From: Burkholderia sp. USMB20
Lineage (GTDB): Bacteria; Pseudomonadota; Gammaproteobacteria; Burkholderiales; Burkholderiaceae
Direction of reading: 5' to 3'
NCBI RefSeq assembly: GCF_000949135.2
Contig: NZ_JTAN02000005.1
Span: 186,001 to 250,000, forward strand
Length of the DNA: 64,000 nt
Under the pieces are notes generated by a model. It saw only the letters and a list, made by a program, of their open reading frames with translations, had not been told where the DNA came from and made no database searches. Positions 1 through 64,000 of this stretch are shown here, piece after piece; within the stretch, counting starts at the first letter, position 1; every line of letters starts with the position of its first letter. The translations under genes were made by a program, and so were the position numbers.

Positions 1-299
1 ACGTAGTCGTCGGCGCCGAATTCGAGGCCGAGCAGTTCGTCGAACGGCTCGTCGCGCGCCGTCACCATGATGATCACGCCGTCGTATTGCTTGCGTGCCT
101 CGCGGCAGATCTCGAACCCGTCCTTGCCCGGCAGGTTCACGTCGAGAATGACGAGATCCGGGCGCGTGGACAGGATCGCCGGCACGGCGGCGTCACCATG
201 CAGCACAGTGTCGACTTCATAGTCGTTCTTGCGCAGGTAGCCGGCGATCAGCGTGGACAGGCGGGTGTCGTCTTCGACGAGCAGGATGCGAAAGGGCAT
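1..299 (-). CDS. Response regulator, receiver domain (partial, RstA/OmpR-like)
   Basis: Cut by the window edge: only the first 99 residues are present. They form a CheY-like receiver domain with the acidic pair in VEDD near residues 8-11, the phospho-acceptor Asp53 in ILDVNLPGKDG, and Thr80. The lysine and the DNA-binding domain would lie off the edge. The wording LPGKDGFEICREAR resembles RstA-type OmpR-family regulators, which act in the cytoplasm with a sensor kinase that is probably the next gene outside the window. Transcribed away from the glutaminase gene. Family call firm, RstA label tentative. Confidence 0.85.
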   Translation of the reverse strand, partial: MPFRILLVEDDTRLSTLIAGYLRKNDYEVDTVLHGDAAVPAILSTRPDLVILDVNLPGKDGFEICREARKQYDGVIIMVTARDEPFDELLGLEFGADDY

Positions 300-520
300 G
301 GGCAACGGTCGGATCGTACGGGGAGACCGCGGCGGCGGCAGGCTTGCACCGGCTGCCGGCCATCGGTCGAAACGTACCGCATGATACTGCGCCCACCGCT
401 CGCCTGTTTGCCCGATCCGATAAATAAGGGCGCGATTGCTGCCGCGCTTGACGAACCGGCGCCGAAACGGTTCCATACGGGCTCTTTGGAAACCGGGCCG
501 CCCGCCCTGCCTCGCACGCG

Positions 521-1435
521 ATGAACTATCAGCCGATCCTCGAACGCATCCATACCGAACTCGCCCCCTGGATCGGCCAGGGACGCGTCGCCGACTACAT
601 TCCCGAGCTCGCGAAAGTGCCCGCCGACAAGTTCGGGATGGCCGTCGTGACGCTGGACGGAAACGTTTACACGGTCGGCGACGCGCGGGAGCGCTTCTCG
701 ATCCAGAGCATCTCGAAGCTGTTCGCGTGCACGCTCGCGTTCCAGTTGCTGGGCGACGCGCTGTGGGAACGGGTCGGCCGCGAGCCGTCCGGCACCGCGT
801 TCAATTCGCTCGTTCAGCTCGAAAGCGAGCGCGGCAAGCCGCGCAACCCGTTCATCAACGCCGGCGCGCTGGTCGTCACCGACGTGCTGTGCCGCCGCTT
901 CGTCAGGGCCGAGACGGCGCTCGTCGAGTTCGTGCGGCGGCTGATCGGCGCGACCGACCTCGACTACGATTCGCGTGTCGCGCTGTCGGAGCTGCAGCAC
1001 GCGGAACGCAACCGCGCGATGGCGCATTTCATGGCGAGCTTCGGCAACATGCAGATGCCGCCCGATACGGTGGTCGACGCGTATTGCCGCCAGTGCGCGA
1101 TCACGATGAACTGCGTCGAGCTGGCGCAGGCCGCGCTGTTTCTTGCGAACGGGGGCGTCGCGCCCGTTACCGGCGAGCGGGTCGTCGATGCGAGTTCGGC
1201 AAAGCGGCTGTCGGCGCTGATGCTGACCTGCGGCACCTATGACGCGGCGGGCGACTTCGTATATCGCGTCGGCTTGCCTGCCAAGAGCGGTGTCGGCGGC
1301 GGGATCGTCGCGGTGCTGCCGGGGGAGATGGCCGTGTGCGTGTGGGCGCCGGGGCTCGATGCGAACGGGAACTCGCTGGCGGGGACGTTGGCGCTGGAAT
1401 GGTTGACGACTTATACGGGAAGGTCGATTTTTTGA
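521..1435 (+). CDS. glsA: Glutaminase A
   Basis: Hydrolyses L-glutamine to glutamate and ammonia in the cytoplasm. The 304-residue product has the usual length of bacterial serine-dependent glutaminases. It shows the Ser63-x-x-Lys66 active-site pair in SIQSISK and the GKPRNPFINAGALV block near residues 105-120. Serine beta-lactamase-like fold is known for the family. The ATG follows an untranslated gap of about 220 bases shared with the divergent response regulator. No operon partner downstream, since the next gene converges. Confidence 0.95.
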   Translation: MNYQPILERIHTELAPWIGQGRVADYIPELAKVPADKFGMAVVTLDGNVYTVGDARERFSIQSISKLFACTLAFQLLGDALWERVGREPSGTAFNSLVQLESERGKPRNPFINAGALVVTDVLCRRFVRAETALVEFVRRLIGATDLDYDSRVALSELQHAERNRAMAHFMASFGNMQMPPDTVVDAYCRQCAITMNCVELAQAALFLANGGVAPVTGERVVDASSAKRLSALMLTCGTYDAAGDFVYRVGLPAKSGVGGGIVAVLPGEMAVCVWAPGLDANGNSLAGTLALEWLTTYTGRSIF

Positions 1436-1663
1436 CGCACCGAAATCACGCGCAACGCATTCTTTGAAATGTGACGATCGATTCGGCACGCACCTGCAGG
1501 TTGAATCGGGAATGCGTCCTCGGGTAGCGATCGACCCGGAGGACACACTCGCCGCTCCCGAAACCGGACGTTGCGCTCGTCACAATTGGCACGCGTCAAC
1601 TCATCGCATCGGAACACTGAGCGAGCAAAATTCGGACAGGCCGGCGCAAGTCCGGCCACGCAG

Positions 1664-2455
1664 CTAGAAGGCGCTCTTTATCACGCCCCCGTCGGCTCGC
1701 AACGCAGCGCCGGTCGTCGCCGACGAAAGCGGGCTGGCGATATAAGCCACGAGGGACGCCACTTCCTGCGGCGAACCGAATCGCTTGATGAGCGATGTGG
1801 GACGGACCTTCTCGAAGAATTCCTTTTCGAACGCTTCGAACGATTTGCCGTCGGCCTTCGCGAGCGTCTCGACGAATTCGCCCACGCCGCGCGATTTCGT
1901 CGGCCCCGGCAGGATGCTGTTGACCGTGATACCCGTGCCGGCAACGGCTTCGGCCAGCCCGCGCGCAACCGCGATCTGCGCGGTCTTCGTCACCCCGTAG
2001 TGGATCATTTCGGCCGGAATCTGCACCCCGCTTTCGCTCGAAATGAAAATGATGCGCCCCCAGTCGGCCTGCTTCATCGCCGGCAGGAACAGCCGGGCGA
2101 GGCGTACGCCACTCAGGACGTTGACCTCGAAGAAACGCTTCCAGTCCGCGTCAGGAATCTCTTCGAATGGCTTGGGCTCGAAGATGCCGAGGTTATTGAT
2201 CAGGATTTCCACGCCGGGATAGCGTTGCGCCAGTTCGTCGGCCGCTTCGGCCGTACTCAGGTCGCCCGCAAATCCAGCCACATCGCCGCCGGTATCCGCT
2301 TTCAGTTGCGCGACTACGTCATCGACAGATGACTGGGAGCGTCCGTTCACGATCACACGAGCGCCTTCCTGGGCCAGCGTGCTGGCGATAGCGAGGCCAA
2401 TGCCGGCTGTGCTGCCGCTCACCAGTGCGAGTTTGCCTGTCAGATTCAGGTTCAT
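1664..2455 (-). CDS. SDR family NAD(P)-dependent oxidoreductase
   Basis: Classical short-chain dehydrogenase of 264 residues. It has the cofactor motif SGSTAGIG (residues 13-20), a NNLG variant of the structural NNAG motif (87-90), and the catalytic set Ser140, Tyr153, Lys157 in IHYGVTK. The substrate cannot be told. A longer in-frame start lies 42 bases upstream, but AAAGGAAT stands just before the chosen ATG. It follows a second SDR gene on the same strand after about 75 bases, and both diverge from a LysR regulator, which probably controls them. Confidence 0.88.
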   Translation of the reverse strand: MNLNLTGKLALVSGSTAGIGLAIASTLAQEGARVIVNGRSQSSVDDVVAQLKADTGGDVAGFAGDLSTAEAADELAQRYPGVEILINNLGIFEPKPFEEIPDADWKRFFEVNVLSGVRLARLFLPAMKQADWGRIIFISSESGVQIPAEMIHYGVTKTAQIAVARGLAEAVAGTGITVNSILPGPTKSRGVGEFVETLAKADGKSFEAFEKEFFEKVRPTSLIKRFGSPQEVASLVAYIASPLSSATTGAALRADGGVIKSAF

Positions 2456-2530
2456 GAGTGATTCCTTTTTCCGTGGACAAAGTAGACGTGACGACATCGA
2501 GTCTCGAACGACCGGATGTCGCCAACGGGA

Positions 2531-3295
2531 TTACGTACGCGTAATCGATGCGCCGCCATCGACCAGCGAGGCAGTGCCGGTGACAAAGGACGAATCGTCC
2601 GATGCGAGATAAAGCACTGAACGCGCCAGTTCTTCCGGCTTTGCCACGCGCTTGAGCGCATGCAGCCCGGTCACGAACGCCTGCGATTCGTGGGTGTCGT
2701 TCATGCCGCGATACATCTCCGTGTCCACGGCACCGGGCAACACCGCGTTGACCCGCACGCCTTGCGCGCCGTACTCCGCGGCGAGTGCCTGCGTCAAGCC
2801 GATCAGCCCGGCCTTGCTCGCCGCGTAGGCCGCCGTGCCGGGAAACGCGAACGAGTAACCGACGAACGTCGACGTGAAGATGATCGATCCGCCGCCTTGC
2901 TTCAGCATTTCGGGAATCTGGTGCTTCGCGCCCAGGAAGGCACTGGTCAGGTTGGTCGCCAGCGCGGCGTTCCAGCCTGCTTCGGAAATACCGGTGGTCG
3001 GGCCCATCTCGCCGAGCGTACCTGCGTTGTTATAGGCGATGTCCAGACGGCCGAAGCGGCTCACTGCAAGCGCGACCAGCGCTTTCGCGAAGTCCTCCGA
3101 CTGTACGTCGCCGGCCAGATACGCGGCTTCGCCGCCTTCGCTGGCGATCTCCGCCGCGAGCGCTTCGAGTTCCGCGGCGCGCCGCGCCGCAATGACCACC
3201 TTGGCGCCTTCCTTCGCGAACAGCTTTGCAGTGGCACGGCCAATACCTGCGCTGGCACCCGTCACGATGGCGACTTTTCCTGTCAAACGTTGCAT
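2531..3295 (-). CDS. SDR family oxidoreductase
   Basis: Classical SDR of 254 residues with TGASAGIG near the N-terminus, NNAG, and a Ser/Tyr/Lys catalytic triad ending in AAYAASKAG. A TTG two codons upstream is in frame, but AGGAG lies seven bases before the ATG and too close to the TTG, so the ATG was chosen. The C-terminal pattern (VLYLASDDSSFVTG...VDGG) is typical of the family. First gene of a two-SDR unit divergent from the LysR gene, so likely under its control. Substrate unknown. Confidence 0.88.
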   Translation of the reverse strand: MQRLTGKVAIVTGASAGIGRATAKLFAKEGAKVVIAARRAAELEALAAEIASEGGEAAYLAGDVQSEDFAKALVALAVSRFGRLDIAYNNAGTLGEMGPTTGISEAGWNAALATNLTSAFLGAKHQIPEMLKQGGGSIIFTSTFVGYSFAFPGTAAYAASKAGLIGLTQALAAEYGAQGVRVNAVLPGAVDTEMYRGMNDTHESQAFVTGLHALKRVAKPEELARSVLYLASDDSSFVTGTASLVDGGASITRT

Positions 3296-3433
3296 TTCCA
3301 ATCTCCTGATCCGCTGCGTCGGCCAGCGCCCGATGCGTTGGCCCGTGAGAGCAATATAGGCTTCAGTCTTGATTGCAGAAAGGCATAAAAAATGGTCCTA
3401 TCATTAAGTTTTTGTGAATGATCGAGGATCGGT

Positions 3434-4339
3434 ATGGATCGCCTTCGCGCCTTCGAGGTTTTCGTGACGGTGGTGAGCCGTGGCGGCTTCGCGCGCGCGG
3501 CGGAAGCGCTCGGCACGTCGCCGGCCAACGTCACGCGGTACGTGCATGAACTGGAAGCGCATCTCGGCACGCGCCTCCTGAATCGCACGTCACGCACGCT
3601 GTCCCTGACGGAGGGCGGCGAGACCCTCTACGCCCGCTGCAAGTCCATCCTCGACGAGGTTGCGGAGACGGAGGGGCTTGTGTCATCCGCGTCGGTCGAA
3701 CCACGTGGACGACTGCGCATCAATGCGCCCGTGAGCTTCGGCATTCTGTATCTGGCGCCGCTATGGCCCGGGTTCATGCAGAAATATCCGCGAATCGAAC
3801 TCGACATCGGGCTGATCGACCGCGTCGTCGATATCGTCGACGAGGGCTACGATCTCGCCATTCGCATCTCGCGCGCCGGCTCGACCAGCCACGCGGCACG
3901 CAAGCTGGCGACATCGCAAAACATTCTGTGTGCGTCGCCGGCCTATCTGGCCCGCTTCGGACATCCGACCGCGCTGACGGACCTGGTCGAGCATCGCTGC
4001 ATCGGGTACACATATGCGGCCGCCGGCGACGAATGGGAACTGATCGATGGAAACGGCAAGACCCATCCTGTGAGGGTCGACTGCCATATGCATACCAATA
4101 ACGGCGATACGGCGCGCTCGGCAGCGCTCGCCGGGCAAGGGCTGATCTGGCAACCCACGTTCCTGATCAACGACGATCTGCGTGCAGGCAAACTCGTTCA
4201 CGTGTTGCCTGAGTATCGTCTACCCGAGATCGACATACTTGCTGTCTACCCGAGCCGCCGACACTTGAGCGCCAGAGTGCGCGTCATGATCGATTTCCTG
4301 GTCGATGCGTTCGGTGGAGTGCCGCCGTGGGATCGCTAG
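3434..4339 (+). CDS. LysR family transcriptional regulator
   Basis: 301 residues. An N-terminal winged helix-turn-helix (residues 1-60, MDRLRAFEVFVTVVSRGGF) and a periplasmic-binding-like effector domain mark a LysR regulator of the AaeR/DmlR-like subgroup (inference). The start is preceded by a GAGG-type ribosome site. It is divergent from the two SDR genes with about 140 bases between starts. That AT-richer spacer should hold both promoters and the LysR box. Probable activator of the SDR pair; effector unknown. Confidence 0.9.
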   Translation: MDRLRAFEVFVTVVSRGGFARAAEALGTSPANVTRYVHELEAHLGTRLLNRTSRTLSLTEGGETLYARCKSILDEVAETEGLVSSASVEPRGRLRINAPVSFGILYLAPLWPGFMQKYPRIELDIGLIDRVVDIVDEGYDLAIRISRAGSTSHAARKLATSQNILCASPAYLARFGHPTALTDLVEHRCIGYTYAAAGDEWELIDGNGKTHPVRVDCHMHTNNGDTARSAALAGQGLIWQPTFLINDDLRAGKLVHVLPEYRLPEIDILAVYPSRRHLSARVRVMIDFLVDAFGGVPPWDR

Positions 4340-4563
4340 GACAAAAAGCGAGCAGTCGCCACGCCGGTGACAAGATGCAAGCACTTCCAGACCGTACGCG
4401 TGATCGTCCTGCGCGATGGCGGAAGCACATCAAAACCGGCGAGCCGGGGATCACGGCTGGCGACTCAATGGGCTGTTTGGCACGATCTACGCAGACAGCC
4501 CTGGCATTGTCGGTTTTACGCTTCGGGATGTGCAGAGGTACGCGATCCGGCTTCCAGTGAGGG

Positions 4564-5124
4564 CTACGATCCTGTCCGTCCAGGTAGCGTAGCAACCGAG
4601 ACCTGACTGCCGGCGAGCATCCTGTTCGCTCGGCGCACGAACACCCAGTGCCAAACCCAGAGCAAAACCGCAACGCCGCCCGCGATGGAGCCAATGGTAT
4701 TGGGTATTAGCGAAAGAACCTGGGCAAGACACCACCCGATGCCGCTGATCCGGCCGAACGAGCGCAAACCCGACAGAGCCGGATTGATACGAGACTCCGC
4801 TTCCAGGGACTTCGCGACGTTGGAAATAATGAAGAAGTCCTCGATGAAGTTGTATGGCAAGAGGAACATGAGCCAGACACTGTTGGGTTCGGCCGCACGC
4901 GATCCTCGGTTGACCGATTTCAGGGTGGTCCTGAGGTCGCTCGCGTAGGCATAGACCAGCGCCAGGAAAACCGCGATGACGACGATGCCACCGATCGGCC
5001 CAAGCATCTCCATTTCGCCGAGAACGCCTCCGCCTTCAGCGGGATAGATAAGGGGATAGGCGAGCCCAAAGGCAATGGGGATGCTCAGAATGGCTTTGAG
5101 AATGGTCCGCGCAGTTGTGCTCAT
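4564..5124 (-). CDS. Hypothetical integral membrane protein
   Basis: 186 residues from the ATG at MSTTARTI. Hydrophobic stretches near residues 8-25, 38-60, 90-105 and 145-170 suggest about four membrane segments. The FLLPYNFIEDFFIISNVAK stretch is distinctive, but I do not recognise the family. Convergent with the LysR gene upstream in the window. The 13-residue longer reading frame is less likely as it has no clear ribosome site. Expressed alone as far as can be seen. Confidence 0.6.
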   Translation of the reverse strand: MSTTARTILKAILSIPIAFGLAYPLIYPAEGGGVLGEMEMLGPIGGIVVIAVFLALVYAYASDLRTTLKSVNRGSRAAEPNSVWLMFLLPYNFIEDFFIISNVAKSLEAESRINPALSGLRSFGRISGIGWCLAQVLSLIPNTIGSIAGGVAVLLWVWHWVFVRRANRMLAGSQVSVATLPGRTGS

Positions 5125-5369
5125 GTGTATCGGATGGAATAGATGCGTTGTCACAGGCAGCATAGCGAACGATCATTCTCGCCGTGCGATTTTTTCCTGA
5201 TATATGCCGCCTTTTCTCGCGACTCCAGCCGAGTTGGTGTCATTCGCGCCTCCACGGCTACGGCGACCACGTCCAGGATGCAATGGTCATTGCGATCGAT
5301 TCGCTCCCTATGTAGCATCTTCCGACATGTCGACGACGTGGGCCGCGGGTTTCGGCATGGCAAACCGAG
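5125..5369. other. Gap with no confident gene
   Basis: Divergent spacer between the membrane-protein gene and the remnant frame that leads into the PD-(D/E)XK-like gene. Short coding-like patches occur on the plus strand, for example residues reading GDHVQDAMVIAIDSLPM before a TAG at 5313-5315, but no frame stays open. This may be decayed coding sequence joined to the remnant that follows. Confidence 0.4.
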
Positions 5370-5504
5370 TTGACATCTTTCATCGTCCCGCTCAGTGACC
5401 GAGTGCGGGGCGTCGAACGGTACATCCGGCTGGACCGACTCGCGAGCGCCTTGCTGGCTCCGCCGGTCGGCATGTTCATTGATCCGATGCGGGGGGACGT
5501 GTGA
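5370..5504 (+). pseudogene. Short coding-like frame, possible gene remnant coupled to next CDS
   Basis: An open frame (earliest start a TTG, later a GTG at 5403) ends RLASALLAPPVGMFIDPMRGDV and stops with a TGA that overlaps the GTG of the next gene in a GTGA junction. Such four-base overlaps are typical of translationally coupled genes. The frame is closed upstream by a TAG at 5313-5315, so it is either a very small ORF or the 3' end of a broken gene. No family recognised. Confidence 0.25.
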
Positions 5505-6250
5505 GCGGCCAACCATTTCTATCCGGGATTCCCGTCGATCACGTGCTTGATCGCCTCGCGAAAGCCGGAGGCAAAGAGATTGAATCCGGCAAGTTTTCGA
5601 GCCCTGAAAGCTCGGCGGCACTCGCGGTCAATTGCTTTGGCTGGTTCATCGAACGCCCTTGCCAACTGCCGCCACTGAAAGGCCTCGAGGACGCAGGCGT
5701 TCCGGAACTGGTAGACATCGAATTCTGCGCGCGATTTCCATGGGCTGGCGGGCGGCATCCCTGGCTCGACGCCATCGTGCAGACGCCCAGGTGCCTCATC
5801 GGAATCGAGAGCAAGCGTTTCGAGCCTTTCCGGGACGTGAAATCGGTCAGCCTGTCAGCCGCCTATGACCGTCCGGTGTGGGGCGCCAATATGAAGGGTT
5901 ACGAAAGGATGCGCGACCGATTGCGCTCAGGAGACGCGAGGTACGTTCATCTCGATGCCGCGCAACTGGTCAAGCACGCGTTCGGTTTGGTGACCGAAGG
6001 CGCCCGGCGCAACCGCGCACCCGCATTGTTTTATCTTTTCGCCGAACCGGCGGCGCGAGCCGGCCATGTCATCGCCCCGGACAACCTCGCCCGGCACCGG
6101 GACGAAATTGCCAGCTTTGCAGAAGCAGTTGCGGGCGACGCAGTGACGTTTCGTTCCGCGAGCTACAGGGAGTGGATCGGGACCTGGTCGGTGCTTGATG
6201 GACGAATCGCGGTGCATGGACAAGCCATCATCGAAGCGTTCGAACCGTGA
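5501..6250 (+). CDS. PD-(D/E)XK nuclease-like protein
   Basis: 249 residues starting at GTG, preceded by a G-rich ribosome site. An early acidic residue (Glu36 in SPESSAALA) is followed by Asp90 (HPWLD) and Glu103-Ser-Lys105 (LIGIESKRFEPF). The D-x12-E-x-K spacing with a hydrophobic strand between fits the PD-(D/E)XK phosphodiesterase core. It may belong to the PGN_0703-type putative restriction endonucleases (from memory, unchecked). No methyltransferase specific for DNA is adjacent. Alternatives are a repair or mobile-element nuclease. Function inferred only. Confidence 0.5.
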   Translation: MSGQPFLSGIPVDHVLDRLAKAGGKEIESGKFSSPESSAALAVNCFGWFIERPCQLPPLKGLEDAGVPELVDIEFCARFPWAGGRHPWLDAIVQTPRCLIGIESKRFEPFRDVKSVSLSAAYDRPVWGANMKGYERMRDRLRSGDARYVHLDAAQLVKHAFGLVTEGARRNRAPALFYLFAEPAARAGHVIAPDNLARHRDEIASFAEAVAGDAVTFRSASYREWIGTWSVLDGRIAVHGQAIIEAFEP

Positions 6251-6327
6251 CGGGAACACGAAGAACGCATTGCATCACCTCCAGCCGGGCACCCAGTCCG
6301 ACCTGCGCTCCCAACGGCAAGCAATGA

Positions 6328-6711
6328 TCAGAGATCTCCGCGCACTTCACCGGTTCCCAGCGCGCTGCGCTGCCGGTTGACTTCCGCCCAAAGCTCATCG
6401 CTGTCGTCATTGCGCAGCACGACCATCCAGTCCAGTTGATCGTCGGTCACGCCGAAGTATTCCAGGATTTCCCGGCGAATCGCATCGACGAACTGCGCGT
6501 ATTCCGGGGTTGCCTGGGCCTGCGCGTGCAGGGCGTCGTATGCGGCATCGTCCGCGCCGCCGCCGTGCTCGTCGATATAGCGCGAGATCCACTGGTCCAG
6601 TTCGCGGTCGTAATCGGCCTCGGCGCGCATCGCTTGCACAGCCGTGTAGAAATCCAATTGGGCGAACGCGGCGATTGCCGCCGTTGTCGCTTCGTCGAAG
6701 GTAGTCGTCAT
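6328..6711 (-). CDS. Hypothetical acidic protein
   Basis: 127 residues from MTTTFDEA, or 134 from an ATG 21 bases upstream; neither has a decisive ribosome site. Very acidic (many Asp/Glu), mostly helical by eye, with alanine-rich N-terminus and the segment REILEYFGVTDDQLDWMVVL in the second half. No signal peptide or membrane segment. I do not recognise the family. Convergent with the nuclease-like gene. Confidence 0.55.
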   Translation of the reverse strand: MTTTFDEATTAAIAAFAQLDFYTAVQAMRAEADYDRELDQWISRYIDEHGGGADDAAYDALHAQAQATPEYAQFVDAIRREILEYFGVTDDQLDWMVVLRNDDSDELWAEVNRQRSALGTGEVRGDL

Positions 6712-6981
6712 TCCATCTCTCATGTCGGTCATGGCACATCATCGCACGGGCCGCACCCGGGCCGGTGCCGCGAATCCGGACGGTGCAACACACCGCCTCG
6801 CGCCACCAGTCGACCGGGGCAAAGGCGCCGTGAACGGGGGGCACGCCTTCCAGTGCGCCACTCATCGGGGCCGCCCGGCAACAGGACACTCATTTTGCCG
6901 CATTGCGAGCACAGTGAAGAAAGCAACCGGGCGCGGCAAATCGCGGAACAAGTTTCGAGCGTATCGCCGCAAGCGACATAT

Positions 6982-7608
6982 CTAACCCCGCGTGCCGCTT
7001 TTGACGAATGCCAATCGGCTCCACGTCACACCCGCACGCCGATTTCCACACTGCACGGATTCGGTCCGCACATTCAGCACATTGCGCAAGCCATGAGTTC
7101 GTGCAAGCTGGATGGTTTCTTCCGCTGAAACGTCGAACATCCGTCGTCCTTCCGGAACCGGTCCGTAACGCAGGGACACGACCAGCACCGCGCCGTCGCA
7201 CAGGAGAGCGCTGACGTTCGGCATCGCCCGACGGCGCTCGTCTTCGTCAAGGTGCATCCAGACGGCCGACAGCATCACGAAGTCAAATGCTTTTCGCCTC
7301 GTACGCAAGATCGCGAGATCCGGCAGGCTATCGTCCAGCCATTCGATCCGCGGAGACGAATGCTGCCTGATTCCCGCAACGCGCAGCGCATCCACCGGTT
7401 CGACGGCTACGACCGAATGCCCCATCGCCGCGAATGCAGCCGCATCGGTTCCGATACCGGCTCCGACATCGAGAATGCAAGACGGGAGCACGGGAACGAG
7501 ATGCAGGATGGGCTGATGATGTTTCTCGAACGAGATGTCTTGCCATCGCTCGATGAGCGAATGTGCATGCTCCGCGTAGCCTTCCGTGCCGCGTACATTG
7601 ATGGACAC
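6982..7608 (-). CDS. Class I SAM-dependent methyltransferase
   Basis: 208 residues from a GTG that has GGAGAA six bases upstream; the open frame runs 85 codons further but that part reads as non-coding. Motif I is ILDVGAGIGTD (residues 45-55), and the acidic end of strand 2 is VAVEP (68-72). A later FDFVMLSAVWMHL carries the usual motif-4 region, pointing to a Methyltransf_11/25-like Rossmann enzyme. Substrate not predictable. Divergent from the isochorismatase-fold gene across about 260 bases. Confidence 0.8.
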   Translation of the reverse strand: MSINVRGTEGYAEHAHSLIERWQDISFEKHHQPILHLVPVLPSCILDVGAGIGTDAAAFAAMGHSVVAVEPVDALRVAGIRQHSSPRIEWLDDSLPDLAILRTRRKAFDFVMLSAVWMHLDEDERRRAMPNVSALLCDGAVLVVSLRYGPVPEGRRMFDVSAEETIQLARTHGLRNVLNVRTESVQCGNRRAGVTWSRLAFVKSGTRG

Positions 7609-7868
7609 CACCGTTCTCCAAATGTCGGTGTTTCGCGAAGTTTGCCAGATTGCCGGCATTTCAGTATCGCCGACCCGATGTCCAGAGCTGACCGAACCCG
7701 GTCGTCCAGGGCGGCACCGCACTCGCCGGCTCGGCCGGTCTGCACCTAGATGAAATGTCGGTTTATATTGCCGGAGTTCCAACACGCTCGCGCCGGAATG
7801 GTCGACGACGTATACGGAGCGGTCGATTTTCTGAAAACACCGAAGTGACTCATGGGAGAGCATCAGTC

Positions 7869-8504
7869 ATGCAACCGGAACACGCTTCAGATCTCGCAAC
7901 GACTCGCCATGCAGGTGCGGAAGGCGGCACGCACGCGCCGATACCCTCGATCGTTCCGGCACAAACCGCGCTCATCGTGATGCACTACCAGACCGACATC
8001 CTCGGCCTCTTTCCGTCAGTCGCCCCCACCCTGCTCGCCAACACGCGCAAGCTGTGCGATGCAGCCCGGGCGAGCGGTGTCCACGTCTGCTTCGCGAATC
8101 TCCGCTTCAGCCCCGGCTATCCGGAAGTCAGTCCGCGCAACAAGAACGGGCAAGGGATCAAGCAACTCGGGCTGTTCGTCGACGACGGCCCGTGCCCGGA
8201 GCTCGGCCGGCTAGACAGCGAGCCGCTGACTATCGCGCATCGCGCGAGCGTGTTCTTCCGCACCGACCTGCAGGCGCGGCTCATCGCGCGCGGTATCGAT
8301 ACGCTGATCCTGGTCGGGATCGCGTCGACCGGCGTCGTGCTGTCGTCGGTCGCACACGCCAGCGACGCGGATTTCCGGCTGTATACGGTGAAGGACTGCT
8401 GCTACGACCCGGATGAAGTCGTGCACGAGCATCTGTTCGCGACGGCGTTCGAGACGCGCACGACGGTGCTGTCGCTCGCGGACGCGCTGCGGCTGCTCGC
8501 TTAG
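7869..8504 (+). CDS. Isochorismatase-fold hydrolase lacking the usual Cys
   Basis: 211 residues starting at ATG with GGAGAG about nine bases upstream. The fold is recognised from ALIVMHYQTDI (first Asp), the middle segment ending in ASVFFRTDLQARL, and VGIASTGVVLSSVAHASDADF. Cysteine hydrolases of this superfamily normally have a nucleophilic Cys in the TSGCV-like turn. Here the position reads TGVVL, so thioester catalysis by Cys looks impossible, as in true isochorismatases. Substrate unknown. A GC-rich hairpin follows. Confidence 0.75.
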   Translation: MQPEHASDLATTRHAGAEGGTHAPIPSIVPAQTALIVMHYQTDILGLFPSVAPTLLANTRKLCDAARASGVHVCFANLRFSPGYPEVSPRNKNGQGIKQLGLFVDDGPCPELGRLDSEPLTIAHRASVFFRTDLQARLIARGIDTLILVGIASTGVVLSSVAHASDADFRLYTVKDCCYDPDEVVHEHLFATAFETRTTVLSLADALRLLA

Positions 8505-8524
8505 GCGCACGATATCCACGCCAC

Positions 8525-8549
8525 GCCGGCCGGAACGCTTCCGGCCGGC
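8525..8549. terminator. Convergent-gene hairpin
   Basis: Perfect 9-bp inverted repeat GCCGGCCGG / CCGGCCGGC with a 7-base loop. It lies between the converging hydrolase and RNase T2 genes. No T-run follows on either strand, so it may act as a two-way mRNA 3' end protector or a Rho-assisted terminator. Confidence 0.4.
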
Positions 8550-8583
8550 GCCTCGCGCATCACGCCGTGCGCAACTTCGCGCG

Positions 8584-9315
8584 TTACTTCGCGATATACA
8601 CGCCCGACGTCGGGCACGTCCCCTGCGTATTCCCGTCTGTCACGAGCGACGCCGTGCTCGGAAACTGCGTGGTCGCGTTCGTCTTGACCGCGATCCACGC
8701 TTCCGTGAAATAGCTGACGCCATTGGTCTTCGTGCACTTCAGCGACACCGCGCTGCGCGTATTGCTGCCGAACGCGCCTTCGAACGCGGACAGCAGCTGG
8801 TTGCGCGTCACCGTCTTGCCTGCGTTCGCCTGCAGGAACGCGTTGAACGACGTGTTGCCGAGCCGGCTGATCATGCCCGCCGCCTGGTTCCAGTATGCAT
8901 CCGGCGACGCCGAGTTCGAGCAGGTGCCGTGCTTGAACCATTCGTGCTTGTCGAGGCACGACGCCACGCCCGGCATGTAGGTCGACAGCGTATTGCGAGT
9001 CGCTGTGCTGACCGGATACGCATCCATGCTGCACCACTGGTGCGCGTTGTCGAGATCGACGTCGCTCTGCGGCACGCCGCAGTAGAACGGCTGGTTGCCG
9101 TCGTACCGGTTCGGCCAGAGACCATGCTGCGACAGGCTCGTCGCCGCATACGTGCCGGCGAGGCTCGTACACTCCGGCGTGTCGTGCGACGCGCAGAAGC
9201 CGGGTTCCCACGAAGCGGCGAGCAGCAGGTAGTCGTAGCTGGTCTGCGCGACGGCGTGCAGCGAGGCGGATGCAACCGCGATTGCGGCCGCGGCGCGAGC
9301 GAGCGTCTTGAGCAT
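8584..9315 (-). CDS. Secreted ribonuclease T2 family protein
   Basis: 243 residues. A clear signal peptide (residues 1-23, ending HAVAQ) predicts export to the periplasm or outside. Both catalytic blocks are intact: SQHGLWP with His64, and HEWFKHGTC with His124, Glu125, Lys128 and His129. The Cys residues within and around these blocks would form the usual disulfides. The enzyme cleaves single-stranded RNA through 2',3'-cyclic phosphates and could serve phosphate or nucleotide scavenging. GAGGAAA precedes the ATG. Confidence 0.93.
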   Translation of the reverse strand: MLKTLARAAAAIAVASASLHAVAQTSYDYLLLAASWEPGFCASHDTPECTSLAGTYAATSLSQHGLWPNRYDGNQPFYCGVPQSDVDLDNAHQWCSMDAYPVSTATRNTLSTYMPGVASCLDKHEWFKHGTCSNSASPDAYWNQAAGMISRLGNTSFNAFLQANAGKTVTRNQLLSAFEGAFGSNTRSAVSLKCTKTNGVSYFTEAWIAVKTNATTQFPSTASLVTDGNTQGTCPTSGVYIAK

Positions 9316-9555
9316 GGCGTTTCCTCGGAAAAGGCTTGCGGTCGCGAGATGCGCCGCAAGGTTGTCGAATGTCTGCCCGCGATTGTTGCTCGCGCAACGT
9401 GGCATCAATATGAAGGTGGACGAAGAAATTCGTAGTCGAACGCCACCCTTGTCAGCGCCGGCACCGGTACCAATACGCGCCCTTCTCCGCCGGAGACGCC
9501 GGCCCACCCTGCAACGGAGCATCCCCACGTTGACGGCCTGCCGGCCGGGCAGGCC

Positions 9556-9720
9556 CTATCGCGTCGCGATCGGAACGGGCAAAGCATCGAACTCGCGGAC
9601 AGCATGCCCCTGCTCACGGCTCGCTGCCAAGCTGCATGCACGCACGGCCGAATCCGGGCCTTCGAGCGCGAGAATCTGCCACACGCCGATGCTCACGCGC
9701 AGGCCCTCGTCCGGCGCCAC
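9556..9720 (-). CDS. Candidate small ORF (54 aa)
   Basis: A GTG-initiated frame begins five bases after the stop of the membrane protein gene on the same strand and reads like protein in its first half (MAPDEGLRVSIGVWQILALE). Codon third positions there are G/C-rich, then become mixed toward the end. No homology recalled. It could instead be a remnant; the surrounding 9316-9724 spacer otherwise shows nothing. Confidence 0.25.
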   Translation of the reverse strand: MAPDEGLRVSIGVWQILALEGPDSAVRACSLAASREQGHAVREFDALPVPIATR

Positions 9721-9724
9721 GCGA

Positions 9725-11128
9725 TCATTTCACCGACGCGGCTTCCGATCCGCCGGACGACAGCGCCGCGCTGTCCTGCTCGCGCCACGCGCGGCGCGAC
9801 GCGATGATCGCCTGCACGGCCGAGCGCGCGACCTTCCACCACGCGAACGGACGCGGATCGGCGAGCATGCTGAGCGCGCGCGCATAGTCGAGCGTGAGCC
9901 CGGGCGTCCAGGCCATCGTCACCGCGCGCTTGCGGATCTGCGCGGCGACCCACAGCTCGGGCGTGAGCAGCAGCCGCACGAACGCGCCCCACCCGGCCCG
10001 CGCGCCCTTGAGCCGCCACACCGCGCCGTCGAGCGCCGCTTCGAGCGCGTTCGACACGGTGCTCGAACAGTTGCGGTGCGTGAGGTTGTACGTGACCGTC
10101 TGCCGATACGACGACCAGAACGCGGCCAGCTTCGCCGGATCGTAATTGCGGATCCGCACGCGCACGGTCGACGGACACCACGCCTTCGACTCGGTCGCAT
10201 AGTCGGGCTGGAACAGCCCGGGCACGTCGTTCTCGCGCGTCGCGCGCAGGATCCGCGTGAATTCATCGGGAGAACGATTGATCTCGACGGCCGGATACAG
10301 GCTGATGTAGATGCCCTCGGGCGACTCCAGCGCCGCATGGCCGGTGGAGATCACGCCGTTGACGTCCACCGCCGCGATGTAGCGGTCGATCACCGGATAG
10401 CGCTGCGCCTCGGCCTTCGACGTGCCGGTCGGCGTCCACACGTGCACGGTCAGCGCGTGCTCGTGGTCGGCCGGCGGACCGTCCCATTCGGACTGCGTGA
10501 AGCGCGGGAGGTCGGCAGCCGTGTCGATGTCGGGGACGATCGCCGGCGCCGGCGACGTGACGAACGCAGGGTTGCGCGTCAGCCGCCGCACGCGCGCGGC
10601 AAGGCTCAGCATGTGCATCCCGCCGAACATCAGCAGCAGGCCGAGGCAGTACGGCACGGTGCCCACATAATGAGTCGGATACGGCTGGTAGAAGAAGATC
10701 GCGAGCAGGATCTCGACGACGCCCCACGCGAATGCGACGTGCCAGCGCCGGTAACGCACCATCCACGCGGACGTGCACTGCAGCAGCCCGTCTACGAGAA
10801 ACAGCGTGCCGAAGATCATCGACAGCAGGAAGTGTCCGTGATGATGGCCCGCGAACACGAGCGCGGCGGCCACCACGACCGCGATGCCCTTCACGTAGCG
10901 CAGGATGCGCTGCCCGCCGACGCCGCTGCCGGCCACCGCGAGCGTCGCGAGCCCCTCGATCAGGAACAGCCACGCGAACAGTTCGATCGGAAAATGCAGC
11001 GCGCCGTCGAGTGCATCGACGAAGATGCCGACGCCCGCGACGACCCACAGCCAGCCCAGCACGGTCAGTCCACGCCAGCGCGTTCGCAGATATTCGATGC
11101 CCAGCAGCAGCAACACCAGTCGTACCAT
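9725..11128 (-). CDS. Membrane protein with permuted papain-like (NlpC/DUF4105-type) domain
   Basis: 467 residues. The first 175 are strongly hydrophobic with about six or seven membrane segments and resemble HdeD/DUF308 repeats. The C-terminal part carries STGHAALE (His264) and, 90 residues later, NLTHRNCSSTVSNAL (Cys354). His before Cys is the order of circularly permuted NlpC/P60 and DUF4105-like enzymes. A membrane-anchored peptidase, amidase or acyltransferase is therefore plausible. The start is the first ATG after a divergent spacer. Specific substrate unknown. Confidence 0.6.
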   Translation of the reverse strand: MVRLVLLLLGIEYLRTRWRGLTVLGWLWVVAGVGIFVDALDGALHFPIELFAWLFLIEGLATLAVAGSGVGGQRILRYVKGIAVVVAAALVFAGHHHGHFLLSMIFGTLFLVDGLLQCTSAWMVRYRRWHVAFAWGVVEILLAIFFYQPYPTHYVGTVPYCLGLLLMFGGMHMLSLAARVRRLTRNPAFVTSPAPAIVPDIDTAADLPRFTQSEWDGPPADHEHALTVHVWTPTGTSKAEAQRYPVIDRYIAAVDVNGVISTGHAALESPEGIYISLYPAVEINRSPDEFTRILRATRENDVPGLFQPDYATESKAWCPSTVRVRIRNYDPAKLAAFWSSYRQTVTYNLTHRNCSSTVSNALEAALDGAVWRLKGARAGWGAFVRLLLTPELWVAAQIRKRAVTMAWTPGLTLDYARALSMLADPRPFAWWKVARSAVQAIIASRRAWREQDSAALSSGGSEAASVK

Positions 11129-11673
11129 GGCGCCCTCGTATTGATTTTTTCGGGATACGCGCAGATCACGCGCCTCCGGTCGTGCCGATCGTGCATCGTG
11201 CGATGCGGAAGTCGGACCGTGGCAATGCTGACCGGCGCGTCATGCATCGACATGTCCAATGACGGCCGGCGCGCTCCGCTTTCGCCGAATAATAAGATAT
11301 GGCGGAGCCGGTTGAAAGCCTGGCGAAAACATTGCCGGCGGAGCCGGACGCCCGGCGTGTCGATAGAGACGGCGCGATTGGCGGAGTTGCGGCTGCTATT
11401 CCGCCGAGGGTTTCGACGTACCGTCCGGGATGGCCGCACCGTTGCTCGACCAGCCGTACACGATCTAAGCTCGGCATGTCACGATGGCGATCGCAGGTCT
11501 GGATCTCACGATGCAGCGCACACCGATCACCGCCGACGGCTCACCCACCCTTGGCGGACGACGCGCGTTCCGATCGGGTTCGTCGTAATCCAGGCATCCC
11601 GGAAATGACGGCCCCATTCATCCATTGCGCAACGCGGCGCCTGCGCGGCCCGCATCCCGAACGGAATACGAAC
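11129..11673. other. Divergent intergenic region without a gene
   Basis: 545 bases of somewhat lower GC between the membrane-peptidase gene and the HTH regulator. Long overlapping frames exist but none has protein-like composition or a ribosome site. It must hold both promoters. No repeat, hairpin with T-run or known riboswitch was noticed. Confidence 0.5.
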
Positions 11674-12231
11674 ATGCCCGCCTCACCGCTTCACACCCCG
11701 CCGCTCGGCCCGCAACTCAAGCGTTGGCGCACGCTGCATCGCGTGAAGCAGAGCCATGCTGCCGAATTGTTCGGCGTCGCCCAATCGACGATCTCGCGCT
11801 GGGAAGCCGGCATCCAGCAGATGTCGCCGGACGAGCGCGCGACGGCCGAGCGGCTGCTTGCCGCGCGGCTCGATTCGGCCGGCGACCACGCGCTCGCGCG
11901 GCTGATCGCGAGCAGCGCGGCGCGCATGCATCTCGTGTGCGACCTCACGCACCGTCTGCTCGCGTGCTCGCCGTCGCGCGCGGCCGAGTTCTCGCGGCCG
12001 CTGCCGACGCTGCTCGGCACGTCGCTGTGGCGCTATGCGTCGCCGGAGATTGTCCGCATGGAAGCCGCGCTCGACCCGCTCGGCTGGCACGATCATGCGG
12101 GGCCGCCGAGCGTCGAATTCGCGACCGGCGCCAATGCGTCGCGCGTCGTGCCGATCCGCGGCAGCACCTGCCGATGGACGCGGATGACGCTGTCGGACGG
12201 CTCCGCCGCGCGCCTCGTCGAAACGCTGTAG
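11674..12231 (+). CDS. XRE-type helix-turn-helix regulator
   Basis: 185 residues. Residues 10-60 form a Cro/CI helix-turn-helix (RVKQSHAAELFGVAQSTISRWEAG). The rest, containing HLVCDLTHRLLACSPSRA, looks like a small sensory or oligomerisation domain of unknown type. An ATG 69 bases upstream is in frame and possible; the chosen one lies just before the HTH. About 110 bases before the HD hydrolase gene on the same strand, so co-transcription is possible. Target unknown. Confidence 0.7.
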   Translation: MPASPLHTPPLGPQLKRWRTLHRVKQSHAAELFGVAQSTISRWEAGIQQMSPDERATAERLLAARLDSAGDHALARLIASSAARMHLVCDLTHRLLACSPSRAAEFSRPLPTLLGTSLWRYASPEIVRMEAALDPLGWHDHAGPPSVEFATGANASRVVPIRGSTCRWTRMTLSDGSAARLVETL

Positions 12232-12339
12232 CACACGCGGCGGTCGCGGGGGCGAGCGCGGCGCGCATATTTCATGCGTGGACGCAGCGCGGCCGCACGG
12301 CGTACGCTTGACGGCACGATTCAAGCATTCCCACCGGCC

Positions 12340-12921
12340 ATGAACCTCGACACGATCCACGCGCGGCTCGATTTCCTGCGCGAAGCCGAACGCCTGAAAG
12401 ACGTGCTGCGCAGCGGCCACACGTCGAGCGGGCGCGCCGAAAGCACGGCCGAGCACAGCTGGCGGCTGTGCCTGATGGCGCTCGTGTTCGCCGACGCGCT
12501 GCCCGACGTCGACACGACGAAGCTGCTGAAACTGTGCGTCGTCCACGATCTCGGCGAAGCGCTGCACGGCGACATCCCCGCGATCGAGCAGGCCGCGCAT
12601 CCGGACAAGAGCACGCACGAACGCGACGACCTGCTCACGCTGACGGCCGGGCTCGATCGCGCGCTGCGCGACGAGATCGTCGCACTGTGGGACGAATACG
12701 AGGCGGCGACATCACCGGAAGCGCGCGCCGCGAAGGCACTCGACAAGCTCGAGACGATCCTGCAGCACAACCAGGGCAGCAATCCGCCGGACTTCGACTA
12801 CGCGTTCAATCTCGGCTACGGCCGGCGCTACACCGACGCGGCACCGCTGTTCAACGCGATCCGTGCGATCGTCGACGCGGACACGCAACGCAGGATCGAC
12901 ACACGCGGCGACGGCGCGTAA
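12340..12921 (+). CDS. HD domain phosphohydrolase (YfbR/HDDC2-like)
   Basis: 193 residues starting at MNLDTIHA. The metal-binding HD set is complete: His39 (AEHSWR), His69-Asp70 (VVHDLGE), Glu73, and Asp135 (KALDKLE). The arrangement and length match the YfbR/HDDC2 group, which are 5'-deoxynucleotidases acting on dNMPs in the cytoplasm. Two in-frame codons for other starts lie upstream but the product aligns from the selected ATG. Convergent with the MFS gene. Confidence 0.85.
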   Translation: MNLDTIHARLDFLREAERLKDVLRSGHTSSGRAESTAEHSWRLCLMALVFADALPDVDTTKLLKLCVVHDLGEALHGDIPAIEQAAHPDKSTHERDDLLTLTAGLDRALRDEIVALWDEYEAATSPEARAAKALDKLETILQHNQGSNPPDFDYAFNLGYGRRYTDAAPLFNAIRAIVDADTQRRIDTRGDGA

Positions 12922-13097
12922 GCGCGCGGAACCAGCCGCGCACCACACCGCGTGCGGCAATCGCACAAGATGCGCACGCACCTGCACGGACGGGAATCGG
13001 CGCGATGCCCGCGCTCGGCGAGGAACGCGACCGGCCGATGATGGCGCTCGTTGCCGCGTCACGGCAACGACGCGTCACCCGACGCGCGGCGCTCGCG

Positions 13098-14636
13098 TCA
13101 TTCACACACCGTCACCCCCCGCCGCGCCGGCGCGAACGCCACCGCGCTTGCCGTCGCGAGCACGGCCACGCCGGCCGCGCCGTACACCATCACCCAGCCG
13201 AAGCCGTGCACGAGCGCCGCGTGCAGCGCCGCACCGTTCGGGTCGGCCCTGGCGAGCGCCGGCGCGATCGCCTGCAGCCCGTCGGTGCGGCCCGACGCGA
13301 TCTGCTGCGCCAGCGCGCGCAGCGCCTCCGCATCGACCGCTCCCGCGACGCCGGCCTTCAGGCTCGCGACGATCCCCGCGACCAGCACGAAGCCCATCGT
13401 CGCGATGTTCAGCGCGAGCGAGATCATCCGCGCGCTCATGTCGATGCCCGACGCCATCCCGGCCCGCGAACTCGGCACCGCGCCCGTCGTCGTGTTCGTG
13501 ACCGGCGTGTTGGTGAGCCCGAGCCCGATGCCGGCGATCACGCAGCCGGGCAGCATCGTGAGCCAGCTCGCGTGCTCGACGCCGCTGCCGATCCGCATCA
13601 GCGCGAAGCCGGCCGCGATCGTGAACAGGCCGCCCGGAATCACGACGCCGGGCCCGTAGCGCAGCGCGAGCCGCTCGCCGAACGGCGGCGCGACCAGCGT
13701 CGGCAGCGTGTACGCGAGCAGCGCGAAGCCGGCCGTCACGCTGTCGTAGCCGAGCGCGACCTGGAACCAGATCGGCAGGAAGATCATGAACGGCCAGAAG
13801 CTGAAGTTCATCCCCATCGAGCCGAAGATCGCGCCGGTGAACGCGCGAATCCGGAACACGGAGAAGTCGAACATCGGCCGCGCGCTCGTGCGCTCCGCGA
13901 CGAAGAAGCCGGCCAGCGCGAGCACGGTCGCGCCGAGCACGCCGAGGCCGGCCGCACTCGTGAGCCCCAATTCCGCGCTCTGGGTAATGTAGAACGCGAG
14001 ACCGAGCACCCCGAGCGACAGCGTGACGATGCCCGCGACGTCGAGCGTGCCCGCATGCGGATCGCGCGACTCCTGCACCGCGCCGCCGATCAGCACGAGC
14101 GCGACGGCCGCGAGCGGCGCATGGACGAGAAACACCCACGGCCAGCTTGCCGCCGCGACGATCGCGCCGCCGACGATCGGCCCGAAGCCGAGGCCGATCC
14201 CGAACACGATGCCCCAGATCCCGAACGCGCGGCCGCGCTCGCGCCCCTCGCGGAACTGATGCGACAGCACCGCGATCTGGCAGATCAGCATCGCGCCGCC
14301 GCTCGCGCCCTGCAGCAGCCGGCCCGCGACCAGCACCGGCACGTTCGGTGCGAGCCCGCACAGCAGCGACGTCGCGCCGAACAGCACGGTGCCGATCACG
14401 TACACGCGCTTGCGGCCGAACCGGTCGGCAAGCGTGCCGGCCGCCATCAGCACCGTCGTGCATGCGATCGTGTACGCGTTCATGATCCACTGCATGCCGT
14501 TGAAGTCGCCGTGCAGCACGCGTTCGAGCGTCGGCAGGATCACCGGCACGCTCGAGATCTCGAGGCCGAACATCAGCGACGTGAGACAGACGGCCGCCAG
14601 CGCGACCGCATTCCTGCGGGAGTCGGATAGGGTCAT
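13098..14636 (-). CDS. MFS transporter, DHA2 (14-TM) drug-efflux type
   Basis: 512 residues with about 14 hydrophobic segments. The loop 2-3 motif GTLADRFGRKRVYVIG, motif C in GIGLGFGPIVGGAIV, and GIGLGLTNTPV near residue 365 mark the EmrB/QacA group of proton-driven drug exporters. The start is the ATG before TLSDSRRN; upstream codons read as non-coding. Divergent from a LysR gene with about 190 bases between starts, the usual layout of an exporter and its regulator. Confidence 0.88.
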   Translation of the reverse strand: MTLSDSRRNAVALAAVCLTSLMFGLEISSVPVILPTLERVLHGDFNGMQWIMNAYTIACTTVLMAAGTLADRFGRKRVYVIGTVLFGATSLLCGLAPNVPVLVAGRLLQGASGGAMLICQIAVLSHQFREGRERGRAFGIWGIVFGIGLGFGPIVGGAIVAAASWPWVFLVHAPLAAVALVLIGGAVQESRDPHAGTLDVAGIVTLSLGVLGLAFYITQSAELGLTSAAGLGVLGATVLALAGFFVAERTSARPMFDFSVFRIRAFTGAIFGSMGMNFSFWPFMIFLPIWFQVALGYDSVTAGFALLAYTLPTLVAPPFGERLALRYGPGVVIPGGLFTIAAGFALMRIGSGVEHASWLTMLPGCVIAGIGLGLTNTPVTNTTTGAVPSSRAGMASGIDMSARMISLALNIATMGFVLVAGIVASLKAGVAGAVDAEALRALAQQIASGRTDGLQAIAPALARADPNGAALHAALVHGFGWVMVYGAAGVAVLATASAVAFAPARRGVTVCE

Positions 14637-14825
14637 GCGTATTGCGCGACGGCCCTCGACAGGCCGTGCGCCTCCAGGTGAGAAGGATGCGCCGCGTGCG
14701 GCCGGCAACGCACGCTGGGCGGGAATCGGTACTATAGTGAGAATTTCCCTCCCCATTGATGCGTCCATTTCCCCGGACTAGGGAATCGCAGGACGCAATC
14801 AGGGCAACCTCAGCACCCCCCCGCC

Positions 14826-15761
14826 ATGACCGACAAACTCGACGGCGTAACGACCTTCGTCCAGGTCGTGGAATCCGGCAGCTTCGCGCTCGCCGCGGAA
14901 CGGCTCGACATGACGCGCTCGGCGGTCGGCAAGGCGATCGCGCGGCTCGAGAAGCGGCTCGGCGCGCGACTGCTGCAGCGCACGACGCGCAGCCAGAGCC
15001 TGACCGACGACGGCCAGGCGTACTACGACCGCTGCGTGCGCGCGCTGGCGGAGCTGGAAGCGGCCGAAGCCGATCTCGATTGCGGCCGCAACGAAGCGCG
15101 CGGCAAGCTGCGGCTGAGCGTGCCGCTCGCGTTCGGGCATCACTGCGTGACGCCGATCGTGCTCGATCTCGCGCGCACCTATCCGCACCTGCGGATCGAC
15201 GTGTCGATCACCGACCGCTTCGTCGACCTGGTCGAGGAAGGCATCGACCTCGCGGTGCGGATCGGTTCGCTCGCGGACAGCACGAGCCTCGCGGTGCGGC
15301 GGCTCGGCACGCAATACGGGAGCCTCGGCGCCGCGCCGTCGTATCTCGCGCGCTACGGGATGCCGCAATCGCTCGACGATCTGAGGAACCACCGGACGAT
15401 CGCGTACTCACGCTCGGGCGTCGCGCAGCCGTGGGACCTGCGCGCGCCGGACGGCTCGACGGTGCGCATCGACATGCCGCACCAGCTCAGCTTCGACGAC
15501 GTGCAGGCGATCGCGGCGGCCGGCGCATCGGGGTTCGGGATCGCGTGGCTGCCGAGCTGGCTGCTCGATCATTACGTGAAGCGCGGCGAGATGGTCGTCG
15601 TGCTCGATCGCTGCTTCGTATGCGAAGGCGACATTCACGCGATCTGGCCGAAAACGCGCTACCTGCCGCGCAAGACGCGCTGCGTGATCGACGCGCTCGT
15701 GCAGGCAGTGCCGCCGATGATCGAGCGGCCGGAGCCCGCGAGCCTCAAGAAAACCGGTTGA
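14826..15761 (+). CDS. LysR family transcriptional regulator
   Basis: 311 residues: winged HTH at the N-terminus (GVTTFVQVVESGSFALAAERL) and a CrgA/DmlR-type effector domain with KLRLSVPLAFGHH. Likely regulator of the divergent MFS exporter. The shared spacer contains short AT-rich stretches suited to two promoters and a T-N11-A box. The C-terminal tail after residue 295 is Pro/Lys-rich and probably disordered. Confidence 0.9.
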   Translation: MTDKLDGVTTFVQVVESGSFALAAERLDMTRSAVGKAIARLEKRLGARLLQRTTRSQSLTDDGQAYYDRCVRALAELEAAEADLDCGRNEARGKLRLSVPLAFGHHCVTPIVLDLARTYPHLRIDVSITDRFVDLVEEGIDLAVRIGSLADSTSLAVRRLGTQYGSLGAAPSYLARYGMPQSLDDLRNHRTIAYSRSGVAQPWDLRAPDGSTVRIDMPHQLSFDDVQAIAAAGASGFGIAWLPSWLLDHYVKRGEMVVVLDRCFVCEGDIHAIWPKTRYLPRKTRCVIDALVQAVPPMIERPEPASLKKTG

Positions 15762-15803
15762 AACCGACGCGCCGCACGGGCGCGCCGGGCCGTCACGTGG
15801 CGC

Positions 15804-16943
15804 TCACGCCGCGCCGAGATCGGCGAGCGGATGGGCGAACAGTTTCCACGGCGACGTCAGGAAATGCCGCACGCGCTCGGCGCGCAGCTCGACGAGCGAC
15901 GCCGGCGCCCAGCGCGGCTTGCGATCCTTGTCGACGAGATGCGCGCGCACGCCTTCGCAGAAGTCGCCCTCCTCGATCGCGCGCGCGACGATGCCGAGCT
16001 CCATCCGGAACGATTCGGCGAGCGTCATCTGGCGGCCGCGCAGCAGCGCTTCGCGCGTCACGCACAGCATCGTCGGCGAATGGCCGGCGAGTGCATCGAG
16101 CGTCGCCTGCAGCCATTGACGGTGCTCGCGCGACAGCTCGTCGCGCGCGAGCTCCTGCGTGAGCGTCGCGACGATCCGCTCGACGGTCGAGCGCTTGTCG
16201 AAGTGACGGACGATCCACGCCATCTGCGTATCGAGCGCCGCATGCGGCACGACGTTGCACGGCGGCTCGAACACCTTGCGCAGCGCCGGCAGCACGTCGC
16301 CGTCCCATTTGATGCTGTCGATGCGCGTCTCGAACGTATCGAGCCACGCCGACGGCACGCACAGATCCGCGAGCTTCGCGCTCAGCGCGTCGGCGCCCGA
16401 CAGCATCGCGCCCGTCAGCCCCACGTACAGCTCGAGCTCGACCGGCATGCGCGACAGGAAATGCGTCGCGCCGACATCGGGCACGAGGCCGATGCGCGTC
16501 TCGGGCATCGCGATCTTGCTGCGCTCGGTCGCGACGCGCAGCGCCGCGCCTTGCGCGAGCCCCATTCCGCCGCCCATCGTCACGCCGTCCATCAGCGCGA
16601 CCACCGGCTTCGGGAACGTGTGGATCGCGTAGTCGAGCCGGTATTCGTCGACGAAGAACGGCAGCCAGGTCTCGCGCTGCGCGACCATTCGGAAGAGCGC
16701 TCGCACGTCGCCGCCCGCGCAGAAGCCCTTCTCGCCCGCACCGCGCAGCACGACCGCGACGATCTGGTCGTCGGTGCGGCAACGTTCGAGCAGCGCGGCC
16801 AGCTCGCCGATCATCGAATAGGACAACGCATTGAGCGCGGCCGGCCGGTTCAGCGTAATGAGCGCCACGCGGTTCACCACGCGAAACAGCACCTCCGGCG
16901 CGGGTTGCGCGAAGCTGTCATGAGTCGTCACCGGCGTGCTCAT
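15804..16943 (-). CDS. 3-hydroxyisobutyryl-CoA hydrolase
   Basis: 379-residue crotonase-fold enzyme. The length, the GFCAGGDVRALF oxyanion-hole segment and the MGGGMGLAQGAALRVATE block separate it from short enoyl-CoA hydratases and fit HIBCH-type hydrolases. In valine breakdown these release 3-hydroxyisobutyrate from its CoA thioester. The ATG overlaps the stop of the upstream enoyl-CoA hydratase gene by four bases (ATGA), so translation is probably coupled. An earlier in-frame ATG nine codons upstream would lie inside that gene. Confidence 0.88.
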   Translation of the reverse strand: MSTPVTTHDSFAQPAPEVLFRVVNRVALITLNRPAALNALSYSMIGELAALLERCRTDDQIVAVVLRGAGEKGFCAGGDVRALFRMVAQRETWLPFFVDEYRLDYAIHTFPKPVVALMDGVTMGGGMGLAQGAALRVATERSKIAMPETRIGLVPDVGATHFLSRMPVELELYVGLTGAMLSGADALSAKLADLCVPSAWLDTFETRIDSIKWDGDVLPALRKVFEPPCNVVPHAALDTQMAWIVRHFDKRSTVERIVATLTQELARDELSREHRQWLQATLDALAGHSPTMLCVTREALLRGRQMTLAESFRMELGIVARAIEEGDFCEGVRAHLVDKDRKPRWAPASLVELRAERVRHFLTSPWKLFAHPLADLGAA

Positions 16944-17731
16944 CGTTGCGGCTCCCCGTCGGTGTGCCATTGCGGCGCGCGCTTGCCGAGAAACGCGGCC
17001 ACGCCCTCGCGCGGATCGTTCGTGTCGAACAGGTCGACGAAGCGCTCGCGCTCGACCGCGAGCGCCGCGCCGCGCGGCACGCCGCGGCGCGCGAGGCCGA
17101 TCAGCTCCTTGCTGTAGGCGACCGCATGCGGGCTCTGTCGCGCGACGTTGCGCGCGAGCGCCAGCGCCGCATCGCGGGCCGCGCCGCTTTCGACCACGTC
17201 CTCGACGAGGCCGATCCTGAGGGCCGTCGCCGCGTCGACGCGCGTGCCGGCCAGGATGATCTTCTTCGCCCAGCCTTCACCGACGAGCCAGGGCAGCGTC
17301 TGCGTGCCGAGCCCGCACGGCAGCAGGCCGACCGACGGCTCGGGCAGCGCCATCTGCGCGTGCGTCTCGGCGATCCGCAGGTCGCACGCGAGCGCGCATT
17401 CGAGGCCGCCGCCCATCGCATAGCCGTTGATCGCCGCGATCGTCACGACGCGCGCGTCGTGCAGCGCCTCGAATGCCGCGCCGAAACGTGCGGCCATCGC
17501 GCGCGCGACCGCGCGATCGCCGTCGGCGAACGTGTTCAGGTCCGCGCCCGCGCTGAAGAACTTCGGGCCGTCGCCGGTGATCACCAGCGCGCGCACGCGC
17601 GGGTTCGCATTCAATTCGGCGACGGTGGCCTGCAGCTGCTGCAGCCCGTCAGCGGTGAAGGCGTTCGCGGGCGGACGCTTGAGCGTCGCGCACGCGATCG
17701 CGCCGTCGTCGACGTAGTCCAGTTCGATCAT
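16940..17731 (-). CDS. Enoyl-CoA hydratase
   Basis: 263 residues of the crotonase family. It has the oxyanion hole around Ala63 and Gly109 and both catalytic glutamates (Glu111 in GGGLECALACD and Glu131 in ALPEPSVG). In this setting it most probably hydrates methacrylyl-CoA to 3-hydroxyisobutyryl-CoA. It overlaps both neighbours by four bases (ATGA junctions), which places it firmly in the valine-degradation operon. Confidence 0.9.
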   Translation of the reverse strand: MIELDYVDDGAIACATLKRPPANAFTADGLQQLQATVAELNANPRVRALVITGDGPKFFSAGADLNTFADGDRAVARAMAARFGAAFEALHDARVVTIAAINGYAMGGGLECALACDLRIAETHAQMALPEPSVGLLPCGLGTQTLPWLVGEGWAKKIILAGTRVDAATALRIGLVEDVVESGAARDAALALARNVARQSPHAVAYSKELIGLARRGVPRGAALAVERERFVDLFDTNDPREGVAAFLGKRAPQWHTDGEPQR

Positions 17732-18630
17732 GAGGCGTCCTTCTTGGTGGCCGGTTGGTACAGGCGGATCACCGCCGAGAAATCGAGCTGCCCGTCGCCG
17801 CGGCTGCTCATTGTCTGGTACAGCTGCTGCGCGAGCGCACCGAGATAGACGGGCTGGCGCGCCTGCTTCGCGGCGTCGTTCGCGAGGCCGAGATCCTTCA
17901 GCATCAGGTCGGTGCCGAAGCCGCCGCTGTAGCCGCGCGACGACGGCGCGGTGTCGATCACGCCCGGATACGGGTTGTAGGTGTCCGAGCTCCAGCAGCG
18001 GCCCGTCGACGTGTTGACGATGCCGGCCAGCACCTTCGGGTCGATGCCGAGCGCGACGCCGAGCGACATCGCCTCCGACACGGCCGCCATCGAGATGCCG
18101 AGCACGAGGTTGTTGCAGACCTTCGCGACCTGCCCCATCCCCGTCGGCCCGCAGTGGACGATGTTCTTGCCCATCCCGGCGAGCACCGGCTTCACGCGCT
18201 CGAAATCCGCATCGCTGCCGCCGACCATGAAGGTCAGCGTGCCGGCCGCGGCACCACCGGTGCCGCCCGACACCGGCGCGTCGACGAACGCGCCGCCGTG
18301 CTCGCGCACGAGCGCGCCGAACGCCTGTGCGCTCGCCGGGTCGATCGTGCTCGAATCGATCACGGTCGCGCCGGCGCCGAGGCCGGCCAGCACGCCGTTC
18401 TCGCCGGCGAGCACCGAGCGCACGTGCGGCGCGGCTGGTAGCATCGTGATCACGAAGGCCGCACCCGACGCCGCGTCGCGCGGCGATGCGGCGACCTGCG
18501 CGCCGGCGTCCTGCAGCGCGCGCAATGCGTCGGCGCTCAGGTCGAACGCATGCACTTCATGGCCGGCCTTCAACAGGTTCAGCGCCATCGGCGCACCCAT
18601 ATGACCCAGTCCGATAAAACCGATCTTCAT
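17728..18630 (-). CDS. mmsB: 3-hydroxyisobutyrate dehydrogenase
   Basis: 300 residues. NAD-binding GLGHMG at residues 7-12, the substrate-binding DAPVSGGTGGAAAGTL segment, and catalytic Lys170 with the following NN pair (GMGQVAKVCNN) define the beta-hydroxyacid dehydrogenase family. The C-terminal block ending in KDLGLANDAAKQ supports MmsB. Oxidises 3-hydroxyisobutyrate to methylmalonate semialdehyde. Eighteen bases after mmsA and overlapping the enoyl-CoA hydratase start. Confidence 0.93.
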   Translation of the reverse strand: MKIGFIGLGHMGAPMALNLLKAGHEVHAFDLSADALRALQDAGAQVAASPRDAASGAAFVITMLPAAPHVRSVLAGENGVLAGLGAGATVIDSSTIDPASAQAFGALVREHGGAFVDAPVSGGTGGAAAGTLTFMVGGSDADFERVKPVLAGMGKNIVHCGPTGMGQVAKVCNNLVLGISMAAVSEAMSLGVALGIDPKVLAGIVNTSTGRCWSSDTYNPYPGVIDTAPSSRGYSGGFGTDLMLKDLGLANDAAKQARQPVYLGALAQQLYQTMSSRGDGQLDFSAVIRLYQPATKKDAS

Positions 18631-18648
18631 GTTCGTATCCTCCGCGGC

Positions 18649-20178
18649 TCAATGCAGCCGGATCGTCGTGTTCACCGGGCCGGCCGTCGTGTCGTCGTCG
18701 AACCAGCGCGCGGTGACCGTCTTGGTCTGCGTGTAGAACTGCACGACCTGCTTGCCGTACGGGCCGAGATCGCCGAGCTTCGAGCCGCGCGAACCGGTGA
18801 AGCTGAAGAACGGCACCGGCACCGGGATCGGGATGTTGATGCCGACCTGGCCGACGTCGATCTCGCTCTGGAACTTGCGTGCCGCCGCGCCGCTCTGCGT
18901 GAAGATGCCCACGCCGTTGCCCATCGGGTTCGCGTTGACGAGCGCGATCGCTTCGTCGAGCGTGTCGGCTTCGAGCACGACCAGCACCGGACCGAAGATC
19001 TCGTGCGTGTAGATCGACATGTCGGTCTTTACGCCGGAGAAGATCGTCGGGCCGACGAAATTGCCGTCCTCGTAACCGGCCACCTTCACGTCGCGGCCGT
19101 CGAGCTCGAGCTTCGCGCCTTCCTTCACGCCCGCTTCGATCAGCGACAGGATGCGCGCCTTCGCTCCGCGCGACACGACCGGGCCGACGTCGGTGCCGGC
19201 TTCCGCGCCCGCGTTCACCTTCAGCAGCTTCGCCTTCGCGACGAGATCGGGCAGCCAGTCGCGCGCCTCGCCGACCAGCACCGCGACCGACGTCGCCATG
19301 CAGCGCTGCCCGGCCGCGCCGAAGCCCGCGCCGACCAGCGCGTTGAGGGTCTGCTCGCGATTCGCATCGGGCAGCACCACCGCGTGGTTCTTCGCGCCCA
19401 TCATCGACTGCACGCGCTTGCCGTGCTGGCTGCCGAGGTTGTACACGTGCGTGCCGACGGCCGTCGAGCCGACGAACGAGATCGCCTTCACGAGCGGATG
19501 CGTGCAGATCGCGTCGACGACTTCCTTGCCGCCTTGCACGACGTTCAGCACGCCCTTCGGCACGCCGGCCTCGATCGCGAGTTCGACGAGCTGCATCGTC
19601 GACATCGGGTCTTGCTCGGACGGCTTCAGCACGAACGTGTTGCCGCATACGATCGCCATCGGGAACATCCACAGCGGAATCATCGCGGGGAAGTTGAACG
19701 GCGTGATGCCCGCGCACACGCCGAGCGGCTGGCGCAGCGTGTAGGTGTCGACGCCGCCCGCGACGTTCTCCGCGAATTCGCCGAGTTGCAGCGTGCCGAT
19801 CGAGCACGCATGCTCGACCACTTCGAGGCCGCGGAAGATGTCGCCTTCGGCATCGGGCAGCGTCTTGCCCTGCTCGGCCGTCAGCGTCTTCGCGATGCGC
19901 TGCAGGTTCGCGCGCACCAGATCCTGGAACTTCAGCATGATGCGCATGCGCGCGGCGATCGGCGTGTTCTTCCACGTCGCAAACGCGGCGTGCGCGGCCT
20001 GCACGGCCGCGTCGACTTCGGCGACGGTCGCGAACGGCACGCGCGCGAGGACCTGCTGCGTCGCCGGGTTGACGATGTCGCGCCACTCGCTCGTGGTGGA
20101 CTCGACGAAGGCGCCGTCGATCAGCAGCTTGACCGTCGGCACGTCTTGCCCCGTGCGGGGCGTCGGATTCGCGTTCAT
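18649..20178 (-). CDS. mmsA: CoA-acylating methylmalonate-semialdehyde dehydrogenase
   Basis: 509 residues of the aldehyde dehydrogenase superfamily. Asn162 (TPFNFP), GSTAVG (237-242) and nucleophile Cys293 (GQRCMA) are present. The general-base Glu of hydrolytic ALDHs is replaced by GAKNHAVV, as expected for CoA-dependent members. It converts methylmalonate semialdehyde to propionyl-CoA plus CO2 at the end of valine degradation. The ATG at MNANPTP follows AAGGAGAG; a longer open frame upstream is not protein-like. Likely in one transcript with mmsB. Confidence 0.95.
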
Positions 20179-20293
20179 CAGTGCACTCTCCTTGCAGTGG
20201 GCCGCGTGGCGTGATGCCACGCGCGGCCGGTTCGGTTCAGTATGGTGGCCGGCGACGCACGGCAAAAGCGCGGCGCGCGCGGCCCGCGGCCGG

Positions 20294-22000
20294 TCATTTC
20301 AGTTCGGCGGCGAAATCTTCTTCCCAGTATTCGCCGGGCATCCGCGTGCTCGCATCGTCGCCGCGCTCGATCTCGCGGCGGCGCAGCTCGACGCGGCGGA
20401 TCTTCCCCGAGATCGTCTTCGGCAGCTCCGCGAACTGCAGGCGGCGAATGCGCTTGTACGGCGCGAGCTTCTCGCGCGAGAAGCGGAAGATCTCCAGCGC
20501 GAGCGCGGGACTTTCCTCGTAGCCCTGGCGCAGCGTGATGAAAGTCTTCGGCACCGACAGCCGCAGCGGGTCCGGGCTCGGCACGACGGCCGCTTCCGCG
20601 ATCGCCGGATGCTCGATCAGCACGCTTTCCAGTTCGAACGGGCTCAGCCGGTAGTCGGACGACTTGAACACGTCGTCCGCGCGGCCGATGTACACGTAGT
20701 AGCCGTCGTCGCCGCGCATCGCGATGTCCGACGTGCGGTAATGGCCGTCGCGCATCGCGTGGGCCGTCGCGTCGGGATTGTTCGCATAGCCGGTCATCAG
20801 GCCGACCGGGCGCGTCACGCCGGCGCCGATCGGCAGCGCGACCTCGCCTTCGGTCACCGGCGCGCCGTCCGGGTCGAGCAGCGCGATCCGGTAGCCGGGC
20901 AGCGGCCGCCCCATCGAGCCCGCGACGACCGGCTGGCCCGGCGTGTTGCCGATCAGGCAGGTGGTTTCGGTCTGGCCGTAGCCGTCGCGAATCGTGATGC
21001 CCCACGCCTTCTTCACGCGCTCGATGATCTCGGGATTCAGCGGCTCGCCCGCGCCGACGATCTCGCGCAGCTTCACGTCGAACGACGCGAGCGGCTGCTG
21101 CACGAGCATGCGCCACACGGTCGGCGGCGCGCACAGCGTGGTCACCTGGTATTTGACGAGCGCATCGAGCACGACCTTCGGCTCGAAGCGCGCGTAGTTG
21201 AACGCGAACACGCACGCCTGCGCATTCCACGGCGCGAAGAAGCAGCTCCATGCATGCTTCGCCCAGCCCGGCGAGCTGATGTTCCAGTGGATGTCGCCCG
21301 GCTGCAGGCCGACCCAGTACATCGTCGACAGGTGCCCGACCGGATAGGTGCGATGCGTATGCTCGACGAGCTTCGGCTTCGACGTCGTGCCCGACGTGAA
21401 GTACAGCAGCATCGGATCGCTCGCGTGCGTGACGGCGTCCGGCTCGAACGCGGCGCTCGCCGCATAGCCGTCGTTCATCGCGAGCCAGCCCGCGCGCGGC
21501 GCGCCGGCGACGATCTTCTGCTTAAGGCCGAGATCGGCCTGTTCGAACTTCGCGGTTTCGTTCTCGTCGACGATCGCGTATTTCGCGCCGCCGATCTGCA
21601 CGCGATCGCGCACATCGTCGGACGACAGCTGCGTGGTCGCGGGCAGCACGATCGCGCCGAGCTTCATCGCGGCGAGCATCGCGTCCCACAGTTCGACACG
21701 GTTCGGCAGCATCAGCAGGATCCGGTCGCCGCGCACGACGCCGATGCCGTGCAGCCAGTTCGCGATCCGCGACGAGCGCTCGGACATCTGCGCGAACGAA
21801 TACGGGTCGCCCGTACCGGTCGCCGCATCGACGATCCACAGCGCGGGCTTGTCGTTGCCGCGCGCCATCGGGTCGAAGTAGTCGAGCGCCCAGTTGAACG
21901 CATCGAGCACCGGCCATTCGAAATCGCGGTAAGCGGTTTCGTAGTCCGTGCGATGGCGCAGCAGAAAGTCGCGTGCGTCCAGGAATGCCTGTACCGTCAT
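20294..22000 (-). CDS. AMP-binding acyl-CoA synthetase
   Basis: 568 residues, adenylate-forming family. It shows [19 protein letters not shown] (P-loop type motif near residue 190), DGYGQTETT (around 325), the YRTSD hinge and the C-terminal Lys in [14 protein letters not shown]. It resembles medium-chain or branched acyl-CoA synthetases, which activate a carboxylic acid with ATP and CoA. It probably feeds acids into the downstream CoA pathway. Two GGAGAC ribosome sites precede the ATG, directly after the palindromic leader described separately. Confidence 0.88.
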
Positions 22001-22057
22001 CGTGTCGTCTCCTGTCTCCTGTCGACGTGAGTTAGCGCTTTAGCGCTTACTCACGTC
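22001..22057 (-). promoter_or_regulatory. Palindromic leader adjoining the synthetase ribosome site
   Basis: Read on the minus strand, a near-perfect 16-bp inverted repeat (22024-22057; arms GACGTGAGTAAGCGCT / AGCGCTAACTCACGTC) is followed at once by GACAGGAGACAGGAGAC and the ATG at 22000. As RNA it would form a stem of about 9 pairs, an A-A mismatch, five more pairs and a UAAA loop. The same core and the same GACAGGAGACA follow-on stand before the sigma-54 activator at 40461. Confidence 0.6.
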
Positions 22058-22116
22058 CCATGCCTCGCGCGGTCGACGTGAGTTAGCGCTTTAGCGCTTA
22101 CTCACGTCCCATGCCT
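22021..22116. repeat. Tandem duplication of the palindromic leader
   Basis: A 45-bp unit starting GTCGACGTGAGTTAGC and ending CCCATGCCT occurs twice (22021-22065 and 22072-22116) with a 6-bp CGCGCG spacer. The two units look identical, so the duplication is recent. Each unit carries a complete palindrome, at 22024-22057 and 22075-22108. Confidence 0.85.
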
Positions 22117-22141
22117 TGGCGAGTCTCCATGCCCAGCGGTC

Positions 22142-22173
22142 AACCGGGCACGCGCTGCAGCGAATGCCCGGTT
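22142..22173. terminator. Inverted repeat between dehydrogenase and synthetase genes
   Basis: Perfect 9-bp arms AACCGGGCA / TGCCCGGTT with a 14-base loop, located after the acyl-CoA dehydrogenase stop and before the palindromic leader. No T-run follows, so termination is uncertain; it may set a transcript boundary or be a protein-binding site. Confidence 0.35.
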
Positions 22174-22300
22174 CCGTATCACGCGGCGCACGGTCACGTC
22201 GTTGCGTGCCGCGTTTGCCGCGCTGCCCTCGTGCCCTGCCTGTTTGCCTGCCTGTATTTCTGGTTGTTTGCGTGGTTGCCGATGGCGCGCGCGTCGCGAC

Positions 22301-23536
<1,236 letters not shown>

Positions 23537-23571
23537 TTACACTGAGCGTTTTTGCCATACCGGCGGCTTCG

Positions 23572-24606
23572 ATGAAGCAGGAAGAGAAGGGAACCGTCGC
23601 GATCAGCCTCGTCGCCTATAGCGTCGCGCTCGCCACCCGGCGCGGCGTCGCGGCCGAGCCGCTGCTCGCGCAGGCCGGCATCGCGCCCGCGCTGCTCGTG
23701 CAGCCGCGCGCGCGGGTGTCGGCGCAGCAATACGGCGCGCTGTGGAACGCGATTGCGCGCGCGCTCGACGACGAGTTTTTCGGGCAGGATCGCCACCCGA
23801 TGCGTAGCGGCAGCTTCATCGCGATGAGCCAGGCCGCGCTGTCCGCGCAGGACGGACTGCACGCGATGGCGCGCGCGGTGAATTTCATGCACTGCGTGCT
23901 CGACGACCTGCACGCGGAGCTCGACGCGAACCCGCAGCGCGTGCGGCTGCGCTTCGTGCACCGCAACAGCGCCGCGGCGCCCGCGATGTTTACGTACGCG
24001 ACCTATTTCATCATCGTGTACGGGCTCACCTGCTGGCTGATCGGGCGACGCATCCCGGTGCTGCACGCGAGCTTCCGCTGCGACACGCCGCCGGCCGACC
24101 ACGAATACCCGTCGATGCTGTGCGACGACATGCGGTTCAACCAGCCCGATTCGTATGTCGATTTCGATCCCGAATTCGCGACGCTGCCGGTCGTGCAGAA
24201 CGCGAAGACGCTGAAGACCTTCCTGCGCAACGCGCCGGCCAGCTTCATCGTCAAGTACCGCAACCCGAACGCGCTCGCGCAGCGCGTGCGCACGGTGCTG
24301 CGCGGGATGCCGCCCGCCGCGTGGCCCGGCGCCGGCGGGATGGCCGCGCGGCTGCATGTGGCCGAAGCGACGCTGCGCCGCAAGCTGCACCAGGAAGGCC
24401 ACGCGTACCAGTCGATCAAGGACACGCTGCGGCGCGACCTCGCGTTCGAGGCGCTGGCCGATCCGGCGCGGACCATCGCCGACGTTGCCGCCGCCGCCGG
24501 TTTCGCGGAACCGAGCGCGTTCTACCGCGCGTTTCGCAAATGGAGCGGGCGCAGCCCGGCCGAGTACCGGGAAGAAGCGCTCGCGCGGGGCGGCGCCGCC
24601 GGCTGA
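23572..24606 (+). CDS. AraC family transcriptional regulator
   Basis: 344 residues. The N-terminal two-thirds form an Arabinose_bd-like ligand domain of the OruR/ArgR-like type (RRGVAAEPLLAQAGI, ending near residue 230). The last 100 residues hold two helix-turn-helix motifs (LHVAEATLRRKLHQEG and IADVAAAAGFAEPSAFYRAFRKWSG). Divergent from the acyl-CoA dehydrogenase gene with about 140 bases between starts, so it is the probable regulator of the valine-type cluster. Confidence 0.9.
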   Translation: MKQEEKGTVAISLVAYSVALATRRGVAAEPLLAQAGIAPALLVQPRARVSAQQYGALWNAIARALDDEFFGQDRHPMRSGSFIAMSQAALSAQDGLHAMARAVNFMHCVLDDLHAELDANPQRVRLRFVHRNSAAAPAMFTYATYFIIVYGLTCWLIGRRIPVLHASFRCDTPPADHEYPSMLCDDMRFNQPDSYVDFDPEFATLPVVQNAKTLKTFLRNAPASFIVKYRNPNALAQRVRTVLRGMPPAAWPGAGGMAARLHVAEATLRRKLHQEGHAYQSIKDTLRRDLAFEALADPARTIADVAAAAGFAEPSAFYRAFRKWSGRSPAEYREEALARGGAAG

Positions 24607-24727
24607 GTGCGCGGTCGGCGGCACCGCCTTCGCGCTTTCCGCCGAAACCGCCTAATCTTCAAATATCGGGCCAACGCCCTTTCCGCGAGCCGGACGGCGT
24701 GCGGCCGCGCGCCGCCCGGACGCCCCG

Positions 24728-25936
24728 ATGCACATTCACCGTCATGGGCCGCCGCCGGCGCCTGCATCGCCCGGCGGCCGCCCCCGTCACCCGCTGTCCG
24801 CGCGGGTCGCGCGCGCCGCGCTGTTCGCGGCGCTGCTCGTCGTGTGCGCGGCGGTTGCCGCGCCGCCTCCCGCCACCCAGCCCGCCACCGCACCCGCCAC
24901 CGCGCCGCCGGTCGTCGTGATCCCGGTCAACGGCGCGATCGGGCCGGCCAGCGCCGACTTCATCGTCCGCTCGCTCGAGCGCGCGGCGCACGAGCACGCG
25001 CCGCTCGCGATCCTGCAGCTCGATACGCCCGGCGGGCTCGACACGTCGATGCGGCTGATCATCAAGGCGATCCTCGGCTCGCCGGTGCCGGTCGCCGCGT
25101 TCGTCGCGCCGGGTGGCGCACGGGCCGCGAGCGCCGGTACCTATATCGTCTACGCGAGCCACATTGCCGCGATGGCGCCCGGCACCAATCTCGGCGCGGC
25201 ATCGCCGGTGCAGTTCGGCATCGGCGGCGGCGCGCCGGGAGCGCCTGGGGCGACGAAGCCGTCGCCGGCCGGCGCGTCCGGCGCATCCGCGACGCCAGCC
25301 GAGTTGCCGAACGACACGCAGTCGACCGAGATCCGCAAGGCGACCCAGGATGCCGCCGCGTACATCCGCGGCCTCGCGCAGTTGCGCGGACGCAATGCCG
25401 AGTGGGCCGAGCGCGCGGTGCGCGAGGCGTTGAGCCTGTCGGCAACGGAGGCGCGCGCGCAACATGTCGTCGACCTGGTCGCGCAGGACCCGGCCGACCT
25501 CGCGCGCCAGCTCGACGGCCGCACCGTGACGACGACCGCCGGCACGCTGCACCTCGCGACCGCGCACGCACCGCTCGTCGTGCTGGCGCCCGACTGGCGC
25601 AGCCGCTTCCTGTCGATCATCACCGATCCGAACGTCGCGCTGATCCTGCTGACGATCGGCATCTACGGGCTGTTCTTCGAGTTCGCGAATCCCGGCTTCG
25701 TGCTGCCGGGCGTCGCCGGCACCATCTGCCTGCTGATCGGGCTGTTCGCGATGCAGTTGCTGCCGGTCAGCTATGCGGGCCTCGGACTCGTGCTGCTCGG
25801 GCTCGGCTGCCTCGTCGCGGAGGCGTTCCTGCCGACCTTCGGCGTGCTCGGTTTCGGCGGGATCGTCGCCTTCACGATCGGCGCGCTGATGCTGATCGAC
25901 ACCGACGTGCCCGGCTACGGCATTCCGTGCCGGTGA
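24728..25936 (+). CDS. NfeD-type membrane serine protease (main part)
   Basis: The 402-residue open frame has a signal segment (residues 25-45) and a ClpP-like periplasmic protease domain. Ser135 (ARAASAGTY) and Lys204 (EIRKATQ) fit the Ser-Lys dyad of stomatin-associated NfeD proteases. About four membrane segments follow (260-395). The product ends abruptly at GYGIPCR. The expected C-terminal OB-fold is encoded further on but in shifting frames (see next feature). Paired with the slipin gene, its usual partner in membrane quality control. Confidence 0.8.
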   Translation: MHIHRHGPPPAPASPGGRPRHPLSARVARAALFAALLVVCAAVAAPPPATQPATAPATAPPVVVIPVNGAIGPASADFIVRSLERAAHEHAPLAILQLDTPGGLDTSMRLIIKAILGSPVPVAAFVAPGGARAASAGTYIVYASHIAAMAPGTNLGAASPVQFGIGGGAPGAPGATKPSPAGASGASATPAELPNDTQSTEIRKATQDAAAYIRGLAQLRGRNAEWAERAVREALSLSATEARAQHVVDLVAQDPADLARQLDGRTVTTTAGTLHLATAHAPLVVLAPDWRSRFLSIITDPNVALILLTIGIYGLFFEFANPGFVLPGVAGTICLLIGLFAMQLLPVSYAGLGLVLLGLGCLVAEAFLPTFGVLGFGGIVAFTIGALMLIDTDVPGYGIPCR

Positions 25937-26278
25937 TCGTGGGCCTCGCGGCCGGCGCGGCTGCTCGTCGCGTCGTGTCGAGCGTCGCCGCTGCGCGCGC
26001 GCGGCGGCCGTGGTGACGGCGCCGAGGCGATGGTCGGCAGCATCGGCGAAGTGCTCGACGACGGCCTGCACGCCGACCAGCCGCGGGCGCGGCCGGCGCC
26101 GCACGTCGGCGGCGGGCTGGGCGCGCGTGCACGGCGAGCGCTGGCGCGTCGCGAGCAGCACGCCGCTGGCCGCCGTTGCCGCGTGCGCGTGACCGGCCGC
26201 CACGGGCTGACGCTCACCGTCGCGCCGCTATACGACGTGCCGGCACACGAACAACAACACCAGGGAGCACCGTCATGA
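25922..26278 (+). pseudogene. Frame-shifted C-terminal (OB-fold) part of NfeD
   Basis: Protein-like pieces continue the NfeD sequence but jump between frames: VPVIVGLAAGA in frame 1, [14 protein letters not shown] in frame 2, [18 protein letters not shown] in frame 3, then [18 protein letters not shown] back in frame 2. The final TGA overlaps the slipin ATG as ATGA, so the frame-2 end is the original one. Several compensating indels within about 250 very GC-rich bases mean either sequencing errors or genuine decay. Confidence 0.7.
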
Positions 26279-27048
26279 TGGGCTACACGTTTGGCTTCAG
26301 CAGCGTCCTGATCGTCTTCGTCGTGGTGCTCGTCGCATCGTCGATCCGCATCTTCCGCGAGTACGAGCGCGGCGTCGTCTTCATGCTCGGCCGGTTCTGG
26401 AAGGTGAAGGGGCCGGGGCTCGTGCTGATCATCCCGATCGTCCAGCAGGTCGTGCGGATCGACCTGCGCACCGTCGTGTTCGACGTGCCCGCGCAGGACG
26501 TGATCACGCGCGACAACGTGTCGGTGAAGGTCAATGCGGTCGTGTATTTCCGCGTCGTCGATCCGGAGAAGGCCGTGATCCAGGTCGCGCGCTTCTTCGA
26601 GGCGACGAGCCAGCTCGCGCAGACGACGCTGCGCGCGGTGCTCGGCAAGCACGAACTCGACGCGTTGCTCGCCGAACGCGAGCAGTTGAATGCCGACATC
26701 CAGAAAACGCTCGACGCGCAGACCGATGCGTGGGGCATCAAGGTGTCGACGGTCGAGATCAAGCACGTCGACCTGAACGAGACGATGATCCGCGCGATCG
26801 CGCGGCAGGCCGAGGCCGAACGCGAGCGGCGCGCGAAGGTGATCCATGCGGAAGGCGAACTGCAGGCGTCGGAGAAGCTGCTGCAGGCCGCGCAGCGGCT
26901 CGCGCTGCAGCCGCAGGCGATGCAGCTGCGCTACCTGCAGACGCTGACGACGATCGCGGCGGACAAGAATTCGACGATCGTGTTTCCGCTGCCGGTGGAT
27001 CTGCTGGGGGCGTTGCTGGAGCGATTGAGGCCGCCGCGCGAGCAGTGA
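26275..27048 (+). CDS. Slipin (stomatin/prohibitin-family membrane protein)
   Basis: 257 residues. One N-terminal membrane segment (residues 7-24), then the SPFH domain with [14 protein letters not shown] and [20 protein letters not shown] helical coiled-coil tail follows, containing the [21 protein letters not shown] repeat region. Bacterial slipins form membrane scaffolds and are substrates or partners of NfeD proteases. AGGGAG lies upstream, and the first of two adjacent ATGs overlaps the old nfeD stop, supporting an operon. Confidence 0.92.
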
Positions 27049-27128
27049 GACGGGCGGGCGCCGGCCCGAGCGACGCCGCGGCCGCGGCCGATGCCGACGG
27101 GCGACGCTCGGGCGCGGGGCCGCCGCGG

Positions 27129-27262
27129 CCGGAAGCCGGAAGCCGGATGCCGGATGCCGGAAGCCGGATGCCCGATGCCCGATGCCCGATGCCCGATGCC
27201 CGATGCCCGATGCCCGATGCCGGGTGCCGGGTGCCGGATGCCGGATGCCCGCCGCCCGTCGC
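27129..27262. repeat. Heptanucleotide tandem repeat
   Basis: About nineteen head-to-tail copies of a 7-bp unit (GCCGGAA, GCCGGAT, GCCCGAT and GCCGGGT variants). The core is an uninterrupted run of seven GCCCGAT units around 27170-27220. It lies between the 3' ends of the converging slipin and phosphatase genes and is not inside a credible ORF. Likely length-variable between strains by slipped-strand replication. Confidence 0.9.
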
Positions 27263-27272
27263 CCGGCCCGCG

Positions 27273-28550
27273 TCAGGCCAGCAGCTTGCGGTCGGTCTTG
27301 CCGTACTTGATCGACTTCTCGTCCGGGATCATCAGCCCCGTGTGCTCGTCGCGGCCCTGCAGCAGGAAGCGCGCGTCCGGCTTGCCGATCTGCTCGGCCG
27401 CGAGCTTGCTGTCCGCGCCAATCTCGCCCTTCTTCATCCGGTTGACGATCACGCCGGCCGCGGTGTCCTTGAAGTCGCGCAGCATCCACGCGTCGCCGTC
27501 GCTGTCGCCGAACACCAGCAGCGGGCCGTAGCCCTTCTTCGACGCGAGGACGTTGCGGATGCCCACCGTCTTGCCGGGCCCCCAGTTGAAATGCCAGCCG
27601 GCCGGATAGGTGCTCGTGTACTTGCCGTCCTGCATGTCGAGACGCAGGCCGATCACGTTCTCGGGCGGCACGCCGTAGCCATAGTTCGGATTGCCGGCGA
27701 ATACGCGCACGACATCGTCGAGCGACGCGGTACTCACGTACACGTCGATGCCGTTCGCACGCAGCGTATGCATCACCGCGCGGATTTCCTCGTGAATGCG
27801 GATGCCGTGGAAATGCGTGTCGGCCACCACGCCGGCCTTGCCCGGCAGCGCCTTCGGGCTTTCGTAGCGGACCTTGCGCAGCGCGTCGCCGATCCCGTAG
27901 TTGTTCGACGCTTCCGCCATCGCCTGCAGCTCGGCGGTCGTCATGTTCTTGTAGAAATAGATGATCCACTTGTAGCCGACTTCGAGCGGATGCGTATCGC
28001 AGATCGCGTCGTACATGAAGTACAGCTTCGCGCGAAAATCCTTGAACTGGTCGGTCTCGCGAATCTCGTCGAGGCTCTTGTCGCCGCCGAAACCCTTGTA
28101 GTTCGCGTAGAGCCAGCGGTAGTCGGACTCGACGTCGGCGGCGAGATCCTCCATCGTCACCGGCTTGCCGTCGACGGTCGTGTAGTCCTTCATGAACGCG
28201 CCCTTCGGCACGTCCTTCCACATCACGCCGACGAACTCGTCCGGCGTCAGCTTGTACTGCAGATGGTTGATCTGGTACATCAGCAACGCTTCTTCGCAGT
28301 CGTTCATGATGCACGTGTTGTCCCAGTCGAACACCGCATACGGGCGGCGCTTCCCGTCGTAGCGCGCGCTCGCGACGCCGTGCTGGTCGAGTACCGCCTG
28401 CAGGCGCGCGGCGTTGAACGGCGACCAGCGGCCCGGGTCCAGCGCGTCCGGCGCGGTCGCGCTCTTCGCGCCGGCCATGCCGGCCTTGAGCATCAGCGGC
28501 GTCGCAGCGGTCGCCGCGGCCAGGGTGTTCATGAACTTGCGGCGTTGCAT
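27273..28550 (-). CDS. HAD-superfamily phosphatase, Tat-exported
   Basis: 425 residues. The N-terminus MQRRKFMNTLAAATAATPLM is a twin-arginine-like signal, so the enzyme is probably periplasmic. HAD motif I is VFDWDNTCI (nucleophile Asp75, acid Asp77), and motif IV is VFGDSDGDAWM near residue 345. Size and layout resemble phosphorylcholine phosphatase PchP-like enzymes, but that substrate is only a guess. GGAGAC precedes the ATG. Monocistronic by position. Confidence 0.8.
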   Translation of the reverse strand: MQRRKFMNTLAAATAATPLMLKAGMAGAKSATAPDALDPGRWSPFNAARLQAVLDQHGVASARYDGKRRPYAVFDWDNTCIMNDCEEALLMYQINHLQYKLTPDEFVGVMWKDVPKGAFMKDYTTVDGKPVTMEDLAADVESDYRWLYANYKGFGGDKSLDEIRETDQFKDFRAKLYFMYDAICDTHPLEVGYKWIIYFYKNMTTAELQAMAEASNNYGIGDALRKVRYESPKALPGKAGVVADTHFHGIRIHEEIRAVMHTLRANGIDVYVSTASLDDVVRVFAGNPNYGYGVPPENVIGLRLDMQDGKYTSTYPAGWHFNWGPGKTVGIRNVLASKKGYGPLLVFGDSDGDAWMLRDFKDTAAGVIVNRMKKGEIGADSKLAAEQIGKPDARFLLQGRDEHTGLMIPDEKSIKYGKTDRKLLA

Positions 28551-29048
28551 GGTCTGTCTCCGTAGGAAGGTCGAATCGGCTTCGGTCGCTGCCCCCGCGC
28601 GACGCGCGGCACACCGGCCCCGCGAAGCCGCGAAGGCTTCGAATCGGGGGCGAATGATGTGACGAAATTATTTCGGCAATTTGACAGCGTCGCGCCGCGA
28701 CACGACAGGGAGTTGATCCAGCGCGACATGCCAGGCCCGCGCCGCGGCCTCGCGTGGCGCTCCCCGGCCGGCTGCCCCGCTCGGGATGCGTGCGCCCGAC
28801 GGCCGTCCGCCCCGACCGCCGCAAACCTAGAGCTTCCCCTCCATTTCGGCCTTCATTAGGAGAAATCCTCACCTCCGCGCCACGTCGAACCCGCTATGAT
28901 CCTTACATCGACCAATGACACATTAAATGCTGACTGAATAACCCGCCTCCGGATCACCGGCGGATGCATTCCTGATCAGCGCCCCAGCCTTGCACCGGAC
29001 CCGCGTCGCGCCGACGCGCGAACGCGGGCCGACACACGGAGACGCATC
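28551..29048. other. Divergent intergenic region without a gene
   Basis: About 500 bases between the phosphatase and the M24-like gene. An AT-richer patch at 28660-28690 (gacgaaattatttcggcaat) and another at 28895-28930 are likely promoter zones for the two directions. No ORF with protein-like composition, no repeat and no terminator were seen. Confidence 0.5.
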
Positions 29049-29948
29049 ATGACCGCCCACCATCCGCTGCCGGAAGTCCACCTCGACGAGCTGCCGCAAT
29101 TCCGCGCGGTCCAGCAGCTTGCGTACCGCTGCGTCGAGACCGTCGGCGCGATGCTCTACCCCGGCATCACCGAGAAGGAAGCCGCGCGCCTGCTGACCGA
29201 ATGGCTGCAGGACAACGGCGTGCACGACTGGCTGCACAAGCCGTTCGCGTGGTTCGGCGACCGCACCGCGTTCCAGGGCTTCTCGGGCCTGAAGCACATG
29301 GGCGGCTTCAACCTCGCGTTCTTCCCCAGCAACCGCCAGCTCGAAACCGACATGCCGGTGATCCTCGACGTCGCGCCCGTGCTCGACGGGATCGTCGCGG
29401 ACGTCGGCTACGCGCACTGCCTCGGCCACAACCCGATCCTCGAACAGCTGCAGGACGACCTGATGGACCATCGCGACCTGATCGTGCAGCTCGTGAAGGC
29501 GCGCCGTCCGATGGCCGAAGTCGCGCAGGCGGTCGACGCGCTGTGCCGTCGCCAGGGCGTCGAGCCGCGCCACAAGGCCTATCCGTTCAAGGTGCTCGCG
29601 CATCGCGTCGCGAAGATCCACAAGCTGTCGAAGCCGCGCTTCGTCGCACGCTTCGGGCTGAACGCGACACGCAACCTGCTGCTCGACCAGGGCCGCGCAG
29701 CGAAGCAGCAGGGTTGGTCGCCGCTGTGGTCGATCGACCGCCGTTCCGAGCACGCGCCCGTGCCGGGCCTGTGGGCCGTGGAGCCGCATCTCGGCTTCGC
29801 CGGCGTCGGCGCGAAATTCGAGGAGCTGCTGGTGATCACCGACGACGATGCGTACTGGCTCGACGACGACCTGCCGCACGTGCGCCGCTGGCAGCGCCGC
29901 CAGGCCGAACGCGCGCCGGCCGTCGCGACCGTGCAGGCCGCCGCCTGA
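29049..29948 (+). CDS. M24 (pita-bread) family aminopeptidase-like protein
   Basis: 299 residues. The pita-bread fold is suggested by PGITEKEAARLLTEWL and by candidate metal ligands in order: VILDVAP, GIVADVGYAH, KVLAHRV, WAVEPHLGF and KFEELLVIT (Asp, Asp, His, Glu, Glu). The core is short compared with methionine aminopeptidases, and HxxH spacing is unusual, so it may hydrolyse something other than peptides. First gene of a three-gene unit with the hydrolase-SDR fusion 49 bases on. Confidence 0.7.
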   Translation: MTAHHPLPEVHLDELPQFRAVQQLAYRCVETVGAMLYPGITEKEAARLLTEWLQDNGVHDWLHKPFAWFGDRTAFQGFSGLKHMGGFNLAFFPSNRQLETDMPVILDVAPVLDGIVADVGYAHCLGHNPILEQLQDDLMDHRDLIVQLVKARRPMAEVAQAVDALCRRQGVEPRHKAYPFKVLAHRVAKIHKLSKPRFVARFGLNATRNLLLDQGRAAKQQGWSPLWSIDRRSEHAPVPGLWAVEPHLGFAGVGAKFEELLVITDDDAYWLDDDLPHVRRWQRRQAERAPAVATVQAAA

Positions 29949-29997
29949 CACGCACGCGTTGCGCCTTCCTCCCGAATCCCTGAACGACGGACTCACG

Positions 29998-31785
29998 ATG
30001 CAGCCTCTTTCCGACGAAGCGCCGCTGGCCCTGTTCGAATCGGTCCACAGCGAAACGGCCGTCGCCTCCGGCGACCTGACGCTCGCGGTGCGAACCTGGG
30101 GCGACCCGGCCCGCTCACCGGTCGTGCTCGTACACGGCTACCCCGACGACAGCAGCGTCTGGCAGCAGGTCGCGCCGCTGCTCGCGCGCAGGCACTACGT
30201 GATCGCCTACGACGTGCGCGGCGCGGGCCTGTCCGGCGTGCCGAAGCGCACGGCCGACTATCACCTCGCGAAGCTGACCGACGACTTCGTCGCGGTGATC
30301 GACTCGCTCTGCCCCGGCCGCGCGGTGCACCTGATCGCGCACGACTGGGGTTCGATCCAGGGCTGGGAGTTCGTCACCGATCCGCGGCTCGCCGGCCGCA
30401 TCGCGTCGTACACGTCGTGCTCGGGGCCGTGCCTCGATCACGTCGGCTTCTGGCTGCGCGAACGCGTGCTGCACCCGACGCCCTCGTCGCTCGGCAAACT
30501 CGGCGGCCAGCTCGTGCGCTCGTGGTACGTGTACCTGTTCCACCTGCCGTTCGTCCCTGAACTCGGCTGGCGACTGTGGCTGGGCCGCGCATGGCCGGGC
30601 CTGCTGCGCCGGATCGAGAAGACGCCGGCCGCGCCGCGCCCGACGCAGGCCGACGACGGCGCGCGCGGCGTGCGCCTCTATCGCGCGAACTTCATCCGCT
30701 GCCTGTTCGCGCCGCGCGAGCGCTACGCGCACGCACCGGTGCAGACGATCGTGCCGCTCGGCGACAAGTACGTGAGCCCGGCGCTGTCCGAGAACCTGTC
30801 GCGCTGGGTGCCGCAGTACTACCGCCGTGAAGTCGCGGCCGGCCACTGGCTGCCGCTCGCCGATCCCGCGCGCTTCGCGGGCCTCGCCGAGCAACTGATC
30901 GACGCGGTCGAATCGGGCGAGGAACCGCCCGCGCTCGCGAACGCACGCCGCCGCGCGAGCAGCGGCCGGTTCAGCGGCAAGGTCGCGGTCGTCACCGGCG
31001 CGGGCAGCGGCATCGGCCGCAGCGCGGCGCTCGCGTTCGCCCGCGAAGGCGCGACCGTCGTCGCGTGCGATATCGATCTCGCGAGCGCCGAGCGCACCGC
31101 GCTGCTGCTCGGGCTGACCGGCGCGCAGGCACACGCGAAACGCGTGGACGTCGGCGCCGCCGACGAGATGGAAGCGCTCGCGGCATGGGTCGGCAGCGAG
31201 CTCGGCGGCGCGGACATCGTGATCAACAACGCGGGCATCGGCATGGCCGGCGGCATCCTCGACACGAGCGAGCGGCACTGGGAGCGCATCCTGCACGTGA
31301 ACCTGTGGGGCGTGATCCACGGCTCGCGGCTGTTCGCGCAGCAGATGGCCGCGCGCGGCGCGGGCGGCCACATCGTCAACACCGCGTCGGCCGCCGCGTT
31401 CGGGCCGTCGCGCGACCTGCCCGCTTACGCGACGACGAAGGCCGCCGTGCTGATGCTCAGCGAATGCATGCGCGCGGAACTGGCGGAAAAAGGCATCGGC
31501 GTGACGGCCGTGTGCCCGGGCTTCGCGGAAACCGGAATCATGGCGTCGACGCAATACGCGGGCGCCAACGCACAGGACGAAGCGCGGCTGCGCAAGCGCG
31601 CGACGAAGCTGTACCAGATGCGCGGCCTGAAGCCGGAAACCGTCGCGCAGGCGATGGTCGACGGCGTGCTGCGCAACCGGCCGGTCGTGGCGGTGGGCAC
31701 CGAGGCGCACGCGCTGCGCTTCGTCGGCCGCTTCATGCCGTGGCTCGGCCGGATGCTGGCCCGCATCAGCATGGCATCGCATTGA
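29998..31785 (+). CDS. Alpha/beta hydrolase - SDR fusion (EphD-like)
   Basis: 595 residues in two enzymes. Residues 25-300 are an alpha/beta hydrolase with HGYPDDS (oxyanion region) and LIAHDWGS, where Asp116 replaces the usual nucleophilic Ser, as in epoxide hydrolases. Residues 325-595 are a short-chain dehydrogenase with VTGAGSGIG, NNAG and YATTKAA. The same domain order occurs in mycobacterial EphD. Probable role is lipid or xenobiotic epoxide conversion followed by oxidoreduction. ATG chosen as the frame upstream lies within the previous gene. Confidence 0.85.
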   Translation: MQPLSDEAPLALFESVHSETAVASGDLTLAVRTWGDPARSPVVLVHGYPDDSSVWQQVAPLLARRHYVIAYDVRGAGLSGVPKRTADYHLAKLTDDFVAVIDSLCPGRAVHLIAHDWGSIQGWEFVTDPRLAGRIASYTSCSGPCLDHVGFWLRERVLHPTPSSLGKLGGQLVRSWYVYLFHLPFVPELGWRLWLGRAWPGLLRRIEKTPAAPRPTQADDGARGVRLYRANFIRCLFAPRERYAHAPVQTIVPLGDKYVSPALSENLSRWVPQYYRREVAAGHWLPLADPARFAGLAEQLIDAVESGEEPPALANARRRASSGRFSGKVAVVTGAGSGIGRSAALAFAREGATVVACDIDLASAERTALLLGLTGAQAHAKRVDVGAADEMEALAAWVGSELGGADIVINNAGIGMAGGILDTSERHWERILHVNLWGVIHGSRLFAQQMAARGAGGHIVNTASAAAFGPSRDLPAYATTKAAVLMLSECMRAELAEKGIGVTAVCPGFAETGIMASTQYAGANAQDEARLRKRATKLYQMRGLKPETVAQAMVDGVLRNRPVVAVGTEAHALRFVGRFMPWLGRMLARISMASH

Positions 31786-31819
31786 CGGCGCAGACCGCCG
31801 CACAGGAACGGAGACACAG

Positions 31820-32725
31820 ATGACCGCTACCGCCGACTATCACAAGATCAAGGCCCGACACGTGAAGTTCGACTTCAGCGACACGCCGATCACCTGGGTG
31901 CCGAACGACCCGGGCAGCACGCACATCATCAACACGCTGAACCTGCTGTTCCCGGAAGGCGAGCTGTGGTTCTGCCGCGTGTACAACAAGGCGCTGCCGC
32001 ACATCACCGATGCGCGCCTGCGCGACGAAGCCGAAGGCTTCCTGCGCCAGGAAGCGGTGCATTCGCGCTCGCACGGCGGCGTGCTCAAGCATTATTACGA
32101 CCGGCACGGGATCGACACGAAGCCGTTCACGCAGAAGCTGAACTGGCTATTCACGCGCGTGCTGGGCGAAGCGCCGTTCGGGCTGAAGATCGGCCATACG
32201 CGCTTCTGGCTGCGCCAGCAGCTCGCGGTCATCGCGTCGCTCGAGCATTTCTTCGGCTACCTCGGCAATTGGGTGCTCAACGCGCACGGGCTCGACGAAG
32301 GCCGCGCCGACCCGACGATGGTCGACCTGCTGCGCTGGCACGGCGCGGAGGAAGTCGAGCACCGGACCGTCGCGTTCGACATCTACAACCACATGGGCGG
32401 CAACTACCCGGAGCGCTGCCTGCACATGGCGTTCGTGATCGTGCTGCTGCTCTACTTCATCACGAGCGGCGCGAAGTTCATGTACCGGCGCGATCCGGCC
32501 GCCGGCCGCTATCCGGGTTTCGTGCTCGCGTGGTGGAAGGGTTCGCGGCGCGGGCACCTGCCGTCGTTCTGGAAAGTGATCGGCGCGGCGCTGCGCTATT
32601 TCAAGCCGGGCTATACGCCGCACCACGAAGGCTCGACCGAGCAGGCGCTCGCGTATCTGGCGCGCTCGCCGGCCGCGCAGGCGGCCGCGCACGGCGGCAA
32701 CTGGGGCACGACGAAGGGCGCGTGA
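31820..32725 (+). CDS. Metal-dependent hydrolase family (diiron-like, PF10118-type)
   Basis: 301 residues. Helical protein with carboxylate/His clusters at EGELWFC, RQEAVHSRSH, LEHFFGYLG and GAEEVEHRTVAFD, which look like a ferritin-like or diiron ligand set. One hydrophobic segment near 210-225 (FVIVLLLYFIT) suggests membrane association. Usually annotated as a metal-dependent hydrolase though an oxygenase role is equally possible. Follows the fusion gene by 34 bases with GGAGAC before the ATG, so same operon. Confidence 0.75.
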   Translation: MTATADYHKIKARHVKFDFSDTPITWVPNDPGSTHIINTLNLLFPEGELWFCRVYNKALPHITDARLRDEAEGFLRQEAVHSRSHGGVLKHYYDRHGIDTKPFTQKLNWLFTRVLGEAPFGLKIGHTRFWLRQQLAVIASLEHFFGYLGNWVLNAHGLDEGRADPTMVDLLRWHGAEEVEHRTVAFDIYNHMGGNYPERCLHMAFVIVLLLYFITSGAKFMYRRDPAAGRYPGFVLAWWKGSRRGHLPSFWKVIGAALRYFKPGYTPHHEGSTEQALAYLARSPAAQAAAHGGNWGTTKGA

Positions 32726-32815
32726 GCCGGTTCGTCGACGGCTTCGTCACGGCGTCGGCGGGCGGCGTCCGCCGAAATGCGTACAATCGCGGCTTCATTT
32801 CCCGGAGGTGCCGCG

Positions 32816-33103
32816 ATGGCCATGAAGAAAACCGATCTAGAAAAGAACAAGGCGCTCAAGCTGACGCACGCGATGAAGCAGTCGAGCTCCGCCCGTTTCG
32901 GCAAGGGCGCCGAGGACGCGGCGAAGCTCGATCGTCGCGCGCAGCGCAAGCTCGACCAGGAACAGGGCCTCGTGCCGTTCGCGTGCAAGCTCAACGCCGA
33001 ACTCGTCGAACAGCTGAAGGCACGCGCCGCCACGCATCCGAACGGCATGACGGGCCTGCTGTCCGAACTGCTCGTCAACGGCCTCGCCCAGCGCGACGCG
33101 TGA
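32816..33103 (+). CDS. Small conserved hypothetical protein
   Basis: 95 residues from the ATG that has GGAGG seven bases upstream. The N-terminal half is rich in Lys/Ala (MKKTDLEKNKALKLTHAMK), and the rest is amphipathic helical with NAELVEQLKARAATHPNG, reminiscent of ribbon-helix-helix or toxin-antitoxin proteins but not proven. Downstream of the lipid-type operon with its own ribosome site. Function unknown. Confidence 0.65.
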   Translation: MAMKKTDLEKNKALKLTHAMKQSSSARFGKGAEDAAKLDRRAQRKLDQEQGLVPFACKLNAELVEQLKARAATHPNGMTGLLSELLVNGLAQRDA

Positions 33104-33279
33104 CGCGCCACGTTTCTCGAAAATAGTCGTTGACAACGCCGTACGACATCGACAAACTCGTTCGCATGCCTACGTTCAAGCTCATCGCCATCGCGAATCA
33201 TTGCCCGGTGAACATTCGAAAGAATGGATCACGGGAGGCGCTTGTGCGTTAGCATCCGAGCAGTACCGCATGTCACACG

Positions 33280-33311
33280 AGGCCTCACCGGAAACGGATG
33301 AGGCCTTTTTG
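33280..33311 (+). terminator. Rho-independent terminator without an obvious gene
   Basis: 8-bp stem AGGCCTCA / TGAGGCCT, 11-base loop, then TTTTT. It lies 180 bases after the preceding stop, with the sequence in between starting at a TTGACA (33130-33135). It could end the small-protein transcript or a short RNA that starts in between. Confidence 0.7.
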
Positions 33312-33355
33312 TTCTGGTGCGCGTCATCCGTCCGGCTCAACGAATGGAGAAGACG

Positions 33356-33730
33356 ATGGACCAGGCAAGCCCGTTGTTACACCGTCCCGACTCGCGCCGC
33401 GCCGGCGCGATCGCGTTACCGACCGTCGTGATCCGTTTCGCGGTTGCGCCGCGCACGACGCTGACCTGGCGCGCGCCGGGCGATGCGGAAATTCGTGCGC
33501 ACGGTGCGCCGCTGTGGATCACGCGGCCGCCGAGCGTCGACGACTACTGGGTGCAACCCGGCGACGTGCTGCGCATCGCGCGCGGCGATCGCATCTGGCT
33601 CGGCACCGATGACGACCGGCCGGCCGAAGCGTCGATCACGACGGCGTACGTGCGGCGCGGCGAACGGCTGAGACGCGCGCTCGCGCGAATGCAACGTTTG
33701 CTCGCCGGACGATGGCGAAGACGGGGGTGA
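33356..33730 (+). CDS. DUF2917-like protein
   Basis: 124 residues beginning MDQASPLL after GGAGAAG. The central part (LTWRAPGDAEIRAHGAPLWIT...YWVQPGDVLRIARGDRIWL) forms a small beta-rich, cupin-like unit as in DUF2917 proteins. The end is Arg-rich and basic. No signal peptide. Family of unknown role; the terminator just upstream makes it a separate transcript. Confidence 0.6.
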   Translation: MDQASPLLHRPDSRRAGAIALPTVVIRFAVAPRTTLTWRAPGDAEIRAHGAPLWITRPPSVDDYWVQPGDVLRIARGDRIWLGTDDDRPAEASITTAYVRRGERLRRALARMQRLLAGRWRRRG

Positions 33731-33903
33731 CGATGCGCGATTCCGTCGCGCGACGTGACACCGGAACGCGCGGAATCAACGCATCCGGAAACGGACGCAC
33801 CCGCGGCGCCATGCGTCGCGGGTGCGCATCGAATGACGCGGCACGCGCGTGCGTGCCGCGAGCGATCGCGCGCCGTGCGCAACCCTTGCATGCATCGCGT
33901 GCA

Positions 33904-34182
33904 TCAGGTGCTGGCGGCGAGACGCGGGCCCGTGCTGCGGGGAATGGCATCGAGGTCGGGGCGTTGCGCCGCCTGCGAGGTCACCCACGGGTCGATGCCT
34001 TGCTTTTGCACCTCCTCGAGAAATGACACCCGCGTACGCCAGTAATCCGCCTGTAATTTCGCATCGATGACGCGCTGTTCGGCTGCGAACAGTTCCATGC
34101 GCGCCGTCACGAGCATCGACGCAGCGGTTTTTTCCGGCGTGGGGGCGTGCCGCATCGCCCAACGGCTGATCCAGTTCAACAT
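33904..34182 (-). CDS. Hypothetical protein (92 aa)
   Basis: Starts MLNWISRW with GGAGGTGAG in front, a very good ribosome site. The product is one long alpha-helix by eye (KTAASMLVTARMELFAAEQR...ADYWRTRVSFLEEVQKQG), compatible with a coiled coil. No family recognised. Longer in-frame start codons upstream lack a site. Confidence 0.6.
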   Translation of the reverse strand: MLNWISRWAMRHAPTPEKTAASMLVTARMELFAAEQRVIDAKLQADYWRTRVSFLEEVQKQGIDPWVTSQAAQRPDLDAIPRSTGPRLAAST

Positions 34183-34960
34183 GCTCACCTCCGGGATGAC
34201 GGACGAACCCGCATCGGGCAATCGCAACCGGTCGCGCCTGCCCGAATGCGCAACGACCGTCACCGCACTTCACCGCCTGCCCTGCACGGACTGCGACTCC
34301 CCCGCGTCGGCAACGACTGGCCGGCGTGTGTGTGCGGTGTATCTATCCTAGAAAGACTTGCCGGTTAACGCGATGACGTCTTGCAATCTTTTACACAGAA
34401 ACCACAGTCGGGCCCGCGTCGCGAAATGACAGTTGCGGACGGAACGGGTTCGGCGCAGGATACCCCGATATCTGCAACCGCCTGGACTGATGAATGGCCG
34501 CTGCACGCCGCTGCGCACCCGCGCCGGTCATGCCGCGCGCGTTCGCGCATGCATTGCGACCGTCCTGCGTTCGGCCAGCATGCGGGTGCGCCATTGCAGT
34601 CGCATGTCATCACATGTCATCGCGCGGCGGCCGCGCGCCGCATGCCGGTCATGTCGTTGCGCCCGCATCGGCCGGCCCGGCCCGCCGCCCGTCATCGAAT
34701 CGTTTCCATCGTTTCTGCCTGGCCGCGTCGTCCGAACCGGTAAAATGCGCGCCTTCCTCGCGCGGCCGGCCTGTCCGACCGTTCGCGCGAACGCGGCCGA
34801 TCGTGCCCCGCAACTATATCGTCCGAGCTATCCGCGCTATTACAATCCGCCGATAGCGCGGCAATAGTGGCTGGTTACAGTAGGCCGGCCTCGCGCTGCC
34901 TTACAACAATTCGGCACGAACAACAAGCAACACGACAACCCGACCGGAGAAAACGCCTTC
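34183..34960. other. Long intergenic region without a gene
   Basis: 778 bases between the small helical protein and the purine permease. Several overlapping frames are open only because of high GC and none reads as protein. The last 130 bases contain the inverted repeat described next and probably the permease promoter. I saw no purine riboswitch aptamer. Confidence 0.5.
34832..34861. promoter_or_regulatory. Inverted repeat upstream of the purine permease
   Basis: Perfect 9-bp arms CCGCGCTAT / ATAGCGCGG separated by 12 bases, about 100 bases before the permease ATG. It could be an operator or a 5'-UTR hairpin. No T-run follows, which argues against termination. Confidence 0.4.
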
Positions 34961-36262
34961 ATGGAATCCATCAAGCGGTATTTCGGCTTCGCTGAAGCCG
35001 GCACCGACTTCCGCACCGAAATACTCGCGGGCGTCACCACGTTCCTGACGATGGCCTACATCATCTTCGTCAACCCCGCGATCCTCGGCGATGCCGGCAT
35101 GCCGAAGGAATCCGTGTTCGTCGCGACCTGCCTCGTCGCGGCGCTGGCATCGATCATCATGGGGCTGTACGCGAACTATCCGATCGCGTGCGCGCCCGGC
35201 ATGGGCCTGAACGCGTATTTCGCGTATACGGTCGTCAAGGGGATGGGCTTCACGTGGCAGGCCGCGCTCGGCGCGGTGTTCATCTCCGGCTGCCTGTTCC
35301 TGCTCGTCACGCTGTTCCGCGTGCGCGAGGCGATCGTCAACGGCATTCCGAAATCGCTGCGCATCTCGATCACCGCCGGCATCGGCCTGTTCCTCGGCAT
35401 CATCTCGCTGAAGACCTCGGGCGTGATCGTCGGCAGCCCGGCCACGCTCGTCACGCTCGGCGACCTGCACAAGCCCACGACGATCCTCGCGATCATCGGC
35501 TTCTTCACGATCGTCACGCTCGACCACCTGCGCGTGCGCGGCGCGATCCTGATCGGCATCATCGGTGTCACCGTCCTGTCGTTCTTCTTCGGCGGCAATC
35601 AGTTCCACGGCGTGTTCTCCGCGCCGCCGTCGATCGACGCGACGCTGTTCAAGCTCGACATCGGCGCCGCGCTGTCGACCGGCATCATCAACGTGATCCT
35701 CGTGTTCTTCCTCGTCGAGCTGTTCGATGCGACCGGCACGCTGATGGGCGTCGCGAACCGCGCGGGCCTGCTCGTCGAAGGCAAGATGAACCGCCTGAAC
35801 AAGGCGCTGCTCGCCGACAGCACCGCGATCGTCGCGGGCTCGGTGCTCGGCACGTCGTCGACCACCGCGTATATCGAAAGCGCATCGGGCGTGCAGGCCG
35901 GCGGCCGCACCGGCGTGACGGCGATCACCGTCGCCGTGCTGTTCCTCGCGTGCCTGTTCATCGCGCCGCTCGCCGGCGTCGTGCCGGGCTACGCAACGGC
36001 ACCGGCACTGCTGTACGTGTCGTGCCTGATGCTGCGCGAGATGGTCGACGTGCCGTGGGACGACGCGACCGAAGCCGTGCCGGCCGCGCTGACCGCGCTG
36101 CTGATGCCGTTCACGTACTCGATCGCGAACGGCGTCGCATTCGGCTTCATCGCGTACGGCGGCCTGAAGCTGCTGACGGGCCAGGCCCGCACGGTCAAGC
36201 CGATCGTGTGGATCATCGCGGCCGTGTTCCTGTTCCGCTTCTTCTATCTCGGCAGCGAGTGA
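34961..36262 (+). CDS. NCS2 (AzgA-type) purine permease
   Basis: 433 residues with about 12 hydrophobic segments. APGMGLNAYFAYTV, the ESASGVQAGGRTG block and FLVELFDATGTLMGVA are signatures of the AzgA branch (guanine/hypoxanthine/adenine:H+ symport) in the cytoplasmic membrane. Length is typical. Stands alone, with two hairpins and a terminator behind it. Confidence 0.92.
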   Translation: MESIKRYFGFAEAGTDFRTEILAGVTTFLTMAYIIFVNPAILGDAGMPKESVFVATCLVAALASIIMGLYANYPIACAPGMGLNAYFAYTVVKGMGFTWQAALGAVFISGCLFLLVTLFRVREAIVNGIPKSLRISITAGIGLFLGIISLKTSGVIVGSPATLVTLGDLHKPTTILAIIGFFTIVTLDHLRVRGAILIGIIGVTVLSFFFGGNQFHGVFSAPPSIDATLFKLDIGAALSTGIINVILVFFLVELFDATGTLMGVANRAGLLVEGKMNRLNKALLADSTAIVAGSVLGTSSTTAYIESASGVQAGGRTGVTAITVAVLFLACLFIAPLAGVVPGYATAPALLYVSCLMLREMVDVPWDDATEAVPAALTALLMPFTYSIANGVAFGFIAYGGLKLLTGQARTVKPIVWIIAAVFLFRFFYLGSE

Positions 36263-36321
36263 CGCACGCGCATCGGTGCGCTGCATGATGAAAAGACGCC
36301 ACCTTCAGGTGTAGTGCCGCC

Positions 36322-36402
36322 CGGTTCCTGTCGCGGAACCGAACGGCATGGCGAGAAGGACGGCCCCTGACGACCCGGTCGCATTTGCGGCCGGGTCGTT
36401 TC
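36322..36402 (+). terminator. Terminator hairpins after the permease
   Basis: Two hairpins in series: CGGTTCC / GGAACCG (36322-36341), and CGACCCGG / CCGGGTCG (36371-36398) followed by TTTC. The second lies between the converging permease and LysR genes and is the better terminator. Confidence 0.6.
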
Positions 36403-36436
36403 ACATGGGCGCCCGCATGGTGCGGGCGACGTCAGG

Positions 36437-37324
36437 TCACGCGTCCGCCTGCCGGAGCACCCAGCGCGCGAAGGTCTGCAACGGCCCCTCGCCCAGTTCC
36501 AGCGCCTCCGGCAACACGAGACAGAAGCGCTTGACCACGCCCCGCCCGTCCGGCCAGGGCGCCGCGAGCAGCCCCTGCGCGATTTCGGCGTCGACATAGA
36601 GGCGCGGCACCAGCGCGACGCCGAGCCCGGCCAGCGCCGCGGCGATCAGCATCGAGTAAAGATCGTAGCGGGCGCCGGCGGCCGGATTGTTCACCGGCAA
36701 CCCCGTCTCCTGCACGTAAGCCGACCACGCATCGGGCGTCTGGCGCTTGTGCAGGCGCGGCAGCGTGCCCAGCAAGGTGTCCGGCTGCCCGCCCGCGAGC
36801 AGCGACGGATGGCAGACCGGCACCAGCACCTCCTCGCACAACCGGTACGTATGCATGCCGGCCCAGGCCGGATGCTCGAAGTGAATCGCCGCGTCGAAGC
36901 CGCTGCCGGCCAGCACGAACGGCTCGGCGCGATCGGCGAAATGCACCGTGATGTTCGGATGCTGCGTCTGGAATCCCTTGAGCCGCGGAATCAGCCAGCG
37001 CGTCGCAAACGTCGGCGTCACGGCGATATCGACGCTGCCGCCGTCGCCGGGCTGCCCCATCATGTACTGGCTGTCGCGCTCGAGCCGGTCCAGCACTTCG
37101 CGAACCTGCGCCGCGTAGCGCGCGCCGTTCGGCGCCACCCGCACGCGGTTGCCGACCCGTTCGAACAGCGCGACGCCCAGGAACGTCTCCAGCCGGCCGA
37201 TCTGCCGGCTGATCGCGCCTTCCGTCAACGCCAGCTCATCGGCGGCGCGCGCGAAGCTCCCATGCCGCGCCGCGGCCTCGAATGCCATCAATGCCGAATT
37301 GCTCGGAATCCTGCGTCGCGTCAC
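36437..37324 (-). CDS. LysR family regulator (GcvA-like)
   Basis: 295 residues from a GTG preceded by GGGAGC. Winged HTH near residues 5-65 (SNSALMAFEAAARHGSFARAA). The effector domain contains PTFATRWLIPRLKGFQ, a phrase common to GcvA-type regulators. Divergent from a three-gene enzyme unit with about 165 bases between starts, so it is its likely regulator. Confidence 0.9.
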   Translation of the reverse strand: MTRRRIPSNSALMAFEAAARHGSFARAADELALTEGAISRQIGRLETFLGVALFERVGNRVRVAPNGARYAAQVREVLDRLERDSQYMMGQPGDGGSVDIAVTPTFATRWLIPRLKGFQTQHPNITVHFADRAEPFVLAGSGFDAAIHFEHPAWAGMHTYRLCEEVLVPVCHPSLLAGGQPDTLLGTLPRLHKRQTPDAWSAYVQETGLPVNNPAAGARYDLYSMLIAAALAGLGVALVPRLYVDAEIAQGLLAAPWPDGRGVVKRFCLVLPEALELGEGPLQTFARWVLRQADA

Positions 37325-37490
37325 GATTGCTCCCGGTCCGACCGCCGTCGGTCATGGCTTGATCAAATGTCATTGAATGGTGACGAATCATCGCTTTCTG
37401 ACCATTCTTCCGCTCATTATCATGACAAAAACTCAACCCGTCGAGCCGGCCGATCGCTCCCGAAGGCCGCTCGCCACCCGTGGAGATGTC

Positions 37491-38030
37491 ATGATCTATG
37501 CCGTTGAATGCAGCATCGCCGAGCCCGCCGTCGAAGCCGGGTGGAACGACTTCTACAGCCGCGTCAAACTGCCGGCGCTGATCTCGGTATCCGGCTTCCG
37601 CACGTCGCAACGCTTTCGCGCCCTCGGCGGCGACGGCCCCGTCTACCTCGCGCTGCACACGATCGACGGCCCGGACGTGCTGACGTCGGCCGAGTATCGC
37701 GACAAGGGCGGCGGCAATTTCGCGCGCTGGCAGCCGCATATCGTCGAATGGCGCCGTAACGTGTACGACAGCGCGGCACCCGCGCCGGCCGTCTCCGGCC
37801 ATCAATCGCTGGCCGTTTGCGACGACGCCGCCCCGTTCGCGCGAGCAGGTATCGCAGCCACCGCCATGCATGCGGTTGCGCTGGACCGCCAGCCGGCCGC
37901 TCGCTGGCTGGCGGTCCTCGATCACGATCAGGCGCGGCTCGCGTCCGATGCGTCGGGCGCCGCGATCCGGTGCTATGCGCCGATGGGCGACCGGCTCGTC
38001 AGCGCGACGGCAACGTCGGCCGCACGCTGA
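37491..38030 (+). CDS. DUF4286-like alpha+beta barrel protein
   Basis: 179 residues from the ATG preceded by TGGAGATG; two further in-frame ATGs upstream (37377, 37422) are less favoured. The start MIYAVECSI...WNDFYSRVKLPALISVSGFRTSQRF looks like the DUF4286/EthD-type dimeric barrel. The C-terminal third repeats this theme more weakly (LAVLDHDQARLAS). Role unknown. First gene of an operon with a tautomerase-like and an MBL-fold protein. Confidence 0.6.
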   Translation: MIYAVECSIAEPAVEAGWNDFYSRVKLPALISVSGFRTSQRFRALGGDGPVYLALHTIDGPDVLTSAEYRDKGGGNFARWQPHIVEWRRNVYDSAAPAPAVSGHQSLAVCDDAAPFARAGIAATAMHAVALDRQPAARWLAVLDHDQARLASDASGAAIRCYAPMGDRLVSATATSAAR

Positions 38031-38043
38031 CGGGAGCCCGGCC

Positions 38044-38370
38044 ATGCCCAGCGTCACGATTTTCATCCCCGAAACGAACATGCCGTCCAACGCGGCACTC
38101 GACGCACTGTCGTCGGCCTGCGAGACGCTCTGCATCGATGCGTTGCGCGCCGCACCCGGCACGATCCACGTCGCGTACGTGCCGATCCGGCTCGGCCGAG
38201 GACATCCGGTCAGCGCGGAGATCTGCTTTCGCATCGCGTCATTTCGTACCACTGAATTGATGGACCGGTTCATGGCCGAACTGGATCGCGAGATTCTCCG
38301 CCACACCGGATTCGTCGCACGCATCCGCTGCTTCGGTTACGACACCACCCACCTTCACGCCCGACATTGA
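38044..38370 (+). CDS. Tautomerase-like small protein
   Basis: 108 residues. Removal of Met would expose Pro as the N-terminal residue (MPSVTIFIPE), the catalytic base of the tautomerase/4-OT superfamily. A beta-alpha-beta arrangement follows, with HVAYVPIRLGRGH in the position of the second strand. Family suggested, not proven. Thirteen bases after the previous gene and five before the MBL gene, so the three genes form one unit. Confidence 0.5.
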   Translation: MPSVTIFIPETNMPSNAALDALSSACETLCIDALRAAPGTIHVAYVPIRLGRGHPVSAEICFRIASFRTTELMDRFMAELDREILRHTGFVARIRCFGYDTTHLHARH

Positions 38371-38374
38371 CCCC

Positions 38375-39238
38375 ATGAGCGCACCCGTTCCACGCCCTTC
38401 TTTCCCGCGCCGTCAGGTCGGCGATTTCACGGTGACCGCGATCAGCGACGGCACGCTGACGGCCGGCCTCGATCTGCTGTCGAACATCGACGTCGACGAC
38501 GCGGCCCGCATCATGCACCGGGCCGGCATGCACACGCCGTCGGCGGTCAACATCAACTGCTACGTGATACGCGGCAACGGCCGCACCGTGCTCGTCGACA
38601 CCGGTGCCGGCGGCATCCGGAACTGGGGCGGCCTGCTGCGTCCGTCGCTGTCGCAAGCCGGCATCGATGCACGCGAGATCGACACGGTCCTGCTGACGCA
38701 CGCGCATCCGGACCACATCGGCGGCCTGCTCGACGCAGACGGGCGCCCGGCCTTTCCGCAAGCGGAGGTGCTCATCGACGAACGGGAACGCATGTTCTGG
38801 CTGGACGACGATATGTACGAAAGGGCCAGCGAGCGCGCGCGCGTCAATGTCCGAATCGCGCGGCGCGCGTTCGACGCCTGCGCGGCGCAACTGCGCACCA
38901 TCGCGGCAGGCGACGTGCTGCCCGGTATCGCCGCCGTGCCGCTGCCGGGGCACACGCCCGGCCACACCGGCTATCGCGTCGAATCGCAGGGCGAGCGCCT
39001 GCTGATCTGGGGCGATCTCGTGCATTTCGCGCCGATCCAGGTTGCTCGCCCAGACGTGTCGATCGCGTTCGATCACGATCCGTCGCAGGCATCGGCGACC
39101 CGCGCGGCCACGCTCGCCGAAGTCGCTTCGGATCGCTTGCTGATTGCCGGCATGCACCTCGCCGACGCAGGCTTCGCACGCATCGCGCGCACGCACGACG
39201 CAACGAGCGGCGCGTATGCGCTGATCGGCGCAGATTGA
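38375..39238 (+). CDS. MBL-fold metallo-hydrolase
   Basis: 287 residues. The zinc motif THAHPDHIGG (around residues 110-119) is complete, with further ligands in PLPGHTPGHTGY and the WGDLVHF Asp. The general layout matches lactonase/glyoxalase-II-like hydrolases such as quorum-quenching AHL lactonases, but a ring-cleavage product hydrolase is equally plausible. Last gene of the LysR-linked operon. Confidence 0.85.
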   Translation: MSAPVPRPSFPRRQVGDFTVTAISDGTLTAGLDLLSNIDVDDAARIMHRAGMHTPSAVNINCYVIRGNGRTVLVDTGAGGIRNWGGLLRPSLSQAGIDAREIDTVLLTHAHPDHIGGLLDADGRPAFPQAEVLIDERERMFWLDDDMYERASERARVNVRIARRAFDACAAQLRTIAAGDVLPGIAAVPLPGHTPGHTGYRVESQGERLLIWGDLVHFAPIQVARPDVSIAFDHDPSQASATRAATLAEVASDRLLIAGMHLADAGFARIARTHDATSGAYALIGAD

Positions 39239-39362
39239 GCGAAACGGGATCAAGCGAAACGGAACGCGGGCACGCCATCGCGCCGCACGATGCCCGGACC
39301 GTGCAGCGCATCGTCCCGCACAAGCGATCGGTCTACCGGACGAGCCAGCGCCGATATGACAC

Positions 39363-39383
39363 GGGCGCCGGTATCCGGCGCCC
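39363..39383. terminator. Convergent-gene hairpin
   Basis: GGGCGCCGG TAT CCGGCGCCC, a 9-bp perfect stem between the converging MBL and DUF1488 genes. No T-run. Confidence 0.4.
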
Positions 39384-39409
39384 GCTCCGTCGCTGCCCGG
39401 TCGTCCGGC

Positions 39410-39697
39410 TCAGCGCCAGTTCGCTTCGTAGAAGCGCACGTAGCCGCTGCGCAGCGTCACGCATTGCGCGCGCGTCTCGGACAGCAACCGCCGTGCGGCT
39501 GCCTCGATCCGCTCGCGGTGCTGATCGTACGCACCGACCATGTCCTCGAAGCGCGGCGATGCCGCACCGAAATGATCCTCCAGCGCCTCGGCGGTGATCT
39601 GACATTGGACGCGCTCGCCATTGACCAGCGCCGTGAAACCAAGCATCAGGTCGCGCCCCGAATATTCGGGCTTCTCATTCGTGAAATGGATCTGCAT
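39410..39697 (-). CDS. DUF1488 family protein
   Basis: 95 residues. MQIHFTNEKPEYSGRDLMLGF, followed by FTALVNGERVQCQITAEALEDHFGA, is the DUF1488 pattern (small cytoplasmic beta/alpha protein of unknown role). Length is usual for the family. Single gene with its own promoter region. Confidence 0.8.
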   Translation of the reverse strand: MQIHFTNEKPEYSGRDLMLGFTALVNGERVQCQITAEALEDHFGAASPRFEDMVGAYDQHRERIEAAARRLLSETRAQCVTLRSGYVRFYEANWR

Positions 39698-39940
39698 GGG
39701 AGCCGCCTCGACCGGTAGAAAGCAAATGACCGCGTCCGTCGTCCGCTACCGGCCGGACGAAAATTTACGCGGGCTCGCCGGCAGAGGCACGATCCACGGG
39801 GGTATGGCGCGGACTAATGCATGCCGGTTGCATTCCACTTTAGACGGTTTCGCGCAGGAGGCAAAATTTGCGATGTGCGTCGTTCCGACGCGCGTTTCCT
39901 CTGACCAGCGCGACATCCGGCACCGTTTTGCCGAACGGCG

Positions 39941-40132
39941 TCAGTGAGGATCGGTAGGCCAGACGTTCAGCGCGATCGCGGCGGTCGTGGCGCCCGCCGC
40001 AATCGCGGCCGCTCCGTATTGCACCGCGTCGCTCAGGTCGAACAGCAGACCGTGGATCGCCACGGCGATGCCGCCCAGCATGATGAAAGTGGCGATGGCC
40101 GCCAGCACGACTCTCAGTTCCGTCCGAACCAT
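39941..40132 (-). CDS. Small two-TM membrane protein
   Basis: 63 residues from an ATG preceded by GGGAGAC. Two hydrophobic segments (residues 7-27 and 34-55) leave little outside the membrane. The remainder of the longer open frame upstream is basic and not protein-like. No family recognised. Confidence 0.65.
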   Translation of the reverse strand: MVRTELRVVLAAIATFIMLGGIAVAIHGLLFDLSDAVQYGAAAIAAGATTAAIALNVWPTDPH

Positions 40133-40411
40133 GATGCGTCTCCCGAACGGATGCATGTCGCGTCGCATGCATGTTGCGATGCGGAACACGGCGCGTGCGT
40201 GTTCCATTTCCATCATTGCAGGCGGGCGCTTAAAAGCAAGGGGTTTTTGTACGCAGTCGCACAACGTGCGCGGCGCTTGTATGATGAGGCGATATCGACG
40301 GCGGCGGCCCGGGTGGCGGATGGTGCGGTGCAGGGCGTCAAGGGGTTCGACTGCGAAGCGGGGGCCTCGGAACGCGCTGATGTGCGGATTCGGGTTGACC
40401 GCGAAGCATGG

Positions 40412-40460
40412 GACCAGAGTAAGCGCTAAAGCGCTAACTCTGGTCGACAGGAGACAAGAC
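40412..40460 (+). promoter_or_regulatory. Palindromic leader adjoining the sigma-54 activator ribosome site
   Basis: Inverted repeat GACCAGAGTAAGCGCT / AGCGCTAACTCTGGTC (40412-40445) followed by GACAGGAGACAAGAC and the ATG. The 24-base core equals that of the leader before the acyl-CoA synthetase gene. The outer stem differs (CCA versus CGT) but remains paired, a compensatory change that points to selection for structure. Confidence 0.65.
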
Positions 40461-42350
40461 ATGCCTCAATCTTTCGTGCTGCCCGCCACCGCGGGCCGCA
40501 CCGACCTGCTCGCGCAGGCGCATGCCCGTTCGACCGCGGTCGGCCTGCGCGCGAACGAGCGCCCCGATTTCTCGCCGCTGTCGCGGCTCGCACTGCGCGA
40601 ACTGCTCGACACGAACCACGCACTGTTCGCGCACGCGCGCCCGGTGATGGAAAACCTCCACGCGCAAATCGCCGACACGCAAAGCCTCGTGCTGCTCACC
40701 GATGCCGACGGCGTGATCCTGCACAGCATCGGCGACGCGGACTTCATCGAGAAGGCGAACCGCGTCGCGCTGTGCACCGGCGTGTCATGGGCCGAAGGCG
40801 CACGCGGCACCAACGCGATCGGCACCGCGCTCGCATCGGGCCAGGCGGTCGCCGTGCACGGCTCGGAACACTTCCTGCGCGCGAACCATATCCTCACCTG
40901 CTCGTGCGCGCCGATCATCGATCCGTTCGGCCGTACCCTCGGCACGCTCGACGTGAGCGGCGACCCGCGCGGCTTCAGCCCCCATACGCTCGCGCTGGTG
41001 CGGATGTCCGCGCAGCTGATCGAGAACCATCTGTTCGCGAACCAGTGCGCGGAAGCGCTGCGGCTGCGCTTCCACGCCCACGAGGATTGCGTCGACTCGC
41101 TGTTCGCCGGGCTCGTCGCGTTCGGCCCTGACGGCGGGCTGATCGCCGCGAACCGGAGCGCGCAATTCCAGCTCGGCGCGACGTTCGATGCATTGCAGCA
41201 TCAAGGCTGCGACGCGCTGTTCGGCATGCACTTCGGCCAGCTCGCGCAGCACGCAGCACGCGCGGCCGGCGCACCGTTCCGCCTCACGCTGTCGACCGGC
41301 GTGCGCGTGCTCGCCCGCTGCGAATTCGCGGAAGCTCACAAGACGGCCGTCGCCGTCACGCCGCCCGCCCCCGCCGTGCGCACGCGGGCGCCGGACCCCG
41401 ACGCGATCACGTTCGCGACGCTCGACACCGGCGATGCGCGGATGGCCGCCGTGCTCGAACGCGTCGCGAAGATCCGCGGACGCGACCTGCCGTTGCTGAT
41501 CCTCGGCCAGACCGGCACCGGCAAGGAATGGCTCGCGCGTGCGCTGCACCAGGCATCGCCGCGCGCGGACGGCCCGTTCGTCGCGGTCAACTGCGCGGCG
41601 CTGCCGGATTCGCTGATCGAGGCCGAACTGTTCGGCTACGAGGACGGTGCGTTCACCGGCGCGCGCAAGCGCGGCAGCCCCGGCAAGATCGTGCAGGCCG
41701 ACGGCGGCACGCTGTTTCTCGACGAAATCGGCGACATGCCGCTCGCGCAGCAGGTCAGGCTGATGCGCGTGCTGCAGGAGCGCGCGGTGATGCCGCTCGG
41801 CGGCGCACGCGCGGTGCCGGTCGACGTGCGCGTGGTCTGCGCGACCCACCGCGACCTGCGCGCGATGATCGCCGCAGGCACGTTCCGCGAAGACCTGTTC
41901 TACCGGATCAACGGGCTCGCGGTCACGCTGCCGCCGCTCGCCGCGCGCACCGACCTGCCCGCGCTGGTCGAGCGGATCCTCGCGCGGCTGGCGCGCAGCG
42001 AGCCGATGCCGGGCCGCCTCGCGGCCGACGTGCTCGACGCGTTCATGCGGCACCGCTGGCCCGGCAACCTGCGGCAAATGACCAACGTGCTGCGCACGGC
42101 CGGCATGCTCGCCGAAGACGAAGCCGAAATCACGCTCGCGCACCTGCCCGACGATTTCTGGCTCGACTGCGACGACGCACCCGCGGCGCAAGCCGCACCG
42201 GCCGACGTGCGCGAAGCGACGACGCTGCAGAGCCACCAGGCCGCGGTGATCGATGCCGTGCTCGCACGGCACGGCGGCAACGTATCGGCCGCCGCGCGGG
42301 AGCTCGGGCTCGCGCGCAATACCGTGTACCGCTACCTGCGCCGGCACTGA
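40461..42350 (+). CDS. Sigma-54-dependent activator (AcoR-like)
   Basis: 629 residues. N-terminal GAF-type sensor (about 60-200), AAA+ ATPase with Walker [10 protein letters not shown] near residue 350, the sigma-54 contact loop GAFTGA near 396, and a Fis-type HTH at the end ([26 protein letters not shown]). The layout matches acetoin-catabolism regulator AcoR and related activators of alcohol or aromatic catabolism. ATG placed by GAGGAGAC-like site after the palindromic leader. A candidate sigma-54 promoter lies just downstream. Confidence 0.9.
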
Positions 42351-42409
42351 CACGTTCCGGGCCGGTTGCCCGCCCGACGGGCGCCGGCCGCAGGCGGCTT
42401 CGGGTATGC

Positions 42410-42425
42410 TTGGCGCTTGCGTTGC
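42410..42425 (+). promoter_or_regulatory. Candidate sigma-54 (-24/-12) promoter
   Basis: TTGGCGCTTGCGTTGC shows GG at 42412-42413 and GC at 42424-42425 with exactly ten bases between, close to consensus TGGCAC-N5-TTGC. It is 60 bases before the ferredoxin ATG and right behind a sigma-54 activator gene. Confidence 0.5.
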
Positions 42426-42484
42426 CTTCCGGCATCGCGCTGCCTTGCCTCGCTTCGCTGCCGATTCGCCGCCCGCTTTCACCC

Positions 42485-42787
42485 ATGACCGATCCCGACC
42501 ACCCGCCTGTCGTGCGCATCGAGCCGCTTGGCGCGACGTTCGACGCGCCCGATTCGCTGACGCTGCTCGAGGCCGCCGCGTTCGCGCACGTCAGGCTGCC
42601 GCGCTCGTGCCGCAACGGTACGTGCCGAAGCTGCCTGTGCAGGATCGTCAGCGGCAGCGTACGCTATACGATCGAATGGCCCGGTCTGAGCCGCGAGGAG
42701 AAGGCCGACGGCTATACGCTGCCGTGCGTGGCCGTCGCGACTTCGGATGTCGTGCTCGACGTGCCCGACGCGGTCATGATCGACTGA
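42485..42787 (+). CDS. 2Fe-2S ferredoxin
   Basis: 100 residues. Plant-type [2Fe-2S] ligands Cys42, Cys47, Cys50 (SCRNGTCRSC) and Cys81 (LPCVAV) are in the usual C-x4-C-x2-C...C spacing. Electron carrier for an oxygenase or reductase, cytoplasmic. Starts at the ATG of MTDPDHPP. Probably expressed from the sigma-54-type promoter and followed by the SRPBCC gene after 56 bases. Confidence 0.9.
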   Translation: MTDPDHPPVVRIEPLGATFDAPDSLTLLEAAAFAHVRLPRSCRNGTCRSCLCRIVSGSVRYTIEWPGLSREEKADGYTLPCVAVATSDVVLDVPDAVMID

Positions 42788-42843
42788 ACGCGGCGCGCTG
42801 CCGCGCGCCGTCCCGCAACGATGATGCCTGCCTGGAGAAGATG

Positions 42844-43338
42844 ATGACCCAGTCCACCGATCGCATCGAGAAGCAAGCCTTGCTCGCCGCGCCGCTGGCG
42901 CGCGTCTGGGAAGCCGTCAGCAATGCCGGCGAATTCGGCATCTGGTTCGGCGTGTCGTTCGACGGGCCGTTCGTGCCCGACCAGCCGCTGTTCGGCCGCA
43001 TCACGCCGACGCGCGTCGACGACGACATCGCCAAGGCACAGGAGCCGTATGCGGGCACTGTGTTCGAAATCGTCGTCGATCGCGTCGAGCCGAAACAACT
43101 GTTCTCCTTTCGCTGGCATCCGTTCGCGATCGACCCGAACTTCGATTACACGTCCGAGCCGATGACGCTCGTCACGTTCGCGCTCGCGGAAAAGGACGGC
43201 GGCACGCTGCTGACGGTCACCGAGACGGGTTTCGACCAGCTGATCGAAGCGCGCCGTGCGAAGGCGCGCGAGATGAACGATCACGGCTGGGCCGCGCAGA
43301 TGATGCTGATCACGAAATATCTGGCGAAGCACGCGTGA
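42844..43338 (+). CDS. SRPBCC/AHSA1 domain protein
   Basis: 164 residues. The START-like fold is seen in APLARVWEAVSNAGEFGIWFG, FEIVVDRVEPKQLFSFRWHP and the C-terminal helix ARREMNDHGW-type ending. Similar to activator-of-Hsp90-type (AHSA1) domains that bind hydrophobic ligands. Two adjacent ATGs; the second has better spacing from GGAG. Role unknown. Confidence 0.85.
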   Translation: MTQSTDRIEKQALLAAPLARVWEAVSNAGEFGIWFGVSFDGPFVPDQPLFGRITPTRVDDDIAKAQEPYAGTVFEIVVDRVEPKQLFSFRWHPFAIDPNFDYTSEPMTLVTFALAEKDGGTLLTVTETGFDQLIEARRAKAREMNDHGWAAQMMLITKYLAKHA

Positions 43339-43441
43339 GCGCGGCGCGCGTCATTCCCGGTATCCACGTGCCCGCATGCCCTAGCCGCGGGTGCATGGCA
43401 TAATCCGCTCCATCGTTACCCTACGCCGCCCCGCGCATCGC

Positions 43442-43819
43442 ATGCTGAGTCGTCGTTTCCGGAAGATCGTCAGTCTGATCGGGATGCTTGCCATCCTGAT
43501 GACGGCGCTCGCGCCGACGATCTCGCAGGCGCTGACGACGCAAGGCCGCGTCGACGCACTGCTTGCCGGCCACTGCACGGCCGCGCCAGCTGACGGCGGC
43601 CACGCCGGCGATGCGTCGTCGAAAAGCCTGCAGGCGCATCTGCAGGCCTGCGGCTATTGCAGCCTGCTCGCCCATACGCCGGCCCTGCCCGCGCCCGAAC
43701 TGACGTTCGCGGCCAACGTCCACCCGCTCCAGCACCGCGAAGCAACCCGCTTCGAAAGCCTGCGCCGCGCGCTGCCGCTCACGGCCGCGCAGCCGCGCGC
43801 CCCGCCGCTCGCGTCCTGA
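43442..43819 (+). CDS. DUF2946 family protein
   Basis: 125 residues. One membrane or signal segment at 8-28 (IVSLIGMLAILMTALAPTI), then a Cys-x2-Cys (ACGYC) and Pro/Ala-rich tail, the layout of DUF2946, commonly found beside copper-handling genes. An earlier in-frame ATG (43391) is possible. Upstream of CopC and PCuAC genes on the same strand, which supports a copper role (inference). Confidence 0.6.
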   Translation: MLSRRFRKIVSLIGMLAILMTALAPTISQALTTQGRVDALLAGHCTAAPADGGHAGDASSKSLQAHLQACGYCSLLAHTPALPAPELTFAANVHPLQHREATRFESLRRALPLTAAQPRAPPLAS

Positions 43820-44048
43820 TTCGTCGTCACCGCGCGTGATGCCGCAGCGCATCGCGCCGTCCGCACGCGTCCGCGCGTGCATGCCGTGTCACGTTTCGAA
43901 GGACGATCATGTTCGACCGTATTGCTCGCGGCGCCGTGCCGTGCGTGCGCTCGTCCGCTTCAGGCCGTTGCGCGCGCGCGAACGCGCGTCCGCGTGCCGA
44001 ATTCGAATACATCGTTTTCCTTATCATTTCCAACCGGATCATCCCGTC

Positions 44049-44414
44049 ATGAAAACCACTGCATTCCTCCGCGGCGCACTCGTCGCTCTCGGCTTCGTCG
44101 TCGCCCAGGCCGCACACGCGCACGCGCACCCGAAAACCCTGGAACCGGCCGCCGACGCCACGCTGTCGAGCGCGCCGCACGCGGTCACGATCGACTTCAG
44201 CGAAACGCTCGAACCCGCATTCAGTTCGATCGCCGTCACCGACAGCCACGGCCAGTCGGTCGCCGACGGGAAATCCGCGGTCGACGCCGGCAACCGGAAG
44301 CGGATGCATGTCGCACTGGCGAACCTGACGCCCGGCACGTACACGGTCGCCTGGGTTGCGGTGGCGAGCGACGGCCATCGCACGCAGGGCCGCTACGCGT
44401 TCACGCTGAAGTAA
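44049..44414 (+). CDS. CopC-type periplasmic copper-binding protein
   Basis: 121 residues. Signal peptide 1-24; mature form would start with His (His25) and continue AHPKTLEP, giving the N-terminal His brace for Cu(II), as in CopC. Body residues PAADATLSSAPHAVTIDFSE and the ending GRYAFTL are typical of the YobA/CopC fold. Periplasmic. Forty-three bases ahead of the PCuAC gene. No copD membrane gene adjoins, which is unusual. Confidence 0.88.
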   Translation: MKTTAFLRGALVALGFVVAQAAHAHAHPKTLEPAADATLSSAPHAVTIDFSETLEPAFSSIAVTDSHGQSVADGKSAVDAGNRKRMHVALANLTPGTYTVAWVAVASDGHRTQGRYAFTLK

Positions 44415-44457
44415 CGCACACGCTGCCCGCTTCCGTACTCGATCAGGAACACCAACA

Positions 44458-44904
44458 ATGAAACGCTCGATTCCGACCAGCCTGCTGTTCGCACTGCTGG
44501 CGCTGCAGGCGCCCGCCACGTTCGCCGCGTCGGCCGTCCAGGCCGATGCATGCTGGATCCGCACGATGCCGGCGACGGTGCCGTCATCCGGCTATTTCAC
44601 GCTGAAGAACGACGGCGACAAGCCCGTCACGCTCACGGGCATCGATACGCCCGCGTTCGGGATGGCGATGATGCACGAAACGCAGACGGCCGGCAGCACC
44701 GCGAAGATGGTTCACGTCGAAGCGGTCGACGTGCCCGCGCACGGCACGGTGACGTTCAGGCCGAAGGGCTATCACGTGATGCTGGAGGAGCCGCGCCAGC
44801 CCGTCGCGCCCGGCGCGAAGGTGCCGTTGCGGCTGCATTTCGCCGACGGCGCGACGGCGTCCGTGACCTGCGACGCGAAGGCGCCGTCCTACACCGGCCA
44901 GTAA
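44458..44904 (+). CDS. PCuAC copper chaperone
   Basis: 148 residues. Signal peptide ending TFAASA; then the complete copper motif H73-x10-M84-x21-H106-x-M108 of PCuAC proteins, which deliver Cu(I) to cytochrome oxidase and related periplasmic targets. A DUF461 fold. Precedes a 58-residue membrane protein after 32 bases. Confidence 0.92.
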   Translation: MKRSIPTSLLFALLALQAPATFAASAVQADACWIRTMPATVPSSGYFTLKNDGDKPVTLTGIDTPAFGMAMMHETQTAGSTAKMVHVEAVDVPAHGTVTFRPKGYHVMLEEPRQPVAPGAKVPLRLHFADGATASVTCDAKAPSYTGQ

Positions 44905-44936
44905 CGCCGCCTGCGCAACGACCGAAGGAGATGCAC

Positions 44937-45113
44937 ATGAGCAAGGAACGCCTGCCGCTGGCCAACCTGATCGTCCGCTACCGGACGCCGTTGAATGTCG
45001 CCGTGCTGATCGTCTGCGGGTTATGGGCGGGGTGGATCGCCTGGATGACGCGGCCGTCCGCGATCGATTCGCCGTCGTCGATCGCCGCCTACTGCGTGCG
45101 CGACGCGCGTTGA
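44937..45113 (+). CDS. Small single-TM protein of the copper operon
   Basis: 58 residues. AGGAG lies six bases before the ATG. One membrane segment (residues 18-38, NVAVLIVCGLWAGWIAWM) with a short polar tail. No family recalled. Spacing of 32 bases behind the PCuAC gene suggests a shared transcript, perhaps as an assembly factor. Confidence 0.55.
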   Translation: MSKERLPLANLIVRYRTPLNVAVLIVCGLWAGWIAWMTRPSAIDSPSSIAAYCVRDAR

Positions 45114-45197
45114 CGCCGTGTGTCGGGGTGAACCGCGCCGCCGTGGCATCATGCACGGATTCACCCCGACCGCAGAACCCGCCTTTCGGAGCGCCGC

Positions 45198-45827
45198 ATG
45201 TCCATTCAGACCTGGCTGCTGTTTGCCGCAGCCTATCTCGCCACCACGCTGTCGCCGGGCCCCAACGTGCTGCTCGTCATCCGCAACACGGTGCGCTACG
45301 GCTCGCGCGGCACCGCCGCGACGATCGCGGGCAACCTCGTCGCGCAAGGCGCGGTGGTCATGCTCGTCGCGTTCGGCGTCGGCGCCGTGCTGGCCGAGAT
45401 GCCGCCGCTGTTCATCGCGATGAAGGTCGTCGGCGCCGCGTATCTGATCTATCTGGGCATCCGGCAACTGCGCGGCGGGCTCACCCCCCGTTCGCCGGAC
45501 GGCGAGGCCGCGATCGTCGAGCCCGACCGCAGGAAACTGTTCCGCGAAGCGCTGTTCGTGTCGGGCAGCAATCCGAAAACGATGATCTTCCTGTCGGCAT
45601 TCATGCCGCAGTTCATCGCGCACGATCGCCCGCTCGCGATGCAGTTCGTCGCGATGTATGCGACGATCGCCTGCACCGTCGTCATCGTGCACAGCGTCTA
45701 TTCGTTCGGCGTGCGCCGGCTCCATCGCGGCCTCGGCATCAGCCCGTGGGTACGCGCGGCCAAGCGCGCGAGCGGGCTGCTGTTCGTCGGGCTCGGGATC
45801 AAGCTGCTGACCGCGCGGCAGGCGTAA
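45198..45827 (+). CDS. LysE/RhtB family amino-acid exporter
   Basis: 209 residues with six hydrophobic segments. Motif LSPGPNVLLVIRNTVRYGSR near residues 17-35 is the family signature, and NPKTMIFLSAFMPQF near 120 is the usual second one. Exports amino acids or homoserine lactone-type compounds across the inner membrane. CGGAGC before the ATG. Converges with the LRR-kinase gene. Confidence 0.9.
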   Translation: MSIQTWLLFAAAYLATTLSPGPNVLLVIRNTVRYGSRGTAATIAGNLVAQGAVVMLVAFGVGAVLAEMPPLFIAMKVVGAAYLIYLGIRQLRGGLTPRSPDGEAAIVEPDRRKLFREALFVSGSNPKTMIFLSAFMPQFIAHDRPLAMQFVAMYATIACTVVIVHSVYSFGVRRLHRGLGISPWVRAAKRASGLLFVGLGIKLLTARQA

Positions 45828-45871
45828 GCATCCGCACGGCGACGGCCCGCGCCGCGGCGCGGGCGGAATCG

Positions 45872-47197
45872 TCAGTCCTTCGATGCGGCCAGCGCTGCCG
45901 CAATCTCGCCGAACGACGGCCGCGCGTCGATATCCTCGTTCAGGCACGCGGCCGCCAGCGCGTCGAGTGCGTGCGAGTCTTCCCACGCACGCGGCTCGCA
46001 GCGCGCCAGCAACTCGCCGAGCAGATGACCGAACGCCCTGACCTCCAGCCGTTCGAGCCGCGCCGCGCGCTCGCGGTCGTTCACGTCGTAGACCGACGCC
46101 GCGCCGAAATCGCCGAGCAGCGCGCCGCCGTTGCCGTCGTGCAGGATGTTGTGCGCGTACAGGTCGCCGTGCATGATGCCGCGCGCGTGCAGATGCGCGG
46201 CGACCGACGCGATGCCGAGCGCGATCCGCGACGCGTCGGCCGGCGCGAATCGCGCGTCGGCCGCATACACGTCGCGCGTGCAGGACGCGAAGCTCGGCGG
46301 CCCGGCGAGGCTGGTCAGCGCCGGATCGACCAGTTCCATCACGAGGCCGTGCGTGCCGTCCGGATGACCGCGCACCTTGCCGATCACCGGAATCATGTTC
46401 GGATGGCGCCCGGCGTGCAGGCAGGCGGCCATTTCGCAATCGGGCAGGCCGTCGCTCGTCACCGCGCCCTTGAACAGCTTGACCGCGACCGCGCGCGGCG
46501 CGGCGCCGTCCACACGCCATTGCGCGCGGTAGATTACGCCCGACGCGCCTTCGCCGAGCTTCTCGTCGCAGGTCAGCGACGTCCAGTCGATATCCGCGAC
46601 GCCCGGCTCGGCCGACGCCGCGGCTTCCGGCGCGGCGCCGAACGGATTGCCCGCCGACGCGAGCCACGCGAGGCGCGGCAGGCGCAACAGCCAGTCCGGC
46701 AGCGCGTCGAGCCGGTTCGCCGACAGCCGCACCAGCTCCAGCGCACGGCAGGCGGCCATTTCGGGCGGCAACGCACGCAACCGGTTGCCCGCGAGCATCA
46801 GCTTCTGCAGGCGCGCGCAGTTGCCGATCTCGGCGGGCAGCGCGTCGATTGCGTTGTCGGTCAGGATCAGCCAGCGCAGTGCGCGCGGCAGCGAATCGCG
46901 CGGCACCGTGCGGATCCGGTTCGCCTTGAAGCCGATCATGTCGAGCTGCGCGCACGTGCCGAGCACTTCAGGAAATTCGGTGAAGCGATTGCCGGACGCG
47001 AACAGGATGCGCAGGCGATGCAGCCGCGACAGGTCGTCCGGCAGCGCGGACAGCGCATTGCCGGACAGGTCGAGCACTTCGAGCGTGTCCGCCAGATCGA
47101 AGATCTCGCGCGGAAATTCGGTCAGCCCGCACGCGAGCTTCAGTTGCCGGGCGCCCGACAGCTGGCCGGCCTGCAGTTGTTCGAGGGTCGTCGTCAC
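45872..47197 (-). CDS. Leucine-rich repeat - protein kinase
   Basis: 441 residues. About seven leucine-rich repeats cover residues 18-190 (for example LEVLDLSGNALSALPDDL and LQKLMLAGNRLRALPPEM). A complete protein-kinase-like domain follows: GEGASG loop (215-220), VAVK with Lys240, Glu255, HGDLYAHN (Asp345, Asn350) and GDFG (Asp363). No membrane segment or signal, so cytoplasmic. LRR and kinase on one chain without a membrane span is an uncommon order. Stress or developmental role not inferable. Confidence 0.85.
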   Translation of the reverse strand: MTTTLEQLQAGQLSGARQLKLACGLTEFPREIFDLADTLEVLDLSGNALSALPDDLSRLHRLRILFASGNRFTEFPEVLGTCAQLDMIGFKANRIRTVPRDSLPRALRWLILTDNAIDALPAEIGNCARLQKLMLAGNRLRALPPEMAACRALELVRLSANRLDALPDWLLRLPRLAWLASAGNPFGAAPEAAASAEPGVADIDWTSLTCDEKLGEGASGVIYRAQWRVDGAAPRAVAVKLFKGAVTSDGLPDCEMAACLHAGRHPNMIPVIGKVRGHPDGTHGLVMELVDPALTSLAGPPSFASCTRDVYAADARFAPADASRIALGIASVAAHLHARGIMHGDLYAHNILHDGNGGALLGDFGAASVYDVNDRERAARLERLEVRAFGHLLGELLARCEPRAWEDSHALDALAAACLNEDIDARPSFGEIAAALAASKD

Positions 47198-47294
47198 GGG
47201 GAGAAAACGGGTTGCGGTTGCGAGGATCGTCGGATCGATCCGGCGAATTTTACCGGGTTCCCCCTCGCCTGCCCCGCGATCGCGTCACACCCCC

Positions 47295-47323
47295 TTCACA
47301 AACGCGCAATGTGGCGCTAGAAT
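47295..47323 (+). promoter_or_regulatory. tRNA promoter
   Basis: TTCACA (47295-47300), 17-base spacer, TAGAAT (47318-47323): a good sigma-70 match about 24 bases before the tRNA gene, placing transcription start close to its 5' end. Confidence 0.6.
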
Positions 47324-47346
47324 TGCGCCCCTTGCAGTACTGAAGT

Positions 47347-47431
47347 GCCGACGTGGTGAAATTGGTAGACACGCTATCTTGAGGGGGTAGTGGCGAAAGC
47401 TGTGCGAGTTCGAGTCTCGCCGTCGGCACCA
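47347..47431 (+). tRNA. tRNA-Leu (anticodon GAG)
   Basis: 85 bases including an encoded CCA. The acceptor arm GCCGACG pairs with CGTCGGC near the 3' end; the anticodon loop TTGAGGG gives GAG. A long variable arm (GGTAGTGGCGAAAGCTGTGC) and GTTCGAGTC T-arm complete the cloverleaf. Reads CUC and CUU leucine codons. Confidence 0.95.
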
Positions 47432-47467
47432 GAACACGGTTGCTCCGTGTTTCGGGAACGTTAAAAG

Positions 47468-47501
47468 AACCGCGACAGCGCAAGGCTTCGCGGTTTTTTT
47501 T
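47468..47501 (+). terminator. tRNA terminator
   Basis: Stem AACCGCGA / TCGCGGTT with a 12-base loop and a run of T residues. Ends the tRNA transcript. Confidence 0.85.
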
Positions 47502-47680
47502 ATTGCATCGGCAAGCCGGGCCGATGCGTGGACCGGCGCGTCATCGAAGAACGAGACGCGGCTGCCGGCCGGCGTCGCGCCATCGATGCGCGAAGCGGCG
47601 GCCCGGACACGCAATGTGCGCCCGCCGACACGGTGTCGCGGACCGCGTCCAACGGCGATCCGGTTGAATGCTCGAGTGAA

Positions 47681-49057
47681 TCAGATTGCGGTTTTCGGCT
47701 CGCGGACTGCTCGCACGAGCGTGATGCGCCAGCATCCAGCCGCCGCCAGCGACAACCCGATCGCAACGAAGATCGCGACGCGCACGCCTCCCCCCGGGGT
47801 CTGCGCGGTGCTCATCAGCGCGCCGAAGATCGCCACGCCGAATGCGGAGCCGCTTTGCCTGCTCGCATTGAGCACGCCAGCCGCGATGCCCGCACGGCTC
47901 TTCTCGACGGCGCCCATCATCGCGGCCGTGACGGCCGGCGTGATCACGCCCGAGCCGAATCCGACCGCGGGAAAACACAACGCCACGCGCCAGTACGGCG
48001 CATCGCTCGCCAACGCCAGCAACCCCGCGAAACCCGCTGCGTAGAGCAGGAATCCCGCGACCACGACCCGGCGCGCGCCGAACGACCGACACAACCGGCC
48101 TGCCGAGAAACTGCCGGCCGTCACCAGCACGGTGAGCGGCAGAAATGCGAGACCGGTCTGCAACGGCGGCCAGCCGCGGTTCTCCTGGAAATACAGGCTG
48201 AGCAGGAACAGCAATCCGTAGAAAATCAACGCCGACACCAGTGAGACGAATACCGATGCGGAAAACACCGGAAGACGAAACAGGCCGGGCGGAAGCATCG
48301 GTTGCGCGCGGCGGCGCTCGATCGTGACGAAACCGGTCCAGGCCGCGACGGCCAGCACGATGCCGCCGAGAATCGGCGTCGATCCCCATCCCAGTTTCGC
48401 GCCCTCGATCAGGATCGCAACCGAACTGCCGAGCGCGATGATCGCCGCCACCTGGCCGGCAAAATCCATATGCGCTCCACCCTGGCGATGCGATGCGCGA
48501 GGAATGTGCGTCGTCAGCCATGCACCACAAACGGCGAGCGGAACGTTCACGAAAAAGATGCTTCGCCATCCGAACCAGTGGATCAGGAGACCACCCGCGA
48601 GCGGGCCGGCCGCCATCGCGATGCCGCCGCAACCGGCCCACACGCTGATCGCCCCGGCCCGCTCCTGCTCGTCCGGGTACGCCGAGGTGATCAGCGTCAG
48701 CGAACACGGCACGAGCAGCGCGGCGCCGACACCTTGCAGCACGCGCGCAATGACCAGCGTCGCGAGATCAGGCGCGGCGCCGCATAACGCCGACGCGGCT
48801 GCAAACACCAGCAAGCCGGTCAGGTACACGTTCTTCGCGCCGAGACGATCGCCGAGCAAGCCTCCCGTCAGCAGCAGGCTCGCGAACGTCAGCGTGTAGG
48901 CATTGACGACCCACTGCAGCCCCGAAACATCCGAGCCGAGTGTCGCCGCGATCCGTGCGAGCGCAACGTTGACGATCGACGTGTCGAGTATGACGACGAC
49001 ATAGCTGAGGCTCGTCGCCAACAGCACGCTTTTCTTAAATGCGATTGTTTCATTCAC
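47681..49057 (-). CDS. MFS transporter, DHA2 drug-efflux type
   Basis: 458 residues with 12-14 hydrophobic segments, motif GDRLGAKNVYLTGL in the first loop, and GGIAMAAGPLAGGLL (motif C). Proton-driven multidrug exporter in the inner membrane. Begins with GTG at the centre of a 16-bp palindrome. Divergent from an ArsR-type regulator with about 150 bases between starts. Confidence 0.88.
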   Translation of the reverse strand: MNETIAFKKSVLLATSLSYVVVILDTSIVNVALARIAATLGSDVSGLQWVVNAYTLTFASLLLTGGLLGDRLGAKNVYLTGLLVFAAASALCGAAPDLATLVIARVLQGVGAALLVPCSLTLITSAYPDEQERAGAISVWAGCGGIAMAAGPLAGGLLIHWFGWRSIFFVNVPLAVCGAWLTTHIPRASHRQGGAHMDFAGQVAAIIALGSSVAILIEGAKLGWGSTPILGGIVLAVAAWTGFVTIERRRAQPMLPPGLFRLPVFSASVFVSLVSALIFYGLLFLLSLYFQENRGWPPLQTGLAFLPLTVLVTAGSFSAGRLCRSFGARRVVVAGFLLYAAGFAGLLALASDAPYWRVALCFPAVGFGSGVITPAVTAAMMGAVEKSRAGIAAGVLNASRQSGSAFGVAIFGALMSTAQTPGGGVRVAIFVAIGLSLAAAGCWRITLVRAVREPKTAI

Positions 49058-49065
49058 GTGAATGA
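49050..49065. promoter_or_regulatory. Perfect palindrome on the exporter start codon
   Basis: TCATTCACGTGAATGA is a 16-bp perfect palindrome centred on the GTG start of the exporter. It is the strongest symmetrical site between the two divergent genes and a candidate operator of the neighbouring ArsR-type regulator, which could block both transcription and start-codon access. Confidence 0.45.
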
Positions 49066-49205
49066 GGCCCCTTGCGGAATAGCGCGTTGACTATAAGCGC
49101 GGGGCCTTCGACAATGCTTCGGCGCGTATCGAAGTATGGAAGTGTGCCGGACCGAACATCGGTTCGCGATACGAAAAAGACAATAAATGGAACCGGAGAG
49201 AAACA

Positions 49206-49958
49206 GTGAGTCAGCACAATATTTCAACCGTGGCCCACCTGATCGCGGAGCCCGTGCGTGCCGTGATCCTGATCACACTGACGGACGGTTGTGCCCGCTC
49301 GGCGAGCGCGCTTGCGGAAGTCGCCGGCGTCACCGCTCAAACGGCGAGTTCGCACCTCGCAAAACTGCTTGACGGCGGCCTGCTGAAAGTGGAAAGCAAG
49401 GGCCGGCACCGCTACTACAGTCTGGCCGGCCCGCACGTTCCCCGCGTGCTCGAGAGCCTCGCGTCCGTTGGCCCCGTCTCGCAGGCATGGCGCACGACGC
49501 CGAATCGTTCCGCGCGGGAATTGCGCTTTGCGCGCTGCTGCTACGACCATCTCGCCGGACAGATCGGCGTTGCCGTCACACAGCGCATGCTCGAGCGCGG
49601 CTACCTCGTCGAGCACGGCGAATACGCGTATGAACTCACACCGAGCGGGCATTCGTGGCTGCAGCAACTGGGCCTCGACGTCGGCAGTCTCTTCGCCAAT
49701 CAGGCAGGATACGCGCACCGGTGCCTCGACTGGACCGAGCGGCAATTTCATATTGCCGGCGCACTCGGCGCCCATTTGATGAATGCATTCTGTACGTGGG
49801 GATGGATGACCCGCGGTCATGAGACCCGCGTCGTCGCCGTGACGCCGGCCGGCTGGGATGCGCTGCGTGAACATTTCGGCATCGAGCGCGACGCCGAACT
49901 GGACGCGCAGGCGCAGCGCGGCGCGCCGCGCTTCGCCGAACAACGCGAGACGGCCTGA
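49206..49958 (+). CDS. ArsR-type winged-helix regulator
   Basis: 250 residues from a GTG with GGAGAG upstream. Residues 5-85 are a winged helix (VRAVILITLTDGCARSASALAEVAGVTAQTASSHLAKLLDGGLL) of the ArsR family. The long C-terminal extension (90-250) is unusual for this family and has Cys and His that could bind metal or a ligand, for example RCCYDHLAG. Probable repressor of the divergent exporter. Confidence 0.85.
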   Translation: MSQHNISTVAHLIAEPVRAVILITLTDGCARSASALAEVAGVTAQTASSHLAKLLDGGLLKVESKGRHRYYSLAGPHVPRVLESLASVGPVSQAWRTTPNRSARELRFARCCYDHLAGQIGVAVTQRMLERGYLVEHGEYAYELTPSGHSWLQQLGLDVGSLFANQAGYAHRCLDWTERQFHIAGALGAHLMNAFCTWGWMTRGHETRVVAVTPAGWDALREHFGIERDAELDAQAQRGAPRFAEQRETA

Positions 49959-49988
49959 CCGGCACGCCGCGGGGGCATCACGCAGGCG

Positions 49989-50148
49989 CGTCGATCGCCT
50001 GCAACGCCGGTTGGCGGCGGTAGCCGCCGGCGGCTGTCGGCTGCGGAGCAATTGCTGCTTTCGCTTGCGCGTGTCGGTGTCGATTTATCCAATCCGCAGT
50101 TCGAACAGGCAATCAACGATTGCGTAGCCAACCTCCAATCAGGCTGAT
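49989..50148 (+). pseudogene. Coding-like remnant
   Basis: A frame without start codon, reading into LSAAEQLLLSLARVGVDL and QAINDCVANLQSG before TGA, looks like the C-terminus of a protein, but its upstream part runs into the ArsR gene. Probably a gene fragment left beside the AT-richer segment. No family recognised. Confidence 0.3.
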
Positions 50149-50241
50149 CGGCCAATTTCCATGTACGGCCAAGAGCGACCATTCCACGATCACGCGTTTA
50201 TACTCCCAGACACAGCAATCTGCGTGATACGACAAGGCCAA

Positions 50242-50625
50242 ATGAAAACGAGAGAATTGTTGATCGCTTCGCTAGGAGCGTTGGTGTTGACTCAACCTTC
50301 ACTATCCTTCTCGCAAAACATCAACGGGAAAAATCTCTATATACAAAGATGCGCGATGTGCCATGGCGTAGATATCAGGGGCACCGGGCCATTGGCCAAG
50401 AAAAGCAATCCTGCCACGCCTGACCTCACAACTGCTGCGTTCAAAAAGCGACTCCATGATTATCCAGGCGTCATTGTTTCATCGGTAATACTTCGTCCGA
50501 ACGGGGACCTGATTCCGAGAACTTTGAGGGAGAACGGCGTAAAGCTTGCGCCGCACTCCTGGACCGTTCAGGATTTTCGCGATCTGAATAACTACATGAG
50601 TGACGTGATTTCCAAAAGCCGATGA
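50242..50625 (+). CDS. Small periplasmic c-type cytochrome
   Basis: 127 residues. Signal peptide 1-24 (ending SFSQ), then heme-binding CAMCH (Cys37, Cys40, His41). The distal ligand is unclear: Met only in YMSDV near the end, otherwise His in APHSW. Start set at MKTRELL, since the upstream part has no signal character. Codon usage is clearly AT-richer than in neighbouring catabolic genes, suggesting transfer. Possible electron acceptor for a dehydrogenase; no partner gene nearby. Confidence 0.8.
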   Translation: MKTRELLIASLGALVLTQPSLSFSQNINGKNLYIQRCAMCHGVDIRGTGPLAKKSNPATPDLTTAAFKKRLHDYPGVIVSSVILRPNGDLIPRTLRENGVKLAPHSWTVQDFRDLNNYMSDVISKSR

Positions 50626-50785
50626 TTCCGTGTTGACCGTCTGACCGCGATGAGTCGGGTACTGTCGGATTCGGAAGCATCATCGGCAGAGCGCATTGCT
50701 GGCTCATCGTCGGGCCGGGTTCGGCCCAGACCGTGTCAAAACGTGCATCGGGCTACCGTTGTTCCTCTTCTGATCTGAACTGAAA

Positions 50786-51565
50786 ATGTTGCCACTCTAC
50801 AAGTTTGTCCTCGGCCCAATTCTGGTGATACAGGCACGCAGGCTAAGGAGAACGGCGCTACGCCTACCGGAAGCAGCGGGGCCTCGTTGCGGGAGGGAAG
50901 GCTCGCGAGAGGCCCTGCAACCGGCCTTGCGAATTCTGGTTGTCGGTGACTCGTCGGCGGCAGGAGTGGGGGTCGACGATCAGGTACAGGCATTAGCGCA
51001 ACCGGTTGCCAAAATGCTGGCTATCAAACTGGGCAGGCCCGTTACATGGCAACTGGTGGCAAAGTCGGGTGTCAACACTGAAGAGTCTCTAGCGCTATTA
51101 AGGCAGAGCGAATTACAGCCGGCGGACTTTCTCGTAACCGCATTGGGTACTAACGATGTAACGTCGCAACGTTCGCCACGCCAGTTCCTGCAAGACTATC
51201 GGCGACTGGTTGAAGAAGTCCGCCGTCGCACCGGCGCATTCGGTCTGGTAGCAACAGGGCTACCGCCATTGCGAATTCTGCCAGCGGCGCAGCACCCGCT
51301 GCGCTGGTACCTGGGCCGATATGCCGCGTCTCTGGACCGCACGCTGCGGCGGTGGATTAGCAAGGACGCTGCCGCGCGCTATATATCGCTTGATTGGGCA
51401 GCAAAGCCGCTCGAGATGGCCCGTGATCGATTTCACCCCGGGGCTGGGCAATATCGCTGTTGGGCTGAGCTCGTCAGCGAGCAGATCGTGGATTTACTGG
51501 TTAAGGATTCCGGGCCAGTGGTTGATCTGGGCATGTGCAACGTAAAGCTTGAACGTCCGCTGTAG
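50786..51565 (+). CDS. SGNH/GDSL-type hydrolase
   Basis: 259 residues. SGNH blocks: GDSSAAG (Ser56), Gly95 in KSGVNT, Asn123 (LGTNDV), and DRFHPG with Asp214 and His217. Esterase or lipase/acyltransferase activity. N-terminal 20 residues are hydrophobic-basic and might be a membrane anchor. Stands alone in the AT-richer segment. Confidence 0.85.
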   Translation: MLPLYKFVLGPILVIQARRLRRTALRLPEAAGPRCGREGSREALQPALRILVVGDSSAAGVGVDDQVQALAQPVAKMLAIKLGRPVTWQLVAKSGVNTEESLALLRQSELQPADFLVTALGTNDVTSQRSPRQFLQDYRRLVEEVRRRTGAFGLVATGLPPLRILPAAQHPLRWYLGRYAASLDRTLRRWISKDAAARYISLDWAAKPLEMARDRFHPGAGQYRCWAELVSEQIVDLLVKDSGPVVDLGMCNVKLERPL

Positions 51566-51885
51566 AGGAAAGCGATTGGCTGAATCCGCCGTCGGCTACG
51601 GCCGACCGCGTCGGGCGGCAGTCGGCCATAATGCGCCATTCATCTGCACGCTTCCACCGACGGTCGAATGTCGATGCCGCGCGGGACAGCGGACTTTCGC
51701 GACCGAGAGATATCGAATGAGTCGCAAGCCGATTCGGATGTTCGTCACCAAAGATGGCCACTTCGCTCGCGAGCGGCCTATCTACCTCTGACGACGGACG
51801 TTCGGCAGAAGTCCACCTGGCGACGGCCGGCCCATCACTACGCTATCTGGGCCGGCCCCGATCGCGGGCTGCGTTGGCAGCTCGA
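51566..51885. other. Intergenic, GC-rich remnant-type sequence
   Basis: 320 bases with several short frames that read like the degenerate intergenic sequence seen again at 54000. A near-palindrome GTCGGCTACGGCCGAC lies near 51590. No gene or clean repeat unit can be supported. Confidence 0.4.
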
Positions 51886-52218
51886 CTACGCGAGGCTATC
51901 GGGAGCAAGTTGTAAAACCCGTGCCGGTGCCGCCCTGAAGGTCGGGCTATGTGCATCGGCCGCAATCATGTGAGGCGTTACGTCGTGTGCCGCCAATGCT
52001 TCAGTTGACGCCCAGCGTTCGATCAAGACAAATCTACTTTCGTCACCGACGACAGAATGGAGATCGTACTGGAGACAGCCTTGCTCCGCACGCACAAGCG
52101 GCGCTAACTTTTCATATGCCGCGATTTGCTCGTGGCCTTTTCCTGGAAGGGTTTGAATCGAGATAACAAGCATCAGCTCCCGTTCGCAATTCCGGCTGTG
52201 ATGATCTACTTTGCTCAT
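51886..52218 (-). CDS. Antibiotic-biosynthesis-monooxygenase (ABM) fold protein
   Basis: 110 residues, or 95 if started at the ATG at MLVISIQTLPGKG. The ABM dimeric alpha+beta barrel is seen in TLPGKGHEQI...LVRAEQGCLQYDL (Cys near residue 47) and SRFVLIERWAS. Quinol-type monooxygenase or a non-enzymatic homologue. The outer ATG has GGAG at good distance, and the leader peptide/attenuator ends 50 bases before it. Probably controlled by that leader. Confidence 0.75.
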   Translation of the reverse strand: MSKVDHHSRNCERELMLVISIQTLPGKGHEQIAAYEKLAPLVRAEQGCLQYDLHSVVGDESRFVLIERWASTEALAAHDVTPHMIAADAHSPTFRAAPARVLQLAPDSLA

Positions 52219-52271
52219 GACGACTCCGTGCTGGTGTGATACCGACGAAAGACGATCAGCCGTAAACGCGA

Positions 52272-52300
52272 AAGGCCCCGTCTTTTGCCGGCGGGGCCCC
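52272..52300 (-). terminator. Putative attenuator terminator
   Basis: Minus-strand stem GGCCCCG / CGGGGCC (can extend to GGGGCCCC) with an A-rich loop, followed by TTTCGCGTTT. The U-tract is interrupted, so terminator strength is uncertain. Confidence 0.5.
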
Positions 52301-52322
52301 TGAAAATATGCAACGACGAAGA

Positions 52323-52409
52323 TTACCGCGTGCGCATCAAGGACGACCCACCGTTGCCGATGGTCGTCGTTGTAATGACGGTCACGAAAGGAATCAGATT
52401 GCGTTGCAT
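52323..52409 (-). CDS. Candidate leader peptide (28 aa, Thr/Ile-rich)
   Basis: The peptide begins MQRNLIPF, has the block VTVITTTTIGNGG, and ends LMRTR. Five Thr in a 9-residue stretch with Ile/Val between them recall the E. coli thr operon leader peptide (which also ends its Thr/Ile run with GNG). No Shine-Dalgarno sequence is visible, and transcription start may lie close to the ATG. TTGACT at 52445-52440 could be its -35. Confidence 0.5.
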   Translation of the reverse strand: MQRNLIPFVTVITTTTIGNGGSSLMRTR

Positions 52410-52425
52410 ATTGCTACGCTAACTC

Positions 52426-52442
52426 ACTCGCCGCAGGCGAGT
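52426..52442. promoter_or_regulatory. Inverted repeat in the leader promoter region
   Basis: ACTCGCC GCA GGCGAGT, a perfect 7-bp inverted repeat, overlaps the presumed -35 of the leader transcript. Candidate operator. Confidence 0.35.
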
Positions 52443-52483
52443 CAACTCCACTGAGACCTACACACACTTCTCCTACGTTCCTC

Positions 52484-52631
52484 GAACGGCGATTGCACAT
52501 TTGAAAGCCGCCGTCTAATCCGAGCGGATTCGAGAGGCTGATGTGGGTCGGTAACGGCCCATCGCTGAAACGTCTGGCGTAGGTCTCGGCGTAGGTTTGT
52601 GATCTGCGTCTTGTCAGATAAGGTGCAGGTA
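52484..52631. repeat. Degenerate direct repeat, copy A
   Basis: Its last 95 bases (from GCTGATGTGGGTCGG to GGTGCAGGTA) align with copy B at 54718-54809 at roughly 70% by eye, and its beginning (GAACGGCGATTGCACA) resembles copies B and C. Same orientation as the others. Confidence 0.6.
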
Positions 52632-52687
52632 TGATCACAGTGGACTCGGATATGAAGATGTATTCACAACTATTAACGCCCCCCTGT

Positions 52688-53017
52688 TTACGGCGCCGCC
52701 ACAATGAATATTCGAATTATTGCCACCGTGCCGATGATGATCGTAATCGTTGTCAATAATGGAATTAATATTGTTTTTCTTCTCTCTCCTTTTGCGTTAA
52801 ATGTAGCGAAGTTATATATGCTCGGATATGATTTTTTTACTCGAAATGGAATGACAAACATCGCGATAAGCGTCAAGACGAAGCATACGTCTCGCCAATG
52901 AGCCATTTGGGTTGATATTGGTGCTCGACCGTGACCGTAAAATGCGCGAACGTAGTAAAAAAACAAAACCGCCGAGACCAATGCGGCGTCCATCAAATGC
53001 AAGGCAATTTTCTTCAT
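52688..53017 (-). CDS. Small AT-rich membrane protein
   Basis: 109 residues from MKKIALHL. Three hydrophobic segments (near 6-22, 38-55, 82-105). Codon use is markedly AT-rich for this genome (many Ile, Lys, Phe), suggesting recent acquisition. A weak GGGG site precedes the ATG. No family recognised. Lies between direct repeats A and B. Confidence 0.6.
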   Translation of the reverse strand: MKKIALHLMDAALVSAVLFFYYVRAFYGHGRAPISTQMAHWRDVCFVLTLIAMFVIPFRVKKSYPSIYNFATFNAKGERRKTILIPLLTTITIIIGTVAIIRIFIVAAP

Positions 53018-53170
53018 GATGCTACCCCGCCAAGCTTTGATTGTTGCGTTTGGTAGCAATTAGATGCAATGGCAGCGGAGTTTTCAAGGAATCGTTAACC
53101 CCATTGCATTTCACACACGTCAATCCGAAAGAGTTGTAAACTTTCGCGCGGCGTTTGGCCCATCTGAAGC

Positions 53171-53225
53171 GAATGGCTGCTTTGCAGAAGGGCGGCTGTC
53201 CGCTCCGGGTCGGAAGCGGGCCTCC
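53171..53225. repeat. Degenerate direct repeat, copy C (short)
   Basis: GAATGGCTGCTTTGCAG...CCGCTCCGGGTCGG repeats the first module of copies A and B, same orientation. Coding-like short frames over this piece are typical of such intergenic family members and were not annotated. Confidence 0.5.
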
Positions 53226-53393
53226 ACGTGAGTCTGCTACCGGCCAGGAGGAGACATTCGACAGTCGTGTCCAGATCGTCGACAATCGGCGCAAAGCCAT
53301 GAACGCTGCGCTCGGCGCGTCAGCGCTTGAGGCAGTGTCCTTTCCGGATAAGCAGTCTGTCTTCAAGGTCGCTGGGATTGCTATGGGGGAAAC

Positions 53394-53975
53394 ATGCAGC
53401 CTGCGTCTAACCACGATTCACTCGATTGGCCCCTTGTTTGTGCCGCCGGATTAATCGCCGCGCTTAGCGCGCTGGCAATATCGCACGAGCTTCTGTTAGT
53501 GGCGTTGTTTCTACTTATTCCGACTGCCGGGGTCGCAGTTTGGCTTGTGGTTCGAATTGTATACGCTGCGAAATCAAGAAGCATCTTAGGCATAACATCC
53601 GCCGTCATTGCAGCAGTGTTCGCTTACCTTTCCGCACAGTGGATTTTGCCGGGTCGAGACATTCTGGAACATTCAGCTCAGGCGTTCCGATTCGAAGGCG
53701 AGAGGGCAACTTACGAGGCACTGGTCGCAAACTACAAACTGGCCGATCCGCATCGAAACTTCATCATTTTTGAGGCAAAGAATGAAAGACAGCCCGGCGA
53801 GGTCGATCAGCGTATTGCCTACGATGAGACCGAAGCGCTCAGCCGCGGAAAAGTGGAAGAAGTCAACGAATTGGTCATCCGTCAGTCGCCTCAGGACGCA
53901 GCTGAATTTGCTTCGTGCCGATGGAAGGCCGCTCATCTCGATGGATACTTTTACGTTGTAGATTTTTTTTGTTGA
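53394..53975 (+). CDS. Hypothetical membrane-anchored protein
   Basis: 193 residues. Two or three hydrophobic segments in the first 95 residues (LVCAAGLIAALSALAI, LFLLIPTAGVAVWLVV, SVAVIAAVFAYL-like), then a soluble domain of about 100 residues (EFKNERQPGEVDQRIAYDETEALS). GGGGGAAAC precedes the ATG. No family recognised. AT-richer than surroundings. Confidence 0.55.
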   Translation: MQPASNHDSLDWPLVCAAGLIAALSALAISHELLLVALFLLIPTAGVAVWLVVRIVYAAKSRSILGITSAVIAAVFAYLSAQWILPGRDILEHSAQAFRFEGERATYEALVANYKLADPHRNFIIFEAKNERQPGEVDQRIAYDETEALSRGKVEEVNELVIRQSPQDAAEFASCRWKAAHLDGYFYVVDFFC

Positions 53976-54186
53976 TGAACGTCCGTTGCTGCGTAGACTG
54001 TGAGGTCGTTGTGGGTCGGCGACAGTCGACCGCGTGCGGCGGTAGCCGGCCAGAAGCGGTCAACCGACGGCTCGGAGAGATCGGTAACAATCAGTCCAGT
54101 TCTTACGGGGGGCAGGGAAACGTACATCGCCGGCAAACAACCGAGACGCAACTAGAACAAAGTGCTTGAGACAAGGGGGCACGAAT

Positions 54187-54645
54187 ATGCGATCCAGTCT
54201 TCACCCTTACATTTCGATTGCTACGACATTTGTTCTCTGCCTGTGTCTTGGGGCTTGCAAGCAGGAACAAGACAAGTGGCCTGCTCTATTGCAAAACGTG
54301 ACGGCGAGTGGTGGTTACTGGGGCGCGTGCCCGCCTAAGGACAGGATCGGACAGGAAACGTTGAAAACCATGGGGCGGCTTGGAACATCGCCTGAACTTG
54401 ACGCCCGATTGAATGCCGGTTTCCCTCCTGGATCGGATGCTCAGAAACTCGAAAGGATCCTTGCTGAACAAGGATTTCACCTTGACGGTGTCTGCCAGAC
54501 AGACCGGTCGATTCATGCTGCCGACTTTTTCCGTAAAGGCGAGGACTTCCTATCTTACGGTGTGTCCGCAGAAGTCTATTGGAAAGTGGATCAAATCGGA
54601 AAAATCGAGTGGACGAAAGGATTTGTTATGTTTGTCGGCTTATAG
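54187..54645 (+). CDS. Hypothetical lipoprotein
   Basis: 152 residues. Lipobox LGAC with Cys24 after a hydrophobic N-terminus, so it should be lipid-anchored in the envelope. Cys in GACPPKDR and DGVCQTD may form a disulfide. The longer in-frame start (54166) has no better site. No family recognised; the same island as the two membrane proteins. Confidence 0.65.
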   Translation: MRSSLHPYISIATTFVLCLCLGACKQEQDKWPALLQNVTASGGYWGACPPKDRIGQETLKTMGRLGTSPELDARLNAGFPPGSDAQKLERILAEQGFHLDGVCQTDRSIHAADFFRKGEDFLSYGVSAEVYWKVDQIGKIEWTKGFVMFVGL

Positions 54646-54687
54646 AATCATCGGATTGTTGACAACAAAGACTGTGGTTGGTCGATT

Positions 54688-54809
54688 GAATGACCGTTTG
54701 CAAATCACTAAAGGACCGCTGAGGGTCGGCATCGGCCAGTCCTGAAAAGATCGAGCGTAGGTCGTGGCGTAGCTTCGTGTGCCGATCCCTATCAGACAAG
54801 GCGCAGGTA
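54688..54809. repeat. Degenerate direct repeat, copy B
   Basis: Reads GAATGACCGTTTGCAA, then a segment matching copy A through GAGCGTAGGTCG to GGCGCAGGTA. It bounds the low-GC cassette on the right as copy A does on the left. Confidence 0.6.
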
Positions 54810-54887
54810 CTGCTGCATCAGCATTCCCCCTCTCCATCAGAAAACGGCGCATCGCTCGACCGATCACCCACACGCCCTACCCCGCCC

Positions 54888-55745
54888 TCACAGCACCGGC
54901 AAGACCGCCCGAATATGCTCCGCGAACGCCGCCGTCAGATGCGACGGCCGCTTCCGGTCGAACCGCAGCGTAATGCCGACCGCCGGCAGCGGCGGCAGCC
55001 CGCGATCGCCGGCGAGGATGGCCAGATCCGCCGGCACCGCCGTCTGCGTCATCACCGCGAACGCCTGCCCCGAACGCACCAGCGCGGTCAGCCCCGCGAG
55101 GCTGCTGCTCGCATACGCGACGCGATAATCGCGGCCGGCGCGACGCAGCGCCTCACAGGCCGCAATATGATCGAGCGTATCGGGATCGGACAGCGCGAGC
55201 GGCAACGGATCGAACCGCGCCGCATCGAGCCCCGGATAACCGATCCAGACCAGTTGCTCGCGGCGGATGAAGTCGCCGTCCGAACCATCGTCCGGCACGG
55301 ACACCATCGCCAGATCGACCGCCCGCTTGTCGAGCTGTTCGAGCAGCCGCGGCGTCGGCCCGCACACGACCTCGACGATCGCCTGCGGATGCTGGCTCGA
55401 GAACTGCCGCAGCAGCGACGGCAGGAACACGCCCGCGTAATCGTCCGGACAGCCGAACCGGATCGTGCCCGACAACCCGGTGCCGCACAGATCGGCCATC
55501 GCCTCGTCGTGCTGCCGCAGGATGCGCTGCGCATGCACGAGCAGCCGCTCGCCGGGATGCGTGAGCAGCACGCCGCGCCCGGTGCGCTGGAACAGCGGCT
55601 GGTCGACGCTTTCCTCCAGCCGCCGCATCTGCTGGCTGAGCGCGGATTGCGTACGGCCGACCCGCGCCGCCGCGCGGCTGAGCGAGCGCACTTCGGCGAT
55701 GACGACGAACGAGCGCAGCAGGTCGATTTCGAGCGAACGTGCCAA
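54888..55745 (-). CDS. dgdR: LysR-type repressor of dgdA
   Basis: 285 residues if started at the TTG, which has AAGGAG eight bases upstream; the ATG at 55772 and the longer frame beyond have no ribosome site. HTH at residues 1-60 (MARSLEIDLLRSFVVIAEVRSL), then an effector domain. Adjacent and divergent to dgdA, the exact arrangement known for DgdR in B. cepacia, which represses the decarboxylase gene until a dialkylglycine is present. Confidence 0.88.
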   Translation of the reverse strand: MARSLEIDLLRSFVVIAEVRSLSRAAARVGRTQSALSQQMRRLEESVDQPLFQRTGRGVLLTHPGERLLVHAQRILRQHDEAMADLCGTGLSGTIRFGCPDDYAGVFLPSLLRQFSSQHPQAIVEVVCGPTPRLLEQLDKRAVDLAMVSVPDDGSDGDFIRREQLVWIGYPGLDAARFDPLPLALSDPDTLDHIAACEALRRAGRDYRVAYASSSLAGLTALVRSGQAFAVMTQTAVPADLAILAGDRGLPPLPAVGITLRFDRKRPSHLTAAFAEHIRAVLPVL

Positions 55746-55774
55746 GGTATTAGCTCCTTTTCTACCTTGCATAA

Positions 55775-57151
<1,377 letters not shown>

Positions 57152-57237
57152 CCCCGCCGCCCGTCGCTGCCGCACGAAGCGCGTACGATCTGCGTACACT
57201 ATCAGGCAGGCAACGACGACGGGCAGCGAGGCGAGCG

Positions 57238-58107
57238 ATGGCGAGCGCGGCAAACGACAACGGCACGAACGAACACTGGCTCGTCGCGCGCCGCGATCCG
57301 GAAACGGGAATCGAAAGCCTGCGCGCGCATTTCAGCGGGCATGCGTACGATCCGCACGATCACGACGACATGCTGATCGGCTTCACGGAACAAGGCGTGC
57401 AGCGTTTCCAGTGTCATCGGTCGCTGCACACGAGCGTGCCGGGCCGCGCGATCCTGATCGAGCCGGGCGCGCTGCACGACGGCCATGCGCCGGAAGCCGG
57501 CGGCTTCACCTACTCGATGCTGTACCTGCCGCAGACGTGGGTCGAACGTGCGGCACGCCGAATCGATCTTCCCGGCCTGAGCGGCGTCGAAGCCGCGTTC
57601 GGCCATACGCTCGTCGACGATCGCAGCCTCGTCGACGCGATCCGCCACGCGTTTCTCGCGATCCACGGCAACGAAGGCAAGCTCGCGCGCGACCAGACGC
57701 TCGACCGTCTCCTCACGCGCCTCGGTGGTCAGTTGCGCGATTCGGTCGCGGCAAGCGCCGACACGAGCACGGGCACCGTGCCGCCGGCGATCGTGCGCGT
57801 GCGCGACCTGCTGCACGCGCATCTGGACGGCAATCTCGGCCTCGACGAACTCGCCGAACTAGCCGGCATCGACCGCTTCCGGCTCACGCGGCTGTTCCAG
57901 CGCGCATACGGGACGTCGCCGCACGCGTACCTGGTTCGCCTGCGCCTGCGCGCGGCGCGCCGGCTGCTCGCGGCAGGCCGCACGCCGGCGCAGGCTGCCG
58001 CGGACGTCGGCTTCGCAGACCAGAGTCACCTCGGCCGCTGGTTCCGCCGCGCATACCGGATGACGCCGGCCGCCTATCGGCGCATGTGCACAAACGTTCC
58101 AGATTGA
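57238..58107 (+). CDS. AraC family regulator (cupin type)
   Basis: 289 residues. N-terminal cupin-like sensor (HAYDPHDHDDMLIGFTEQG, near 40-60), then two HTH motifs in the last 100 residues (DELAELAGIDRFRLTRLFQRAYG and AAADVGFADQSHLGRWFRRAYR). Forty-four bases before a DUF2000 gene on the same strand. Target may include that gene or the DMT/oxygenase cassette further right. Confidence 0.88.
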   Translation: MASAANDNGTNEHWLVARRDPETGIESLRAHFSGHAYDPHDHDDMLIGFTEQGVQRFQCHRSLHTSVPGRAILIEPGALHDGHAPEAGGFTYSMLYLPQTWVERAARRIDLPGLSGVEAAFGHTLVDDRSLVDAIRHAFLAIHGNEGKLARDQTLDRLLTRLGGQLRDSVAASADTSTGTVPPAIVRVRDLLHAHLDGNLGLDELAELAGIDRFRLTRLFQRAYGTSPHAYLVRLRLRAARRLLAAGRTPAQAAADVGFADQSHLGRWFRRAYRMTPAAYRRMCTNVPD

Positions 58108-58151
58108 TTGCTCCGGCTGTCCGATCATGAGCGCTTCAACGAGGAGCACTC

Positions 58152-58559
58152 ATGTTCGATACGAAAGTGGCATTGATCGTGCGCGACGATCTCGCGGCGT
58201 GGCAGAAACTCAACGTGGTCGCATTTCTCGCGACGGGCGTCGCGGCCGGCGCGCCCGAAGCGCTCGGCGAGCCTTACGAGGATGCGGCCGGGAATCGCTA
58301 CGGCCGCATGTTCGGCCAGCCGATGCTGGTGTTCGCGGCCGATCTCGACGGCCTGCAGGCCGCGCATCGGCACGCGCTGTCGCGCGAAGTCAGGATCGTG
58401 CCGTACGTGCGCGCGATGTTCTCGACCGGGCACGACGCGGCCAATCGCGAAGCGTTTCGCGCCGGGGACGCGACGAATCTCGATCTGGTCGGCCTTGCAT
58501 TGCACGGGCCGAAGAAGGCCGTGGATAAAGCCGTGAAGGGTCTGGCGTTGCACGCGTGA
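58152..58559 (+). CDS. DUF2000 family protein
   Basis: 135 residues with GAGGAGC at the ATG. The pattern KVALIVRDDLAAWQKLNVVAFL...YGRMFGQPMLVF fits DUF2000 (peptidyl-tRNA-hydrolase-like fold). Its 3' end overlaps the converging DMT gene by 170 bases. Confidence 0.8.
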   Translation: MFDTKVALIVRDDLAAWQKLNVVAFLATGVAAGAPEALGEPYEDAAGNRYGRMFGQPMLVFAADLDGLQAAHRHALSREVRIVPYVRAMFSTGHDAANREAFRAGDATNLDLVGLALHGPKKAVDKAVKGLALHA

Positions 58560-59499
58560 ACCCGGCGTCCGGCTCGCTGCCGCGGGCCGCTTCCATGCCT
58601 GCCCGCCGCGTCCGGCCGAACCGTTCGCCGTGCTTGCTGGCGAGCCACACGCCGAGCGCGACGACGACGATGCCGAGATAGGTCGTCACCGGAATCCGGT
58701 CGCCGAACATCCACGCGGCCCAGGTCAGCGTCACGGGCGGTTCGAGATAGACGAGCGTCGCCACGCGCGTCGCGGGCATGCGCTTGAGCAGCGCCCATAA
58801 CGTCAGGTAAGCGATGAACGTCGAGAACACCGTCAGCCACACGACGGACAACCAGACGTTCGGCTGCGTCGGCACATGCAGATCGCCGGTGACGAGCCCG
58901 CATGCCGCGAACAGCACGAGGCTCACGCACCCCTGCACGAACAGCGGCAGAAACAACCCGTCCTCGTTGCTGCGCGCCGTCGTGAGCGCGCGCCGCCGCT
59001 GATAGATCGTCGCGATCGACAGCCCCAGCGCGGACACCAGCGGCAGCATGTACATGACGATGCCGACCGATTCGGTCGGCAGCGCGTATTGCCCGCCGAT
59101 CACGATGCCGACGCCGATGAATCCGAGCACGAGCCCGGCCCACTGACGCGCGCCGCTGCGCTCGCTGCCTTCGAACGTCGTCATCGCCGCCGTGATGAGT
59201 GGCTGCAACGCCGCGACGATCGCCGCGATGCCCGGCGGCAGCCCATGCTGGATCGCGACGTAGACGCAGGCCAGGTAGAGAAACTGCGACAGAAAGCCGA
59301 TCACCGCGTGATAGCGGATCTTCTCCAGCGTCAGGCGCCCGAGCCGCCTGTTGAGGACGATCGCCAGACAGAGCGTGACGAGCAGAAAACGCCAGAACAG
59401 CAGGTTGAACGCACCGGCCGTCTCCGCGCCGAGCTTGGCGCCGATGAAGCCGGAACTCCACGACAACACGAACACGAGCTGGATCAGGAAAAGCTGCAT
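58390..59499 (-). CDS. EamA/DMT family exporter
   Basis: 369 residues with ten hydrophobic segments in the first 290 (starting QLVFVLSWSSGFIGAKLG). The final 75 residues after GERFGRT are Arg/Ser-rich, non-membrane and overlap the DUF2000 gene on the other strand, so they may come from a lost stop codon. Third gene behind the methyltransferase and oxygenase, 14 bases from the latter. Likely exporter of their product. Confidence 0.8.
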   Translation of the reverse strand: MQLFLIQLVFVLSWSSGFIGAKLGAETAGAFNLLFWRFLLVTLCLAIVLNRRLGRLTLEKIRYHAVIGFLSQFLYLACVYVAIQHGLPPGIAAIVAALQPLITAAMTTFEGSERSGARQWAGLVLGFIGVGIVIGGQYALPTESVGIVMYMLPLVSALGLSIATIYQRRRALTTARSNEDGLFLPLFVQGCVSLVLFAACGLVTGDLHVPTQPNVWLSVVWLTVFSTFIAYLTLWALLKRMPATRVATLVYLEPPVTLTWAAWMFGDRIPVTTYLGIVVVALGVWLASKHGERFGRTRRAGMEAARGSEPDAGFTRATPDPSRLYPRPSSARAMQGRPDRDSSRPRRETLRDWPRRARSRTSRARTARS

Positions 59500-59513
59500 C
59501 GGAACGGCGCCCC

Positions 59514-60500
59514 TCAGAACGTGACCGTGGATGTGCGCGCGTCGCCCAGGTCTTCGAACCGGATCGGTTCGAGACCGAGGCGAAGGTACTGCATCGCGGC
59601 TTCGTCGCGGAGGCTGCGTTGCAGTGCCAGCCAGTTGACGACCGTGCGCGGGATGCCGTCGTCCGACGCGAGATGCCAGAAGCCGTTGTCGTCCTCGCGC
59701 GTGTACGGGCAATGAAACGACAGCACCAGCGACATGCGCCGCCCTGCCTCGACCGGTTCGACGCCATGAAACAGCTTGCTGCCGTAGATCAGCAGCGCGT
59801 CGCCCGCCTGGCTCAAATCCGCCGTCTTCACATGCGCGCGTTCGCGATCGTGCCGATCGAACGTCTCGGCAGTCGATTCGTAAAACAGAAAGTTTCCGCC
59901 CTCGTATTCGGATCGATCCGACAGCACGATGTTCAGCACGAAACTGGTGCCGTCGGTGTGCCACATGCCGACCTGTTCCTTGTCGTCGCGCTCGCGCGTC
60001 GGGTAGTAATAGTTGAACTGCGAGCGCGCATTGATCATCGGATACGGGATCAACGGCGCGCCGGCCAGACGCGACAGCCGCAGCAGGAACGCGCGGTCGT
60101 GCATCATCGCGTCGATGAAGCGCGAGCGGTTCGTCACCGCACGCACCCGCTTCGAGATGATCCAGTTGCTGTGCGACGCGCTGCGTTCCAGCGTGCGGCC
60201 GATCTCGCGCAGCGCGTGAACCGCTTCGTCGGAGAACAACCCGCGCAGGCTGCACACCGCGTTGAGCGCGTTCGACTGCGTGCCGCGCATCGGCACGTCG
60301 CGATAGCCGAGATCGTCGAGGTTGCGGCGATACCGCACCTGATAGCCGTCGCGCAGGCAGCCGCTCGTCCAGCGCATCCGTTCCGCAACGGTAACCGTGT
60401 CGTCCGCGACATTCGCGTCGCCGGCCAGCGAGGTCCGCAGCGCAAGCCTCACCCGATCGAACCCGCGCGCAAACACCGGCAGTGCATTTCCCTTGTTCAT
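59514..60500 (-). CDS. Fe(II)/2-oxoglutarate-type dioxygenase
   Basis: 328 residues. Metal triad HxD...H: His181 and Asp183 (MWHTDGTSF) and His245 (KLFHGVEPV), with Arg254/255 (GRRMSL) as the 2-oxoglutarate anchor. Otherwise an uncommon jelly-roll protein with a long N-terminal part. Should hydroxylate, desaturate or cyclise a small molecule in the cytoplasm. GAGG before the ATG. Between the methyltransferase (35 bases) and DMT genes. Confidence 0.75.
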   Translation of the reverse strand: MNKGNALPVFARGFDRVRLALRTSLAGDANVADDTVTVAERMRWTSGCLRDGYQVRYRRNLDDLGYRDVPMRGTQSNALNAVCSLRGLFSDEAVHALREIGRTLERSASHSNWIISKRVRAVTNRSRFIDAMMHDRAFLLRLSRLAGAPLIPYPMINARSQFNYYYPTRERDDKEQVGMWHTDGTSFVLNIVLSDRSEYEGGNFLFYESTAETFDRHDRERAHVKTADLSQAGDALLIYGSKLFHGVEPVEAGRRMSLVLSFHCPYTREDDNGFWHLASDDGIPRTVVNWLALQRSLRDEAAMQYLRLGLEPIRFEDLGDARTSTVTF

Positions 60501-60535
60501 CGCGTGCCTCGCTCTCGTCGTTGCGGCCCGGGGCG

Positions 60536-61516
60536 CTAGCCCTTGAACTGCGCAATCTGGTACACGACGCTGCCGTCCCCGCTGCGCAGCTCGTCGATCA
60601 CCCGGCAGTTGCCGTGACTGCTGCGCACGTGGCGGAATTGCTCGGGCGTGTATTTCAGGCAGACGTTGGTGATCAGATGCCCGTGGACGCCCGCCTTCGA
60701 CACCGGCTGCAGCGTAACCGCAACGTGGAACTGATCGCCCAGCAGGTTCAGCCGGACGATCGACACGTCATGCTCGCCGTGCGGCTCGAAGCCCTGCTGC
60801 CGGCTGACGACTTCGGAGAACCGCACCATGTTCTCGTTGCGGTAGAAGTCGTAGATGTGCGCTTCGCGGCCTTCCACGAACAGCTGCATCTCGGACACCA
60901 CGTAGGTCGACTTGCCGCCGAGATTGCGGATCAGCCGACCGATCGTCACAGGCAATTCGTTGCCTTCCTGGAACCCGAGCATCGTGATGAAGGTCATGTC
61001 CTGGCCCAGATCGATGTGGTTCCACTGCACGTTCCGGTAGTCGTCGGCGATGTAGTTGAAACAGCCGGGCGTCTTCAGGAACGGCATGATCGCGTCGCGC
61101 ATCGCGTGTTCCGACGACTCGTTGATGTCGACCGCCGTGTAGCGCAGATGGTCCGGCCCGCCGCCGCTGACGCCCTTCATCAGTTCGGTCGTCTTGACCG
61201 GCTCGGGCCCGAGTTCGATGTAGTGAACATGGCGGCCGCGCGACAACGTGGCGAGACGCTCGCTCAACGCACCGATCGCTTCGCGCAACGACCCTTTTCC
61301 GTTGCGATCCGCACATAATGCAGGACTCCGAACCCCCAATTCGTTCAGGTTCCGCATCAAGGAGAAGACTTCACGCCCCGCCTCGCGTTGCCGCGCGGCA
61401 TCGTCCGTGCGCTGCAACGTCGAATACTTCTCGTGATTCTCGACCGTCCATACCGACTCCGCCTTCAGCTTCCTGTCCCGCACCAATGCATCCACTACAA
61501 AATCATTGATAGACAT
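60536..61516 (-). CDS. EgtD-like (Methyltransf_33) SAM methyltransferase
   Basis: 326 residues. Motif I region HYIELGPEPVKTTELMK (98-114), followed by YTAVDINESSEHAMRDAI (127-143), recall EgtD-type histidine N-methyltransferases rather than common class I enzymes. The acidic Asp130 would bind the SAM ribose. First gene of the cassette, with GGGGA at its ATG. Substrate could be an amino acid; no ergothioneine genes are nearby. Confidence 0.65.
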   Translation of the reverse strand: MSINDFVVDALVRDRKLKAESVWTVENHEKYSTLQRTDDAARQREAGREVFSLMRNLNELGVRSPALCADRNGKGSLREAIGALSERLATLSRGRHVHYIELGPEPVKTTELMKGVSGGGPDHLRYTAVDINESSEHAMRDAIMPFLKTPGCFNYIADDYRNVQWNHIDLGQDMTFITMLGFQEGNELPVTIGRLIRNLGGKSTYVVSEMQLFVEGREAHIYDFYRNENMVRFSEVVSRQQGFEPHGEHDVSIVRLNLLGDQFHVAVTLQPVSKAGVHGHLITNVCLKYTPEQFRHVRSSHGNCRVIDELRSGDGSVVYQIAQFKG

Positions 61517-61649
61517 GAATCGTTCCCCGGGATACGTGTCACGCTCGATCGAATGCCTGCCGTCGTCCGCCTGTTGACCCGAGGATAGGGAGGCGCAATA
61601 ATTCCGTCAATCGACATTACCTGAATCACTGATTCGGAAAATCAAAATC

Positions 61650-62501
61650 ATGCCGCGCACCCTGGACGTCGACCTGCTGCGTACCTTCCACGCCGTCGCG
61701 AAGCTCGGCCGCTTCAAGGATGCGGCCGCGTATGTGAATCGCAGCCCGTCGTCGGTCACGGCACAGATCCAGAAGCTCGAGGAGATGGTCGCGCAGCGGC
61801 TGTTCACGCGAAACAACCAGGCCGTCGAGCTCACGCAGTTCGGGCACAAGCTGCTCGGCGACACCACCGAGTTCCTGTCGAGCCACGACCGCCTGGTCGA
61901 ATCGCTGTCGCCGCAGATCCTGACCGGCAAGTTGCGGCTCGGCATCCCCGATTCGTATGCCGCGCATTTCATGGCGGAATTCCTGCCGCGCTTCGCCGCC
62001 GACCGGCCGTTGCTCGAACTGACCGTCGAAGCGCGCTCCAGCGAGGAACTGCAGCAGCTGTTTTCCCGCGGTCAGCTCGACATCACGATTGCCGTCGTGC
62101 CGAAAGCGCTGCCGCACGCGGAACTGCTCAGCAAGACCCATCCGGTGTGGGTCGCCGCGCGCACGTTCAAGTTCAATCCCGACGCGCCGCTGCCGATCGC
62201 CGTGCAGCTGCAGGGATGTCCGTACCGCGACACCGCGCTGAACGCGCTGAAGAAGGCGAAGATCGCGCACCGGATGCTGCTCGAGAGCGCGAGCTCGCCG
62301 GCGGTCGAGGCGTGCATCGCGAATGGCCTCGCGGTCGGCATCATCGAGCACGACCGCGTGTCCGGCAACCTGACGAGCAACGTCGCGGGGATCGCGCTGC
62401 CGGATCTGCCGCCGCATCTGATCACGATCCTCACGGACGACAGCAATCGCGCCGCGCTGCATTTGCGCGACGTGCTGAAAAGTACGTTCAGGATCGGCTA
62501 G
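61650..62501 (+). CDS. LysR family transcriptional regulator
   Basis: 283 residues. HTH at residues 3-60 (RTLDVDLLRTFHAVAKLGRF), then the LysR effector domain (KLRLGIPDSYAAHFMAEF). Divergent from the methyltransferase gene with about 130 bases between starts, so it probably controls the three-gene cassette. Confidence 0.9.
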   Translation: MPRTLDVDLLRTFHAVAKLGRFKDAAAYVNRSPSSVTAQIQKLEEMVAQRLFTRNNQAVELTQFGHKLLGDTTEFLSSHDRLVESLSPQILTGKLRLGIPDSYAAHFMAEFLPRFAADRPLLELTVEARSSEELQQLFSRGQLDITIAVVPKALPHAELLSKTHPVWVAARTFKFNPDAPLPIAVQLQGCPYRDTALNALKKAKIAHRMLLESASSPAVEACIANGLAVGIIEHDRVSGNLTSNVAGIALPDLPPHLITILTDDSNRAALHLRDVLKSTFRIG

Positions 62502-62596
62502 GGAAAGAAGACAAGGCCGTGACCGGCCTTGCATGTGAAGCGACAACGCATGCGGCAAGCGCCGCCAGCCCATTGCAGGCCGGCGGCTTTCTCTCG

Positions 62597-63297
<701 letters not shown>

Positions 63298-63298
<1 letters not shown>

Positions 63299-64000
63299 CA
63301 CTCTTCCCCCAGATACGCCTTGATCACGCGCGGGTCGTTGCGGACCGCTTCCGGCGTGCCGATCACGATCGGCCGGCCGTGCTCCATCACGAGGATGCGG
63401 TCCGACACGCCCATCACGAGGCTCATGTCGTGTTCGATCAGCAGCACCGACACGCCGAACTCGTGGCGCAGCTTGTCGATCAGGTGCTGCAGCTCGATCT
63501 TTTCCTGCGGGTTGAGACCAGCCGCCGGTTCGTCCAGCATCAACAGGCGCGGCTCGGTGATCATGCAGCGCGCGATCTCCAGGCGCCGCTGGTGCCCGTA
63601 CGACAGCGTGCCCGCCTGCCGGTTGGCGACCGACTTCAGCCCCATCCGGTCGAGCCACACGGCCGCGCGTTCGAGCGCTTCCTTCTCGGCGCGACGATAC
63701 GCGGGCGTCGAGAACAGGCCCGGCAACAGCCCCGACTTCACCTTGCGGTGCTGTGCGACCAGCAGGTTCTCGACCACCGTCAGCGACTTGAACAGGCGGA
63801 TGTTCTGGAACGTGCGCACGAGGCCCTTCAACGCGATCTGGTGGCTCGGCAGCCCCGCGATCGCGTGGCCGTCGAGCACGACGTCGCCGCCGGTCGGCTT
63901 GTAGAAGCCGCCGACGCAGTTGAACACCGTGGTCTTGCCCGCGCCGTTCGGCCCGATGATCGCGAACACCTCGTTGCGGCGCACGTCGAAATCGATGCCG
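63298..64000 (-). CDS. livG: Branched-chain amino-acid ABC transporter ATPase LivG (partial)
   Basis: The N-terminus lies off the window edge; 233 codons are visible, beginning IDFDVRRNEVFAIIGPNGAGKTT. Walker A is complete, followed by LSYGHQRRLEIAR signature, LLMLDEPAAGLNPQE Walker B, and VLLIEHDM. The LNPQE phrase is typical of LivG. Remaining liv genes (permeases and binding protein) are expected off the edge. Confidence 0.92.

Follow-up and report, generated by a model that had tools for sequence, protein, structure and literature searches.

A putative threonine attenuator of the thrL kind precedes an ABM-fold gene and spare threonyl-tRNA synthetase genes in Burkholderiales

Attenuation by a run of threonine codons and attenuators of aminoacyl-tRNA synthetase genes are both well known. 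The thrL leader of E. coli consists of a short open reading frame (ORF) with a threonine run, a terminator, and an antiterminator in which the ORF end pairs with the 5' arm of the terminator, and the known thr leaders serve amino-acid supply. At the E. coli pheST attenuator, a leader peptide controls a tRNA synthetase, while thrZ of B. subtilis encodes a second threonyl-tRNA synthetase (ThrRS) that is induced through a T-box upon ThrRS limitation. For trpL/rnTrpL of S. meliloti, a leader peptide has been described whose ATG forms the very 5' end of the attenuator transcript that encodes it (PMC7298713), and ObaO is presented as the ThrRS that provides immunity to obafluorin (PMC11252418, PMC10619133).

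The leader described here resembles thrL in its short ORF, a threonine run ending near GNG-G, a terminator, and an antiterminator that joins the ORF end to the 5' arm of the terminator. Its sequence, conservation, constrained folding, selection on the threonine core, and homologous leaders at ThrRS genes strongly support reading it as a threonine attenuator of this kind. Unlike thrL, it is predicted to be leaderless, would respond to threonine only, and has no match in Rfam, and its family precedes genes for a short second ThrRS (ThrRS2), ABM-fold proteins, isochorismatase-like proteins, and MFS transporters rather than threonine biosynthesis genes. Like pheST, it would place an aminoacyl-tRNA synthetase under ribosome-mediated attenuation that responds to the cognate amino acid, but here the amino acid is threonine, the synthetase is a second copy, and the cargo has been exchanged for non-synthetase genes. 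The likeness to thrZ lies in a spare ThrRS that is switched on under shortage of Thr-tRNA, though by a leader peptide here and by a tRNA-binding T-box there. An ATG at the 5' end of an attenuator transcript, which is only predicted here, recalls trpL/rnTrpL, whereas the S. meliloti system concerns tryptophan and the trp operon. We found no report of a threonine attenuator before ThrRS or ABM genes of Burkholderia in the open-access literature and, as far as this literature tells, three things are new: the family in Burkholderiales, the leaderless form predicted for it, and cargo that can be exchanged.

The locus lies in a stretch of 64,000 nucleotides from Burkholderia sp. USMB20, called the window below, and the leader and the gene that it precedes are on the minus strand. 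A first-pass annotation of this DNA had proposed a threonine/isoleucine attenuator, composed of a 28-codon ORF and a G/C stem with a T-rich tail, in front of an orphan monooxygenase gene of the ABM fold. The ORF (MQRNLIPFVTVITTTTIGNGGSSLMRTR, 28 codons plus TAA, 52323..52409 with its ATG at 52409) is borne out by the presence of the same leader at nine distinct ABM loci, and the intrinsic terminator that follows it (G/C stem 3:4 and T-rich tail, about 52262..52301) is conserved together with the ABM gene at 51886..52218, as folding and alignment agree for the terminator. Its T tail in the window is short and interrupted. Upstream, a -35 box (TTGACT, 52440..52445) lies 18 nt ahead of a weak -10 box (TTAGCG/TAGCGT, three of six matches, 52416..52422), which in turn precedes the leader ATG by about 6 nt. 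An automatic search picked a TTGAC-like -35 box and a -10-like hexamer 6-7 nt before the ATG in 28 of 30 leaders, and inspection by eye located TTGACG at the same position in the other two (L121, G016). This spacing, from which we infer the transcription start, predicts a leaderless mRNA with the start of the peptide at a 5' ATG. Of 200 dinucleotide shuffles of the leader region, 199 fold less well than the native sequence (z -3.4).

No leader family of Rfam matches the window at the gathering cut-off or at E values up to 10, so that the search with its Thr_leader model, suggested as a check in the first-pass annotation, came back empty; a T-box is likewise absent, and the sole Rfam match is a tRNA. 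A BLAST search of the leader against 61 genomes (the nearest one and 60 relatives) gave matches in seven of them, located before ABM genes and, unexpectedly, before a short ThrRS gene. Two of these seven genomes (L006/L007) were rejected, as their matches overlap part of an unrelated ORF. A custom covariance model, the other search suggested, did recover the leader family at ABM and ThrRS2 loci: In 65 genomes of the genus, this model (R1) yielded eight matches above 140 bits and a second tier at about 35-59 bits that comprises threonine-rich leaders before ThrRS2 genes plus other loci. We excluded R1 matches of around 30-36 bits and 156-157 nt (seen at L036, L038, and L039) as a different conserved leader-like locus.

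A protein search for ThrRS2 in the same 65 genomes found 19 genes that align with almost the full query at 61-100% identity, and an R1 match lies just upstream of all 19 full-length genes as well as of a degenerate copy in G074. Three ThrRS2 proteins that we tested score above the NCBIfam thrS cut-off and have catalytic and anticodon domains in Pfam; neither an editing nor a TGS domain was matched in these three. Among ABM orthologs of the genus with at least 75% identity, five of five carry the leader, including the B. arboris copy (G027) in which the ABM gene is split over two frames, and two copies at 59% identity (G009 and a fragment in G084) are without it. In named genomes, we located ABM relatives at 40 loci and ran R1 on 25 of these plus L107. 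The leader is present at seven of these 26 loci (two Trinickia, Burkholderiaceae bacterium 26, B. paludis, B. aenigmatica, Burkholderia sp. D-99, and B. arboris) and was not found by R1 at the other 19, which include ABM relatives of Pseudomonas, Streptomyces, Actinomadura, and Burkholderiaceae. Four of the named loci coincide with contigs already counted in the genus genomes, which leaves nine distinct ABM loci with the leader, this window included. At L142 (positions 4901-5013, also seen at L009), a second terminator-like copy with an R1 score of 43 bits lies about 1 kb past the leader and the broken ABM gene of B. arboris.

Two further models, R2 built on ThrRS2 and MFS leaders and R3 on isochorismatase leaders, extended this picture. 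R2 had matches with E values of 1e-3 or better in at least 169 of the 398 family genomes. Forty matches were chosen from other genera, mostly stronger ones. These 40 lie with ThrRS genes in 18 cases (17 short, one full length), isochorismatase genes in 15 (two of them in two pieces), and ABM genes in three; the remaining four have none of these cargoes and are also without a threonine run. At the level of the order, R2 matched eight of 300 genomes at 1e-5, and the four matches outside the family are all located before isochorismatase-like genes. A collection of plasmids gave no match to the window DNA, and the ABM protein hit 24 plasmid records there, every one below 60% identity.

R3 gave 31 matches above 80 bits in 30 of the 65 genus genomes, and among 30 loci that we examined 27 have a match to an isochorismatase-like protein (PF00857) and three do not. 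Some of this cargo is truncated (e.g., at L208). At L219 and L220, the isochorismatase cargo looks decayed and the start codon of the leader is also altered, so that decay seems to affect leader and cargo jointly. One genome has two isochorismatase-type leaders about 650 bp apart (L206; G001:C3:872240 and 872891). As for MFS cargo, an open transporter frame lies directly behind the leader at L101-L104 (PF07690 in four of four), the loci L100 and L105 look decayed, and at L106 a degenerate ThrRS2 is followed by an MFS transporter. In G103, the leader is upstream of a full-length ThrRS with serine at the position of E. coli Gly463 and methionine at that of Leu489 (motifs AFYSPK and QADYLMPEK). 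No threonine biosynthesis gene was seen among the cargoes examined and no ilv gene among those recognized.

This distribution also bears on whether the leader could be a chance ORF before the terminator of an upstream gene. In its favor, the leader at L001-L003 lies just behind a GNAT gene, and at L021 and L025 (G088, G089) a similar terminator without a threonine ORF follows a GNAT gene. However, the window has no such gene just upstream, the leader has a promoter motif of its own and occurs at different genomic places, and the threonine core is conserved; the leaders at 19 of 19 ThrRS2 genes already contradict a chance ORF, which we consider extremely improbable.

The threonine attenuator model rests on mutually exclusive pairings. 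Region 1 is formed by four threonine codons (ACA ACG ACG ACC, codons 13-16, 52362..52373), which the first-pass annotation had paired alternatively with GGGTCGTCC inside the ORF or with TCGTCGTT behind its stop codon. Folding upholds the former as the protector hairpin 1:2 (CGACGACC...GGUGGGUCGUC, 52342..52368, -16.5 kcal/mol); the latter is not kept in aligned relatives. The antiterminator is instead a pairing that the annotation did not contain, between region 2 (CGGUGGG, 52347..52353, from folding and alignment) and region 3 (CCCGCCG, 52289..52295), which lies in the 5' arm of the terminator and has either region 2 or region 4 as its partner. The 2:3 segment has a window energy of -32.6 kcal/mol and the terminator stem one of -14.8 kcal/mol. 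What is conserved behind the stop codon is a pairing of CGUUGCAU (52308..52315) with the first eight bases of the ORF (AUGCAACG, 52402-52409).

We simulated translation by constrained folding, with bases masked as if by a ribosome at a given codon. In a transcript that ends before arm 4, the probability that arm 3 pairs with region 2 is 0.90 with the ribosome at codon 10 (a lone threonine codon), 1.00 in the middle of the run, and 1.00 at its end, and it falls to 0.01 with the ribosome at the stop codon and 0.00 in free RNA. In the full transcript, the terminator has a probability of 0.82 for codon 10, 0.28 for mid-run, 0.02 for the run end, 0.82 for the stop codon, and 0.82 for free RNA; at equilibrium, a stall at codon 10 thus leaves the terminator as probable as in unstalled RNA. 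Shuffled sequences, a modest control, reached the mid-run value in 4 of 100 cases for the window and in 0-17 of 100 across 30 leaders. A switch between mid-run stall and stop-codon ribosome is predicted in eight of nine ABM leaders and four of four ThrRS2-B leaders, the sole ABM exception being L142. In L120, the closest relative, pairing 2:3 has a probability of 0.97 in free RNA and of 0.05 with the ribosome at the stop codon, and the ThrRS2-B leaders reach only 0.50 for 2:3 when stalled at the last threonine codon. For ThrRS2-A and MFS leaders, 2:3 is still favored with our crude ribosome-at-stop state in 12 of 13 and the ribosome-free state leans to termination in most, and outcomes for isochorismatase leaders are mixed; the simple switch model therefore fits the ABM and ThrRS2-B leaders best.

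An alignment of 13 leaders of one subfamily (nine ABM and four ThrRS2-B) provides a second view of the same helices. Helix 1:2 is paired in 92.3% of cells and terminator helix 3:4 in 98.5%, together 95.4%, a level reached by 30 of 500 column shuffles. The 7-bp core of 2:3 has standard pairs in every cell of the 13 rows except one, in L142; with its extension, 85.2% of cells are paired, without changes on both sides, and 235 of 500 column shuffles reach this fraction. The helix that joins the 5' AUG to the bases past the stop codon is paired in 91.3% of cells, compared to at most 48.1% in slid controls. Two of its pairs have changed on both sides, a number reached by 447 of 500 shuffles; for the covariation score of this helix, 10 of 500 shuffles do as well.

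Comparing the conservation of the peptide, as had been suggested at the outset, revealed purifying selection that is strongest on the threonine core. Over eight ABM leaders (the broken B. arboris locus was left out), pN/pS is 0.32 for codons 12-21, 0.70 for codons 2-11, and 4.4 for codons 22-28. In the 13 aligned leaders, codons 13-15 are always threonine and codon 16 is threonine in 11 and proline in two. The runs comprise 3-5 threonine codons in ABM leaders (merely three consecutive ones in L122 and G002), 6 in ThrRS2-B leaders, and 7-10 in most ThrRS2-A leaders; ThrRS2-A and MFS leaders mostly have their 7-10 threonines nearly consecutive, and the runs of isochorismatase leaders are interrupted. 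Sensing of charged tRNA(Thr) by the leader is well supported.

A dual sensor for threonine and isoleucine, as originally proposed, would explain why all nine ABM leaders have isoleucine at codon 17, right after the run, and why six of the nine have one before it. Against such a sensor, codon 17 is threonine in all four aligned ThrRS2-B leaders, the wider leader family has no consistent isoleucine at the run (though some members have one), and no recognized cargo is an ilv gene. We consider dual sensing very improbable, though less so than a chance ORF. The threonine half of the proposal is carried by the conserved core, the switch in folding, and the leaders of ThrRS genes; threonine is likely the signal, and the isoleucine codon is probably incidental.

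The ABM gene encodes 110 aa of a putative cofactor-independent monooxygenase (PF03992, E 1.6e-15, 57.4 bits against a cut-off of 23.1), for which an AF2 model (mean pLDDT 88) found PA3566 (1x7v) as best PDB match. Residues 1-11 are disordered in this model (pLDDT <50). The likeness between ABM and ThrRS2-B loci spans promoter, leader, ribosome-binding site, and gene start: Over nine ABM and four ThrRS2-B gene starts, a mean of 12.9 of the first 18 coding nt (range 9 to 15) and 3.6 of the next 12 are identical. The GGAG ribosome-binding site and the first six ABM codons (52201..52227) are therefore a probable relic of a thrS2 start, and the corresponding N-terminal stretch is missing from those Pseudomonas and Streptomyces ABM frames whose start lies near the core. 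MFS genes share 14.1 of the first 18 bases with ThrRS2-A starts, then 7.4 of 12 and 6.2 of 12. From these common start codons, it looks as if the ABM cassette derives from thrS2 with its promoter, leader, ribosome-binding site, and around six codons, and ABM and MFS genes would both have been fused behind a thrS2 control region. The notion of an orphan gene under an attenuator hence holds for the attenuator but not for the isolated oddity, as the gene looks like captured cargo of a thrS2 leader. ThrRS2 was not found in the three Trinickia and g48 genomes that have the ABM cassette, and the neighbors of ABM relatives in Pseudomonas and Streptomyces, judged from ORFs, are varied and uninformative.

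The same resemblance of gene starts, together with threonine runs in ABM leaders that are shorter than those of ThrRS2-B and most ThrRS2-A leaders, would also be expected if the ABM leader were a non-functional leftover of a thrS2 deletion that has lost its regulation. However, the threonine core is under purifying selection across Trinickia and Burkholderia, and the switch between mid-run and stop codon is predicted in all ABM leaders except L142. This exception precedes a frameshifted ABM gene, so that leader and cargo would decay together there as in L219 and L220. We thus regard a mere relic as improbable.

We consider it likely that the window instead carries a working unit made up of promoter, leaderless threonine leader peptide, and attenuator, descended from a thrS2 control region, fused to ABM, and induced by shortage of Thr-tRNA(Thr). 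With plentiful Thr-tRNA(Thr), the ribosome would reach the stop codon and hairpin 1:2 would form and hide region 2, so that terminator 3:4 could form and keep ABM off. With scarce Thr-tRNA(Thr), the ribosome would stall in the ACA-ACG-ACG-ACC run, region 2 would pair with arm 3 of the terminator, and RNA polymerase would read into ABM. In an untranslated leader of the window, the 5' AUG would be paired with the sequence behind the stop codon and the terminator would still form. In the cell, termination and its relief by uncharged tRNA(Thr) would thus make a small oxygenase-like gene that is probably turned on when threonine cannot be loaded onto tRNA, and one switch family before a spare ThrRS and other genes suggests a common alarm for threonine-tRNA trouble.

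As to the purpose of this alarm, our leading yet unproven reading, which we hold tentatively and at a little less than an even chance, is that the cargoes shield the cell from inhibition of its ThrRS, for instance by a natural product. Streptothricin hydrolase, an isochorismatase-fold enzyme that inactivates an antibiotic, is a precedent for such cargo. ObaO is reported to carry the replacements Ser463 and Met489, of which Ser463 and not Met489 confers obafluorin resistance on E. coli ThrRS, and Ser463 also provides borrelidin resistance (PMC11252418). The leader-controlled ThrRS of G103 resembles ObaO, itself a second ThrRS, in sharing both replacements, which we count in favor of a defense purpose. 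An obafluorin-type resistance of the short ThrRS2 was rejected as, unlike ObaO, all 19 in the genus keep Gly463 and Leu489. Also counted against defense, ABM relatives in Pseudomonas and Streptomyces have neither the leader nor informative neighbors. As further points against it, the only other ThrRS with Ser463 found in the 398 family genomes (L281, G162:C8, Trinickia genus, also with Met489) is without a threonine leader, and Ser463 and Met489 occur together in a ThrRS of three of 369 class genomes, all from one other family (L282-L284: G689, G783, and G577), where this ThrRS may be the resident enzyme. In contrast to what a parallel with ObaO would suggest, neither an obafluorin-type cluster nor a peptide synthetase was recognized in around 38 kb of ORFs near the G103 ThrRS (six proteins scanned); this stretch encodes FecCD-, ABC-, DcuC-, MFS-, and LysE-type transporters as well as a nuclease-helicase. 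The FecCD-type and ABC-type transport genes (L275:137-4871) lie about 16-20 kb from the ThrRS at the edge of the stretch, and there may be a siderophore cluster beyond them.

A plain response to threonine starvation, in which the same switch operates and ABM, isochorismatase, and MFS proteins help under low threonine without any involvement of antibiotics, is a serious possibility that we nevertheless find somewhat doubtful. It agrees with the role of known thr leaders in amino-acid supply, with the lack of known resistance substitutions in short ThrRS2, and with the lack of a recognized obafluorin-type cluster around the G103 ThrRS. Yet no cargo that we examined resembles a gene of threonine biosynthesis, and a spare ThrRS, a putative MFS transporter, ABM, and a hydrolase resemble a target copy, efflux, and modifying enzymes. 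Returning to protection from ThrRS inhibition, we put forward, as a speculative and rather doubtful extension, that Burkholderiales have a dispersed stress regulon in which exchangeable threonine attenuator cassettes answer a drop of Thr-tRNA(Thr), typically caused by the ThrRS-inhibiting antibiotic of a rival. If so, its output would comprise a ThrRS that is either spare or resistant, along with an efflux pump and modifying enzymes (the ABM oxygenase and the isochorismatase-like hydrolase), its switch would detect poisoning of the target rather than the drug, and new cargo would arise by fusion of genes to the leader and the first thrS2 codons.

Irrespective of purpose, Thr-tRNA charging offers a testable input and a physiological context for an ABM-fold protein and an isochorismatase-like hydrolase, and the attenuator family leads us to predict that specific genes of Burkholderiales are switched on by ThrRS inhibition. 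Our results suggest that an attenuator can act as a portable sensor and exchange its cargo through gene fusions, of which common start codons are the visible trace, and that this leader family is a possible route to genes answering ThrRS-inhibiting natural products.

Window positions 51601-52499, which include the ABM cassette, are 91% identical to Trinickia soli, and for an aminotransferase gene at 55826-57151 the identity to genomes of the genus (e.g., G015 and G001) reaches 96%. The segment at 47.5-54.88 kb has no match above 150 bases in stretches from five relatives; its flanks are 107 bp apart at an empty site in G015, three other relatives have 2-7 kb of different DNA between them, and in G016 one flank is covered. 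Because of this absence, the closely spaced flanks in G015, and a tRNA-Leu(gag) gene (47347-47431) at the edge of the segment, we place the ABM cassette in a young island. Besides the cassette, this island (47500-54885, around 7.4 kb) encodes a DHA2-type MFS efflux protein, an ArsR-like regulator, a cytochrome c, a GDSL hydrolase, and small proteins, several with low GC3. Loci L036, L038, L039, and L258-L260 differ from the threonine leaders: their conserved leader-like ORFs contain a core of Ile/Ala/Asn/His (IAIANH, IANAINHPIHAI), have a terminator, and stand upstream of genes, and they possibly represent further attenuator families.
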